From Deltaproteobacteria bacterium (GTDB lineage Bacteria; Desulfobacterota; Desulfobaccia; Desulfobaccales; 0-14-0-80-60-11): a stretch of DNA of 47,067 nucleotides. This document shows, one piece after another, positions 1 to 47,067 of this stretch. The position numbers were made by a program, and so were the translations under genes. The number at the start of each line of letters is the position of its first letter. Within the stretch, counting starts at the first letter, position 1. The stretch spans positions 1 through 47,067 of the forward strand of contig JASEFS010000029.1 of the NCBI GenBank assembly GCA_030018495.1, in the 5' to 3' direction. A model generated the notes under the pieces. The model searched no databases. It had not been told where the DNA came from and was given only the letters and a program-made list of their open reading frames with translations.

Positions 1-291
1 CCCCCATTTATGGGGGAGAGGATTGAGGTGAGGGGTTTTGAAATGTCTTCTAAACATTTGCGATTCAGGACGGGCAAACTGCCTTTGCCGGGCCGCCGCA
101 AAACCGCCGAACACGGCAGGATAATTAAGATTCCCAGGAGTTCCCGGCTTGCGCGGGGACCCTTTTTAGGATATAAAAATTACGAAGGCACGGGCAGCGT
201 CAGCCGCCTGTTTTTAATTTCTAAAAAATATCCTTAAGTTGCCCGAGATATATACAACGTTTGGAGTCGGGACCTGCTCCCTCCGCCATGC
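1..291. other. intergenic start of window, no supported gene
   Basis: I see no convincing gene here. One short open frame (10-237) exists on the plus strand, but it is rich in Arg and Pro, lacks recognisable domains and has no good ribosome binding site. The AT-rich stretch around 215-260 just before the tRNA-Ser is where a tRNA promoter would lie, but no clean -35/-10 pair stands out. Confidence 0.4.
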
Positions 292-384
292 GGAGAGATG
301 ACCGAGTCGGCCGAAGGTGCTCGCCTGCTAAGCGAGTGTGGGGGGAAACTCCCACCGAGGGTTCGAATCCCTCTCTCTCCGCCA
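292..384 (+). tRNA. tRNA-Ser(GCT)
   Basis: The 7-bp acceptor stem pairs GGAGAGA (292-298) with TCTCTCC (374-380), followed by discriminator G381 and an encoded CCA (382-384). The anticodon stem CTCGC/GCGAG encloses a 7-nt loop with anticodon GCT at 327-329, which reads AGC/AGT serine codons. A long variable arm around GTGGGGGGAAACTCCCAC and a T-arm with GGTTCGAATCC confirm the class II (serine) architecture. Confidence 0.97.
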
Positions 385-472
385 CTTCCTTCAGAGTTCC
401 CAGCCGGGATAATTTTGGTTATGTGATTATGGATAAGTTTTGCCGGTGAGGCCGCAGTCCGAAGGAGAAAGC

Positions 473-670
473 ATGGAAAACGCAAATATAGGCCAAATCC
501 TGGCAATTCTGGGCCTGGTTGTGGTGCTGCTCACCGGCTGGGGGCGTCGGCGGCGGCGGGACCGCCGGCAGGCTCCTTCCCGCACGGAACTCCTGATCCA
601 AAATTGGGCCGCGGTCGCAGGCTTTTTGATGATTTTGGCCGGCCTGGTGCTGATGAGCTTTCATAAATAA
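473..670 (+). CDS. small two-helix membrane protein of unknown function
   Basis: This 65-residue protein is preceded by a good ribosome binding site (AAGGAG at 462-467, 5 nt from the ATG). It has two hydrophobic segments, about residues 6-23 and 45-62. They are separated by a strongly basic loop (RRRRRDRR, 25-32) that should be cytoplasmic under the positive-inside rule, leaving both ends outside. No family is recognised. It sits alone between tRNA-Ser and the YHS-domain gene on the same strand. The ribosome binding site and the clean two-helix pattern favour a real gene, but its role cannot be stated. Confidence 0.6.
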   Translation: MENANIGQILAILGLVVVLLTGWGRRRRRDRRQAPSRTELLIQNWAAVAGFLMILAGLVLMSFHK

Positions 671-818
671 CTTCTTTCCCCTCCCGGAAATCTTCAATTT
701 TCCACCCAAAATTTTTCCTGATCATAATTATTTCCAGATTCCCCTTGCGTGACGGGCAAATACAAACTAATATATAATAAATAACTATGAAAGCCTGGAC
801 GGAAAGGAAACGGAACTC

Positions 819-1097
819 ATGAAGAAGAGGCACTTGGTAGTGTTCGCCATTCTGGCGGCATTTTTGGCTGTTAATTTCGCCGCGGCCGCGGGCAGCGCCG
901 GCAAAGGCAATCCCCAGACTGCATGCCCGGTTATGGCCGGCAATATCGATAAAAACCTTTTCATTGATTACCAGGGGCAGCGGGTTTATTTCTGCTGCCC
1001 GGGCTGTGTGGATGTCTTTAAAAAAGATCCGGAGAAATATCTCCAGAAGATGAAGGAAGCGGGGATCGAACCGGAGAAAGCCCCTGCCGCCCGATAA
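819..1097 (+). CDS. exported YHS-domain (metal-binding) protein
   Basis: This 92-residue protein begins with a signal peptide (basic MKKRH, hydrophobic core 6-20, AAA-type cleavage near 24). A single YHS/TRASH-like domain follows. The metal-binding cysteines are CPVM at 36-39 and YFCCPGC at 57-63, followed by the usual FKKDPEKYL signature (67-75). Small YHS proteins bind heavy metals such as copper in the periplasm and often accompany metal transport or resistance genes, but none lie nearby here. A purine-rich AAGGAA stretch precedes the ATG. A good intrinsic terminator follows at 1129-1160, so the gene is probably monocistronic. The specific metal is not visible in the sequence. Confidence 0.85.
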   Translation: MKKRHLVVFAILAAFLAVNFAAAAGSAGKGNPQTACPVMAGNIDKNLFIDYQGQRVYFCCPGCVDVFKKDPEKYLQKMKEAGIEPEKAPAAR

Positions 1098-1128
1098 TCT
1101 TCCGGATTAAGGAACCCCTGTGAACCCG

Positions 1129-1160
1129 GGGCCGGTCGTCATCATATCCGGCCCTTTTTT
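1129..1160 (+). terminator. intrinsic terminator after the YHS gene
   Basis: A 7-bp perfect stem GGGCCGG (1129-1135) / CCGGCCC (1148-1154) with a 12-nt loop is followed directly by six T residues (1155-1160). It lies 31 bp downstream of the YHS stop codon, on the same strand. Confidence 0.85.
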
Positions 1161-1187
1161 GTGGCGAACCATGGGGTTCAATTGCGA

Positions 1188-1712
1188 TCAGCAAAGCCTA
1201 AGGGAGGCAGCGCCTCTTGTCCGGGGAGTTCTCATTTCCGGCAGAAAATATGACTTAAAAGCAGATTCGGTCAACAATTTGAAAGCCCGACAATTCATTT
1301 CCGAGACCGGCCGGTTGGACAGAATCGAGAGATACTTCATTTTTATTTCATTCAAGCATGTTATTATCCGACGGCGAACTTCGTAAAGAGAGCCCGGCAT
1401 GAGGATGTAATCGTCTATTTTCAGTTGAAAGGCTTCCACCGGAAAGGCGTAGTCATAATCTCGGCTTAGGACAATTACGGCCCCGTTCGGGTTTAAACTT
1501 TTAAATTCGTCAAATAAGTTCTTAAGATCATCGAAAGGTGAGACAACCCGACCGGCGATCAAGTCAAAGTTGGCAATTTCGGGATGCGGGTACTGTCGCG
1601 GAAAGTCAGGCGATGCAATCGTGACCTGAAATCCGTCGCGGCTTAACGCCCAGGCCAATTCTTGCAGGAACCGGGATTCATCATCCAGAATAAGAACTTC
1701 GTATCCGGCCAT
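1188..1712 (-). CDS. degenerate receiver-domain protein (pseudo-receiver)
   Basis: This 174-residue protein starts at an ATG preceded by AAAGGAG; an in-frame upstream extension to 1754 lacks such a site. The N-terminus has the beta1 acidic cluster LILDDE (7-12) of a response-regulator receiver. The conserved pattern around the phosphoacceptor reads FDLIAGR, with Arg55 where Asp is expected. The usual lysine of the KP motif reads YILMPGS, giving Met for Lys. The usual Thr/Ser is kept as VIVLS. It therefore probably cannot be phosphorylated in the standard way. About 50 extra C-terminal residues match nothing recognised. It lies 64 nt downstream of another receiver gene and probably shares its sigma-54 promoter. 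Confidence 0.72.
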   Translation of the reverse strand: MAGYEVLILDDESRFLQELAWALSRDGFQVTIASPDFPRQYPHPEIANFDLIAGRVVSPFDDLKNLFDEFKSLNPNGAVIVLSRDYDYAFPVEAFQLKIDDYILMPGSLYEVRRRIITCLNEIKMKYLSILSNRPVSEMNCRAFKLLTESAFKSYFLPEMRTPRTRGAASLRLC

Positions 1713-1776
1713 GGTTTGCTCCTTTGCTGCTGATAGGGATGCCGAAGTGAACACTTTTGAGGATAGTCGGAAGCAT

Positions 1777-2157
1777 TCAGGTCCGGTCGGGGTAATACTT
1801 GCCTATAACCTCGGCAACCACCTCCTTCAGGCGATCGGTGTCTTCCTTTTTTTCCAAAAAGGCCGCAGCCTTCGGCAAAGTGCGCTCGTCCTCCTCCGGC
1901 AAAAAGGAAAAAATAATCAGCGGTACGGTGGGTTCGTGGTTGCGAAAATCGGCCATTTCCACCAGGTCTTCCAGATAAGGGATTTCCAGGTCGAGAATAA
2001 TGAGATTGGGAGGGTTGCCGCGGTTGATCATGAGCCATACCTCATGACCGTCCTTGGCCACCTCCACGGTGTAGCCTTCCGCGATCAACTCCCGGCGCAA
2101 CAACTCCCGCACGTGGCGATTGCGGTCGGCTATCAGAATCTTGCAAGGTTCACTCAC
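1777..2157 (-). CDS. stand-alone response regulator receiver protein
   Basis: This 126-residue CheY-like protein has acidic D11 in ILIADRN, phosphoacceptor D56 in LIILDLEIP, a Ser in the IIFS segment and a lysine in FLEKKED near residue 103. There is no output domain. A longer frame begins at 2235, but a consensus sigma-54 promoter at 2191-2207 lies inside that extension. The GTG at 2157, about 25 nt after the predicted transcription start, is therefore the better start, although its ribosome binding site is weak. It heads an operon with the degenerate receiver downstream. The NtrC-type regulator at 2432-3868 is its probable activator (inference from proximity). Confidence 0.8.
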   Translation of the reverse strand: MSEPCKILIADRNRHVRELLRRELIAEGYTVEVAKDGHEVWLMINRGNPPNLIILDLEIPYLEDLVEMADFRNHEPTVPLIIFSFLPEEDERTLPKAAAFLEKKEDTDRLKEVVAEVIGKYYPDRT

Positions 2158-2190
2158 GCCACTATCCCATGGATTTGTCTTCTGCCGAAA

Positions 2191-2207
2191 TTGCAACCGC
2201 GGTGCCA
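2191..2207 (-). promoter_or_regulatory. sigma-54 (-24/-12) promoter, consensus match
   Basis: On the minus strand the sequence reads TGGCAC-N5-TTGCAA, with GG and GC exactly 10 nt apart. This matches the RpoN consensus at every conserved base. Transcription should start near 2181, some 25 nt before the GTG of the receiver gene at 2157. The adjacent gene at 2432-3868 encodes a sigma-54 activator with an intact GAFTGA loop. Confidence 0.87.
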
Positions 2208-2286
2208 GGCATGAGTCGGCTCCCGGCACCATCAAGAAGGCCGAAGCTGATTTCGGCGATCATGGAAAATGAACCGGGCCGGGGGA

Positions 2287-2303
2287 AAAACATTTCATGT
2301 TTT
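2287..2303. promoter_or_regulatory. palindrome, candidate upstream activator site
   Basis: A perfect 7-bp inverted repeat AAAACAT-TTC-ATGTTTT is centred about 115 bp upstream of the predicted start site of the sigma-54 promoter at 2191-2207. That is a typical distance for an enhancer bound by an NtrC-family dimer. No other gene in this gap explains it. Binding by the neighbouring regulator is inference. Confidence 0.5.
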
Positions 2304-2431
2304 CAGTGAATTACATTAGGAGAGGGTCAGCTCTGGCAAAAATGAGAGGCAGACCGGGAGAAAAAGAAGGCAGGGGGGAGGCGGTTTTTCCTGTCGAATT
2401 TTTTTACAGAATGTCAAGAGACTGGGTTTGC

Positions 2432-3868
2432 TCAGGAACCTTCGCTTTTAATGGAGGTTTCGATTTTAAGGTTATAGCGATCGATCTTGGAAAGCAGCGT
2501 GGGACGGGAGATCCCCAGCAATCTGGCGGCCCGGCTGCGGTTGCCGCCGGTAAGTTCCAGGGCTTCGCTGATGAGCACCCGGGCAAAGCCGTCCATCAGG
2601 GAATCGAAGATATTGTCGCTCCCGCCGCTGATCAAAGCCTTGCGCACCCATTGGCGCATGGTTTCATACGCGTGAGAAACGTCTATCTTCGGGGCCGCGT
2701 CGCCGCCGATGGCTTGCGAGATATCCTCGGGCCGGATGGGGTAGCCCCGGCTGAAAATCAGCGCTTTTTGCAGAACATTGGCCAGCTCCCGGACATTGCC
2801 GGGCCAATTATGGGTGGCCAGCAAATTGAGGGAATCCCGGGTCAAGCCCGGGTTATTCAGGCCCATTTCCTTGGAGAAGCGGGCCAGAAAGTATTCCGCC
2901 AGCAGCGGGATGTCATCCGCACGGTCGCGCAAAGGCGGCAGGGTGATAGTCACCACCTTCAGCCGGAAATAGAGGTCTTCCCGGAAGCGCCCCTGGGCCA
3001 GGGCGGCCTCCAGGTCCCGGTTGGTGGCGGCAATAATGCGCACATCCACCGGGATGGTTTCCCGGCCGCCCAGGCGTTCGACGCTTTTTTCCTGGAGGAG
3101 GCGCAAAATCTTGGATTGGATGCTGAAGGGCATGTCGCCGATTTCATCCAGGAACACGGTGCCGCCGTGGGCCTGCTCGAATTTGCCCACTCTTCGGTTG
3201 ATGGCCCCGGTAAAAGCCCCCTTTTCGTAGCCGAACAGTTCGCTCTCCAGGAGGGTCTCGGGGATGGCCACGCAGTTGATCACCAGAAAAGGCTTGCCGG
3301 CCCGCAGGCTGTGCTGGTAAATGGCCCGGGCCACCAGCTCTTTGCCGGTGCCGGATTCTCCCCGGATTAGGACGGTGGCCTCGGTGGGAGCCACCCGGCC
3401 GATGGCCTTATAAATCTCCTGCATGGGGCGGCTCTTGCCGATCAGGGCTTCGCCCCGGGCCGAATCGGGGACTACGTCCACCTCCACCTGGGAGCGCATG
3501 AAGCGCCCCGCCTCCAGGGCCTGGTCGATCAGATTCAGGATGTCGGGGATATCGAAGGGCTTGAGCACATAATCGAAAGCCCCCAGCTTGGTGGCTTCAA
3601 TGGCGGTTTCCGTAGTGCCGTAAGCCGTCATGATAATGATAGGCAGACGGGGCTCGACTTCGCGGTGCATGCGCTGAAAGGTTTCAAAGCCGCTCATTCC
3701 CGGCATGCGCACGTCCATGATCACCAGGTCCGGCAGCCTCTCTTTAACGGTGGCCAGAGCGGCTTCGCCGGTAGCCGCGGTCCAAACCTGGTGGCCCTCC
3801 TGGGTCAGAAGTTTTTCGAAGCTTTGCCGGAGCTGCGGGTCGTCATCGACAATCAAGATGGTGCCCAT
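2432..3868 (-). CDS. sigma-54-dependent NtrC-family response regulator
   Basis: This 478-residue protein has the full NtrC architecture. The receiver (1-120) carries D8/D9/D10, phosphoacceptor D52 (IMDVRMP), T81 and K103. The AAA+ sigma-54 interaction domain (about 143-370) has Walker A GESGTGKE (170-177), the sigma-54 contact loop GAFTGA (217-222) and Walker B VFLDEIGDM. A C-terminal Fis-type helix-turn-helix contains NRSRAARLLGISRPTLL. All catalytic residues are present, so it should be an active enhancer-binding protein. Its ATG lies 16 nt inside the 3' end of the partner kinase gene, so the two are translationally coupled. The consensus sigma-54 promoter at 2191-2207 directly downstream is a likely target. 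Confidence 0.95.
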   Translation of the reverse strand: MGTILIVDDDPQLRQSFEKLLTQEGHQVWTAATGEAALATVKERLPDLVIMDVRMPGMSGFETFQRMHREVEPRLPIIIMTAYGTTETAIEATKLGAFDYVLKPFDIPDILNLIDQALEAGRFMRSQVEVDVVPDSARGEALIGKSRPMQEIYKAIGRVAPTEATVLIRGESGTGKELVARAIYQHSLRAGKPFLVINCVAIPETLLESELFGYEKGAFTGAINRRVGKFEQAHGGTVFLDEIGDMPFSIQSKILRLLQEKSVERLGGRETIPVDVRIIAATNRDLEAALAQGRFREDLYFRLKVVTITLPPLRDRADDIPLLAEYFLARFSKEMGLNNPGLTRDSLNLLATHNWPGNVRELANVLQKALIFSRGYPIRPEDISQAIGGDAAPKIDVSHAYETMRQWVRKALISGGSDNIFDSLMDGFARVLISEALELTGGNRSRAARLLGISRPTLLSKIDRYNLKIETSIKSEGS

Positions 3869-5337
3869 GTGTCCTCTTCCCTATACGGCAGGGTGATGAT
3901 GAAAGTCGCACCTTCGCCTTCCTTCGAGGTAAGTTCGATAAAGCCCCCATGCTCACCGATAATGCGGCTGGCGATGCTGAGCCCCAGGCCGGTGCCTTCT
4001 TCTTTGGTGCTGAAAAATGGGGCGAAGATTTTGTCCCGGATGGAGGCCGGCACGCCGGGTCCGGTGTCGCTGTATTTCAGAAAAGCCACCCGGCCCAGGG
4101 ACGCGACCTGGCCTTTGCCTTCCTGGAGGGTGATGGTGCCGCCATGCACCATGGCTTCGCAGGAATTGATTATGAGATTAACCAGGACTTCTTTAAGCTG
4201 CTCGGGGTCGCCCCTCATTTCCGGCAGGCGCTCGTGGCGCTTCACTTCCACGGAGACGCCGTATGATTCCAGGCGGTGCGACAGCAGGGTCAGGGCGCTG
4301 TCCACCACATCGGAGAGGCTGATTTTCTGCATTTTCAGCTTGGGCGGCCGGGAGAACTCCAGAAAGGAGCGCACAATATTATCGATGTGGCGGATTTCTT
4401 CTGAGATTACCTCCAGGTCCTCTTTCTGGGTGGAGGACAGCTCCAGGTGCCGCTCCAGCGAGAACAGGCGCATCTTGACGGAGGTAAGGGGGTTTCTGAT
4501 GCTGTGGGCCACGCCCGCGGCCAGCTTCCCCACCAGTGCCATTTTTTCGGATTGCAGGAGATATTCCTGGCTTTTTTCCAACTGACTGTGGGCCAGGTCC
4601 ACATCTTCAATGAGATTGTGCACCCGCCGGCTGAGGGCCTTGATTTCATCCGGCACATTGGCGTCGCTTTCAGGGCCGGCTTCCAGGGCCAACCGGCGGA
4701 TAGGCCCTAAGATCTGCTTGATGAGTATATAGATCAGCAAAGCTCCCAATCCCACCACGCTTAATATGGCGGTTAAGGCCAGGGAGTTGATGAACCGGGC
4801 CCGGGCCCGGCTTTCGCCGCGCACTCGGGCTATGGTATGCTCATGGATAAGCTGGTAGCGCGCGCACAGGCTGTTAATGGCAGCGAATTCCTGGCGCAAC
4901 TCCTGGTGCCGGGCGTAGCCCTCCTGGCGCTTGCCGGCTTTGTAGAGGGCGATCACCTGTTCCCGCTGCCTGAGGTAATCCTCATAGTGGCGCTCGATCT
5001 CATGCAGGATTTCCATCATGATGGGGGTGTAGGCGGACTGACGGGCCTTGTTAAGCCACTTCCGGAATTCCTGGGTGCCGGTGTCAAGTTTGCGCAGCCA
5101 TTCCGAATCGCCGTCCAGGAAGAAGTAGGTCAGATAGCCCTTCTGGATCAGCAAGGAATTTTCCAGTTCTTCCGCGGCCTGGAAGGAAGCCAGGTTTTTG
5201 TCAATGAGCGTCACGAAGAGGTCATCAGTGGCCTCAGTGTGCCACATGGTCACCAGCCCCCCCAGCAGGGTGGTGAGCAGGAGGGCGGCAAGCACAAGTA
5301 AAATTCTGGTGCGCAGGCTCAGGCGTTTTCGTACCAT
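3853..5337 (-). CDS. membrane sensor histidine kinase (NtrB-like partner)
   Basis: This 494-residue kinase has a transmembrane helix at about 11-31, a periplasmic all-helical region (33-180) of the four-helix-bundle type, and a second helix at about 185-207. A HAMP-like linker follows. The HisKA domain carries phospho-acceptor H278 in GVAHSIRNPLTS. The HATPase domain has the N box NLIINSCEAM, a DTGPG box and GTGLGLS. It should autophosphorylate and pass phosphate to the regulator encoded immediately downstream with a 16-nt overlap. No ribosome binding site is obvious before the ATG at 5337. The signal is unknown; the extracellular helical bundle fits small-molecule or envelope sensing. Confidence 0.92.
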   Translation of the reverse strand: MVRKRLSLRTRILLVLAALLLTTLLGGLVTMWHTEATDDLFVTLIDKNLASFQAAEELENSLLIQKGYLTYFFLDGDSEWLRKLDTGTQEFRKWLNKARQSAYTPIMMEILHEIERHYEDYLRQREQVIALYKAGKRQEGYARHQELRQEFAAINSLCARYQLIHEHTIARVRGESRARARFINSLALTAILSVVGLGALLIYILIKQILGPIRRLALEAGPESDANVPDEIKALSRRVHNLIEDVDLAHSQLEKSQEYLLQSEKMALVGKLAAGVAHSIRNPLTSVKMRLFSLERHLELSSTQKEDLEVISEEIRHIDNIVRSFLEFSRPPKLKMQKISLSDVVDSALTLLSHRLESYGVSVEVKRHERLPEMRGDPEQLKEVLVNLIINSCEAMVHGGTITLQEGKGQVASLGRVAFLKYSDTGPGVPASIRDKIFAPFFSTKEEGTGLGLSIASRIIGEHGGFIELTSKEGEGATFIITLPYREEDTWAPS

Positions 5338-5489
5338 TTATTTGCGGTTTATGGTTTGGAGTTTCAGTCCGTAACCGGGTCTCTGTTTCAAAATGTATCT
5401 TATTATAAAGAGTTAGACAATGACAGGGGGAAATTAAAACAATTTCTTCCGGCGTGAAGTAGTTTCAGTGACCGGCTATATTTTTTGAA

Positions 5490-6719
5490 ATGGACCAGCC
5501 TTCCGCCTTAACTTTCTCAGGTCTGTGCGCCGTGGGCTTCATGGCGCGGCTGTCCTATGCCCTGGCCAGGACCCCGGTGCTGGCCCTGTTCGCCGCGCAC
5601 CTCGGGGCCGGCCCGGAGGCCATCGGCTTCTGTGTGGCCATTTCCACCATCACCGGCATTTTCTTCAAAATGCCCGCCGGAGTCCTCGCCGACGTCATCG
5701 GCAAGGTGCGCACCCTCTTCCTGGGTCTGGCCTTTTTCGCCTTCACGCCCTTGGCCTACCTGGCGGTAACCTCCTATGCCGGCCTGGTGGTGGTGCGGTT
5801 TTTTCATGGTTTTGCCACGGCCATTTACGGTCCGGTGGTCATGGCCGTGGTGGTGAGCCTGGCCGGCCAACGCCGGGGCGAAATGCTTTCCTGGTTTTCC
5901 TCGCTAACCACTATCGGTACTTTGCTGGGGGCCCCCTTGGGAGGTTTTCTCCTGACTCATCTGGCGCGAGAGGGGCAGTATCATTTGGGGTATTTCCACC
6001 TAGTTTACGGCATGGTGGCGGGGTGCGGCATGGCGTCTCTGCTCCTGGCGCTGTGGGTGCTGCGGGGCCGCTGGGAGGCCCACGGCGCTTCCCGCCAAAA
6101 GACCATATCCCAGGTTCTGGACCAGTTTCGCCAGGGAGTGCGGGAGCTCCTGACAGATCGCCGCATCATTCTCACCAGCAACATGGAGGGGGTGCAAAAC
6201 CTGTCCTTGGGAGCCCTAGAAGCTTTTCTGCCCATCTACGCGGTCACCGTCTGCGGGCTTTCGGCCTTCCAAGCCGGGCTTTTGTGGGGTGTGCAGGTCA
6301 TCACCACAATCATTGCCAAGCCTATTATGGGCGGGGTATCCGACCGCTACGGGCGCAAGCCCATAATCTTCTGGGGCATGTTTCTTTGCGCCATTCCCTT
6401 TGCCCTCATTCCCTGGTTCGCCGATTTCCGCGTCCTGCTGGGCCTGGCGGCGGTCTTCGGCTTGGGAGAGGCGGTGGTGACATCTTCGGTCGCGGCGCTG
6501 GTGGCGGATTTTTGCCGGGAAGACAACCTGGGCTCGGCCATGGGAACCTTCGGCACCATTTTTGATGTGGGGCATGCCTCCGGGCCGATCCTGGCCGGCT
6601 TCCTGATCGGCTTGTGGGGCGGCCTCGACTACCGCTGGCCTTTTGCTATCATCGCCGGCCTGCTGGCCGCGGCGGCCCTGGGGTTTCGCATCGGGGTGGA
6701 CACGGCGGTCAAGAGTTGA
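5490..6719 (+). CDS. MFS transporter
   Basis: This 409-residue protein has about 12 hydrophobic helices in two halves. Each half carries the cytoplasmic MFS motif A between helices 2 and 3: GVLADVIGKVR (64-74) and GVSDRYGRKPII (about 280-291). Length and topology are standard for the superfamily. The sequence resembles drug or sugar efflux-type MFS proteins, but the substrate cannot be read from it. No strong ribosome binding site precedes the ATG. It is divergently placed from the histidine kinase at 5337 and 92 bp upstream of the hypothetical gene at 6812, so co-transcription with that gene is possible. Confidence 0.88.
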   Translation: MDQPSALTFSGLCAVGFMARLSYALARTPVLALFAAHLGAGPEAIGFCVAISTITGIFFKMPAGVLADVIGKVRTLFLGLAFFAFTPLAYLAVTSYAGLVVVRFFHGFATAIYGPVVMAVVVSLAGQRRGEMLSWFSSLTTIGTLLGAPLGGFLLTHLAREGQYHLGYFHLVYGMVAGCGMASLLLALWVLRGRWEAHGASRQKTISQVLDQFRQGVRELLTDRRIILTSNMEGVQNLSLGALEAFLPIYAVTVCGLSAFQAGLLWGVQVITTIIAKPIMGGVSDRYGRKPIIFWGMFLCAIPFALIPWFADFRVLLGLAAVFGLGEAVVTSSVAALVADFCREDNLGSAMGTFGTIFDVGHASGPILAGFLIGLWGGLDYRWPFAIIAGLLAAAALGFRIGVDTAVKS

Positions 6720-6811
6720 GTTTTGTGATAACCTGGCATCGCGCTAAAATCTTGCAAATTGATTGACGAGCAATCCGGGGCTGAATTCAGCAACGTCAAC
6801 TTTTTGCCGCA

Positions 6812-7423
6812 ATGATGAAAGACCCTTCGGCGCCAGCCTTTCTCCGCGAATACGGCCGCTTTTCCCTGGTAAGCCTGGGGTGCGGTCGGCGGCTCAATCG
6901 CATTGATAATCACCTGCGCCTGATGACCGCTTTGGGTCTCACCTATTATGTCGGCATTGACTGCGTGCCGCACATCGAGCCGCCGTCTGCCGCGATATTT
7001 CAGGATGCCGAGGCCATGGCGGCATTGTTGGCAAGATATTACCGGGGCGAGCCGCAAAAGTTTTGCGAAGCCGTAAAACTCTTTCCGGCAACCTGGGTGG
7101 AGGAACTGCACGGCATCCCTTGTGCGGCTGTAGTCTGTCAGAGAGTATTTCCGGATTGCCGCTGGGAAGAAGTCATCTGTTCCATGAACCCGCAACTGGT
7201 GCTCCAGGAGGACCTCCACGGCTGCGAACGGCAGCAGCTTCGGGGCCGGGGGTATGTGCGGACCTGGACCAAAATCCGCGGCTACGGCTTGCAGCCTTTT
7301 CGACCCATCTTCCCCTGGGAGCGCAATCTGGTCCTCTGGCGGCGTCTGGATTTCGGCGGCGAAGAGGTGGAGTCGAGCCGGTGGAAGGTGCTCTGGCGGC
7401 TGGCCGAGCGGTTGATCGGCTGA
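6812..7423 (+). CDS. hypothetical protein, methyltransferase-like N-terminus
   Basis: This 203-residue protein is of no firmly recognised family. The N-terminus contains VSLGCGRRLNRIDN (about 19-32) and, some 20 residues later, YYVGIDCVPHIEP. That order resembles motif I (glycine-rich SAM loop) and motif II (acidic end of beta2) of class I methyltransferases, so a SAM-binding fold is possible but unproven. The C-terminal third is rich in Trp and Arg. The last 67 codons and the stop lie inside a 339-bp sequence that is duplicated in tandem immediately downstream, leaving this copy intact. The start is the first of two adjacent ATG codons; no clear ribosome binding site is seen. Confidence 0.6.
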   Translation: MMKDPSAPAFLREYGRFSLVSLGCGRRLNRIDNHLRLMTALGLTYYVGIDCVPHIEPPSAAIFQDAEAMAALLARYYRGEPQKFCEAVKLFPATWVEELHGIPCAAVVCQRVFPDCRWEEVICSMNPQLVLQEDLHGCERQQLRGRGYVRTWTKIRGYGLQPFRPIFPWERNLVLWRRLDFGGEEVESSRWKVLWRLAERLIG

Positions 7424-7899
7424 AAATTTACCAGGAAATTATTTGGGCAGAGGCTCATGAGTTCTTGGCTCTTTGAAACCTGAAAAGGATCGGCGGCGCG
7501 GTCCTCACCTGTGCCATCTTAATGCCCCGGCGGGATGCGCTTCGCTTTCCCGCCCTACTACTGCGAACGGCAGCAGCTTCGGGGCCGGGGGTATGTGCGG
7601 ACCTGGACCAAAATCCGCGGCTACGGCTTGCAGCCTTTTCGACCCATCTTCCCCTGGGAGCGCAATCTGGTCCTCTGGCGGCGTCTGGATTTCGGCGGCG
7701 AAGAGGTGGAGTCGAGCCGGTGGAAGGTGCTCTGGCGGCTGGCCGAGCGGTTGATCGGCTGAAAATTTACCAGGAAATTATTTGGGCAGAGGCTCATGAG
7801 TTCTTGGCTCTTTGAAACCTGAAAAGGATCGGCGGCGCGGTCCTCACCTGTGCCATCTTAATGCCTTGGCGGGATGCGCTTCGCTTTCCCGCCCTACTA
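7222..7899. repeat. 339-bp tandem duplication (two units)
   Basis: Unit 1 is 7222-7560 and unit 2 is 7561-7899. By eye they are identical except for CC versus TT at 7526-7527 and 7865-7866. Each unit contains the 3' end and stop codon of the hypothetical gene plus about 140 bp of downstream sequence, ending in a hairpin-forming motif with arms GGCGGGA and TCCCGCC. The near-identity implies a very recent event, or an assembly artefact. Confidence 0.95.
7561..7762 (+). pseudogene. duplicated 3' fragment of the hypothetical gene at 6812
   Basis: This stretch repeats the final 66 or so codons and the stop of the upstream gene, as part of unit 2 of the tandem duplication. It lacks the N-terminal portion. 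An in-frame ATG at 7535 inside unit 1 would permit a 75-residue product, but there is no ribosome binding site and the first residues come from intergenic sequence. I treat it as a gene fragment. Confidence 0.8.
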
Positions 7900-8135
7900 C
7901 AGATATGGGGGTTAAATAAATTGTTTGATTCAGGGAGGATTTTTGCAGAGGTCTCTATTTATTGCTTTCTGTCATCCTAAACGGAAAGAAGAATTTAGGG
8001 GCGCGTCCCACCTTATCTTTCAACAAACTGAGGTGGGACGGGCCTCCGTGTCCGCCAGCGAAGGCGGCCAGGGACGGCCGCCCCGCCAAAAAGGACGCAG
8101 TCGCCGACCTATCGGTCCAAGTTAAGTCTTCGGGC
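7900..8135. other. intergenic with GC-rich hairpin
   Basis: No gene is supported here. A perfect inverted repeat GGCGGCC (8063-8069) / GGCCGCC (8076-8082) could form a hairpin downstream of the minus-strand TPR gene, but there is no T-run after it on either strand. The segment 7943-7960 contains the complement of the GAGACCTCTGC motif that also ends the heptamer repeat at 46990-47022. Confidence 0.4.
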
Positions 8136-9008
8136 CTACCGCATTTGTCCCGACGGCAGCTTACTGTCCAAGGGCGCCCCTTGCAGGTCGGGCGTGTAAC
8201 GCAGAGGGTCCGGCAAGGGCGGGGGTGAGACCGCGATTTCAGCGGGCAGCGACGGCCTCATCCCGGCTTGTCCGTGCTGCGGGGTTTCCTTGGCATAGCC
8301 GGATTTGCCGCGGGGAAAGGAAAGCTGCTCAAAAAGTTGTCCAGCCAGGGCCGGGTCGAGATTGCCCAGCACCGCGTATTGACCGAGGACGCCTTGTTTG
8401 TTGCCGGTTTGAAGGTACGCGGAACCCAAATTGTAGTGCGCGTCGATATTGCCGGGATTTGCCTGGATTGCGGATTGAAAGGCGTTGATGGCCTGATCGT
8501 AATCGCCCTGTGCGGCTAAGGCCGTCCCCAGGTTGTTAAACGCGGCGTCATCTTTGGGGTTCAGGGCTACTGCCTCTTTTAGGGACGCGGCGGCGGCCGT
8601 CCAGTTGCCCTGCTGCAAATAGGCGGCGCCCTGCTGGCCGTAAACAGTCCCCAACGTGGTTTTGGCTTCCCTGTAGTCAGGCTTGAGCTTGACGGCCTTG
8701 GTGAGAGCCGTGACGGCCCCCTGCCGGTCGCCCTGCACGGCTTTTAATTCCCCCAAGCGATAGAGGGCTTCGGGGTAATCGGCTTTCAGACTGAGGGCCT
8801 TTTGATAAGCCTGTAAGGCCTGCTGGGAGTTGCCCTGGATTTCATACTTCAAGCCCAACATATAGTGAGCCTGCGGGTTGTCCGGCTCCCGCTGGACCAC
8901 GGCCTGGAGATCCTGCAAAGACGGCTGTTTCTGTTGCGCCAATCCCGAGGAAGCCGCCAGCACCATCAGGCTGGCCAGGATGGTGGATGCCACGCACGCT
9001 TTTTTCAT
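8136..9008 (-). CDS. secreted TPR-repeat protein
   Basis: This 290-residue protein starts at an ATG with a good AGGAG site; a longer frame to 9080 would overlap its candidate promoter. The signal peptide MKKACVASTILASLMVLAAS is followed by a cleavage site near GLAQQ. About five tetratricopeptide repeats follow, with the usual Gly-Ala and Pro spacing (AHYMLGLKYEIQGN, ALYRLGELKAVQGD, AFNNLGTALAAQGDYDQA, AHYNLGSAYLQTGN). A Pro-rich tail is last. TPR arrays mediate protein-protein contacts, here in the periplasm or at the surface. It lies downstream of the PAP2 gene on the same strand but has its own candidate sigma-54 promoter at 9089-9106. Confidence 0.85.
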   Translation of the reverse strand: MKKACVASTILASLMVLAASSGLAQQKQPSLQDLQAVVQREPDNPQAHYMLGLKYEIQGNSQQALQAYQKALSLKADYPEALYRLGELKAVQGDRQGAVTALTKAVKLKPDYREAKTTLGTVYGQQGAAYLQQGNWTAAAASLKEAVALNPKDDAAFNNLGTALAAQGDYDQAINAFQSAIQANPGNIDAHYNLGSAYLQTGNKQGVLGQYAVLGNLDPALAGQLFEQLSFPRGKSGYAKETPQHGQAGMRPSLPAEIAVSPPPLPDPLRYTPDLQGAPLDSKLPSGQMR

Positions 9009-9088
9009 GTTCGACTCCTGCCTTCTGGCATTTTTATCGTCCTGCTTGCCGGCCGGGTTCAGCCCACCGCACAGACTCATTTACAGCA

Positions 9089-9106
9089 TAGCAAAAACCT
9101 TGCCGG
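9089..9106 (-). promoter_or_regulatory. candidate sigma-54 promoter for the TPR gene
   Basis: On the minus strand the sequence reads CGGCAAG-N4-TTGCTA, with GG and GC 10 nt apart. The first T of the -24 box is C, and the other key bases fit the RpoN consensus. The predicted start lies near 9080, leaving a 70-nt leader before the ATG at 9008. The match is good but not perfect. Confidence 0.5.
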
Positions 9107-9112
9107 ACCTCG

Positions 9113-9949
9113 CTAATATGTCCAGGTCAGGCTCACATATCCGCCCTGCCGCGTCGGCGCCAGAGCCACATGAAAGGTGTTGGGGTCTATCCCCAAAAAA
9201 GCATCGTTCATGAAAATTCCGATGAAGTTGCCCAGAGCCATCCCGGCCAAGACATCTGCGGGAAAATGTTTTTGGGCCTCCACCCTGGCCCAGGCTGTTC
9301 CAACGCTGAGCAGCACCAGCCCCGCCCGGGAGGCGAACCGGGCTTCTCCGGGCATGGAAATGTAGGTAAGGTTCCGGGAGGCCAAAGCGCTGGCGGCCGC
9401 GGCCGTAGTGGCGTGGGTGGAGGGGAAGCTCTCGTAGTTGTCTTTATCCGGACGCTTGTGATGGGTGGCCTGCTGCAAACCGTAGGTCACTCCTTCCACC
9501 AGCCCCAGTGCGGCTACGCCCGGCAGGGCGCCCTTGACCTTGGCCTTAAGCCAATCCCCTGACATCTCGCCGCTGGGGGTGGCCAGAAGCGTAATGACAT
9601 ACGCGGCTTCACAAGTGTGCTTCAAGACGTCGGCTGCGGTGTCGGCATTGCCGCGGGAGCCGAAGACGGGCGTTTCCCGGGAGGCCCAGCGTGAAACTTT
9701 GCCGTCCCAATCATCGATTTGCATGATCGCGGCCCCTGCCGCGGGCACCCAGGTGGCCGGAGACAGGGCGGCATTTACGGCGGCCTTGCCGACCCTGGGC
9801 CAGCCGGGGCAAAGGGTGGCGTCCTGCCCCCAGCGCCGCCCGTTGGGGAGAGTGCCGCAGGCCGAGGTCAGCAGCGCGGCAAAGATGCAAAGCAAACACC
9901 ATAATGTTTTGAGGTTAAATCGCTTGCCAGTCCCGCCCGTTCTCGCCAT
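9113..9949 (-). CDS. PAP2-family phosphatase, predicted lipoprotein
   Basis: From the ATG at 9949 the protein has 278 residues. It opens with a signal peptide ending in the lipobox LLTSAC (Cys31), which suggests anchoring as a lipoprotein. The acid-phosphatase (PAP2) signature is present in order: KRPDKDNY (165-172), SFPSTHA (174-180, with Thr in the usual Gly position) and ARVEAQKHFPAD (221-232) supplying the catalytic histidine. Family members remove phosphate from lipids or nucleotides in the periplasm. An upstream in-frame ATG at 9988 is possible; neither start has a strong ribosome binding site. The TPR gene lies next on the same strand. Confidence 0.85.
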   Translation of the reverse strand: MARTGGTGKRFNLKTLWCLLCIFAALLTSACGTLPNGRRWGQDATLCPGWPRVGKAAVNAALSPATWVPAAGAAIMQIDDWDGKVSRWASRETPVFGSRGNADTAADVLKHTCEAAYVITLLATPSGEMSGDWLKAKVKGALPGVAALGLVEGVTYGLQQATHHKRPDKDNYESFPSTHATTAAAASALASRNLTYISMPGEARFASRAGLVLLSVGTAWARVEAQKHFPADVLAGMALGNFIGIFMNDAFLGIDPNTFHVALAPTRQGGYVSLTWTY

Positions 9950-10079
9950 GGTGGTGCTAGTATACGGAAGTTTAAAGTGCCAGTCCATGGTTAAATGGCG
10001 CTTTGACCAAATCCTCTTTGATGCTTAATTTAAAAGATTACATTACCAACAAAGATGAGGCCGGATTATAGTAAACTCT

Positions 10080-10226
10080 TACCCCCAACCCTTTATTGGG
10101 ACACAGGCTTGCAGTGCTTCACAGGCAAGATGTCTGTGTTCCCGAATATGTATGTATGTTGGGTTGGGATGGAACCTCAAGGGGAGGACGGGAGGCCTGC
10201 GGTCCCCCGGCCCTGCCCTCGAGTTA
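10080..10226. repeat. dispersed intergenic repeat, copy A
   Basis: This segment shares its layout with 12320-12446. Each opens with an ACCYCCAACCC-like stretch, then a hairpin whose outer arms are GGGANNACAGGC and GCCTGTGNTCCC (slightly degenerate here), and ends CCCCCGGCCCT...TCRAGTTA. It occupies the space between the PAP2 gene and the SDR gene. Confidence 0.75.
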
Positions 10227-10253
10227 CTTTCATGAAGATGGAAAGGGACACAG

Positions 10254-11759
10254 ATGCGCGAGGCGCCGGTATTGGTGACCGGAGCAACGGGATATGTGGG
10301 CGGTCGGCTCATCCCGCAGCTCCTGGAAGCGGGATACAAGGTCAGGGCCCTGGGGCGGTCCGCGGCCAAACTGAAGGGGCGGCCCTGGGCCGGCCACCCC
10401 AACGTGGAGCTGGCCGCGGGGGACGTGCTGGATGCGGACTCCCTCACCAAGGCGGCCACCGGCTGCTGGGCCGGGTTTTACCTGGTGCATTCCATGGTTG
10501 CGGACCCCAAGGGCTACACGGAGACCGACCGCCAGGCGGCCCGAAACATGGTGAAGGCAGCCGCGGCCTCGGGCCTGGAGCGCATTGTCTATCTGGGCGG
10601 TTTAGGCGGGGCTGAAGACCCTCATTTGAGCGAGCACTTGCGCTCCCGCTATGAAGTGGCCCGCATTCTGCAATCCGGGCCGGTGCCCGCCACGTTCCTG
10701 CGGGCCGCCATGATTCTGGGCTCGGGCAGCGCTTCCTTTGAAATCATGCGCTACCTGGTGGACCGCCTGCCGGTGATGATCACCCCCCGCTGGGTCAGCA
10801 ATCCGGTGCAGCCCATCGCCATCAGCAATGTCCTGGGGTACCTGCAAGGCTGCCTGGAGCACGACGAAGTCAAGGGCCAAACCTTTGACATAGGCGGCCC
10901 GGAGGTGGTTTCCTACCGCAAGCTTTTTGACATTTACGCCGAAGAAGCCGGGCTGCCGCGTCGCCTCATCATACCCGTGCCGGTGCTGACGCCGAAATTG
11001 AGCTCCTATTGGATTCACCTGGTGACGCCGGTGCCGGCCAGCATTGCCCGCCCCCTGGCCGAAGGACTGCGCAACCCCGTGATCTGCCAGGAGAACCGCA
11101 TCCGGGAAATCATACCCCAGGAACTTCTGGATTGCCGCGCCACCATTCGCCTGGCTTTGGAAAAGGTGCAACAGCAGCGGGTGGACACTTGCTGGATGGA
11201 CGCGGGCCGGGCCGCGCCCCCGGAGTGGCTTATCTGCGGCGATGCCCCTTACGCGGGAGGCACTGTCCTGGATTTGGCCTACCGCATCGTGCTGGCTGCG
11301 TCGCCCGAAGAGGTCTGGCAGCCCATCGCCAAAATCGGCGGCCAAACGGGGTGGTACTTCGGCACCCGGCTTTGGCAAATCCGGGGCTGGTTTGACCGTC
11401 TCCTAGGCGGCGTCGGCTTTCGTGGCGGCAGAAGGCATCCCACCGACATCCGCGTCGGCGATGCCCTGGATTTCTGGCGGGTCCTGGAAGTTGAGCCTGG
11501 CAGGCGTCTGCAACTCCTGGCGGAGATGAAGCTTCCCGGCGAGGCCATCCTGGAATTTCAGCTCAAGAAAATAGATGAGGGCCGCACGGAACTGGTGCAG
11601 CGGGCCCGTTTTTTACCCAAAGGATTGTGGGGGATTGTTTATTGGCACCTCCTGGACCCGTGGCACCGCTGGGTGTATGGGGGCATGCTCAAGGCCATCG
11701 CCGGGGCCGCGGGCAAAGAAATAATCCGCGGGCCTGAAAAAATCGGGCCGAAAAAGTAG
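10254..11759 (+). CDS. SDR-family NAD(P)-binding protein with C-terminal DUF2867-like domain
   Basis: This 501-residue protein starts at an ATG 7 nt after AAAGGGA. The N-terminal 300 residues form an atypical short-chain dehydrogenase/NmrA-like Rossmann domain, with the dinucleotide loop TGATGYVGGRL (9-19) and a later YLVHSM...DRQAARNMVKAA segment. The remaining 190 residues begin near LDLAYRIVLAASPEEVW and end with a conserved LDPWHRWVYGGMLKAIA stretch. They match the DUF2867 region that is commonly fused to such domains. The substrate is unknown; related proteins are annotated as NAD(P)H-binding or epimerase-like. The gene stands alone, with the fliS gene convergent downstream. Confidence 0.85.
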   Translation: MREAPVLVTGATGYVGGRLIPQLLEAGYKVRALGRSAAKLKGRPWAGHPNVELAAGDVLDADSLTKAATGCWAGFYLVHSMVADPKGYTETDRQAARNMVKAAAASGLERIVYLGGLGGAEDPHLSEHLRSRYEVARILQSGPVPATFLRAAMILGSGSASFEIMRYLVDRLPVMITPRWVSNPVQPIAISNVLGYLQGCLEHDEVKGQTFDIGGPEVVSYRKLFDIYAEEAGLPRRLIIPVPVLTPKLSSYWIHLVTPVPASIARPLAEGLRNPVICQENRIREIIPQELLDCRATIRLALEKVQQQRVDTCWMDAGRAAPPEWLICGDAPYAGGTVLDLAYRIVLAASPEEVWQPIAKIGGQTGWYFGTRLWQIRGWFDRLLGGVGFRGGRRHPTDIRVGDALDFWRVLEVEPGRRLQLLAEMKLPGEAILEFQLKKIDEGRTELVQRARFLPKGLWGIVYWHLLDPWHRWVYGGMLKAIAGAAGKEIIRGPEKIGPKK

Positions 11760-11792
11760 GGGCCTCGCCTGCGGATTGAGGCAAGTATCCGT

Positions 11793-12236
11793 TCACACCA
11801 CCAAAGAACCCAGATGCTGGCGGGGGGCCTCCACCGCAGCGTCCAGGCTCTCGGCGGGTTCGCCGGGCCGGACTTTCTTGCAGACTTCCTCCCAGGCTGC
11901 CTTGAGCTGCACCAGCATGCCCAGGACTTCCTCCACCGCGTCCCGATCTCCATTAATGTTGGCCCGGGTCAGGTGCGCGGTCATGAAGTTGTACAGGTGG
12001 AAGAGGTTCGTAGCCACCTCCCGGCCTTCCTGAAAATTCAGAGAGGCGTTCAATTCCGCGATGATATCCAGCGCCTTGCCCAGATACAGGCCCTTGCCGG
12101 CGACGTCCTTGAGGGCCATTTTTTCCTGAGCCTGCCGCAAAAAGGAAATCGCCCCTTCATAGAGCATGACCACCAACTGCAAGCGGTCGGCGGTGGCCAC
12201 CTGGGTGGCGGCGTACTGCTGGCACTGGGTTTTCAT
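11793..12236 (-). CDS. fliS: flagellar export chaperone FliS
   Basis: This 147-residue protein starts at an ATG with AAGGAGG upstream. It shows the FliS pattern: an N-terminal YAATQVATADRLQLVVMLYEGA segment (split here: YAATQVATAD, then LQLVVMLYEGAISFLRQA), a central LGKALDIIAELNASLNF, and LFHLYNFMTAHLTRANI. FliS is the cytoplasmic chaperone that binds the C-terminus of flagellin and prevents premature polymerisation. It is the last gene of the minus-strand order fliC, fliD, fliS, and is separated from fliD by 248 bp that contain a dispersed repeat, so it may have its own promoter. Confidence 0.93.
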   Translation of the reverse strand: MKTQCQQYAATQVATADRLQLVVMLYEGAISFLRQAQEKMALKDVAGKGLYLGKALDIIAELNASLNFQEGREVATNLFHLYNFMTAHLTRANINGDRDAVEEVLGMLVQLKAAWEEVCKKVRPGEPAESLDAAVEAPRQHLGSLVV

Positions 12237-12319
12237 GGGCCGTCTGCCTCCTTGAAATTTCAATTCTGTAAAGCTTTATTTGAGGAAGGCCAGAGGTCAT
12301 AAACCCCTGCCCCATCCCT

Positions 12320-12446
12320 CACCTCCAACCCGTATCGGGAGTACAGGCTTCCAGTCTGAGCTGCACAGGCAAGATGCCTGTGCTCCCGAACAGGCATTCA
12401 AAGGAAGGGTAAGCCTGAGTTCCCCCGGCCCTCGCCTCAAGTTATG
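12320..12446. repeat. dispersed intergenic repeat, copy B
   Basis: This is the second copy of the element described at 10080-10226. It has the same order of blocks and a better-formed hairpin: GGGAGTACAGGC near 12337 pairs with GCCTGTGCTCCC near 12376-12387. It separates fliD from fliS. Confidence 0.75.
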
Positions 12447-12484
12447 CTATTTCATGCTCCGAATAATACTGCTTCGGGTTTTCC

Positions 12485-14224
12485 TCAACTTTTTCGGGTG
12501 CTGGTATTCAGGTTTTGCAGTTGCCCTGCCAGATAGTTGGCCTGGTCGTTGAGTTGGGCCAAAACCGCCTCCAACCGGGCGAACTGTTCCATCAGCCGCT
12601 GCCTGACGCCTTCCACCCGGCGCTGTTCGAATTCAATCTTGGCGTCGATGGAGCCCACGATATCGTTGTAGTTGCTGATCAGGATGTTCACCGGCCCCGA
12701 AGACGCGCTCAGCAGGTCGTCCAGCTTCCGGCTGAACTGGCCGTTGACGCCCAACTGCAAACGCACCGTACCGGCATAAGAGCCGTCCGCCAGATTGACC
12801 CGCACCGCCAGGCCGTATTCCGGATAGCCGCTCAGGCCGGTCAGGGTGTCCCCGTCAATCGCGGCCGGGTGCCCGTTGATGGTGCCGCTGGTGATGACGC
12901 CGCCGGAGACGGTGGCCGCGACTTCATACACGCCGGGGAGCGTTATGCCGGGCAGGGAGCTGTAATAGGTAATATTGCCGCCGGCATCGTTGCTGACGCC
13001 CCGAAAGCTGGCCGCCAGGAGATGCCCCACGGCCTCGGGATTGCTGTTTAAAGCCGCGGCCAGGGTCGTCTCGTTGATGAGAAGCTGGCCGAAGGTTTCC
13101 GACGCTTCGTCCACGTCGGTGGTGATGCCGAGTTGGGCCAGGTTGACGAAGGCGTCTTCGGGGTCCTGAAAGCCGGGGGCGTTGCCGGTGGCGATGGCGG
13201 TGAGTTCGCTCTTGACAAGGTTGACTGCATAATTGCCGAAGAGGACGCCGGCCTGGCCGGTGATGCGGTTGTACGCGGTTTGCTCCCGGATAAAGCTGAC
13301 CGCGTCATTATACGCGGCTACCAGGTCGGCGATTTTTGCCTGCATGGCGGCAGCGTCGTAATTTACGCTGACGGTCACCGGCGAAGCTGAGGCGGCGTGC
13401 AGACTGAGCGTCACCCCGGCGATCAAATCGCTGATCTGGTTGCCGGCCCGTTCGATCCAGGCCCCCGGGGGGTAGCCGTCCAGCCGCACTTGGGCGTTCT
13501 GGGCCGCCTGGCTCTGGGTGAAGGCGGCGCTCCCAAAATTCACCGTGCCCCCGGCCCCGTCCAGGGTAGTGAGCCCGTCATCGACGGCAATGCTGTAGTA
13601 GCTGCCGGTATTTTGGCCCTGAAGCATCAGGCGGTAGCGGTCCGTGGTGAAGGCCGCCCCCATATCCAACACCATGGCCGCGACCCCGGGATTGGCGCCG
13701 CTGGCGTTGATGGCGTCGGCCAGGTCCTGCAAAGTGGCGCCGTCGGGCACATTGATGGATACCGCGGCCCCCCCGGCGTAGCTGAACGCAAAAACCTGAC
13801 TGCTGCCGCTGGCATTGATCACCGCGTCAGGTGCGCCCAAGCCCGCGTGCACCTCGATTTCATTCTGGGCCAGTTGATTGACCAGCACCTGGTGCGAGCC
13901 GGAAGCGGCCGTGGCCGCGGCCGCGGCGGTGAGCACCGCGGTGTTGCTGGAACTTACCGTTTTGACCTGGAACTCGGCCAGGGTGTCCATGGCCGCGGCG
14001 GCGTTTTTTAAATCCGTCAGCTTGACGTTGACTTCCTGGAGCGCGGCAATTTTTTCAGTCCATTCCGATTTCCAGGACTCCAGTCGCTGGATATGCCGAC
14101 TCTCGACCTCCACCAGCTTGGTGATTATACCCTGGCTGTCGATACCGGACCCCAAACCGCTGAAGGTGATGGACGGTTGGGGAAATAACGCCTGCGCAAT
14201 GCCGGAAAGGGTGGTGTCAGCCAT
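12485..14224 (-). CDS. fliD: flagellar filament cap protein FliD (HAP2)
   Basis: This 579-residue protein has the N-terminal FliD signature GLGSGIDSQGIITKLVEVE (about 22-40) followed by a coiled segment. The Ala/Gly/Ser-rich middle contains many beta-like repeats. The C-terminal FliD domain (about 320-560) ends in the coiled coil FEQRRVEGVRQRLMEQFARL. FliD forms the pentameric cap at the filament tip and directs flagellin insertion. It lies 146 bp downstream of fliC on the same strand and upstream of fliS, the usual filament-gene order. A weak AGGC site precedes the ATG. Confidence 0.94.
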   Translation of the reverse strand: MADTTLSGIAQALFPQPSITFSGLGSGIDSQGIITKLVEVESRHIQRLESWKSEWTEKIAALQEVNVKLTDLKNAAAAMDTLAEFQVKTVSSSNTAVLTAAAAATAASGSHQVLVNQLAQNEIEVHAGLGAPDAVINASGSSQVFAFSYAGGAAVSINVPDGATLQDLADAINASGANPGVAAMVLDMGAAFTTDRYRLMLQGQNTGSYYSIAVDDGLTTLDGAGGTVNFGSAAFTQSQAAQNAQVRLDGYPPGAWIERAGNQISDLIAGVTLSLHAASASPVTVSVNYDAAAMQAKIADLVAAYNDAVSFIREQTAYNRITGQAGVLFGNYAVNLVKSELTAIATGNAPGFQDPEDAFVNLAQLGITTDVDEASETFGQLLINETTLAAALNSNPEAVGHLLAASFRGVSNDAGGNITYYSSLPGITLPGVYEVAATVSGGVITSGTINGHPAAIDGDTLTGLSGYPEYGLAVRVNLADGSYAGTVRLQLGVNGQFSRKLDDLLSASSGPVNILISNYNDIVGSIDAKIEFEQRRVEGVRQRLMEQFARLEAVLAQLNDQANYLAGQLQNLNTSTRKS

Positions 14225-14370
14225 ATCAAGGCCTGCCTTTTCTCAGTCCTCTATTAGCAAAGCCCATACCTTAAGAAAAAAAGCAAGGATAATAAGCACT
14301 TGCGAATATGAAGCCGCGGGCGGGGGGCGGGACAGGGAAGATTTTACCTCCCTGCCCCGGAAAGAAGGGT

Positions 14371-15255
14371 TTACCCGCCTATGAGGGTGAGGGCCAACTG
14401 CGGCAGGGCATTGGCCTGGGCCAGCATGGCCACCGCCGCCTGGGTGAGGATTTGGTTGCGCACGAACTCCGTCATTTCCAGGGCCACGTCCACGTCGGAG
14501 ATCCGGGATTCCGCGGCCTGGAGATTTTCCGCCTGAATGGTCAGGTTGGAGATGGTGTTGGACAAGCGGTTGGCCAGGGCCCCCAGACTGGCCCGGATGT
14601 TGTCCTTGGTGGAAATGGCATCGTCAATGGCCGCCAGGGAAGTTTGGGCCGCGGCCTGGGTGCTGATGGTGTAGCCCGCGGTGCCGGCGCCGATGGAATT
14701 GCCCACCCCCAGGGCTGAGGCAGTGGCGGAGTTGATCCGGATGTAGTAGTAATCTTCCGCGGAGCTGTTGCCCGTGCCGAAATGGATTTTCATCTGGTTG
14801 CCGGAAGAGCCGTCCAGGGCGGAGCCGGAGAGGCTGCCGTCCAGCAGCTTGACGCCGTTGAAGTCGGTGGCGTTTGCTATCCGGGTGATTTCCGAGGCCA
14901 TGGCCTGATACTCGCTGTCCATGATCAGGCGCTGGGCTGAGGTGTAGGTGCCGGTGGCCGCCTGTTCGGCCAACTCCTTCATGCGGGTGAGTTTTTCGTC
15001 AATGACCGACAGCGCGCCGTCTGCGGTTTGTATCATGGAGACGGCGTCATTGGCGTTGCGCACTCCCTGGTTCAGTACCCGGATATCGGTGCGCATTAAC
15101 TCCCGGATGGCGAGACCCGCGGCGTCATCCATGGCGGAGTTGATGCGCAAGCCGGAGGCCAGGCGCTGAACCGAGGTGGCCAGGCGGCTGTAGCTGAAGC
15201 TCAGGCTCCGGGCCGCGTTCATCGCCATTAAGTTGTGGTTGATTACCAAACCCAT
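14371..15255 (-). CDS. fliC: flagellin
   Basis: This 294-residue flagellin starts at an ATG preceded by AAGGAGG. The N-terminal D0/D1 region begins MGLVINHNLMAMNAAR and contains RLASGLRINSAMDDAAGLA. The C-terminal D1/D0 region contains AESRISDVDVALEMTEFVR and ends TLIGG. The middle is short, so the variable D2/D3 domains are largely absent, giving a slim filament subunit. Transcription should start from the perfect sigma-28 promoter at 15372-15398, giving a leader of about 110 nt with a hairpin. It is followed by fliD and fliS. Confidence 0.96.
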   Translation of the reverse strand: MGLVINHNLMAMNAARSLSFSYSRLATSVQRLASGLRINSAMDDAAGLAIRELMRTDIRVLNQGVRNANDAVSMIQTADGALSVIDEKLTRMKELAEQAATGTYTSAQRLIMDSEYQAMASEITRIANATDFNGVKLLDGSLSGSALDGSSGNQMKIHFGTGNSSAEDYYYIRINSATASALGVGNSIGAGTAGYTISTQAAAQTSLAAIDDAISTKDNIRASLGALANRLSNTISNLTIQAENLQAAESRISDVDVALEMTEFVRNQILTQAAVAMLAQANALPQLALTLIGG

Positions 15256-15318
15256 TTTCTATCCTCCTTGAATAAGACAGACCTGCGTCCATGCACAGCG
15301 AAGGCGCCTCTTGACGTT

Positions 15319-15354
15319 GCTGCCGCACCTCCTTTCTTTGGATTTGGAGGCAGC
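15319..15354 (-). promoter_or_regulatory. hairpin in the fliC 5' leader
   Basis: In the transcript, GCTGCC-TCC (from 15354) can pair with GGAGG-TGC-GGCAGC (to 15319), leaving a short A-rich loop and a small bulge. It lies between the sigma-28 start and the flagellin ribosome binding site. Stabilisation or translational control of flagellin mRNA is possible but is inference. Confidence 0.5.
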
Positions 15355-15371
15355 ACTTCGTTTCGCCAGTC

Positions 15372-15398
15372 TTATCGGCTAAAAGGCGAATTACTTTA
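15372..15398 (-). promoter_or_regulatory. sigma-28 (FliA) promoter of flagellin
   Basis: On the minus strand the sequence reads TAAA (15398-15395), 15 nt, then GCCGATAA (15379-15372). This is an exact match to the FliA consensus TAAA-N15-GCCGATAA. It points at fliC, 117 bp downstream. Confidence 0.95.
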
Positions 15399-15477
15399 AG
15401 CAGTCTGCTCCCGGATTCCTTTTTGCCTGTTTTTTCTTAATTGTTTTGCAGATACGTGTGCGATAAAATCAAAAAAT

Positions 15478-16494
15478 ATGTCATTTCGCACCACCAAGCC
15501 GCTGCTGGAGCGCCTCTACCAGCTTTTTCACCACGAGGACCGCCTTCTCATCCTCATCGACGCCGACCCGGATTCCATCGCCAGCGGCCTGGCTTTAAAA
15601 CGCCTGCTGTGGCGGCGCATCACCACCGCGGTCATTTCGCACGTCCGGCCCATCACCCGCTCTCAGAATGACCGGATGGTCCGGCTCCTGAACATTTCTC
15701 TGACTCCTTATAAGGAGATCAATCCAAGCGAATACAACCGCAAAGCCATTGTGGATTCCCAGCCCGGGCATCACGAAAATTTCGCCGGCCACCGCTACGA
15801 CGTCATCATCGACCATCATCCCAAGCTTCCTGACAGCGAGGCCCGGCTGCTGGATATCCGTCCGGAATACGGGGCCAACTCCTCCATTATGACCGAGTAC
15901 CTGCGGGCAGCCCGCATCAAGCCCTCCATCAAGCTGGCCACCGCGCTGTATTACGGCATCAAGACCGACACCTCCAATTTTGAGCGCCCGGCTATCGAGG
16001 CCGACGTGAAGGCCTTTCACTACCTGTTTGAGTTCACCCGCAAGCCCCTGGTGCGCCGCCTGGATTATGCCGAGCTGTCCCTGCCCATGCTGCAGTATTT
16101 CCAGCAGGCCATGCGCCGTTACCGGGTGCGCGGCAACCGCCTCTACACTTTCCTGGGGACCGTGCCCAGCCCGGATATCCTGGTGATTCTGGCGGATTCC
16201 TTCCTGCGGGTGGAGGAGATTTCCTGGACCATAGTGGGGGGAATTTACGACGACAAGCTGATCGTCATTTTCCGCAATGACGGGCTGCGCAAGAATGCCG
16301 GCCGCCTGGCCCAGGCCGCGTTCGGCAAACTGGGCTCCGCGGGCGGCCACGCCTCCAGCGCCCGGGCGGAGGTGCCCCTGACCAATATGGAGAAAGACAT
16401 GCCTCCCTGGTCAGGCCAATGGCAGGTGTGGCAGGACTTCATCATCCAGCGGGTGGAAAAGCGGGGCAGGCTGGCCGCAGCCGAAGGAAAGTGA
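15478..16494 (+). CDS. DHH-family phosphoesterase (NrnA-like)
   Basis: This 338-residue protein has the DHH motifs in order: DADPDS (28-33), a second Asp in IVDSQPGHH (91-99), DHHPK (112-116), a later KTDTSNFERP, and a C-terminal DHHA1 motif SAGGHASSARAEVP (about 286-299). Family members are Mn-dependent phosphoesterases that degrade short oligonucleotides (nanoRNase), cyclic dinucleotide products or pAp. The exact substrate here is undecided. The ATG has no strong ribosome binding site. It is divergent from fliC, sharing the 222-bp gap that holds the flagellin promoter. Confidence 0.88.
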   Translation: MSFRTTKPLLERLYQLFHHEDRLLILIDADPDSIASGLALKRLLWRRITTAVISHVRPITRSQNDRMVRLLNISLTPYKEINPSEYNRKAIVDSQPGHHENFAGHRYDVIIDHHPKLPDSEARLLDIRPEYGANSSIMTEYLRAARIKPSIKLATALYYGIKTDTSNFERPAIEADVKAFHYLFEFTRKPLVRRLDYAELSLPMLQYFQQAMRRYRVRGNRLYTFLGTVPSPDILVILADSFLRVEEISWTIVGGIYDDKLIVIFRNDGLRKNAGRLAQAAFGKLGSAGGHASSARAEVPLTNMEKDMPPWSGQWQVWQDFIIQRVEKRGRLAAAEGK

Positions 16495-16912
16495 TTAATC
16501 GGTAATTGAAAAAGTCCGCCAAGGGCTTTATTAGAGCCCGGATAAGTCACCAAGGACCGAATGACTCGGTGGCACAGGCTTTCCAGCCTGTGCAAAAAAA
16601 CACTCCGCTTTTGCGAACTTTCCGTTTTAATTATATATTTCAATGGGTTGCCGCATATTTTGAAAAGCTTTTGAATAAAGTGGGAGAGGCGAGTCAATAA
16701 TTCGGTGATTGCATTATTTTGGGGGGAAATACTGAACTAAAGTGCAGACAACAGCCAAATAAACCAGGCCGATGCTCAACTGAATAACACCTTCCCGCTT
16801 TTTCCCTGTTAATTTTACTTTTGAAATTGAATTTTTTACAAAAAAGTATTTATCTTTGGATTTGCTTATGCAAAATTGTTTATAAAAAATTCAACAAACA
16901 AAACACGAGAAA
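16495..16912. other. intergenic, AT-rich, with repeat copy C
   Basis: No gene is supported in these 418 bp. A perfect hairpin GCACAGGCT-TTCC-AGCCTGTGC (16572-16593) belongs to the same family as the dispersed repeats at 10080 and 12320 but lacks their flanks. The last 150 bp are AT-rich and lead into the kinase gene. A weak sigma-54-like spacing (GG at 16858, GC at 16870) is seen there. Confidence 0.5.
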
Positions 16913-18067
16913 TTGATACTTAAACTGATTTTAGCTAGTTCAGCCTTTGTTCAGTTACTTGTAGCGGTCTTCGCCATACGGTTGACCCGTATCACCGGCG
17001 GCGTGTTTGCCTGGGGCCTCATTGCGGCGGCCTTCTGTTTCATGGCGCTGCGCCGTATGATCTCCCTCTGGTGGATGGTCTCCTCGGGATTTTCCCAACC
17101 CCATGACCTCTGGGCTGAATCCGTGGCCCTGGCCACTTCGGTTCTCATGCTGGGCGGCGTACTTTCTATCCCGCCGTTGTTTCTCACCATTAGAGAGGCA
17201 GCCGAGTCCCTGAAGCGGTCCAAAGAGGAACTGGAAATTAAAGTGGCGGAACGCACGGAAGAACTGCGGGATGCCAACGCCCGCTTGCAGGTGGAACTGG
17301 ACGAACGCCGGCAGGCCGAATACCGGCTGGCCCAGTATGCCGAGGAGCTCAAGCGTTCCAACACAGAACTGGAGCAGTTTGCTTACGTCGCCTCCCACGA
17401 CTTGCAGGAACCTTTGCGGATGGTGGCCAGCTTCACTCAACTCCTGGCCAAGCGCTACCGGGGCAAACTCGACCAGGATGCCGACGACTTCATCAATTTT
17501 GCCGTGGACGGGGCCAACCGGATGCAAACCCTGATCAACGATTTGCTGGCCTTCTCCCGCATCGCCACCCGCGGCAGCCCCTTTGAACCGACTGACTGCA
17601 ATGTCGCCCTCGCTCAGGCTTTGACTAATCTGGGAGCAGCCCTGAAGGAGAGCCAGGCAGAGGTGACCCATGATGTTCTTCCTACCGTGCACGCTGACAG
17701 CAGGCAATTAATGCAGTTATTTCAAAATCTTATCGGCAACGCCATTAAATTTCAGGCTGCCGAGGCGCCGCGGATTCACGTTTCGGCAAAACGGAGAAAC
17801 AGCGACTGGATTTTCGCGGTTCGGGACAATGGCATCGGCATCCCGAAAGAACACCAGGAAAGAATTTTTACTATCTTCCAACGCCTGCACCACCGGGATG
17901 ATTATCCCGGCACCGGGCTTGGCCTGGCCCTGTGCAAGAAAATTGTGGAGCGCCATGGGGGCCGGATCTGGGTGGAATCGGCGGTGGGGAGGGGTTCGAC
18001 ATTTTACTTTACAATTCCGCGGGAGACGAATAATCATGATGAACAAACGGAACTGTCGGCCAATTGA
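16913..18067 (+). CDS. membrane sensor histidine kinase, phytochrome-kinase type
   Basis: This 384-residue protein probably uses the TTG at 16913, since the first membrane helix would be lost with a later start. Three hydrophobic segments (about 4-22, 31-49, 69-93) precede a long coiled coil (95-155). The HisKA domain has H162 in [14 protein letters not shown], and the HATPase domain has the N box [17 protein letters not shown] and [14 protein letters not shown]. The H-box type is that of Cph1-like kinases, which often work with small single-domain regulators. The next gene, overlapping by 32 nt, is exactly such a regulator. The signal is unknown and there is no periplasmic domain of note. 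Confidence 0.88.
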
Positions 18068-18482
18068 CATCTTGCTGGTAGAGGACAATCCGGGTGACGT
18101 CCGCCTGACCAAGGAAGCCCTTAAGGAAGGCAAGGTTAGCAACAAGCTGTACGTCGCCGAAGACGGGGAAGACGCCCTGGCCTTTTTGCGGCGGCAAGGC
18201 CGACATGCCGACGCCCCCCGTCCGGACTTGATTCTTTTAGACCTGAACCTGCCGAAGAAGTCGGGCCGGGAGGTGTTGGAAGAAATTAAGGATGACCCTG
18301 ACCTCAAACGCATTCCCGTGGTGGTTCTGACTATTTCCAAGGATGAGCAGGATGTTTTGAAGAGTTATAACCTGCATGCCAATTGCTATATCACCAAGCC
18401 GGTGGATTTGGAGAAATTTATTGAAGTCGTGGAGTCCATCGAAGATTTCTGGTTGACCGTAGTCATGTTGCCGCCGAGGTGA
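18036..18482 (+). CDS. single-domain response regulator (Rcp1/CheY-like)
   Basis: This 148-residue receiver has E16/D17 in [10 protein letters not shown], phosphoacceptor D69 in [10 protein letters not shown]99 and K121 in YITKPVD. The sequence [11 protein letters not shown] with a longer alpha2-beta3 region is typical of Rcp1-type partners of phytochrome-like kinases. It has no output domain. Two adjacent ATG codons (18036, 18039) could serve as start. It overlaps the kinase gene by 32 nt and is followed by the receiver-kinase hybrid gene, so it probably acts as a phosphate shuttle within a three-gene operon. Confidence 0.9.
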
Positions 18483-18487
18483 GCGAT

Positions 18488-19591
18488 ATGGGGACAAAAG
18501 CTACCAGGATTCTCCTGATGGAGGACAATCCTGGCGACGCCCGCCTGATCAGGGAGATGCTGGTCAAGGCAGAGGGATATGATTTTGATATTACCTGGGT
18601 AACTCGGCTTTCCCAGGGGCTGGAAAGCCTGTCCCGGGGTGACGCGGACGTGGTGCTGCTGGATCTCGGCTTGCCGGACAGCCGGGGGCTGGATACCTTT
18701 GTGCAGGCCTACGCCCACTCCCCCAGCATGCCTTTTGTGATATTGACAGGATTGGCGGACGAAACCATCGCCCTCACCGCCGTAGGTTTGGGCGCCCAGG
18801 ACTATCTGGTCAAAGGCGACATGGCGGACGGCACTCTTCTCATCAAGTCCGTCCGGTACGCCATGGAGCGCAAACGCGTTGAAGAGGCCCTCAATGCGGA
18901 ACGGCAAAAGCTTAAGGAATCGCAGGAAAATTTGCGGTGGCTTGCCTCCAAGCTCATAACCGCCCAGGAGCAGGAGCGTCAGCGGATATCCCGGGAACTT
19001 CATGATGAACTGGGCCAAAACCTTTGCCTGCTTAAATTTCGCGTCAAGGAAATCCAAAAGGAATTGGGAGAGGGTAACCCGGCTCTAGGGGAGAATTGCC
19101 AGGAGGTGCTTGCCCAACTGGACCAGGTGGTGGAAAGCGTCCGCCGCCTGTCCTATGATCTGAGCCCTCCCGAGCTTAAAGCTGTAGGACTTTCCGGTGC
19201 TCTGCAGGCCCTGTTCAGGGATTTTCGCAGGCATAATCACCAGGACGTGCAGATCTTACGGCTGGATGACCTGGACACCTTTCTTTCCCGCGAAGATCAA
19301 ATCAATATTTTCAGAATTTTCCAGGAATCCCTGACCAATATCAGCAAGCATGCTCAAGCCACTCGCATAACCGTAGAGATAAAGCGGGAAGGGAACCGGG
19401 CCAGCTTGATGATCGCTGATAACGGCAAGGGTTTCAGCACGGAACAAAATTATACGGATGCTGAGCGGCACGGCATAGGCTTGGCCAGCATGGATGAGCG
19501 GGTGCGGATGCTGGGAGGAAGCCTGACGGTTGAGAGTAAGAAGAATAAAGGAACGAAGATTACTTTCGAAATCCCGCTGAGAAATGCTTAA
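18488..19591 (+). CDS. receiver-HisKA_3 histidine kinase hybrid
   Basis: This 367-residue protein starts at the ATG 5 nt after a perfect GAGGTGA ribosome binding site; the overlapping GTG at 18479 is part of that site. The N-terminal receiver has D13 in LMEDNPGDARL, D59 in VVLLDLGLP and K109 in DYLVKGD. A coiled linker leads to a NarX/DegS-type HisKA_3 dimerisation domain with H172 in RISRELHDELGQNL. A HATPase follows with ESLTNISKHA, DNGKGF and GIGLASMDERV. Such kinases normally pair with LuxR-type regulators, but none lies in this window. The order suggests input by phosphotransfer from the upstream kinase or receiver. Confidence 0.9.
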   Translation: MGTKATRILLMEDNPGDARLIREMLVKAEGYDFDITWVTRLSQGLESLSRGDADVVLLDLGLPDSRGLDTFVQAYAHSPSMPFVILTGLADETIALTAVGLGAQDYLVKGDMADGTLLIKSVRYAMERKRVEEALNAERQKLKESQENLRWLASKLITAQEQERQRISRELHDELGQNLCLLKFRVKEIQKELGEGNPALGENCQEVLAQLDQVVESVRRLSYDLSPPELKAVGLSGALQALFRDFRRHNHQDVQILRLDDLDTFLSREDQINIFRIFQESLTNISKHAQATRITVEIKREGNRASLMIADNGKGFSTEQNYTDAERHGIGLASMDERVRMLGGSLTVESKKNKGTKITFEIPLRNA

Positions 19592-19704
19592 TCAGGCAAA
19601 ACCGGGCCGGCGGGGTCCAAGTTTTTAGCCTGTCATTCTTATTTGGACGAAAAGTCCCTTGGGCGGCCCTTACATAAAGGCAAGCGAAGCGCCTCCCGCC
19701 GCCT

Positions 19705-20370
19705 TTATGTCACCGGCATCAGCAGGCGCTTCAGTTCTTCAGTCTCATATATCACTTCATTGCCGGCCAGCCGCACCTGTCCGTGCACTACATAGTTGAG
19801 AACACGCGGCTGCCATTCGTGTTCGGCGCGATTCACCCTGGCCGCCAAGGTCTCAGGCGTATCGCCCGCTTCAATGGGAATGGGCAGAGCAAAAAATACC
19901 GGGCCGCGGTCATACACCTCATCCACGAAATGCATGGTAACCGCGCTGTGGGTGACTTCGCCGCGGCGATAGGCCGCCATGACCGCTTCGTGAACATGGC
20001 GTCCGTACAGGTTCGGCCCGCCGAAGCGGGGCAGAGGGCCGGGATGGATGTTGATGGTGCGCGCCGGGTCAAGGCCTGCCACCAATTTCAGCCAGCCGGA
20101 GAGCATGACATAATCGGCGTTGAAATACTTCACAAAATTTCGGTAACCCCGGGCATCATAGGGGCCGACCCAGTATTCGGAAGGTATCCCCAGAGCCTTG
20201 GCTTTTTGCCAAACGCCGCCGCCGAAATGATTGGTGATAACCCCAGAAATCCACGCGTCCAGAATCGGCGGCCTGGCCCGCGAGGCTTTTACCATCACCT
20301 CAAATCCGGAACCGCCGCCGGTTTTGGTCCCGGAAGCAAAAACAAGGATATTCGGCTTGGTTTTTTCCAT
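19705..20370 (-). CDS. formyltransferase-family protein (PurN-like)
   Basis: This 221-residue protein has the glycinamide ribonucleotide transformylase fold signature. The catalytic triad is N107 and H109 in INIHPGPLP and D154 in VYDRGPVFF, and HSAVTMHFVDE (141-151) is the conserved strand before the Asp. The N-terminal loop ASGTKTGGGSGF replaces the usual SGNGSN phosphate loop. This suggests a substrate other than GAR, or a divergent PurN. No purine genes surround it, so it may be a second formyl-transfer enzyme. No ribosome binding site is clear before the ATG. It is divergent from the MscS gene. Confidence 0.78.
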   Translation of the reverse strand: MEKTKPNILVFASGTKTGGGSGFEVMVKASRARPPILDAWISGVITNHFGGGVWQKAKALGIPSEYWVGPYDARGYRNFVKYFNADYVMLSGWLKLVAGLDPARTINIHPGPLPRFGGPNLYGRHVHEAVMAAYRRGEVTHSAVTMHFVDEVYDRGPVFFALPIPIEAGDTPETLAARVNRAEHEWQPRVLNYVVHGQVRLAGNEVIYETEELKRLLMPVT

Positions 20371-20672
20371 AATCGCTTTTTTTAATTCGGCCGATTACTA
20401 AGCCAGGCTCAGGCCCCCTCTTTACTACCATCAACCCCGACCATTTACAATTGCTTCATACTTGCTTTCTCTTTAAGCCTTCCCCCAATCAAGAAAAAAA
20501 TAAATAAATTAATATTGGTGGAGCAAGTCTTTCGCCTTTAAAATCAGCTTAATCCAATCGCTTTTTGGGGAACCCGGCTGAAAGGCGCCAGAAGTAAAAT
20601 GTTTAATTGGCTTCGTTGGGGTCAAAATAAACAGCATCCGGGGCTCAATTAATTAATTTCAAGGAGTCGGCC
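20371..20672. other. divergent intergenic region, no gene seen
   Basis: This 302-bp gap separates the minus-strand formyltransferase gene from the plus-strand MscS gene and must hold both promoters. It is AT-rich around 20480-20520. I see no convincing -35/-10 pair, sigma-54 site, terminator or small gene. Confidence 0.5.
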
Positions 20673-21983
20673 ATGGCAAGTATAAAAGAAATTTTTCAGG
20701 GACTTTGGGCTGGGATGCAGGACTTTTACCATGGTTTGGCGGGCAGCCCCTATTCCACCACGTTGCTGAGCCGGATACTGTTGGCCCTCACCCTAATCGC
20801 CATACTCTGGCTGACTTTCAAAATCAGCAACCGGCTCCTCAGGAAAGCCGTTAACAAGCTGGAGTCATGGCGCGACACCAAGATAAAACCCATCCGCATC
20901 CAGACCTATGAGTTGGTCTCTGCGGCCCGGCTCACGGAAATCATGAAATGGGTGGCCATAAAGACCCGCCTGGTGGTCATCGTGGTGCTGTTATATCTGC
21001 TGCTCCCCGCGGTTCTCAGCCTCTTCCCATATACAAGGGGAATCGTTCAAAAGTATCTTGACTATATAATACATCCCATCCTGGTTATCTTCTACGGCAT
21101 CGTCGATTTTATCCCCAATTTGTTTTTCATCATAGTGGTGTTTTATGTGGTGCGTTATCTGCTGAGGTTTCTCCGTTTGATCTTTGCGGAAATTGACCAG
21201 AACAGGCTCACTATTCCCGGATTCGCCCAGGAGTGGGCCAACCCCACCTTTAAGCTGCTGCGCGTCCTTATCATATTGCTGGCCCTGGTTATGGTGTCCC
21301 CTTATTTGCCGGGCTTCGGAAGCCCCGCGTTTCAAGGTATTTCCATTTTTTTCGGGGTTCTCCTGTCCCTGGGGTCAACGGCCGCCATCGCCAACATCGT
21401 GGCCGGGATAGCCATCACCTATATGCGGCCCTTTCATGTGGGGGACCGGGTGAAGATCGCGGACACCATCGGGGACGTTATGGAAAAATCTTTTCTTGCC
21501 ACCCGCATGAGGACCATCAAGAACGTGGAGGTGACTATCCCCAACGCCATGGTCCTGGGCAGCCACATGATCAATTTCAGCGCCCTGGCCGCGGAAAACC
21601 GCCTGATCATTTATACCTCCGTCACCATCGGCTATGACGCCCCCTGGCGGCAGGTCCATGAATTATTGAAAGCTGCGGCCCGGATTACCCCCGGCGTCGC
21701 GGCCGAACCCGAACCCTTTGTTTTGCAGACCAGCCTGAATGATTTTTCCGTGACCTACGAGTTGAACGTCTATACCGGCGACGACAAGCGCCTGCTGATT
21801 ATCCAATCAGAACTGCATCAGAATATTCAGGATAAGTTCAACGAGGCCGGGGTGGAAATCATGTCCCCCACCTACTCTGCCATCAGGGACGGCAACGAGG
21901 TCACCATTCCGGATGACTACCTCCCCAAAGCGGCTCCCGTGAAGGGCTTCCGCATCCTGCCCCCGGAGAACCTGGTTAAATGA
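20673..21983 (+). CDS. mechanosensitive channel, MscS family
   Basis: This 436-residue protein is preceded by AAGGAG. It has about five membrane segments (31-50, 100-118, 135-165, 195-212, 221-250), more than the three of E. coli MscS. The last contains the Gly/Ala-rich pore helix (GVLLSLGSTAAIANIVAGIAI), split here as GVLLSLGSTA and AIANIVAGIAI. The cytoplasmic beta domain starts with PFHVGDRVKI (253-262), and the vestibule contains VTIPNAMVLGSHMINFS. The family releases osmolytes from the inner membrane under tension. It stands alone upstream of the Cache-kinase operon by 207 bp. Confidence 0.92.
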   Translation: MASIKEIFQGLWAGMQDFYHGLAGSPYSTTLLSRILLALTLIAILWLTFKISNRLLRKAVNKLESWRDTKIKPIRIQTYELVSAARLTEIMKWVAIKTRLVVIVVLLYLLLPAVLSLFPYTRGIVQKYLDYIIHPILVIFYGIVDFIPNLFFIIVVFYVVRYLLRFLRLIFAEIDQNRLTIPGFAQEWANPTFKLLRVLIILLALVMVSPYLPGFGSPAFQGISIFFGVLLSLGSTAAIANIVAGIAITYMRPFHVGDRVKIADTIGDVMEKSFLATRMRTIKNVEVTIPNAMVLGSHMINFSALAAENRLIIYTSVTIGYDAPWRQVHELLKAAARITPGVAAEPEPFVLQTSLNDFSVTYELNVYTGDDKRLLIIQSELHQNIQDKFNEAGVEIMSPTYSAIRDGNEVTIPDDYLPKAAPVKGFRILPPENLVK

Positions 21984-22190
21984 TGGATGCAGACCATGGT
22001 GCACCACAGTTTCCCAGTTGAAGTTCTCTGAGCGTTCTATATTCGGATCTCCTTAATGCTTTTTGGACAAAAAATAAAGTACCGGGTGGAGGAAACCTTT
22101 TTGGCTATGATTTGTGCTATCATACCAATATCCATGAAATACTTGCCTCATCTTTAAGTTCGCGGCAGGATTGACCGAGGCGCTTCATCC

Positions 22191-24047
22191 TTGAGAAAGA
22201 AGCCTTTCCTTACCAACCTCCAAGTCAAGGTAATGTTGCTTTTTGTCGCCATTGCCCTGGCGCCCCTCGGCATAATGGGCGCGTTTGCCATAAAGACCGC
22301 GGAAGAGCTCATCCTGAGCATGGTCAGAAACCAAATCCAACACGTCGCGGTGGACAAGGCCGCGCTGCTGGAGCGGTGGATTTCGGAGCGCAAAGCCGAC
22401 CTGGAGGTGGTGGCGGGCTCATCCATTATGAGGTCCCTGGACCCTGCCCTGATCGCCCCGTACCTGGAGCTGGTCAGAGACAGGTACAAAGTTTACGGCG
22501 ACTTTATCGTCCTATCCCGCGAGGGCGGCGTCATCTATGACAGCTCCCGGCGGGCCTCCCGGCCCCACCTGAACAAGTGGTTTCACGAAGCCCTGGCCGG
22601 CAATTCCTACATGTCCGACATCAACTTCAACCCCGAGCAGAAGAAATCGTTTTTCCTGATCTCGACCCCGGTGCTTGACGCCTCGGGCGCGGTAAAGGGC
22701 GCGGTGTGCGCCACGGTGGGCACCAACGTCATCCTTTCCATGGTTCTGAGCATATCTTTGGGAGAGACGGGGGAATGCTATCTCGTGAACCGGGAAGGCA
22801 CCTTTCTGGCGCATAAGGACCCGAACCGGATACTTGCGGAAAATATCGCGCAATCCGATAGTTTCAAGAACATCTTCAACACCAGGCGGGCTGGGATAAC
22901 TTACATCGATTACCGGGGCATCGAAGTTTTAGGGGCATCGGCCCGGGTGGCCGGAACCGATTGGGCCCTGGTGGCGGAACAGGATAAGGACGAAGCCTTC
23001 CGCGGGGCCGCCCGCCTGAAGCGCTACCTCGTCCTGGTGGCGGCCATGTCCGCGCTGGGAGCCCTTTCTTTGGCCTGGCTGCTCTCCCATTACGTGGTCA
23101 ACCCCATCCGCAAGCTGAGCTTGGCCGCCGGCTGCCTGGCCAGGGGGGAATTCGACCAGGCCCATATCAAGATCAACCGGACCGATGAGATAGGGGCGCT
23201 TTCCAACGCGTTCGAAGATATGGCCAACCAACTCCAGGACAGGCAGCGCCAACTCGAGCAGCGGATGGTCCTACAGGAGGCCGAACTGGAAGAGACCGGG
23301 GTAAAACTGAAGGCGACCCAGCAAGCCGCGGTGCGCTCCCAGCAACTGGCCTCCTTGGGAAGGCTGGCCTCGGGCGTGGCCCACGAGATACGCACCCCCC
23401 TCACGTCGCTCAAGTTGTTTTTGGAATCCGTGGAAAGTGAAATCGAAATTTCCCCCGAGTATGTCGAGGATTTCCAGGTGGCCATGGGGCAGATAAAGCG
23501 GATGGAGGCCACCATAAACCGCTTTCTCGACTTCGCCAGGCCCCAGGACCCGGTTTTCTCCTGGATAGATGTGCGGGAGTTGATCGAGGACGCGCTGCTG
23601 GTGATCGGCCCCAAGGCCAGGCAGCAGGAAACCGCCATCCATAAACACCTGCACAATCCTTTGCCGAAGATCGTAGGGGATGAAAAACAGTTGGGCGAAG
23701 TGCTGCTGAATCTGATGGTGAACGCCTTGGAGGCGATGGCCAGCCGGGGCCGGCTGGGCGTCTCCGCAGGTCCAGGTGAGCTGGCGGGAAAGGACGGGGG
23801 GCGCCGGTGCGTGCGCATCGATATCAGTGATACCGGCCCGGGCATCCCGGCAGAGGAAATCGGCAGGCTTTTCGAGCCTTTTTTCACCACCAAGGCCACA
23901 GGCGCCGGCCTCGGGCTGGCCATTGTCGACAGCACCGTCCAGCGGCACGGCGGCGAGGTTGTGGTGCACAGCAGCCCGGGGGAGGGGACGACTTTTTCGG
24001 TGTTAATCCCGGCAGATGGGGAAGATGGAAAAGATACTGATAGTTGA
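22191..24047 (+). CDS. Cache-domain sensor histidine kinase (HAMP-HisKA-HATPase)
   Basis: This 618-residue kinase uses TTG at 22191, directly before the basic MRKKP and first membrane helix (about 13-35). The extracytoplasmic region (40-270) has the dCache pattern, including WFHEALAG and VISTPVLDA-like strands (FLISTPVLDASGAV). The second helix is near 277-302, followed by HAMP. HisKA has H398 in GVAHEIRTPLTS, and HATPase has NLMVNALEAM, DTGPGIP and GAGLGLAI. Cache domains commonly bind amino acids or organic acids. Its 3' end overlaps the NtrC-type regulator gene by 32 nt. Together they lie upstream of sigma-54 promoters preceding glutamate dehydrogenase. Confidence 0.93.
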   Translation: MRKKPFLTNLQVKVMLLFVAIALAPLGIMGAFAIKTAEELILSMVRNQIQHVAVDKAALLERWISERKADLEVVAGSSIMRSLDPALIAPYLELVRDRYKVYGDFIVLSREGGVIYDSSRRASRPHLNKWFHEALAGNSYMSDINFNPEQKKSFFLISTPVLDASGAVKGAVCATVGTNVILSMVLSISLGETGECYLVNREGTFLAHKDPNRILAENIAQSDSFKNIFNTRRAGITYIDYRGIEVLGASARVAGTDWALVAEQDKDEAFRGAARLKRYLVLVAAMSALGALSLAWLLSHYVVNPIRKLSLAAGCLARGEFDQAHIKINRTDEIGALSNAFEDMANQLQDRQRQLEQRMVLQEAELEETGVKLKATQQAAVRSQQLASLGRLASGVAHEIRTPLTSLKLFLESVESEIEISPEYVEDFQVAMGQIKRMEATINRFLDFARPQDPVFSWIDVRELIEDALLVIGPKARQQETAIHKHLHNPLPKIVGDEKQLGEVLLNLMVNALEAMASRGRLGVSAGPGELAGKDGGRRCVRIDISDTGPGIPAEEIGRLFEPFFTTKATGAGLGLAIVDSTVQRHGGEVVVHSSPGEGTTFSVLIPADGEDGKDTDS

Positions 24048-25464
24048 CGATGACGAAGGCCTGCTTCACTTTCTGGCCCGCTTCTTCGGGAAGCAGGGCT
24101 ACGGCGTGCAGACCTGCAGCAGCGGCCAAGCCGCCCTGGAGGCGCTGGCGGCCGAGCCGTTCGATTTGATCCTGCTGGATTACAAAATGCCGGGATTAAA
24201 CGGCCTTGACACCTTGAGAGAGGTCCGCAAATCCCAGGTCAAAACCCCGGTCATCATCATGACCGCCTACGGCACCACGGACACCGCTATCGAAGCCATG
24301 AAGCTGGGGGCTTACGACTACCTGCTCAAGCCCTTTGATCGAGAGGAACTGCAGCGCATCGCGGCTGACGCTCTGGAAGTTAACCGGGTCATGAAGGAGG
24401 TCGTCAGCTTCCCCGGCCATGTCCTGTCGCCCGCTGTTCCGCCAAAGGGCATGGTGAAGATTGTCGGCAACCACCGGCGCATGCAGGAGGTCTACAAGCT
24501 CATCGGCCAAGTGGCCGGCAAGGACGTGACCATCCTCATTATGGGGGAAAGCGGCACCGGTAAAGAGCTGGTGGCCAGGGCGATCTACCACCACAGCCAC
24601 CGGCAGGATAAGCCCTTTTTGGCCATCAACTGCGCGGCGATCCCGGAAATGCTGCTGGAAAGCGAATTGTTCGGCCATGAGCGCGGCGCGTTCACCGGCG
24701 CGGAGCGCACCCACATCGGCAAATTCGAAAGATGCCAGGACGGCACCCTGTTCTTCGATGAAATCGGGGACATGTCGCTGTCGACCCAGGCGAAGGTGCT
24801 GCGGGTGCTGCAATACGGGGAATTTGAAAGGCTCGGCGGCAAGGAAAACATCAAGGTCGACGTCAGGATTATTGCGGCCACCAACAAAAATCTCGAAAAG
24901 GAAGTGGAGCAGGGCCGATTCCGGGAAGACCTCTACTGGCGTCTCAAGGTCATTTCCATCCACCTGCCGCCCCTGAGGGAACGGGCGGAGGATATTCCGC
25001 TGCTCGTCGAATATTTCGTCAACCGCTTCAGCCATGAATACCAAACCCCTATCAGGTACGTGGCGGACGCAGCCATGCAGAAGCTGCAATCCCATTCCTG
25101 GCCGGGAAACGTCAGGGAACTGGAAAACTGTCTGCGGCGGGCCGTGTTGTTGTCCAAGGGCGATGTCATTCTGGAAGAGCATCTTAAGCTCGAAGCCGAC
25201 CAGCATGAGCTCCAATGGGAAAGCCAGGAGCACCTATTGGCCAACATCGACCGGAAGCTGGACGAGCTTATCCCGGACATCCTGCGCTTCTCCGGAAATA
25301 AAACCCATGCCAGCGTCATCGATTTGGTGGAGAAGGTTCTTATCGCCAAGGTCTTGAAGCTGTGCGGCCATAACCAGACAAAGGCCGCCCGGATGCTGGG
25401 CATCAGCCGCAACACCCTGCGCCACCGCATGAAAAAATTTCACTTCGAAGCCGCCGCTCCTTGA
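24016..25464 (+). CDS. sigma-54-dependent NtrC-family response regulator
   Basis: The 482-residue form starts at ATG 24016; an alternative ATG at 24025 gives 479 residues. Numbered from the latter, the receiver has D8-D10, phosphoacceptor D52 (LILLDYKMP), T80 and K102. The AAA+ domain has Walker A GESGTGKE, an intact GAFTGA loop near 220 and Walker B LFFDEIGDM. The C-terminal Fis-type helix-turn-helix reads TKAARMLGISRNTLRHRM. It overlaps the Cache kinase gene by 32 nt. A near-consensus sigma-54 promoter (25819) lies 355 bp downstream and another candidate at 28127. These are probable targets and define a regulatory module with the genes that follow. Confidence 0.95.
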   Translation: MGKMEKILIVDDDEGLLHFLARFFGKQGYGVQTCSSGQAALEALAAEPFDLILLDYKMPGLNGLDTLREVRKSQVKTPVIIMTAYGTTDTAIEAMKLGAYDYLLKPFDREELQRIAADALEVNRVMKEVVSFPGHVLSPAVPPKGMVKIVGNHRRMQEVYKLIGQVAGKDVTILIMGESGTGKELVARAIYHHSHRQDKPFLAINCAAIPEMLLESELFGHERGAFTGAERTHIGKFERCQDGTLFFDEIGDMSLSTQAKVLRVLQYGEFERLGGKENIKVDVRIIAATNKNLEKEVEQGRFREDLYWRLKVISIHLPPLRERAEDIPLLVEYFVNRFSHEYQTPIRYVADAAMQKLQSHSWPGNVRELENCLRRAVLLSKGDVILEEHLKLEADQHELQWESQEHLLANIDRKLDELIPDILRFSGNKTHASVIDLVEKVLIAKVLKLCGHNQTKAARMLGISRNTLRHRMKKFHFEAAAP

Positions 25465-25894
25465 GTTTTTGCGCCTTAGCGTGAAAATAATTATTCCTCT
25501 CGCAAAGACGGAAAGGTGTAAAGGCCGCAAAATATGTTACCGAATTTTGCCTGAATGTGGCGCCGGCGGCTTCGTCGGGGACAAGAGCGCCGGGCGCGAT
25601 TAGTTGGTGATATTCCAGCACCGCTGCGCAATATTTGAGCAGCCCTGCCGCAGCCTTCGTTCGCCGCCCCCTGTCTGCGGCTTAGACCTGCCAGGCCTAA
25701 ATTCGTTGTTGTCAAAGCATCATCCTCGCCGGAACCTTCCGGCCCCCGCGCTTTCGCTGACCGACATATAATCATTAATTTCAATTACTTGTAATATTGA
25801 CAAAGCTGGCAGCCCTGCTGGCATAACAGTTGCTTTAAAAAAGCTTGAGACTATTTTCACAAGAAGCAGCGTGACCACTTGCAAGGCCGCGTCG
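25465..25894. other. 430-bp regulatory gap before the small paralog pair
   Basis: No gene is supported. The 3' part is AT-rich. It contains an imperfect palindrome TCAATTAC-TT-GTAATATTGA (25781-25800), a possible activator site, and then the sigma-54 promoter at 25819-25835. The 5' part (25550-25700) is GC-rich and shows no repeats or terminator with a T-run. Confidence 0.5.
25819..25835 (+). promoter_or_regulatory. sigma-54 promoter upstream of paralog pair and gdhA
   Basis: The sequence reads TGGCAT-N5-TTGCTT, with GG (25820-25821) and GC (25832-25833) 10 nt apart. All strongly conserved RpoN bases match. The predicted start is near 25846, about 50 nt before the ATG at 25895. The preceding gene encodes a sigma-54 activator. 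Confidence 0.78.
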
Positions 25895-26326
25895 ATGAAA
25901 AAGAACCTCAAGGATTTGCCTCGCCGCCCGCCAACCGACGAGGAAATCGCCAGGGAGGAAATTGCCCGCATCAACGCCAGGCTGCGGCATTTCAGGGGTG
26001 TGGCTGCGGGCCTGATGAACCGCGCCCTGGAGATTTTAAGAGAAGTTTGGGATTCATGTCAGGATCCGCGTTCCTGGGAGGAGATTTTGGACGGCGTTCC
26101 CGAGCCCGAGGCCCGAACCCCGGCGGGCGGCTGGCCGCAGTTCCATGAAAAGCTCCATCTCCTGGGGACCTATATCGACCACGCCAGGAGGCTTTGTGAA
26201 GGCACCATAGAGAACCCTGGTCAGAAGGAAAGAGAGGTTGAATCATGCCCCGCAAACTCGAAGTCGTGTCAAACGACAGGCAACCCGAGCCGCACCGCAA
26301 AAACATCACTCCCGAAGAAAAATTGA
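25895..26326 (+). CDS. uncharacterised small protein, paralog 1
   Basis: From the ATG at 25895 this is a 143-residue helical protein of no recognised family; a GTG at 25871 is possible. The core RLRHFRGVAAGLMNRALEIL, then WEEILDGV, then GGWPQFHEKLHLLGTYIDHA, aligns with the next gene (KLRMFRSVASGLLTEAQ, WDELMGTV, CGWGEFLEKLWLLKHYLDYT). The two are therefore tandem paralogs. This copy carries a polar 38-residue C-terminal tail that is translated from DNA overlapping the second gene by 82 nt in another frame. It is the first gene after the sigma-54 promoter at 25819. Helix content and absence of signal peptide suggest a cytoplasmic binding or regulatory protein; function is unknown. Confidence 0.72.
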   Translation: MKKNLKDLPRRPPTDEEIAREEIARINARLRHFRGVAAGLMNRALEILREVWDSCQDPRSWEEILDGVPEPEARTPAGGWPQFHEKLHLLGTYIDHARRLCEGTIENPGQKEREVESCPANSKSCQTTGNPSRTAKTSLPKKN

Positions 26327-26544
26327 GAATGTTTCGGTCCGTTGCCTCAGGCCTTTTGACTGAGGCGCAAGGGACCTGGGCCGAAATCTGGGATGAGCTG
26401 ATGGGGACGGTCACCAACGGCGCCATGGTCCTGCCCGACGCGGCGCAAGGACCGAAATGCGGCTGGGGGGAGTTCCTGGAGAAGCTGTGGCTTTTAAAAC
26501 ATTATCTCGACTACACAAAGAAGTTTGTCGAGGGCAAAGCATAG
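26245..26544 (+). CDS. uncharacterised small protein, paralog 2
   Basis: This 99-residue protein has its own GAGAGG ribosome binding site 7 nt before the ATG. It shares the pattern of paralog 1: a polar N-terminus, KLRMFRSVASGLLTEAQGTW, a WDELMG turn, and CGWGEFLEKLWLLKHYLDY near the C-terminus. The conserved features are paired Trp/Phe residues and a terminal amphipathic helix. It starts 82 nt inside paralog 1, ends 63 bp before glutamate dehydrogenase, and so should be co-transcribed with both from the sigma-54 promoter. No known domain is recognised. Confidence 0.75.
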   Translation: MPRKLEVVSNDRQPEPHRKNITPEEKLRMFRSVASGLLTEAQGTWAEIWDELMGTVTNGAMVLPDAAQGPKCGWGEFLEKLWLLKHYLDYTKKFVEGKA

Positions 26545-26607
26545 TAAAAAGAGCGGCTATGAAGCTGAATCAGATAAAAATACCACCGAATCGGAGGGGG
26601 CAAGCAA

Positions 26608-27867
26608 ATGTCAGTAACCAGCACTAATAATAATCCATTCTTGATTGCTCAAAAGCAGATAAGGGATTGCGCCGACATCCTGAAGCTGGACGCCAGCGCC
26701 ACCGAGGTGCTTCTGCGCCCCATGCGGGAATTTCATGTAAACTTCCCGGTGCGCATGGATGATGGAACCATAAGGGTTTTTGAAGGTTACCGGGTGCAGT
26801 ATAATGACGCCAAGGGGCCGACCAAGGGGGGAATTCGTTTCCATCCCGAAGAAACCATCGACACCGTCAGGGCGCTGGCGGCCTGGATGACCTGGAAGTG
26901 CTCCTTGCTGGACCTGCCTCTCGGCGGAGGCAAAGGCGGCGTGGTATGCAACCCCAAAGAATTGTCTTTAGCGGAACTGGAGCGCATCAGCCGCGCCTAC
27001 ATCAAGGCCATCGGTCAGTTTATCAGCCCCACCAAGGACATTCCGGCGCCCGATGTATACACCAATCCGCAGATCATGGCCTGGATGGTGGATGAGTATT
27101 CCTCCATCGTCGGCAACAACCAGTTCGGAGTGATTACCGGCAAACCCCTGCCGCTGGGCGGCTCCCCGGGCCGGGCGGACGCGACGGCGCGAGGCGGCAT
27201 GTTTACGCTGCGTGAGGCTGCCCGGGAGATCGGCCTTGATTTGTGCCGAGCGACTATGGCCATTCAGGGGTACGGCAATGCCGGGAGTTACGCGGCCTGC
27301 CTGGCGGAAGCGATGTTCGGCAGCAAAATTGTGGCGGTGTGCGATTCCAAGGGCGCGGTCGGCAATAGAAACGGCATCTGCATCCCCAAACTCACCGAGC
27401 ACAAGAAGAAAAACCTGACGGTGGCCAACTGCGAGGACACCGAAGACGTCAGCAGTCAATCGCTTATGGAAATGGACGTGGATGTGCTGGTGCTGGCCGC
27501 GCTGGAGGGCGTGCTTACCGAAAAGAACGCCGACAAGGTAAAGGCCAAGATCATAGTGGAACTGGCCAACGGACCCACCACCCCGGAGGCGGATGAAATA
27601 CTTTACCGCAAAGGCGTTCACGTCATTCCCGACTTCCTGTGCAACGCCGGGGGCGTGACGGTCTCCTACTTTGAAATGGTTCAAAACGCCTACATGTATT
27701 ACTGGGATGAAAAAGAAGTGCATGAGAAGCTGGACACCAAGATGACCAAGGCCTATCATGAGGTTTTGGAAACCTCCAAAAAATTCCGGATAAATATGCG
27801 CAAGGCCGCTTATGTGGTGGCAGTCGAGCGCGTTGTGGAGGCCATGAAGCTCCGGGGCTGGATTTAA
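26608..27867 (+). CDS. gdhA: glutamate dehydrogenase (Glu/Leu/Phe/Val family)
   Basis: This 419-residue enzyme is preceded by GGAGGGGG. It has the substrate domain with KGGIRFHPE (73-81), K97 in WMTWKCS, the catalytic-lysine motif LPLGGGKGG (103-111) and D149 in DIPAPDVYT. The NAD(P)-binding Rossmann domain carries GYGNAGSYAA (221-230). Length fits the hexameric class of about 420 residues. It interconverts glutamate and 2-oxoglutarate plus ammonia. An acidic C-terminal cofactor preference is not judged here. Its place behind a sigma-54 promoter and a Cache kinase suggests control by an extracellular carbon or nitrogen signal, which is inference. Confidence 0.93.
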   Translation: MSVTSTNNNPFLIAQKQIRDCADILKLDASATEVLLRPMREFHVNFPVRMDDGTIRVFEGYRVQYNDAKGPTKGGIRFHPEETIDTVRALAAWMTWKCSLLDLPLGGGKGGVVCNPKELSLAELERISRAYIKAIGQFISPTKDIPAPDVYTNPQIMAWMVDEYSSIVGNNQFGVITGKPLPLGGSPGRADATARGGMFTLREAAREIGLDLCRATMAIQGYGNAGSYAACLAEAMFGSKIVAVCDSKGAVGNRNGICIPKLTEHKKKNLTVANCEDTEDVSSQSLMEMDVDVLVLAALEGVLTEKNADKVKAKIIVELANGPTTPEADEILYRKGVHVIPDFLCNAGGVTVSYFEMVQNAYMYYWDEKEVHEKLDTKMTKAYHEVLETSKKFRINMRKAAYVVAVERVVEAMKLRGWI

Positions 27868-28174
27868 CAGGATCGGCAATTACTAAAAGGGGGCCGGGGC
27901 TCGCCGGCCTTCGGCCTCCGAATTTTGTGCCCGGTGTCATCATCTAAAGGCGCAATTCATGGCCGCCCACCGAGGGCTCATAAATAGAGCCCCTGCATCG
28001 GAAGAAAAGCCTGACATTTAAGGCTGTTTGCACCTGAAGATCAGGGCCGGCCAAAGCCTGATAATAACGGGGGGCGCGATGCTCAAGTCCCTGCCTGCAT
28101 TACACCGGCTGCTGCAAGTTTGAGCCTGGCCTTATTTTTGCCAACGACCGACACCGGAAAAAGAGCACAAACAG
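27868..28174. other. gap between gdhA and the PEP-synthase-like gene
   Basis: No gene is seen in 307 bp. A GC-rich inverted segment near 27888-27920 (GGCCGG...CCGGCC, with GGCCTTCGGCC) could fold but lacks a T-run. The 3' end contains a candidate sigma-54 promoter at 28127-28142. Confidence 0.5.
28127..28142 (+). promoter_or_regulatory. candidate sigma-54 promoter for the KaiC/PEP-synthase chimera gene
   Basis: The sequence reads TGGCCT-N5-TTGCC, with GG (28128-28129) and GC (28140-28141) 10 nt apart. The core bases fit RpoN, but the flanks are weaker than at 25819. The predicted start is near 28153, about 22 nt before the start codon cluster at 28175. Confidence 0.5.
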
Positions 28175-30811
28175 GTGATGATGCGGCAATCCCAGGCCAT
28201 CGCCAGCGGCATACCGGCCCTGGACGACATTCTGCAAGGGCTGCGCCTGGGAGACAACGTGGTCTGGCAGGTCGACGGCCTGGACAGCTACCGCAAGGTG
28301 GCGCTCCCTTTCGCCAGGCAGGCCCTGCAAGACGGGCGCACCGTCGTTTACGTAAGCTTTGCCCCCCATTCCCGCATTCTTGAGCCGCTTTCCGGCTACC
28401 TCACCACCGAAGTCGACCCCCGCCACGGGTTCGACGCGTTCAGCGCCCAGGTGAACAAGGTCATCGACGAGCAGGGCAGGGGGGTCTTTTATGTTTTCGA
28501 CAACCTGTCCGCCCTGGTGGCGGATTGGGCCACCGATGAGCTCCTGGCGAACTTCTTCCGGCTGACCTGCCCGTATCTCAGGGAAAAGGACACGGTGGCT
28601 TATTTTGCCTTGACCCGGGGGCAGCACTCCCACAGCGCGGTAGCCCGCATCCGGGACACCACCCAGGTATTGATCGACTTCTATCACGTGGGCGACCGGC
28701 TTTATATCCACCCCCTCAAGGTTTGGGACCGCTACTCCTCCCAAATGTTTTTGCCGCACCTGTTCGCCGACGGCGTTCTGACTCCGGTGTCCGTAAGCGG
28801 GGATGCTTCCGCGATTTCCAAGACCGCCAGCAAAAGCCCCCTCAAAGTCAAGGCGGACTCCATTGCGCCCTGGGACAGCGTCTATCGCAAGCTGGCCCAA
28901 TACGATGAGGATGAACTGAGGTTCTTGGAGAGCACCCCCGAGATTCAGGCCTTGCGGCAGGAACTGTCCCAAATGATTATCGGCGGCCATCCGGAGTTCC
29001 AGCGCCTGGCGGATAAATACCTGACTCTCAGCGACCTGCTGGGCATCCGCAACCGCCTGATCGGTTCAGGCCGTATCGGCGGCAAGGCCGCAGGCATGCT
29101 GCTGGCCCGAAGAATCCTCCTGACGGAGCCCGACGGGACCGACTTCTCCCAAGTCCTTGAGGAGCATGACTCCTTTTTTATCGGCTCGGACGTGTTCTTC
29201 ACCTTTCTGGTCAACAACGACCTGTTCCGGCTGCGTCTGCGTTTGACCAGGAATTCCCAGATTTCGGTGGAGGAGTTCAACAAGGTGGAGGAGCGGTTTT
29301 TGGCCGGCAGGTTTCCCGACGAGATCATGGAGCAATTCAAGGACCTCCTGGACTACTTCGGCCAGGCGCCCATCATCGTCAGGTCCAGCAGCCTGTTGGA
29401 GGACGGCTTCGGCAACTCCTTTGCGGGGAAGTACCGGAGCGAATTCTGCGCCAACCAGGGAAGCCCCGAAGAGCGGATGGCCGCGTTCTTGCGGGCGGTG
29501 AAGCTGGTTTATGCCAGCGCCGTGAATCCGGACGCGCTCTCGTACCGGCGCCAGCGCGGCTTGGGGGAATCGGATGAGCAAATGGCCATCCTGGTGCAGC
29601 GCGTCTCCGGCCTGCGCTATCAGCACTACTTTTTCCCGCCGCTGGCGGGCGTGGCCTTCTCCCATAACCTCTACCGCTGGACCGACCGCATCGACCCTAA
29701 TCAGGGCATCATCCGCCTGGTCTTCGGGCTGGGCACCCGGGCCGTCAACCGGGTGGGGGGCGATTATCCCAGGATGATCGCCGTCAGCCATCCCCATCTG
29801 CGCCCGGAGGTGGGGGCCAAGGTGGCCGCCTACTCCCAGCGTCACCTGGACCTTTTGGACTTGGCCGAAAACGACTTCGCGGTCAAGCCGGTGGCCGAAG
29901 TGATCGGGGAGGGGGATTTCCCGAATCTGTATCTGTTTCTCTCTTTTATGGAAGACGGCTATGTCCGGGACCCCGGCGGTCCCCTTCTCAAAAACCTGCA
30001 AAACTCGATCCTGACCTTCAACCAGCTTATCAAGCGCACCGATTTCGTGAAAATAATGCGGGAGCTGCTGGCAAAACTTGAAGCGGCCTACGGCTATCCC
30101 ATCGACACGGAATTCACCGCGTTTGTCGAAGATGCCGGCAAAGTCAGGATCAACCTGGTCCAATGCCGGCCCATGAAGCTGCCGGGCCTGACCGAGGTCG
30201 CCAGCGTGCCCGACGACATCCCCCCGGACCGCATCCTGTTCAGGGCCAGCCGCACCATTTCCGGCGGCGCCATCGCCGACATCCGTTATATCATCTATAT
30301 CGATCCCCAAGCCTACGCCAGACAGGCCCCGCCTGCCTTAAAGCAGGAGATGGGGCGGGTGGTGGGCGAACTCAACCGCCACCCGGAAATCGTCCGGGAG
30401 ACCATCATGATGATGGGGCCGGGCAGATGGGGCAGCTCCAACGTCGCCCTGGGAGTGAACACCACGTACGCGGATATCAACCACACCTCGGTCCTGGTGG
30501 AGATTGCCCGGGAGGAGGCGGGCCACGTCCCCGACGTCTCCTACGGCACCCATTTCTTCCTGGATTTGGTGGAATCGGGGATCATCTACCTGCCTGTATA
30601 TCCCGATGACCCCCAGGCCGGCTTCAACCAGGCCTTCTTTGAAAAATCGGCCAATATCCTGACCCGCCTCCTGCCCGCCGCCGGCCGCTTCGAGGACTTC
30701 ATCAAGGTAATCGATGTCCCCGCCGCGGCTCGCGGCATGTACGCCCAGGTCGTGGCCGACCCCCGCCGGCAAAAGGCCCTGTGCTTCTTCGGTAAAAAGG
30801 CTAAATCCTGA
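28175..30811 (+). CDS. KaiC-like domain fused to PEP/pyruvate-binding ATP-grasp domain
   Basis: This protein has 878 residues (GTG 28175; ATG 28178 and 28181 are alternatives). Residues 1-220 resemble a KaiC/RadA ATPase: GIPALDDILQGLRLGD, then VVYVSF, and a Walker B-like YVFDNLSAL near 105-113. The P-loop is degenerate, with GLDSYRK where GTGKT is expected. From about 295 a PPDK/PEP-synthase N-domain follows: RIGGKAAGM (about 300), IVRSSSLLEDGF (about 401), AGVAFSHN, and QCRPM (about 663) closing the ATP-grasp. A C-terminal domain of about 200 residues has MMGPGRWGSSN (about 746). The phosphohistidine swivel and PEP/pyruvate barrel are absent, so it cannot be an ordinary PEP synthase. It may be a kinase-like or sensory ATP-grasp protein. 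Confidence 0.8.
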   Translation: MMMRQSQAIASGIPALDDILQGLRLGDNVVWQVDGLDSYRKVALPFARQALQDGRTVVYVSFAPHSRILEPLSGYLTTEVDPRHGFDAFSAQVNKVIDEQGRGVFYVFDNLSALVADWATDELLANFFRLTCPYLREKDTVAYFALTRGQHSHSAVARIRDTTQVLIDFYHVGDRLYIHPLKVWDRYSSQMFLPHLFADGVLTPVSVSGDASAISKTASKSPLKVKADSIAPWDSVYRKLAQYDEDELRFLESTPEIQALRQELSQMIIGGHPEFQRLADKYLTLSDLLGIRNRLIGSGRIGGKAAGMLLARRILLTEPDGTDFSQVLEEHDSFFIGSDVFFTFLVNNDLFRLRLRLTRNSQISVEEFNKVEERFLAGRFPDEIMEQFKDLLDYFGQAPIIVRSSSLLEDGFGNSFAGKYRSEFCANQGSPEERMAAFLRAVKLVYASAVNPDALSYRRQRGLGESDEQMAILVQRVSGLRYQHYFFPPLAGVAFSHNLYRWTDRIDPNQGIIRLVFGLGTRAVNRVGGDYPRMIAVSHPHLRPEVGAKVAAYSQRHLDLLDLAENDFAVKPVAEVIGEGDFPNLYLFLSFMEDGYVRDPGGPLLKNLQNSILTFNQLIKRTDFVKIMRELLAKLEAAYGYPIDTEFTAFVEDAGKVRINLVQCRPMKLPGLTEVASVPDDIPPDRILFRASRTISGGAIADIRYIIYIDPQAYARQAPPALKQEMGRVVGELNRHPEIVRETIMMMGPGRWGSSNVALGVNTTYADINHTSVLVEIAREEAGHVPDVSYGTHFFLDLVESGIIYLPVYPDDPQAGFNQAFFEKSANILTRLLPAAGRFEDFIKVIDVPAAARGMYAQVVADPRRQKALCFFGKKAKS

Positions 30812-31019
30812 TGAGCATTATGGCCAGGCTATATAGGCGATACTTGTTGGAAAAATTCGAATCAGAAGATGACCAATATTTGCAAGACCTTTCAGATCGC
30901 GTTCGCGAGGCAGGGAGCCTATAATAATCGAGCAAAGGGTGTTTTCTTCACATGGTTGAGTAATTAACTTTTCAGAGAAAGCTGATGAAACCCACCTTTA
31001 CTTTAAAATCCCCCCTCGT

Positions 31020-32486
31020 CTAATCGCTATTTTGGCGGATGCGGTTGATGAGGCCGGTGATGGAGACGGGGTCGCTGATGGGCACCAGGGCCACCCGGCC
31101 GCCGTAGGACGCGACGATCTCCCGGCCGGCCACTTCTTCTTCAGGAAAGTTGCTGCCCTTGGTGAGCACGTCGGGCTTGAGCGCGGCCAGAATTTCCGGC
31201 AGCTGCCCGCTGTCGAACAGAGTGACGTAGTCCACCGCGGCCAGCGCGGCCAGCATGTGCAGGCGCTGGGCCTCGCCGATGACCGGGCGGCCCTCGCCCT
31301 TCACCCGGCGCACCGAGGCGTCGGCGTCCACCGCCACGATCAGGGTGTCCCCCAGGCGCCGGGAATCCTCGAGGAACTTGACATGGCCCACATGCAGGAG
31401 GTCAAAGCAGCCGTTGGTGAAGACCAGGCGTTTTCCCAAGGCCTTAAGGTGGGGCGCGATAAACTTCAGGTCCTGGAGGGTGACGATTTTTTCCTCCCGG
31501 TGCACGTGGGCCCGAAGCTCCCCTTCCATTTCGCTGAGGAGAATAGGGGCGGTGCCCTTTTTGGTCACCACCACCCCCGCGGCCAGGTTGGCCAGCGCCG
31601 CGGCGTCGGCCAGATCAAGCCCTGAGGCCAGGCTCAGGGCCACGACCGCCACCACGGTGTCGCCTGCGCCGGAGACGTCGAAAACCTCCCGGGGCGTGCG
31701 GGCCGGCAGGCGCAAAGCGCCATCGACCCGGAGCAGGGTCATGCCCGACGCGCCCTGGGTGACCAGGAGGGCCTCCAGGGACAGGCGCTCGCGCAAGGCC
31801 TGCCCGGCCGCGACCACGTCCTCCTGCCCGGCCAGCGGTCGGCCCACCGCGGCCTCCAGCTCCTTGTGATTGGGCGTGACCACCGTGGCCCCGGCATAGG
31901 CGGCATAGTCATTGCCTTTGGGGTCCACCACCACGGGCAGTCCGCGGCCGCGGGCCAGGCGAATGAGGTCCCGCACCAGGTCAGGGACCAGGGTCCCTTT
32001 ATCATAGTCGGAGAGCACCAGGGCCTGAAGCGCCGGCAGACGCGCTGCGGCCAGGGCCGAGGCGGCTTCATAAAGATGGGCTGCCGCGGGCGTCGCGGTC
32101 TCGCGGTCGATGCGCACCACCTGCTGGTGGTCGCCCACCACCCGGGTTTTCCTGGTGGTCTGGCGCCTTGGGTCCACCAGCAAGCCCTGGGGGTCCACTC
32201 CCAGGCGCACCAGCTCCTCTTTCAGCAGCCTGGCGGGATTGTCGTCGCCCACCAGACCCAGGACATCCACCTGGGCGCCCAGGGCCCTCAGGTTGTTGAC
32301 GACGTTGCCCGCGCCCCCCAGGGTGCGGGTCTCGCGCTCAACTTGGACCACCACCACCGGAGCCTCAGGGGAGATGCGGCCCACCTTGCCCCAGATATAC
32401 TCGTCCAGCATGAAGTCCCCGGCCACCAGCAGGCGAGCCTGTGCAAACCTTTTGAGGTCCAGGTGGCGCAGGCGTTCCAGAGACAC
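31020..32486 (-). CDS. hldE: bifunctional heptose-7-phosphate kinase / heptose-1-phosphate adenylyltransferase
   Basis: From the GTG at 32486 the protein has 488 residues. The N-terminal ribokinase-like domain shows DFMLDEYIWG, GGAGNVVNNL (about 57-66), VVDPKGNDYAAYAG and the catalytic DVSGAGDT (about 269). The C-terminal nucleotidyltransferase domain has FTNGCFDLLHVGHV (about 357-370) and TKGSNF. The enzyme makes ADP-heptose for the LPS inner core. The open frame extends to TTG 32510, but those first codons lie inside a 7-bp tandem repeat. Homologs begin with a short SLERL-type segment, so GTG 32486 is preferred. Neither start has a clear ribosome binding site. It follows ugd and lptD on the same strand. 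Confidence 0.93.
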   Translation of the reverse strand: MSLERLRHLDLKRFAQARLLVAGDFMLDEYIWGKVGRISPEAPVVVVQVERETRTLGGAGNVVNNLRALGAQVDVLGLVGDDNPARLLKEELVRLGVDPQGLLVDPRRQTTRKTRVVGDHQQVVRIDRETATPAAAHLYEAASALAAARLPALQALVLSDYDKGTLVPDLVRDLIRLARGRGLPVVVDPKGNDYAAYAGATVVTPNHKELEAAVGRPLAGQEDVVAAGQALRERLSLEALLVTQGASGMTLLRVDGALRLPARTPREVFDVSGAGDTVVAVVALSLASGLDLADAAALANLAAGVVVTKKGTAPILLSEMEGELRAHVHREEKIVTLQDLKFIAPHLKALGKRLVFTNGCFDLLHVGHVKFLEDSRRLGDTLIVAVDADASVRRVKGEGRPVIGEAQRLHMLAALAAVDYVTLFDSGQLPEILAALKPDVLTKGSNFPEEEVAGREIVASYGGRVALVPISDPVSITGLINRIRQNSD

Positions 32487-32496
32487 GTCGGAAGAA

Positions 32497-32530
32497 AGTT
32501 CAAAGTTCAAGGTTCAAGGTTCAAGGTTGA
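32497..32530. repeat. 7-bp tandem repeat (RGTTCAA)x4 with conserved tail
   Basis: Four consecutive 7-bp units of RGTTCAA (32497-32524) are followed by GGTTGAGA and a TTTCTGNGAAA-like stretch. A second array with the same unit and the same GGTTGAGA tail is at 46985-47020. The array abuts hldE and supplies its possible TTG start. Confidence 0.85.
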
Positions 32531-32709
32531 GATTTCTGGGAAAATCCTGCCCCGAATCGAAAAGCTCATCAGTCGGTCAATATATTGCAGAGCAGGCGGC
32601 CTCGCCGGCGATAACATCGCCGGGGGCGGCTGTTCTGCATGATTTTGGCAGAGGCCTCAGGCTCAAATTTGAAGCCTGCAGCGCAAGCATACAGCCTAAG
32701 GCTTAAAGC

Positions 32710-34035
32710 TTATAATTTCTGGCCGATATAAAAATACCTGAACCCCAGTTTGGCCAGCTTTTCCGGATTATACAGATTGCGGCCGTCAAAGATGACCGGC
32801 TGTTTGAGCAGAGTTTTCATCCGCTCAAAGTCGGGCTCCCGGAACATGGTCCATTCCGTGTTGATGATAAGGGCGTCCGCGCCCTCCAGGGTATCGTAGC
32901 AGGATTTCGCAAAGCTCACCGCCTTATTGCCGCCCAACATCTTTTTGGCCTCATCGATGGCCTTGGGGTCGTAGGCCTTGAAGCGCGCCCCGCGTTCGGC
33001 CAGGAGGGAGAGGATGGTAAGCGAGGGCGCCTCCCGCATATCATCCGTGCCGGGCTTGAAAGAGAGCCCCCAGACCGCAAACAGTTTGTCCTTCAAATCA
33101 TCGCCGAAATACCGGCGAATCTGTTCGACGAAGAGGCGCCGCTGATCCTGGTTGACGGCCTCCGCGGCTTCCAGTACGCGGGGCGTGTAGCCATGGGACC
33201 GGGCAGTGTGGATCAGGGCCTGCATGTCTTTGGGGAAACAGGAACCCCCGTAGCCCAGGCCGGGAAAGAGGAAAAGGTGGCCGATCCTGGGGTCCGAGCC
33301 GATGCCCTGGCGCACCATGGCGATATCCGCGCCCGTTAAGGCGCAGATGTTGGCTATTTCGTTGATAAAGGAAATCTTGGTGGCCAGGAAGGCGTTGGCC
33401 GCATATTTGGTCAGCTCCGCGCTCACCACGTCCATAATAATAATGGGGTGGTGGGTGCGCACAAAGGGCGCGTAGAGTTCTTTCATCAGCTCGGCCACCC
33501 GCACGTCGTCGCAGCCCACCACGATGCGGTCCGGCTTCATGAAATCGTCGATTGCGGTGCCCTCTTTGAGGAATTCGGGGTTGGAGACCACATCGAACTG
33601 ATAATCCACCCCCCGGGCTTTAAGTTCAGCGGAGATGACCCGGCGCACCTTCTGCGCGGTGCCGACGGGCACGGTGGACTTCTCCACGATTACTTTGTAG
33701 CCGTTCATAAGCCGGCCGATGTCTTTGGCCACGGCCAAAACCGCGGAGAGGTCCGCGGACCCGTCCCGGTCCTGGGGGGTCCCCACCGCAATAAAAATGA
33801 TGAGACTGCGCTCCACCGCTGCAGCCAGATCGGTGGTGAACGACAGACGGTTTTCTTCAAAGTTGCGCTTTACGAATTCCTGCAGGCCGGGCTCGTAAAT
33901 AGGGATGCGCCCCTGCTCCAGGGCGCTGATTTTGGTGGCGTCCGCGTCGACGCAAATAACTTCGTTTCCCATTTCGGCAAAACAGGCCCCGGTCACCAAA
34001 CCGACGTATCCGGTCCCGACAATTGCTAATTTCAT
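32710..34035 (-). CDS. ugd: UDP-glucose 6-dehydrogenase
   Basis: This 441-residue protein is preceded by AAGGAGG. It starts with the NAD-binding Rossmann motif MKLAIVGTGYVGL (GTGYVG at 7-12) and contains VGTPQD and EKSTVPVGT. The catalytic cysteine lies in GYGGSCFPKD near residue 265, and the C-terminal UDP-binding segment has WGLSFKPGTDDMREAPS. It oxidises UDP-glucose to UDP-glucuronate, a precursor for LPS, capsule or exopolysaccharide sugars. Length is typical. It lies between lptD (52 bp upstream) and hldE, so the three probably form an envelope-polysaccharide operon. Confidence 0.95.
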   Translation of the reverse strand: MKLAIVGTGYVGLVTGACFAEMGNEVICVDADATKISALEQGRIPIYEPGLQEFVKRNFEENRLSFTTDLAAAVERSLIIFIAVGTPQDRDGSADLSAVLAVAKDIGRLMNGYKVIVEKSTVPVGTAQKVRRVISAELKARGVDYQFDVVSNPEFLKEGTAIDDFMKPDRIVVGCDDVRVAELMKELYAPFVRTHHPIIIMDVVSAELTKYAANAFLATKISFINEIANICALTGADIAMVRQGIGSDPRIGHLFLFPGLGYGGSCFPKDMQALIHTARSHGYTPRVLEAAEAVNQDQRRLFVEQIRRYFGDDLKDKLFAVWGLSFKPGTDDMREAPSLTILSLLAERGARFKAYDPKAIDEAKKMLGGNKAVSFAKSCYDTLEGADALIINTEWTMFREPDFERMKTLLKQPVIFDGRNLYNPEKLAKLGFRYFYIGQKL

Positions 34036-34087
34036 TTAAACGCCTTGCCTCCTTGGCTGTTTCAAAAATTCCGCAAAATTTTCTTTT

Positions 34088-36280
34088 TTAGTAATAAGGG
34101 CCGGTGGGCGCCTGTTTAAATTTTTCCATAATTCCCGGAAAAATTATGGAAAAGCCGATGCGCTGGTCATCGGCACGATCGGTGTAGCTCAAGGCAATCC
34201 CCCAGCACTGGCGCTGAAATACCAGGCCGTACTGCGTCTCCAGCTTTTTATCCGTGAAAAAGGTATGCCGGGTGGTAATCCAGGTTTTCACCGACCGGAG
34301 CAAATCCAGGTAAGTGGCCACATTGATCTGGTTGGCGAAATCCTTGAGATAAAGATAGCTCACATTCAGATAATTGCGACGCTCCTTATCATAAAAAACC
34401 ATTTTTATGTTGGCCCGGTTAAATCCTTCCTCATAGGGGGATACACCTATATTTAAACCCAAAGTGAGCTGACGGGTAGGATAAAATTCCGATTCCGCGT
34501 AAAAATCCGCAAAACGGTTGTGAGGCAGATCGCCGCCCTCAAGGGACATGCTGCTGGAGTTGAAAAAGACGCCATGGGTGAAACGGAACCAGAAGATATC
34601 ATTGACGGTAACCTGTCCCTGAGGATTTTGGCTGCGCCGCAAAAGATTGCTGCTGAAGCCGTAGGTGATGGTATTGACCGCGCCCAGGGGATTATCCCCT
34701 TCCCGGACCGGCAGACTGCGGCTGGTTTCCGTCACCCAACCCAGGTCGAAGGGATCAAAATCGGGATAACGGCGCTCATCATAGCGGGGCATATTCCAGT
34801 AGGTGATTTCAGGGCGGATGAAGTGGCGGTAGGAGGTGGAGCTGCTGGCGCTATCGTAGTTCCGGGACCACATGGAGGAGGCGGAAACTTTTAAATCATA
34901 CAAGGTGCGTCCGAGATTGTCGCCGGTGGGGCCATCCGGGATGTGATTGTCCAGGCGGAAAAAGGTTTCCCTAAGGCCGGCGCGGGATTCCAGCGACAGA
35001 CCTGCCACCGGCTGTAGCTGGCACCAGAGTTGGGGATGCAGATCCAGGCGCTGGCCCGTTTGACCGTGGTTCTGGTAAAAATGGTTGTAGGAGGATTCCA
35101 GTTCCACGGAAAAAGGTCCCCATACCGGCCACATGAGCGTGGAGAAGGAGATTCCGGGCAGCCGGTTGTAAGGCCGCGGGTCGTTGCGCAGCAGTCGGTC
35201 ATAATAGCGGCCGTATGCCGTAAAATTCGCCCAGGAAAAATTATTACTGGCCAGCAGGCTGGAGACTCGGAACTTCACTTCTTCCTGTTCCAGGTTGCGG
35301 CCGAAATCAGAGGCTAAATCCTTAGAGTAGCGATTGAGAGCCTGGTAACCATAATTGAAATCCTTCAGATAATTGGCGTCACTGACCTTATCCAGGGTAA
35401 GCCGCAGGTTCCAGTCGCCCCATGTATGGTCGGCCATGCCGGAGGCCCAGTACCGGTTGGTGGTAAGAGCCCCCTCCCGCCGGTCGCTTAAATAGGTGAA
35501 CTGGAAATCGCCGATGGTTTGGCGGAAACCCCGGTAACGCAGGTTCAAGCCTTGCATATAGCCGCGGCCGGAAATGATGTTCTGGTAAAAAGTGGCGTCT
35601 GAGTGGTTGTTGATGGCCCAGTAAAAGGGAAGCTGCACCACTGCGCCGCCGGCTTTGTTCTGGGAGAAGAAAGGCATAAGAAAACCGGACTGGCGGGCCG
35701 TCCGCACCGGCAGGACCGCCACCGGGGAATAGAGCACCGGCACCCCGCCCAACTTGAAGAAGGTGTTTTGGCCGACGGCCCAACCGCCCGTGACTACCGT
35801 CAGCTTCCGGGTGGAGAAGCTCCAGACCGGATGATCAGGGTCGCAGGTGGTGACGGTGGCCTTTTCCACATAATAGGAATTTTCGCCGGTTTTGCGGATG
35901 AGGTCGCTGTTGACGTGAAAATGGTTCTGCTTGATGAAAAGTCTGGCCTGGTGCATTTCACCCGAGCGGGTGGCCAGATTGAAATAGCCGGCTTCGCCGG
36001 TGAAAATATCGTCCCCCGCCACCAGGACCACGTTGCCCTTGAGCGTGGCGATCTTCGTCACTTCGTTGACTTCGGCATAGTCCGCGGTCAGGCGCCGGTC
36101 GCCCTGCCTGATTTCCACCCGCCCCTGGGCGATATAGGTGTGCCGGTCGGCTTCATAGATGAGCTTTTCAGCTCTGAGACGCCAGGGCCCGCCTTCGGGC
36201 GCGAACAAATCCAGTTCCTCGGCCTGCGCCGGACCGATCAGGAAAACCAGGAGGAGCAAGGTGCACAAGCAGGCCCGCAT
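34088..36280 (-). CDS. lptD: LPS-assembly outer-membrane protein LptD
   Basis: From the ATG at 36280 the protein has 730 residues and begins with a clean signal peptide (MRACLCTLLLLVFLIGPAQA). An OstA/LptA-like beta-jellyroll follows (about 25-135, with AEKLIYEADRHTYIAQGRVE and LTADYAEVNE). The LptD barrel domain comes next, with VPVLYSPVAVLPVR, QSGFLMPFF and many aromatic amphipathic strands. LptD with LptE inserts LPS into the outer leaflet. A 14-codon upstream extension to a TTG is possible, but it derives from repeat-like DNA. The conserved cysteines of E. coli LptD are mostly absent, so disulfide maturation probably differs. It is the first gene of the lptD-ugd-hldE run. Confidence 0.9.
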   Translation of the reverse strand: MRACLCTLLLLVFLIGPAQAEELDLFAPEGGPWRLRAEKLIYEADRHTYIAQGRVEIRQGDRRLTADYAEVNEVTKIATLKGNVVLVAGDDIFTGEAGYFNLATRSGEMHQARLFIKQNHFHVNSDLIRKTGENSYYVEKATVTTCDPDHPVWSFSTRKLTVVTGGWAVGQNTFFKLGGVPVLYSPVAVLPVRTARQSGFLMPFFSQNKAGGAVVQLPFYWAINNHSDATFYQNIISGRGYMQGLNLRYRGFRQTIGDFQFTYLSDRREGALTTNRYWASGMADHTWGDWNLRLTLDKVSDANYLKDFNYGYQALNRYSKDLASDFGRNLEQEEVKFRVSSLLASNNFSWANFTAYGRYYDRLLRNDPRPYNRLPGISFSTLMWPVWGPFSVELESSYNHFYQNHGQTGQRLDLHPQLWCQLQPVAGLSLESRAGLRETFFRLDNHIPDGPTGDNLGRTLYDLKVSASSMWSRNYDSASSSTSYRHFIRPEITYWNMPRYDERRYPDFDPFDLGWVTETSRSLPVREGDNPLGAVNTITYGFSSNLLRRSQNPQGQVTVNDIFWFRFTHGVFFNSSSMSLEGGDLPHNRFADFYAESEFYPTRQLTLGLNIGVSPYEEGFNRANIKMVFYDKERRNYLNVSYLYLKDFANQINVATYLDLLRSVKTWITTRHTFFTDKKLETQYGLVFQRQCWGIALSYTDRADDQRIGFSIIFPGIMEKFKQAPTGPYY

Positions 36281-36686
36281 AATGCCGTTTTCGGTATTCG
36301 GTTTCTCAGTCCTTCGCTTCAAAAAACATTCAAAATTTCATAACCTGACAGACAGCCGGGTCTCGGGTGGAGAAGGAAAAGACTGCTCAGGCAATGGAAT
36401 CGACGAATGATAGCACATGGGCAGGAGCCTCGCAAGCGGTCTCCAAGAGGGCAAACCCTTTAGTATTTCGAGGAAGCCGCAGAAAAAACTTACCTGAAAG
36501 GTTCCCCAACCTGCTGGCGATTGCCTATTTGAATCAAAACACAAGTTTATTCAACGAGGTATTGGCAGGCAGGGTTCTTTGCGCGCCGCTCAACAGAACC
36601 GGAGTTGCATGGCTCCGGACACTGGCATATAATTTGACCAGTTTTGCCATAAACCGAGACCACGACATTAACGACCAAATTCCAAC
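36281..36686. other. intergenic between lptD and the tRNA-Arg fragment
   Basis: This 406-bp gap holds the divergent lptD promoter region (not resolved by eye) and the native tRNA promoter at 36605-36633. Near 36286-36320 the degenerate sequence CCGTTTTCGGTATTCGG resembles the 7-bp repeats found elsewhere. I support no gene. Confidence 0.5.
36605..36633 (+). promoter_or_regulatory. sigma-70 promoter of the interrupted tRNA-Arg
   Basis: TTGCAT (36605-36610), a 17-bp spacer and TATAAT (36628-36633) form a near-ideal housekeeping promoter. It lies 54 bp before the 5' half of tRNA-Arg at 36687. It was probably the promoter of the intact tRNA before the element inserted. Confidence 0.7.
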
Positions 36687-36728
36687 GCCCCCGTAGCTCA
36701 GTAATGGATAGAGCAACGGATTCCTAAT
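36687..36728 (+). pseudogene. tRNA-Arg 5'-half, left attachment site
   Basis: These 42 bp are identical to positions 43183-43224 of the complete tRNA-Arg(CCT), from the first acceptor base to the anticodon loop. The 3' half is missing; element DNA follows. It is the left att core and keeps the original tRNA promoter upstream. Confidence 0.93.
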
Positions 36729-36736
36729 GCTATCAG

Positions 36737-36773
36737 GCCCCTAAGTGAGATTGTCAGGAGAGCACTTAGGGGC
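36737..36773 (+). terminator. perfect 11-bp hairpin just inside the element
   Basis: GCCCCTAAGTG (36737-36747) pairs perfectly with CACTTAGGGGC (36763-36773) around a 15-nt loop, followed by TTGATTTTATT. It lies 8 bp after the tRNA half and would probably end, or cap, transcription from the orphaned tRNA promoter. The T-tract is interrupted, so termination is plausible rather than certain. Confidence 0.6.
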
Positions 36774-36837
36774 TTGATTTTATTAGATAAGAGTAAATCA
36801 GGCATAGCTCTTGCACAAAGCGGTATTACCGGCGTTT

Positions 36838-36860
36838 TAGACACCTATATGGACACCATG
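36838..36860. repeat. 23-bp end repeat, left copy (candidate integrase arm site)
   Basis: This is identical over 23 bp to 43113-43135, in the same orientation. It lies about 110 bp inside the left att core, while the other copy lies about 50 bp inside the right att core. An arm-type recombinase binding role is inferred from position. Confidence 0.65.
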
Positions 36861-36923
36861 CCCGGCCCCTCTGAGTCAGGTATCATAAGGCCCTTAGCCC
36901 AAGAGAGGGCATAGCAGAGACAC

Positions 36924-36985
36924 CACAGGCGGCAACTCCCACAGACCACACCCCCACAGGCGGCAACTCCCACAGACCACACCCC
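36924..36985. repeat. two perfect 31-bp tandem repeats
   Basis: Units 36924-36954 and 36955-36985 are identical, each containing GGCGGCAACTCCCACAGACC. Only two units exist and there is no spacer structure, so this is not a CRISPR array. Its role is unknown. Confidence 0.9.
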
Positions 36986-37161
36986 CACACCCCCGGCCCC
37001 CGGTACAAGCCCGGCCCCCGCCTGAAAAGCTGATTTTCACCCGTAGGCCCCTGGCAAGTTTTCTCTCCCATTCGCCACGTTTGCGGCGGCGCTTACCACC
37101 TGAAAAATAACAGGTGAATCAGTGGGTTACGGGAAAAGACGAGTCAAAAAACGAGTAGACC

Positions 37162-37190
37162 TTGACAACGGCGGTCATTTGAGGTAAGTT
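37162..37190 (+). promoter_or_regulatory. sigma-70-like promoter before the first HTH gene
   Basis: TTGACA (37162-37167), a 17-bp spacer and TAAGTT (37185-37190). The -35 is perfect and the -10 is weak. The start would fall near 37197, immediately at the base of the hairpin-terminator at 37198. Confidence 0.55.
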
Positions 37191-37197
37191 TTGAACA

Positions 37198-37232
37198 CCC
37201 GCTCAGAAGAAATCCTGAGTGGGATTTTTTTT
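37198..37232 (+). terminator. intrinsic terminator directly after a promoter (attenuator-like)
   Basis: The stem CCCGCTCAG (37198-37206) / CTGAGTGGG (37215-37223) has 9 pairs including one G-U and an 8-nt loop. It is followed by A and eight T residues. It lies between the promoter at 37162 and the HTH gene at 37269, so transcripts from that promoter should stop after about 35 nt unless relieved. Confidence 0.8.
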
Positions 37233-37268
37233 GCCCTAAATTTTAGTGCCAAAGGAGGCAATAACAAA

Positions 37269-37478
37269 GTGGAGAACGGCGGCAATGGTAATGTGGCGGG
37301 GCGGCTGCTTAGTGTCAAAGAGGCGGCGGCATACCTGGGGCTTTCAAAGCAAACCGTTTACAATTGGCGATCCCAAGGCCGTGTGGCCTATGTGAAATTA
37401 GGGCGGCGGGTGTTATTCCGGCCCGCTGACCTGGACAAGCTCATTGAGGGCGGGCTTAAAGAAGTGAGGGGCTGCTAA
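37269..37478 (+). CDS. excisionase-like helix-turn-helix protein (HTH 1)
   Basis: This 69-residue protein uses GTG 37269, which has AAAGGAGG 10 nt upstream; the frame extends further but overlaps a terminator. After a Gly/Asn-rich start comes a MerR/excisionase-type HTH_17 domain: LLSVKEAAAYLGLSKQTVYN, then WRSQGRVAYVKLGRRVLFRP. The final segment supplies the wing. Such proteins direct excision or repress element genes. Its stop overlaps the next start (TAATG at 37476), so the two are translationally coupled. A promoter and terminator pair upstream suggests attenuation control. Confidence 0.85.
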   Translation: MENGGNGNVAGRLLSVKEAAAYLGLSKQTVYNWRSQGRVAYVKLGRRVLFRPADLDKLIEGGLKEVRGC

Positions 37479-37966
37479 TGGCTGCCCTTCCTCTTGCCCC
37501 CATTGCTATTGGGCTGACTGTGGCTTCCGGTCTTGTCTCCGGTGTGGGGCAGTTTATGACCATGCGGAGTCAGGCGGCGGCGGCTGAGTACAAAGCCGAA
37601 GTCGAACAGAGACAGGCCGTGGCAGCCCGGCGCATGGGTGACATTGAACAACAGAAGCTCAGAGAGGAAGCCAGAGCCTTGCGTGGCCGTCAAATGGCCC
37701 TCTACGGTAAGTCAGGCGTAGAGCTTGAGGGCAGCCCCCTCCTGATCATGGGGGAGTCGGCCTACAGAGCAGCCCGTGACGTGGCAGTTGCCAGAGAGAG
37801 TGCTCAGTGGAATGCCCGGCTGTATGAGGCCCAAGGGCAGATTTACAGCATGGGGGCGGACACACTGAATAAGGGGGCGGGCTTCGCCTTGGGGGGGTCA
37901 CTTCTGACCACTGGGGCAAGTGCCTTTTCCATGGCGAAAAAGACAGGAGTGCTCCCAAACTATTAG
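37478..37966 (+). CDS. phage internal-virion-protein-like (T7 gp14-type) protein
   Basis: This 162-residue protein starts with a hydrophobic, Gly/Ala-rich helix (IAIGLTVASGLVSGVGQF). An Ala/Gln/Glu-rich coiled coil (about 30-75) follows. The segment LRGRQMALYGKSGVELEGSP then continues with a MGESAYRAARDVAVARE stretch, and a second hydrophobic Gly-rich region (GFALGGSLLTTGASAF) lies near the C-terminus. This arrangement, and the pattern of a chain that becomes GRQ..L...GV.L.GSPL, is characteristic of small phage virion-core or internal proteins. The assignment is by pattern memory, not search. No other structural gene is in the element, so it may help a satellite use a helper capsid. Confidence 0.6.
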   Translation: MAALPLAPIAIGLTVASGLVSGVGQFMTMRSQAAAAEYKAEVEQRQAVAARRMGDIEQQKLREEARALRGRQMALYGKSGVELEGSPLLIMGESAYRAARDVAVARESAQWNARLYEAQGQIYSMGADTLNKGAGFALGGSLLTTGASAFSMAKKTGVLPNY

Positions 37967-38068
37967 TGCCAAAGGGCAGAGGGGGCGGGGGGAAGCATCC
38001 AGGCGGGCGCATCACCTAACACCGTGGCCCTATCCCCCGGCCCCCCACTGACAAGGAGAATACTATCA

Positions 38069-38491
38069 ATGGCCGCATATCTGGCCGGGAAGGTCACACC
38101 GGCCCCTGAATGGCTGATATTCTTTAGGTTCGCTAAAAAGCATTGCTGCAACTACTCTGCCACAGGCCCGATGCAGAAGCGGCACTATTGCTGGTTAGGC
38201 CCACCAAAAACCGATAATATCTGTGTCCTCTTATCGGGCGGCTCTTGCAAGTGGTTCAGAGAGGCCGTCCTGCCTCTGGACAAGGCTCTTGAACAGGAAT
38301 GGGAACGGCTGAGACAGCTTGCCTCAGACAGCAGCCCTCTGCCCTGGACTAAGCGGGAGCGGGTTTGCCTCTGTGGGGAGAGGTTCGTTCCCCGCTCTAA
38401 CAGGCAGCTAAGGTGTGAGCAATGCAGCAAGGCGCACCGGCAAGAACAGCTTAGGAAGGCTAAGAGAAAACAGAGAGCAAAAGAGGTCTAA
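38069..38491 (+). CDS. Cys-rich protein with C-terminal zinc-knuckle motif
   Basis: This 140-residue protein starts at an ATG with AAGGAG upstream. The N-terminal half has scattered cysteines (C26, C27, C41, C52, C60) around CWLGPPKTDNICVLLSGG. The C-terminal part has a clear zinc-binding pattern C100-x-C102 then C116-x2-C119 (VCLCGERFVPRSNRQLRCEQ, then C119), followed by a very basic Lys/Arg tail. Similar CxC...CxxC modules with basic tails occur in phage and plasmid nucleic-acid-binding proteins. No specific family is recognised. It lies between the virion-like gene and RNase H, 195 bp before the latter. Confidence 0.7.
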   Translation: MAAYLAGKVTPAPEWLIFFRFAKKHCCNYSATGPMQKRHYCWLGPPKTDNICVLLSGGSCKWFREAVLPLDKALEQEWERLRQLASDSSPLPWTKRERVCLCGERFVPRSNRQLRCEQCSKAHRQEQLRKAKRKQRAKEV

Positions 38492-38686
38492 CTGTCAACA
38501 CTTAGAGCTTCCAAGTACCTATTATCATTATGGAAAAAAGGGGCATTTTCGACACCCCTGTGGGTTACTATTCGTTTCATTCTCTAAGTGATGACATAGC
38601 CCGTGAGACGTTGCCATGAGGCGTGAGAATGGGCTGCATCCCCGGCGTGGCGACTACCCCTCCCGGCCCCGGTGAAAGGAGAATCA

Positions 38687-39112
38687 ATGGACAGTGGCGG
38701 ATGGTACACCCTCTATGCGGACGGCGCTTGCCGGGGGAATCCCGGCCCTGGGGGAATCGGCGCTGTGCTCATGGCCCCTAACGGTGTGCTCACGGCTGAG
38801 GCAGCGGAGTATATCGGCCCCGTGACGAATAACATTGCTGAATGGCAGGCCCTCATTATGGGCTTGAGGCTTGCCCTTGAGCATGGAGTCCGCAAGCTCC
38901 ATATCAAAATGGATTCACAGCTTGTGGTGCGCCAAGTGACAGGGGAATATGAGGTTAAGAAGCAACACTTGAAGCCCCTCTATACTGAGGCCATGGGCTT
39001 GCTCAGGCGCTTTGCCGACTACCGCATTGAGCACATAAGGCGTGAGGATAACGGGCCGGCGGACGCTCTGGCAAATGCGGCCATTGACAAGGCAATGCGG
39101 GAAAGGAGTTAG
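38687..39112 (+). CDS. ribonuclease HI-family protein
   Basis: This 141-residue protein starts at an ATG 5 nt after AAAGGAG. The catalytic carboxylates are in place: D12 in YADGACRGNPG, E52 in NIAEWQALI, D76 in KMDSQLVV and D126 in NGPADALAN. The length and the GNPGPGGIGAV loop match the short RNase HI-like (RnhA/RNH) class that lacks the basic protrusion. It cleaves RNA in RNA-DNA hybrids and could process replication primers of the element. It ends one base before the PrimPol-like gene, whose ribosome binding site lies in its 3' end, so the two are coupled. It appears fully active, unlike its neighbour. Confidence 0.92.
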   Translation: MDSGGWYTLYADGACRGNPGPGGIGAVLMAPNGVLTAEAAEYIGPVTNNIAEWQALIMGLRLALEHGVRKLHIKMDSQLVVRQVTGEYEVKKQHLKPLYTEAMGLLRRFADYRIEHIRREDNGPADALANAAIDKAMRERS

Positions 39113-39113
39113 C

Positions 39114-40223
39114 ATGGCGAAGCGGGTATATATGCCAGTGAGTACAGACCCGGATACATTTATCCCTGACAACCTTGACACTTGCGCCAAGTGCGCACCT
39201 GTTCCCCCTCTGCTATTTCCCCCGAAAATAGACAGCATTCCGGGTGAACTAAGGCTGCGGCCCCAGTGGGTAGGCTTCACGTGGCCCGGCAAGAAGCCTG
39301 TGAATCCGGCAACCGGGAAGCGGGCTAAGACAAGTGAGCCTGGCACATGGGGCGGCTTCAATGAGGCCGTGGAACTGTGGCAGGCAGGCCGGGGGAAGGG
39401 CATCGGCGGCGTGGGGTATGTGACCTCCCCCGATGATCCTTTTTGCGGAGTCAACCTGAATGATTGCCGCAACCCGGAAACAGGGGAGATTGCACCTTGG
39501 GCTGAGGCCATAATCAAGCGGCTGAACTCCTATACTGAGATAACCCCTTCCGGCTGTGGGGTGCTTATCCTGGTAAGGGGAAAGCTGCCCTTTACCAGAG
39601 GGCGGAAGGCCCGGAGTCAGGGCGGCGGCGTGGCGATGCACTGTGGAAAGCATTACTTCGCCATTACCGGGCGGCATCTGCCAGGAACCCCTATCCTCAT
39701 TCATAATCGCCAAAGTCGGCTTGCGGCCCTCTATTGGGATAGCCTCAGTTGGGAGAGGGAAGCGGCAACTACCTCAGCAGCCTCACAAGCCCCCGGCCCT
39801 CACCCCGGCCCTCACCCCGGTGAAGGCTCTCCCGGCCCCCTCAGTAGAGAGGAATTGAAGTCATTGGCCGGGACTTTGCGGCGGCATAGGCGTGAAACGG
39901 CGGACATTGAGTACTACCTGCAAGCTCTGAATCGGGCGGGCGGCTCTCTAACAGAGGATGACATTAGCCGCATTGCCCGAAGCATCGGGAAGCGGCCCCC
40001 TGGATTGACGTGGAAGGGTGATCCACAGGCGGCAAGGCAGGCCCTTGAGAAGTTAGGGGGCGGGCGCAAGTGGGTAGGCCCCAAGGAGCTAATAGGGCAG
40101 ATTATGGCTGACCAGAATTGCAGCGAAAAAACTGCAAGGGCGGCTATCGCCAAAGCTGCTAATTATCCCTTCCGCTACATAGTGAAGGGGAAGAATGGCC
40201 GCAAGGGGTATAAGCTGAGGTAG
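39114..40223 (+). CDS. PrimPol-like protein with substituted catalytic motifs
   Basis: This 369-residue protein starts at an ATG with AAAGGAG upstream. Residues 45-205 follow the phage primase-polymerase pattern: LRPQWVGFTW, GIGGVGYV, then GVNLNDC (112-118), SYTEITPSGCGVLILVRGKLP (split: SYTEITPSGCG, VLILVRGKLP) and AMHCGKHYFAITGRHLPGTP. In active relatives these read G[VI]DLD, SGxGxH and MYDxGRYF. Here Asp-x-Asp is Asn114-x-Asn116, the His is Leu151, and the third-motif Asp is Cys177. The C-terminus (about 260-369) is helical with a winged-helix-like end (QNCSEKTARAAIAKAA). There is no helicase domain. Catalytic loss is inferred; nucleic-acid binding may persist. Confidence 0.75.
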   Translation: MAKRVYMPVSTDPDTFIPDNLDTCAKCAPVPPLLFPPKIDSIPGELRLRPQWVGFTWPGKKPVNPATGKRAKTSEPGTWGGFNEAVELWQAGRGKGIGGVGYVTSPDDPFCGVNLNDCRNPETGEIAPWAEAIIKRLNSYTEITPSGCGVLILVRGKLPFTRGRKARSQGGGVAMHCGKHYFAITGRHLPGTPILIHNRQSRLAALYWDSLSWEREAATTSAASQAPGPHPGPHPGEGSPGPLSREELKSLAGTLRRHRRETADIEYYLQALNRAGGSLTEDDISRIARSIGKRPPGLTWKGDPQAARQALEKLGGGRKWVGPKELIGQIMADQNCSEKTARAAIAKAANYPFRYIVKGKNGRKGYKLR

Positions 40224-40728
40224 TGGTAGTTGCCACGTTGCCGCCCAGTGAATTTATGCACATTTATGCAGGGATAAGCGAATTTATACGGATTTAAGTG
40301 TATAAAATTCAGGCGGGAAATAATGAACATAGGTGCATTACAAAAGAATCGTGGAATTGCTGAGGAAATCGCTAACCTCTTGATATTAAAAAACATCAGC
40401 GAAATCTAAAATATGGCAGAAATATCAATGACTTATGTCTTATACTCGTTAACACGGTTATAGTATCATAACATATTGGAATCATAGCAGAAATTAGCTT
40501 TTTGGCGATTCAATCTCCGTTATGGTATTTGGGCCAAGGCCCGTTTACCGGAATTTACCTGTTAGCGAAGTGCAGAAGTGCAGTATTACAATAATAGCAT
40601 ATTCTTTAGTGCAGAAGTGCAGTTTAGCATATTCTTTACTCCTAATAGCATAAATGCTATTAGGACACGGGAAGCAAGTGATCTGAACGGCGGCGGTAGT
40701 TTCCAGCGGTAGTTTCCACGGGGGAAAA
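40224..40728. other. AT-rich noncoding region, candidate replication origin
   Basis: This 505-bp AT-rich gap follows the PrimPol-like gene in an otherwise GC-rich element. It contains repeated ATTTATGCA/GAATTTAT motifs at 40250-40290 and the iteron-palindrome cluster at 40569-40664. A 28-codon frame at 40323-40409 has only a weak GGCGGG site before it and is not called as a gene. Confidence 0.6.
40569..40664. repeat. iteron-like repeats and perfect palindrome
   Basis: The 16-mer AGTGCAGAAGTGCAGT occurs at 40569-40584 and 40608-40623; each is itself a pair of AGTGCAGW units. TAGCATATTCTTTA occurs at 40595-40608 and 40625-40638. A perfect palindrome, CCTAATAGCAT-AA-ATGCTATTAGG, follows at 40641-40664. 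Ordered direct repeats next to a palindrome in AT-rich DNA suit an origin or an operator for the HTH gene 65 bp downstream. Confidence 0.85.
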
Positions 40729-40926
40729 ATGGAACGAATTGAACAATACCTCAGCACGGCGTATGTAGCAACCATGATGCTTTGCAGCCCCACCACTGTT
40801 GTTAGGTGGATAAAGGCGGGCAAGCTCAAGGCCGTGAGGGTAGGGAAGCGGGGGCGCTATCGTATCCCCATGTCTGCTTTGGAGGCCCTGACCATGCAGC
40901 CAATAGGGGCGGGGGAGGGGCGGTAG
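40729..40926 (+). CDS. excisionase-like helix-turn-helix protein (HTH 2)
   Basis: This 65-residue protein starts at an ATG preceded by GGGGGAAAA. It is almost entirely an HTH_17 domain: YLSTAYVATMMLCSPTTVVR forms the helices, with WIKAGKLKAVRVGKRGRYRI as the recognition and wing part. The W-x-x-x-G-K-L pattern is shared with the third HTH gene and differs in detail from the first. It follows the iteron and palindrome cluster, which may hold its operator. Repressor, excisionase or replication initiator-accessory roles are all possible. Confidence 0.82.
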   Translation: MERIEQYLSTAYVATMMLCSPTTVVRWIKAGKLKAVRVGKRGRYRIPMSALEALTMQPIGAGEGR

Positions 40927-41437
40927 TTGCCGGGCGGGAGATACAAGGCCCAATCCCTCCCGAAAATGGAAAATGACCTGAAGGGGGTAGGTTGGGTAGG
41001 CGTTACCACCTGGGGCGGGGCTTGGGGGCGGGCGGGGGTATGGCCCGGAGTCCCAAAGCCATATATCCCCCTCGCCTAACCTATTGATATTATGGGATAT
41101 TCTTTGCGGACAGTGGCAGACAGGCGCTAACCCGCATGGTTAAGCGCAAGTGCATGGGTTCTGTACCCACAGCCCCGGCACTATTGAGAATAATTCGCAA
41201 TAAGGGGAGGCGTGGCTTGCCTGGGTAAGACATATCCCTATCACACCTTGCCCAAGCTGACATTGATCTTTGCCCCTCTGCCCTCATGTGAGGCATCAGG
41301 AGAGGCGATCTTTTGCAGTGAAGGGTAAGGGCAGGCTTGACGCTCTCAGGCTTCTGAAATGAGGGGGTGACAAAAAATGCTTGACACGGATGGAAACGTA
41401 TGGTAATGTAGCTACCAGTAAGAGCAAGGAAGCCAAT
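40927..41437. other. 511-bp noncoding gap with structured stretch
   Basis: I support no gene. The first 110 bp are very G-rich. Around 41125-41190 there are nested inverted repeats (GCGCTAACC...GGTTAAGCGC and TGGGT-TCTGT-ACCCA) that could fold in RNA, but no tRNA or known RNA is recognised. The promoter of the third HTH gene is at 41381-41409. Confidence 0.5.
41381..41409 (+). promoter_or_regulatory. sigma-70 promoter of the third HTH gene
   Basis: TTGACA (41381-41386), a 17-bp spacer and TAATGT (41404-41409), with an extended-10 TGG before it. A palindrome GTAGCTAC (41408-41415) spans the start region and could be an operator. The ATG at 41438 lies about 22 nt after the predicted start. Confidence 0.68.
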
Positions 41438-41626
41438 ATGAAACCCGAATCCCCCACACTTGAGAAGCTATACACCCCGGAGGAAGCGGCGGCGGTGCTG
41501 AGAGTCAAGCCCCGTACTATCATGGAATGGCTGAGGCAAGGCAAGCTCAAGGGGGTTAAGTTGGGCGGCAAGCTGTGGCGGATACGGGAGGCGGACTTGA
41601 GGGCATTCATTGAGCAAGGGCAGTAA
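41438..41626 (+). CDS. excisionase-like helix-turn-helix protein (HTH 3)
   Basis: This 62-residue protein starts at an ATG 7 nt after AAGGA; upstream in-frame codons overlap the promoter. The HTH_17 domain reads LYTPEEAAAVLRVKPRTIME, then WLRQGKLKGVKLGGKLWRIR, ending ADLRAFIEQ. It has the best consensus of the three and lies nearest the integrase, separated by one small gene. It is the likeliest recombination directionality factor. It has its own promoter with a palindrome at the start site, suggesting autoregulation (inference). Confidence 0.87.
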   Translation: MKPESPTLEKLYTPEEAAAVLRVKPRTIMEWLRQGKLKGVKLGGKLWRIREADLRAFIEQGQ

Positions 41627-41666
41627 CCCCCACGGGGGAAAACCATATCTTTAGGAGGGTAGAGCA

Positions 41667-41972
41667 ATGCAAACCTGGACAAGAGACGAATTTGGACACC
41701 TTCACATCCCGTTTCACTTCGGCCAAATTGAGGCTGAGGACAGCCCCGGCAACTTCCGCATGGTAATCAATGGGCATCCGGCATCCCGGCCATATCCCCT
41801 GCAAGTCACTGAGGAAACCCTGAATGATCTGGCCGCTAAGATTCAGACGGGGGTGCGCTTCCTTGACTTAGGGGAGATTATCAGGCGGGTGCAAGCCGAT
41901 CTAACAGCCCCATTGCCAGAGGGTGTACAGCCGTGGCCCCCACGTCCGGCTGACAGTGAAGGGCTGCATTAA
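41667..41972 (+). CDS. hypothetical protein of the element
   Basis: This 101-residue protein starts at an ATG 7 nt after GGAGGG. It is mostly polar with alternating strand-like segments at the start (HLHIPFHFGQI, FRMVINGHPAS) and a helix near EETLNDLAAKIQTG and LGEIIRRVQADL. No family is recognised and there is no signal peptide or membrane helix. It sits between the third HTH gene and the integrase with short gaps, so it probably belongs to their operon. Confidence 0.68.
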   Translation: MQTWTRDEFGHLHIPFHFGQIEAEDSPGNFRMVINGHPASRPYPLQVTEETLNDLAAKIQTGVRFLDLGEIIRRVQADLTAPLPEGVQPWPPRPADSEGLH

Positions 41973-41982
41973 GGAGGCACAC

Positions 41983-43173
41983 ATGGGCTTATTGGTAGAG
42001 TGTCCAAAGTGCCACAGGCGTAACAGCCCCAAGGCCAGGACTTGCAGAAGTGAGGGCTGTGGCTTCAATCTGAGCAAGTATTCTGGCCGGGTCTACTGGA
42101 TTGAATGGTACAACCTGGACGGTGAACGGGAGCGGAAACGTATAGGCCCCAATAAGGAAGCGGCTGAGCAAGAGCTACGGAGTAAGCTGAGTGCCAAGGC
42201 TGAGGGGCGGCATATCAAGAAGTCTCCCGATGCCAAAACCCGCTTTAAGGCCCTGGCAGAGTGGTATATAAAGCTGCCAGAGGTAAAGGCTAAGCACAGC
42301 TATAAGCGAGACGAACAGACCCTCAAGCGGCTTCAGCCCTACCTTGGGGAGCGGCTGCTAAAGGACATTACCCCGGCCACAGTGGAAGCCTACCGGCAAA
42401 AACGGCTGAGTGAACCGTCAGGGCGATCTCCTAAGAACCTGACCTGCCCGGCCACAGTGAACCGGGAGATAGCTTGCCTCAAGACCATCTTCAATAAGGC
42501 CATAAAGGACGGTAGGGCAGAGCACAATCCCTGCCAAGGAGTGAGGATGCTCAAGGAGAATAATGAACGGGATAGGGTGCTCAGCCTTGAGGAATATGCC
42601 CGGCTTCTGGCACATTGCCCGGCGCACCTAAAGCCCGTTGTCAAGCTGGCCTATCACACCGGCATGAGACAGGGGGAGATACTCAGCCTAACGTGGGGTG
42701 AGGTTGATCTGAGAGGGGGCTTTATCCACTTGCGGCCAGAGCACTGCAAGACTAAAGAGGGTAGGGCTATCCCCCTCAGCCGGGAAATGGTAGATATGCT
42801 CAAGGCCCTACGCCAAGGGCTGCCCTTACCCCAAGTGCAGGTATTCACCTATGCAGGGCGGTGCTCAGTGGGGTCTATCAAGCGGGCTTTCGTGTCAGCC
42901 GTCAAAAAGGCCGGTATTGAGGACTTCACTTTCCATGATCTAAGGCACACAGCTATAAACAACTGGCGGTTGCAGGGTCACGACTACTTCCGTATAATGG
43001 CGGCAACCGGCCACAAAACCCTGAGTGTGTTCAAGAGATATAACACAGTGTCCAAGGAAGAGCTCAAGGCCCTGGTAGGAGGTAGTCGCCAAGGAGAGAA
43101 AACCGGAAGCGATAGACACCTATATGGACACCATGAGAATTTGGACACCAAGCAAGAGGCCGTAAGTCATTGA
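41983..43173 (+). CDS. tyrosine recombinase (integrase) with N-terminal zinc ribbon
   Basis: This 396-residue protein starts at an ATG preceded by AAGGAGG. The first 27 residues form a zinc ribbon (C7, C10, C21, C26 in CPKC and CRSEGC). An AP2-like/arm-binding region, WIEWYNLDGERERKRIG, comes next. A SAM-like core-binding domain follows (about 80-180). The catalytic domain has R229 in HTGMRQGE, HDLRH with H318 and R321, H344 in TGHKTLS and nucleophile Y353 in FKRYN. All residues are present. It adjoins the complete tRNA-Arg only 9 bp downstream and should recombine the 42-bp att core. Its last codons contain a 23-bp repeat shared with the left end. Confidence 0.95.
   Translation: MGLLVECPKCHRRNSPKARTCRSEGCGFNLSKYSGRVYWIEWYNLDGERERKRIGPNKEAAEQELRSKLSAKAEGRHIKKSPDAKTRFKALAEWYIKLPEVKAKHSYKRDEQTLKRLQPYLGERLLKDITPATVEAYRQKRLSEPSGRSPKNLTCPATVNREIACLKTIFNKAIKDGRAEHNPCQGVRMLKENNERDRVLSLEEYARLLAHCPAHLKPVVKLAYHTGMRQGEILSLTWGEVDLRGGFIHLRPEHCKTKEGRAIPLSREMVDMLKALRQGLPLPQVQVFTYAGRCSVGSIKRAFVSAVKKAGIEDFTFHDLRHTAINNWRLQGHDYFRIMAATGHKTLSVFKRYNTVSKEELKALVGGSRQGEKTGSDRHLYGHHENLDTKQEAVSH
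43113..43135. repeat. 23-bp end repeat, right copy
   Basis: This is an exact copy of 36838-36860, in the same orientation, inside the last codons of the integrase gene and about 50 bp before the right att core. A further GGACACC follows at 43143. The position fits arm-type integrase sites, but this is inference. Confidence 0.65.
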
Positions 43174-43182
43174 AATCACTAA

Positions 43183-43261
43183 GCCCCCGTAGCTCAGTAA
43201 TGGATAGAGCAACGGATTCCTAATCCGTGTGTCCCGAGTTCGAGTCTCGGCGGGGGCGCCA
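43183..43261 (+). tRNA. tRNA-Arg(CCT), reconstituted at the right att site
   Basis: The acceptor stem GCCCCCG (43183-43189) pairs with CGGGGGC (43251-43257), followed by G and an encoded CCA (43259-43261). The anticodon stem CGGAT/ATCCG encloses TTCCTAA with anticodon CCT (43219-43221), reading AGG. The T-arm contains GAGTTCGAGTC. The first 42 bases are the att core brought by the element, and the rest is original chromosome. Only 9 bp separate it from the integrase stop, so its promoter must now lie in element DNA; a weak TTGGAC-N16-TAAGTC at 43141-43168 is one candidate. Confidence 0.96.
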
Positions 43262-43414
43262 TTTGTTTGATTACAAAATTACTTCTGTACAAATCCCGCC
43301 TCGTGATTAATTTTAACGAAGACCCTGTGGTGTTTCCCGGGTGAATAAAATTATTCTTGCCCGCCGGTCGTTTCAACTCTCCGGGGCGTGAAAGGGTTCA
43401 AGGTAACGGGTGAA

Positions 43415-44686
43415 ATGGACTTTACAGTGACCAGACTGGGAGAATGCCGCGTCCCTTCGCCCATGGCCGACAACAGGTTTGTCGCAGACGACGCCCGGAT
43501 TATTTACCTCACGGCCTTGGGGGACCTCATGCCATATTTCCGGGCCTGCCAGGAGCCGCCCACCATGGAGCTGGCCGGGCCCCGGGAACGCATTTTTTTC
43601 GATCCCGCCAACCTGAAGTGCGGCATTGTCACCTGCGGCGGTTTGTGTCCGGGGGTGAATGACGTCATCCGGGCCGTCACCATGAGCCTCTTTTATCATT
43701 ACGGCGTGCGGGAAGTATACGGGTTCCGCTACGGCTTTGAGGGCTTGAGCCGGCAGCGGCAGGAGCCCATGCGCTTGACTCCCCGTTTGGTCAAATATAT
43801 CCACGAGATGGGGGGCACTTTATTGGGCACCTCCCGGGGCCCCCAAGATATCGGGGAAATGACGGACACCTTGGAGCAGTTCGGCATCGGCATCCTGTTT
43901 GCCATCGGCGGCGACGGGACCTTGCGGGGGGCCTCCGCGCTTGTCCGGGAAATTGACCGGCGGGAGTTAAAGACTGCGGTCATCGCTATTCCCAAGACCA
44001 TAGACAATGATATTTCCTATATCCAGCAGTCCTTCGGCTTTGAGACCGCGGCTTCGGAGGCCCGGCGCGCCGTGTATGCGGCCCACAGCGAGGCCGTCGG
44101 GGCGCGCGACGGCATCGGACTGGTCAAATTGATGGGCCGTGAGTCCGGCTTTATTGCGGCCTATTCGGTTCTGGCCAATCCGCTGGTAAATTTTTGCCTG
44201 GTGCCGGAGGTGCCGTTCAGGGCGGAGAAGCTCCTCAAAGCTTTGGAAAAGCGGCTGGAAGAGCGGGGCCACGCGGTGATCGTCGCCGCGGAAGGAGCAG
44301 GCCAGGATCTCCTGGAAAAAACCGGGGAGCGGGACCTCTCCGGCAACCCCAAGTTGGGGGATATCGGCTTATTCTTGCGGGAGCGGATTTTGGCGCATTT
44401 CAAACTGCTCGGCCGCGAAGTGATGCTGAAATACATTGATCCCAGCTATATTATTCGCAGTCTGCCGGCCAACGCGCATGATTCGGCTTTCTGCCTGCTC
44501 CTGGGCCAGAATGCGGTGCACGCCGGCATGGCCGGCCGCACCGATATGGTGGTGGGCCTGTGGAACCACCAGTTTACTCACCTGCCCATCAGGATGGCGG
44601 TATCAGAACGCAAGCGGCTGGACCCGAACGGCTGGATATGGAACAGTGTATTGGCCGCCACCGGGCAGCCTGCCGACCTTGTGTAA
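43415..44686 (+). CDS. pfkA: 6-phosphofructokinase (ATP-type residues with Lys124-equivalent)
   Basis: From the ATG at 43415 the protein has 423 residues; a GTG at 43388 would add nine. Phosphofructokinase motifs are VTCGGLCPGVND, AIGGDGTLRGA (GGDGT near 165-169), PKTIDNDI (near 193), GFETAASEARRA and MGRESGF. The Gly in GGDGT is typical of ATP users, whereas PKTIDND has the Lys found in PPi-dependent and group III enzymes. The ATP form is thus predicted, though the subgroup is mixed and donor use is not certain. It phosphorylates fructose 6-phosphate in glycolysis. The pyruvate kinase gene follows after 13 bp, so they form an operon. Confidence 0.88.
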   Translation: MDFTVTRLGECRVPSPMADNRFVADDARIIYLTALGDLMPYFRACQEPPTMELAGPRERIFFDPANLKCGIVTCGGLCPGVNDVIRAVTMSLFYHYGVREVYGFRYGFEGLSRQRQEPMRLTPRLVKYIHEMGGTLLGTSRGPQDIGEMTDTLEQFGIGILFAIGGDGTLRGASALVREIDRRELKTAVIAIPKTIDNDISYIQQSFGFETAASEARRAVYAAHSEAVGARDGIGLVKLMGRESGFIAAYSVLANPLVNFCLVPEVPFRAEKLLKALEKRLEERGHAVIVAAEGAGQDLLEKTGERDLSGNPKLGDIGLFLRERILAHFKLLGREVMLKYIDPSYIIRSLPANAHDSAFCLLLGQNAVHAGMAGRTDMVVGLWNHQFTHLPIRMAVSERKRLDPNGWIWNSVLAATGQPADLV

Positions 44687-44699
44687 CAAGAGGCCAATT

Positions 44700-46121
44700 A
44701 TGCCGCTTTCGGCTCATAAGACGAAAATCGTCGCCACTATCGGCCCGGCTTCCGAATCGCCGGAAATCATGGCACAGATGCTCAGGGCCGGCATGGATGT
44801 CGCGCGCCTGAATTTTTCTCACGGAGACTTTGAATATCACGCCCGGCTCATTGAGCGGTTGCGGGCCGCGGCCAAGGCCGAGGGACGGCGGCTGGCCATA
44901 TTGGCGGATATGCCCGGACCTCGCATAAGACTGGGGGAATTGGCGGCCGAGCCGCTGGAGCTCAAAGCCGGCGACCTGTTCACCCTGACTGCCGAGGAAA
45001 TCCAAGGCGATGCCCGGAGGGCTTCGGTGAGCTTTGACGCGCTCCCCCGGGTGGTGAAGGCCGGCGATACACTTTTCCTCAACGACGGCCTCATCCAGCT
45101 TGAAGTGATCGGAGTTTCGGGCAGCGAGGTGGAATCCCGGATCATCATGGGGGGAGAACTGCGCTCCCGCAAGGGGGTCAATCTCCCCGGCGTTTCTCTG
45201 GGTATCAGCGCGTTTACCGAGTGGGACCGGGAGTGCCTGGCCTTTGCCTTGGAGCAGGGCGTGGATGCAATCAGTCAGTCTTTTGTGGAGTCGGCCCGGG
45301 ACATTGTCGCGGTGCGGGAGGCAGCCGCGGCGCTCGGGCAGCAGCCCTTCATCATCGCCAAGATCGAGCGGGCCAACGCCTTGCGCCACATGGAAGGCAT
45401 CCTGGAGGAAAGCGACGGGATCATGATCGCGCGGGGGGACCTGGGGGTGGAAATCCCCATCGAACAGATTGCCGGGGTGCAGAAGGAACTAACCCGCCAG
45501 GCCAATCTGGCGGGCAAGCCGGTGATCACCGCCACCCAGATGCTGGAGTCCATGACGGACAACACCCGTCCCACCCGGGCGGAAGCCACCGACGTGGCCA
45601 ACGCGATTTTGGACGGCACCGATTGCGTCATGCTCTCCGGCGAATCAGCCGTAGGCCGTTATCCGGTGGCTGCGGTGCAGATGCTGACCAAGATCGCTGC
45701 GGCCATCGAACCTCTCCGGCCTCTATATCAGGCGGAGAAAACATTGCCGGGACCCGGCCGGGACTCCCGGGTGAGCCCCAAGGACCTGGTAACCTGGAGC
45801 GTCAAGGCCACCCTGGAGAGGACCAACCCGGCGGCTGTTTTCGTCCCCACCCGCAGCGGGGCCACCGCCCGGAGCATCGCCCGGTTCAGGCCCCAGGTGT
45901 GGATAATCGCCATCAGTTCACAGGAGTCCACCTGCCAGCGGCTCCAGTTTTCTTACGGCGTCCATCCGGTGCACGAATCGGAGCACCCCACGGACTGGAA
46001 GTCTTACGTGCGCACCTGGCTGGGCCGGCATGATATGGGCGGCGACCTGGTGGTCCTGACCGAAGGGCCTTCCTCCAAACACCCGGAGGCCAACCACCGC
46101 ATGGAGATAATTGAGCTTTAA
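44700..46121 (+). CDS. pyk: pyruvate kinase
   Basis: This 473-residue protein starts at an ATG 5 nt after AAGAGG. Motifs: TKIVATIGPAS and GMDVARLNFSHG near the N-terminus, DMPGPRIR (70-77), the catalytic lysine K221 in IIAKIER, MIARGDLGVEIP, and ITATQMLESM followed by PTRAEATDVANAILDG. The catalytic set is complete. The GPE/GPK position that governs potassium dependence is Arg75, which suggests a potassium-independent enzyme (inference). It makes pyruvate and ATP from PEP. It is encoded 13 bp after phosphofructokinase and upstream of phosphoglycerate mutase. Confidence 0.95.
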   Translation: MPLSAHKTKIVATIGPASESPEIMAQMLRAGMDVARLNFSHGDFEYHARLIERLRAAAKAEGRRLAILADMPGPRIRLGELAAEPLELKAGDLFTLTAEEIQGDARRASVSFDALPRVVKAGDTLFLNDGLIQLEVIGVSGSEVESRIIMGGELRSRKGVNLPGVSLGISAFTEWDRECLAFALEQGVDAISQSFVESARDIVAVREAAAALGQQPFIIAKIERANALRHMEGILEESDGIMIARGDLGVEIPIEQIAGVQKELTRQANLAGKPVITATQMLESMTDNTRPTRAEATDVANAILDGTDCVMLSGESAVGRYPVAAVQMLTKIAAAIEPLRPLYQAEKTLPGPGRDSRVSPKDLVTWSVKATLERTNPAAVFVPTRSGATARSIARFRPQVWIIAISSQESTCQRLQFSYGVHPVHESEHPTDWKSYVRTWLGRHDMGGDLVVLTEGPSSKHPEANHRMEIIEL

Positions 46122-46126
46122 AAGCA

Positions 46127-46149
46127 GTTTTCTGTTTTCCGTTTTCCGT
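46127..46149. repeat. 7-bp tandem repeat (GTTTTCY)x3
   Basis: Three consecutive 7-bp units GTTTTCT, GTTTTCC, GTTTTCC (46127-46147) lie between pyk and gpmA. The 7-bp period matches that of the RGTTCAA arrays elsewhere, but the unit differs. Confidence 0.8.
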
Positions 46150-46235
46150 GTGAAGGCTGTGATTGGGGAAATTTCTCAGCGTCTTGGTGTCCTTGTGGTT
46201 TTAATTTGAAAATGTTCCTATGAGGTGACGGAAAT

Positions 46236-46985
46236 ATGAAAAAGCTCGTATTGCTGCGCCACGGCGAAAGCTTGTGGAACAAGGAAAACCGCTTCACCGG
46301 CTGGATTGACGTGGGGCTGTCGGAAAAGGGCCTGGAGGAGGCCCACGAGGCCGGCCGCACCCTGGCTGAAGAAGGATTTGTCTTTGATGTGGCTTACACC
46401 AGCGTGCTCAAGCGGGCCGTCAAAACCCTGTGGGTGGCGCTGGAAGACATGGACCTCATGTGGATTCCCATTCACCATAGCTGGCGTTTAAACGAACGGC
46501 ATTACGGGGCGCTTCAGGGCCTCAACAAGACCGAGACCGTGGAAAAGCACGGCATGGAGCAGGTAAAGATCTGGCGGCGGAGCTACGACGTGCCGCCCCC
46601 GCCCCTGACACCCGATGATCCTTATTTCCCCGGCAGGGACCCGCGTTATGCCAACGTGCCTCGGGCCGAACTGCCTCTCACTGAATGTCTCAAGGACGTG
46701 GTGGCCCGTTTTCTGCCGCTGTGGCGCGAAACCATCGCACCGGCGGTCATGGACGGGCAGCGGGTGATCATCGCGGCCCACGGCAACAGTCTGCGGGCCT
46801 TGGTTAAGCATCTGGACAACATCAGCGACGACGAGATCGTGGGCCTGAATATTCCCACCGGCATTCCCCTGGTGTATGAGCTGGAAGACGACCTGCGGCC
46901 CATTCGCCATTATTACCTGGGCGACCCGGAGAAAATCCAGGCGGCCATCCAGTCGGTGGCGGATCAGTTGAAAAGAAAGAGTTAG
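46236..46985 (+). CDS. gpmA: 2,3-bisphosphoglycerate-dependent phosphoglycerate mutase
   Basis: This 249-residue protein has a perfect GAGGTGA ribosome binding site 7 nt before its ATG. The phosphohistidine motif [10 protein letters not shown] carries H9, followed by [25 protein letters not shown] contains the active-site Glu region, and the second histidine is in [10 protein letters not shown] (H182). Length is standard for the dPGM family. It interconverts 3- and 2-phosphoglycerate. It completes a three-gene glycolytic cluster with pfkA and pyk, though the 114-bp gap with tandem repeats leaves room for its own promoter. Confidence 0.96.
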
Positions 46986-47020
46986 TTCAAGGTCCAAGGT
47001 TCAAAGTTCAAGGTTGAGAC
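46985..47020. repeat. 7-bp tandem repeat (RGTYCAA) with GGTTGAGA tail, second copy
   Basis: Degenerate 7-bp units (AGTTCAA, GGTCCAA, GGTTCAA, AGTTCAA) end in GGTTGAGACCTCTGCGAAA. The same unit and tail occur at 32497-32530, and the complement of the tail motif occurs near 7943-7960. The sequence to the window end (47067) shows no gene. Confidence 0.8.
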
Positions 47021-47067
47021 CTCTGCGAAACAAAGGTCTATAAATAGATGCTGTGCTGCATGGTATT

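Follow-up and report, generated by a model that had tools for sequence, protein, structure and literature searches.

A compact tRNA-Arg(CCT) element in a Desulfobaccia bacterium, plausibly a phage satellite

Gene content and boundaries of the element

The window, the whole stretch of 47,067 nucleotides analysed here, comes from a sulfate-reducer-related bacterium and holds a 6496-bp element bounded by a perfect 42-bp repeat (36687-36728 and 43183-43224), as the sequence-only reading had proposed (Table 1). Besides this att pair, the window contains three further repeat pairs of 20 bp or longer: a 31-bp tandem repeat, a tandem duplication of 339 bp at 7222, and the arm repeat of the element. 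The insertion point lies at the anticodon-loop half of the tRNA gene, on its 5' side (a correction to the earlier reading), and paired GACACC arms lie near both ends. tRNA-Arg(CCT) is the sole copy detected in the genome, its 3' half has a single match there, and joining the flanks in silico yields one tRNA-Arg(cct). No close relative shows a strict empty site; the tRNA-Arg/phosphofructokinase junction has no synteny elsewhere. No excised or packaged copy was found in IMG/VR or phage records, the whole-element DNA matches no phage record, and the pattern of the right-hand att-core junction has no match in IMG/VR.

The nine genes share the + strand and have open frames throughout, mostly with a ribosome-binding site; about 29% of the element is non-coding. 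HMM scans with Pfam, PHROGs and NCBIfam agree with the sequence-only reading on three excisionase-like HTH genes, an RNase H, an intact integrase with zinc ribbon and one virion-like gene. They also bear out a cassette devoid of capsid, tail, terminase and helicase genes, and portal, relaxase and conjugation families are likewise missing from it. No cos/pac site, terS or capsid-redirecting gene is recognised in the element, and a defence library gives generic HTH matches only. The Cys-rich gene is common to sister elements and to prophage fragments resident in the genome (C16, C50). RNase HI has a second, diverged copy in the genome (C6:89320, 53%). Orf8 has no homologue in other genomes of the class, and its position holds an XRE gene in sister elements. 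The iteron cluster described earlier is made up of GTGCAGAAGTGCAG at 40570 and 40609 and TAGCATATTCTTTA at 40595 and 40625; a palindrome adjoins it, and the stretch has 39% GC.

Table 1. Features of the element, by position in the window
Feature	Coordinates	Strand	Basis and remarks
attL	36687..36728	+	42-bp displaced tRNA-Arg(CCT) 5' half, ending in anticodon loop; exact repeat of 43183-43224
Left arm-type site TAGACACCTATATGGACACCATG	36838..36860	+	exact copy at 43113; same motif in same place in sister elements
C-rich 31-bp tandem repeat	36923..36984	+	two copies, non-coding; repeat family D4
Terminator-like hairpin	37198..37223	+	upstream of first gene; pattern match only, number found not above shuffles
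xis1, HTH_17 excisionase/regulator	37269..37478	+	Pfam HTH_17 4.4e-17, TIGR01764 9e-14; GTG start after AAAGGAGG
gp14-like internal virion (ejection) protein, 162 aa	37478..37966	+	phrog_418 2.6e-23, positions 8-157 of 166 (nearly full length)
Cys-rich protein	38069..38491	+	phrog_32573 1.5e-6; homologues at C16, C50, G009, G019
RNase HI	38687..39112	+	Pfam RVT_3 1.7e-31; D/E/D/D residues present
AEP (NrS-1-type PrimPol), predicted pseudoenzyme, 369 aa	39114..40223	+	phrog_13901 2.5e-29; PriCT-like region; no helicase domain
Iteron-like direct repeats	40568..40638	.	repeat units by sequence; candidate origin or operator
Perfect palindrome TCCTAATAGCATAAATGCTATTAGGA	40640..40665	.	26 bp, 12-bp arms; sequence
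xis2, HTH_17 excisionase/regulator	40729..40926	+	Pfam HTH_17 5.2e-12
xis3, HTH_17 excisionase/regulator	41381..41626	+	Pfam HTH_17 7.4e-18
orf8, 101-aa orphan	41667..41972	+	10 bp upstream of int; no family match
Zinc-ribbon tyrosine integrase (int)	41983..43173	+	phrog_1 8e-69; catalytic residues intact
Right arm-type sites (P arm)	43113..43149	+	three GACACC copies: 43115, 43127, 43144
attR	43183..43224	+	42-bp core within intact tRNA gene
tRNA-Arg(CCT)	43183..43261	+	intact (ARAGORN); rebuilt by insertion

The PrimPol-like and gp14-like genes

The PrimPol-like protein of the sequence-only reading does belong to the AEP primase family, but its catalytic residues are replaced. Where active AEPs carry DxD/E in motif I, sxH or a basic residue in motif II and an acid in motif III, the window protein, set against 38 relatives, has NLN, L and A. 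N replaces D at both motif I sites (D in 38/38 relatives), L replaces H/R/K in motif II (basic in 38/38), A replaces the motif III E (E in 31/37), and H replaces an R found in 33/37. The 369-aa frame is intact despite these replacements, and structure comparison recovers the NrS-1 fold (E 2e-15; core pLDDT mostly >90). The AEP core resembles the NrS-1 phage primase-polymerase (PDB 6jon, 7rr3; 30% identity, 2.2 A over 167 columns), from which the window protein differs in its replaced catalytic residues and missing helicase domain. Most relatives have a much longer frame that includes a helicase domain. A solved "DNA primase" chain, 7ola, which we take to be the SaPI5 primase-helicase, also aligns (4.6e-6). 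Changing both motif I aspartates abolishes AEP activity (PMC5862659). Judged from its residues, the window protein looks catalytically dead, a loss that goes beyond the earlier reading. Because the catalytic side chains are replaced, priming of replication by this gene is not to be assumed.

The gp14-like gene starts within the stop of xis1 (TAATG). Its product resembles T7 gp14 (PMC8954989) in belonging to the phrog_418 internal virion family, in its small size and in its hydrophobic N-terminus, but no gp15, gp16, portal or capsid accompanies it. Podoprophages of the phylum have gp14 in the vicinity of portal and tail genes, all of which are missing from the window element; at 12 of 20 gp14 loci in the phylum a portal lies 6-12 kb away. 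No portal partner was found in the bacterium's own genome (no PF12236) or in G361, whose capsid-less 17.8-kb tRNA-SeC element also carries a gp14, to which the window protein is 29% identical. The window protein has no match among phage records, and the literature searched yielded no paper linking satellites with ejection proteins. A 22-bp imperfect repeat around xis1-gp14 (37234, 37954), considered as an insertion footprint, was discarded: roughly one exact 13-bp match is expected by chance, and the repeat is close to that level. The apparently dead primase, the lone gp14, the three HTH genes and the sizeable non-coding share are also compatible with an element in decay.

The integrase lineage and related elements

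The integrase keeps all invariant residues of its own clade, and its C-terminal ~25 aa are encoded by the right arm sites. Arm-type sites, which the sequence-only reading did not list, occur at both ends of the element, the left one being presumed to be an integrase arm site (P' arm). In the closest related elements, xxCACC-N6-xxCACC arm pairs flank the anticodon-loop core on both sides. The arm offsets are -68/-56/-39 and +153/+165 in the window element, -40/-28 and +166/+178 in L075, and about -77 and +177 for the TTCACC repeats of L077, a geometry common to the three. Of 29 genomes in the class, about half carry the integrase clade (60-72% identical), which targets nine tRNA isotypes and lies on either side of the tRNA gene. 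The clade hardly occurs among 2.9 million viral contigs, and the window integrase reaches no more than about 31-34% identity to its best phage or plasmid matches. Queried with the primase, integrase or gp14 as single proteins, the viral contigs gave nothing; alignments were needed as queries. The arm motif matched two IMG/VR contigs: L103, rejected as a single match near chance expectation, and L104, which has an arm, a tRNA-Cys 3' half and an arm, with no integrase in the available part.

Five related elements with exact att repeats are known, none with a recognised capsid: L075 (7.3 kb), L077 (8.5 kb), L083 (8.6 kb), L078 (10.1 kb) and L099 (10.3 kb). L077, at a tRNA-Leu(TAA), lies in Desulfobacca acetoxidans, and the assembly that carries it corresponds to the type strain in culture (DSM 11109). 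L075 and L077 have the same integrase and matching arm sites, and the 8.6-10.3 kb relatives are more distant; L083 carries the terminase TerL. Accessory genes vary widely among sister elements, relatives carry ERCC4 nuclease and primase-helicase modules also found in prophages, and no other element has the gene set of the window element. Conserved synteny of integrase, PrimPol and gp14, which the sequence-only reading had named as support, was not found; what the relatives share is limited to the recombination module and to exchangeable pieces, namely the Cys-rich gene, HTH_17 genes and the AEP domain. Its further claim of a self-contained cassette, as opposed to a decayed slice of a larger prophage, gains support from these att-bounded relatives of similar size. 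With its zinc-ribbon integrase clade, two-sided arms and anticodon-loop core, the window element is, on sequence comparison, one of a Desulfobaccia lineage and not a one-off remnant.

Relation to satellites and proposed way of life

The family scans agree with the earlier view that this gene set is unlike those of PICI, P4, PLE and cfPICI. PICI and SaPI likewise combine an integrase, an HTH regulator and an AEP-type replication protein, but the window element lacks the terS/cos/ppi/cpm module, a helicase domain and a PF05930 AlpA match, and has all its genes on one strand. P4-like elements, PLE and cfPICI resemble it in being small, integrated and equipped with genes for replication and integration; the psu, delta, sid and alpha genes of P4, the genes of PLE and the capsid and packaging operon of cfPICI were not found in the window element. 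Tycheposons and VEIMEs use a tyrosine recombinase, a tRNA target and helper particles. Their hosts differ from that of the window element, and the likeness is one of description only. Both are cited in PMC11389934.

Closer in layout (int, excisionase-like gene, primase), and not named in the sequence-only reading, are the phage-inducible chromosomal minimalist islands (PICMI) of Vibrionaceae, which at ~5-7 kb also lack capsid-remodelling, terS, sid and ppi genes and have a small gene of no assigned role beside int (PMC10803314). In the published model, int, alpA and prim are mandatory, and a helper phage induces excision, replication and packaging as concatemers (PMC10803314). The window element has int, HTH_17/TIGR01764 genes without a PF05930 AlpA match, and the altered AEP; PICMI need their own primase gene, in contrast to the predicted dead one here (PMC10803314). 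PICMI sit beside fis instead of in a tRNA-Arg(CCT) anticodon loop (PMC10803314), and gp14 and RNase H set the window element further apart.

Phage satellite identity is plausible. We give about even weight to the reading that the element is intact, belongs to an integrative lineage specific to Desulfobaccia, depends on a helper as a satellite-like parasite and might be mobilised by phage. Counted in favour are the exact att, the rebuilt tRNA and the empty-site reconstruction; the conserved integrase and its nine tRNA isotypes; the shared arm geometry and the capsid-less relatives with exact att; the Cys-rich gene in resident prophage fragments; and the AEP with intact frame and fold beside a gp14 without portal partner. 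Counted against it are the lack of a helper (a search of the bacterium's own genome for one portal and one terminase family gave no T7-type portal and no convincing terminase), of an excised or packaged form, of cos/pac, terS or capsid-redirecting gene, and of another element with the same gene set.

A decaying member of the same family, with integrase and att intact, replication and transfer failing and gp14 as passenger debris, is a tentative second possibility. The loss of all catalytic AEP residues and, compared with most relatives, of the helicase domain would fit it, as would the presence of gp14 without the gp15 and gp16 that usually accompany it, the three HTH_17 genes, the low coding density and a 0.5-kb AT-rich gap. 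However, open frames mostly with ribosome-binding sites, the overlap of gp14 with the xis1 end, intact integrase and RNase H active sites and att copies identical over 42 bp speak against decay, and four separate active-site substitutions in the AEP without any stop or frameshift exceed what simple decay would lead one to expect.

Rather unlikely is a non-satellite integrative element (a genomic islet or mobilisable element) moved by natural transformation, generalised transduction or conjugation with phage-like genes as passengers. The rarity of the integrase clade in viral contigs, its distance from phage and plasmid integrases and the differing accessory genes of sisters suit such an element, but no relaxase or conjugation gene marks it as mobilisable, and TerL in L083, the prophage-type modules of relatives and the Cys-rich gene in prophage fragments point back to phages. 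That the element is what an internal deletion left of one larger podovirus prophage, the case that the sequence-only reading had set against its own, is highly improbable: this would explain the presence of a virion gene and of a primase domain of phage type, but not the similar-size relatives with exact att, the seamless xis1-gp14 junction, an integrase clade not found in phages, or the failure of a search near gp14 for portal, tail and terminase remnants.

If the element is satellite-like, the HTH_17 proteins may serve as regulator and as recombination directionality factor, triggering excision. The origin would be the AT-rich iteron/palindrome region, to which the catalytically dead AEP might bind as initiator or decoy instead of priming; RNase H could trim transcript-derived primers or R-loops, and host or helper phage would supply the replisome. 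Element DNA would leave in helper particles, most likely those of a short-tailed phage; the gp14-like protein may contribute to them or block them. Doubtful is a previously undescribed satellite mode that dispenses with capsid and working primase, in which the element's own ejection protein re-equips or sabotages helper particles and the dead PrimPol is an origin binder or a decoy of helper replication.

Most of the phage satellites studied in depth are from enterobacteria, staphylococci, vibrios and marine bacteria. A compact tRNA-targeting lineage in anaerobic Desulfobaccia would widen the satellite host range if helper transfer is confirmed. An integrase clade with one arm-site design, nine tRNA isotypes and either gene side offers a handle on integrase target change; as tactics, the pseudo-PrimPol and the lone ejection protein would be new.

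A bounded element at tRNA-Arg(CCT)

The 6.5-kb element is almost certainly real, intact and cleanly bounded. Its 42-bp att repeat, called perfect in the sequence-only reading, is present as two identical copies, and repeat start to repeat start measures 6496 bp. The element is inserted at the 5' side of tRNA-Arg(CCT). Its left repeat corresponds to the gene's displaced 5' half, which breaks off in the anticodon loop; its right repeat is contained in the intact gene. Flanks joined by script yield one intact tRNA-Arg(cct). The 3' half is detected only once in the genome, so what now lies upstream of the apparently sole tRNA-Arg(CCT) gene is element DNA in place of the original sequence. The integrase frame stops 10 bp upstream of this gene, which may now be transcribed from the element.

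HMM scans find no capsid, tail, terminase or helicase gene in the element, in keeping with the sequence-only reading, and no relaxase either; the three HTH genes, RNase H and iteron cluster of that reading are confirmed (table). A C-rich tandem repeat lies just within the left end. Elsewhere in the window, a near-perfect tandem duplication takes in the last part of a coding frame together with the spacer downstream.

Features of the element and of related loci
Feature	Position or size	Strand	Remarks
Left att copy	36687-36728
Right att copy	43183-43224
C-rich repeat	36923-36984		31-bp tandem repeat
gp14-like internal virion protein	37478-37966	+	phrog_418, match almost full length (HMM scans)
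Three HTH_17 genes		+	HMM scans
Cys-rich protein		+	HMM scans
RNase HI		+	HMM scans; D/E/D/D residues seen in sequence
PrimPol-like (AEP) protein	39114-40223	+	HMM scans
AT-rich gap	40224-40728		Iteron-like repeats, 26-bp palindrome
101-aa orphan		+	Absent from all other genomes of the class
Zinc-ribbon tyrosine integrase		+	HMM scans
All element genes		+
Duplication	7222-7899		339-bp tandem unit
Sister L075	7298 bp		tRNA-Cys; exact att repeats
Sister L077	8499 bp		tRNA-Leu; exact att repeats
Sister L078	10122 bp		tRNA-Leu; exact att repeats; integrase more distant
Sister L083	G011:C15:4758-13389, ~8.6 kb		tRNA-Ala; exact 46-bp att; integrase more distant
Sister L099	~10.3 kb		tRNA-Ala; exact att repeats; integrase more distant
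G361 element (L148, L136)	C3:236744-254573, 17.8 kb		tRNA-SeC 3' end copy each side; 24-bp att copies at 236744, 254550, 259594

Integrase lineage

Full-length relatives of the integrase (60-72% identity) occur throughout the class and adjoin tRNA-Arg (CCT, TCT, ACG, CCG), Leu (TAA, CAA), Cys, Phe and Asn genes, flanking the tRNA on either its 5' or its 3' side. Many carry a GACACC-N6-GACACC motif just past the integrase stop; the window integrase frame runs on through its own arm sites and takes its final ~25 residues from them. In reconstructed attP, arm-to-core distances on both sides are comparable among the window element, L075 and L077. The element very probably belongs to an apparently undescribed lineage.

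Many contigs with this integrase clade (L020-L026, L043-L055) stop 0.6-2.5 kb upstream of the integrase gene, as if the elements disturbed assembly through strain variation or multiple copies. In L104 (IMGVR_UViG_3300010339_000336), a tRNA-Cys 3' half sits between two arm motifs (3691-3949), resembling attP or a tandem-element junction; Mu-like transposition genes adjoin, and the examined part holds no integrase.

The PrimPol-like protein and the lone gp14

The protein described as PrimPol-like retains the fold but not the catalytic residues. NrS-1 primase-polymerase entries are the top structural matches to its AlphaFold2 model (E 2e-15, 30% identity; mean pLDDT >90 per block, residues 41-160), a likeness also found by sequence search. 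In an alignment with 38 relatives, of which 10 come from class genomes and 28 from viral contigs and some are near-identical, motif I reads N114 and N116 where both are Asp in 38/38, the motif II position is L151 where 38/38 have H, R or K, and motif III is A174 where 31/37 have Glu; the Arg that follows this Glu in 33/37 is H180. Catalytic metals in the AEP superfamily are coordinated by motifs I and III, the nucleotide by motif II; mutating DID to LIL inactivated an archaeal relative (PMC5862659). The helicase region of most relatives, whose frames are much longer, is missing. Judged by these residues, the protein is a predicted pseudoenzyme that has lost catalysis, and it may serve as a binder or decoy. 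Decay of the element is the main rival explanation and an unlikely one; set beside these losses is a frame that stays open across 369 aa despite the replaced residues.

The gp14 family, phrog_418, is present in 18/395 genomes of the phylum, and 12 of the 20 gp14 loci have a T7-type portal (PF12236) on their contig at a distance of 6-12 kb. This portal is absent genome-wide from the window genome and from G361, another gp14-bearing genome, in which phrog_2 terminase was not found either. The G361 gene sits in a tightly packed run of DnaB, HTH, GNAT-like, gp14, a 1554-aa protein (phrog_9880) and a zinc-ribbon integrase, within an element that also carries an excisionase/AlpA-like gene and a DnaD-like loader and has no recognised capsid, portal or terminase. 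Since no close relationship links the two elements, they are parallel cases rather than a family. T7 gp14 is the first protein out of the particle and makes an outer-membrane pore (PMC8954989); in a satellite-like element, its counterpart may supply, replace or block the helper's protein.

Lifestyle and a shared gene pool

As previously claimed, the element stands apart from known satellites, falling outside PICI, P4-like satellites and cfPICI on their gene criteria. It resembles PICMI in its minimal layout of integrase, excisionase-like regulator and primase gene, without redirecting genes (PMC10803314), but it is not at fis and its primase is not intact, so it is not a member. The missing genes and the relatives suggest helper dependence, and a satellite lifestyle is the most likely reading, held with middling confidence. 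No excised or packaged copy appears in IMG/VR or phage records, and no obvious helper was found in the genome among the T7-type portal and terminase families searched.

A conserved gene set did not emerge: the element's exact set is seen in no other locus. L075 and L034 carry HTH_17, PrimPol and a large second replication-type protein; L077, from an assembly matching the Desulfobacca acetoxidans type strain, carries HTH_17, an AAA ATPase, a zinc-finger primase, and ERCC4 and PC4 proteins; and L099 carries an AEP-helicase fusion and ERCC4. L083 encodes HTH proteins and the large subunit of terminase, has no recognised capsid or portal, and is itself a satellite candidate. Homologues of the Cys-rich gene occur at L097 and L098 and in prophage-like fragments of the window genome (G000:C50:1-19000 and C16:61000-72266), which also encode RecT, a RuvC-like resolvase, an endolysin and a polyvalent protein >3800 aa. 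The lineage thus combines a common recombination module with replication and accessory parts from a shared pool, some of them also found in prophages.
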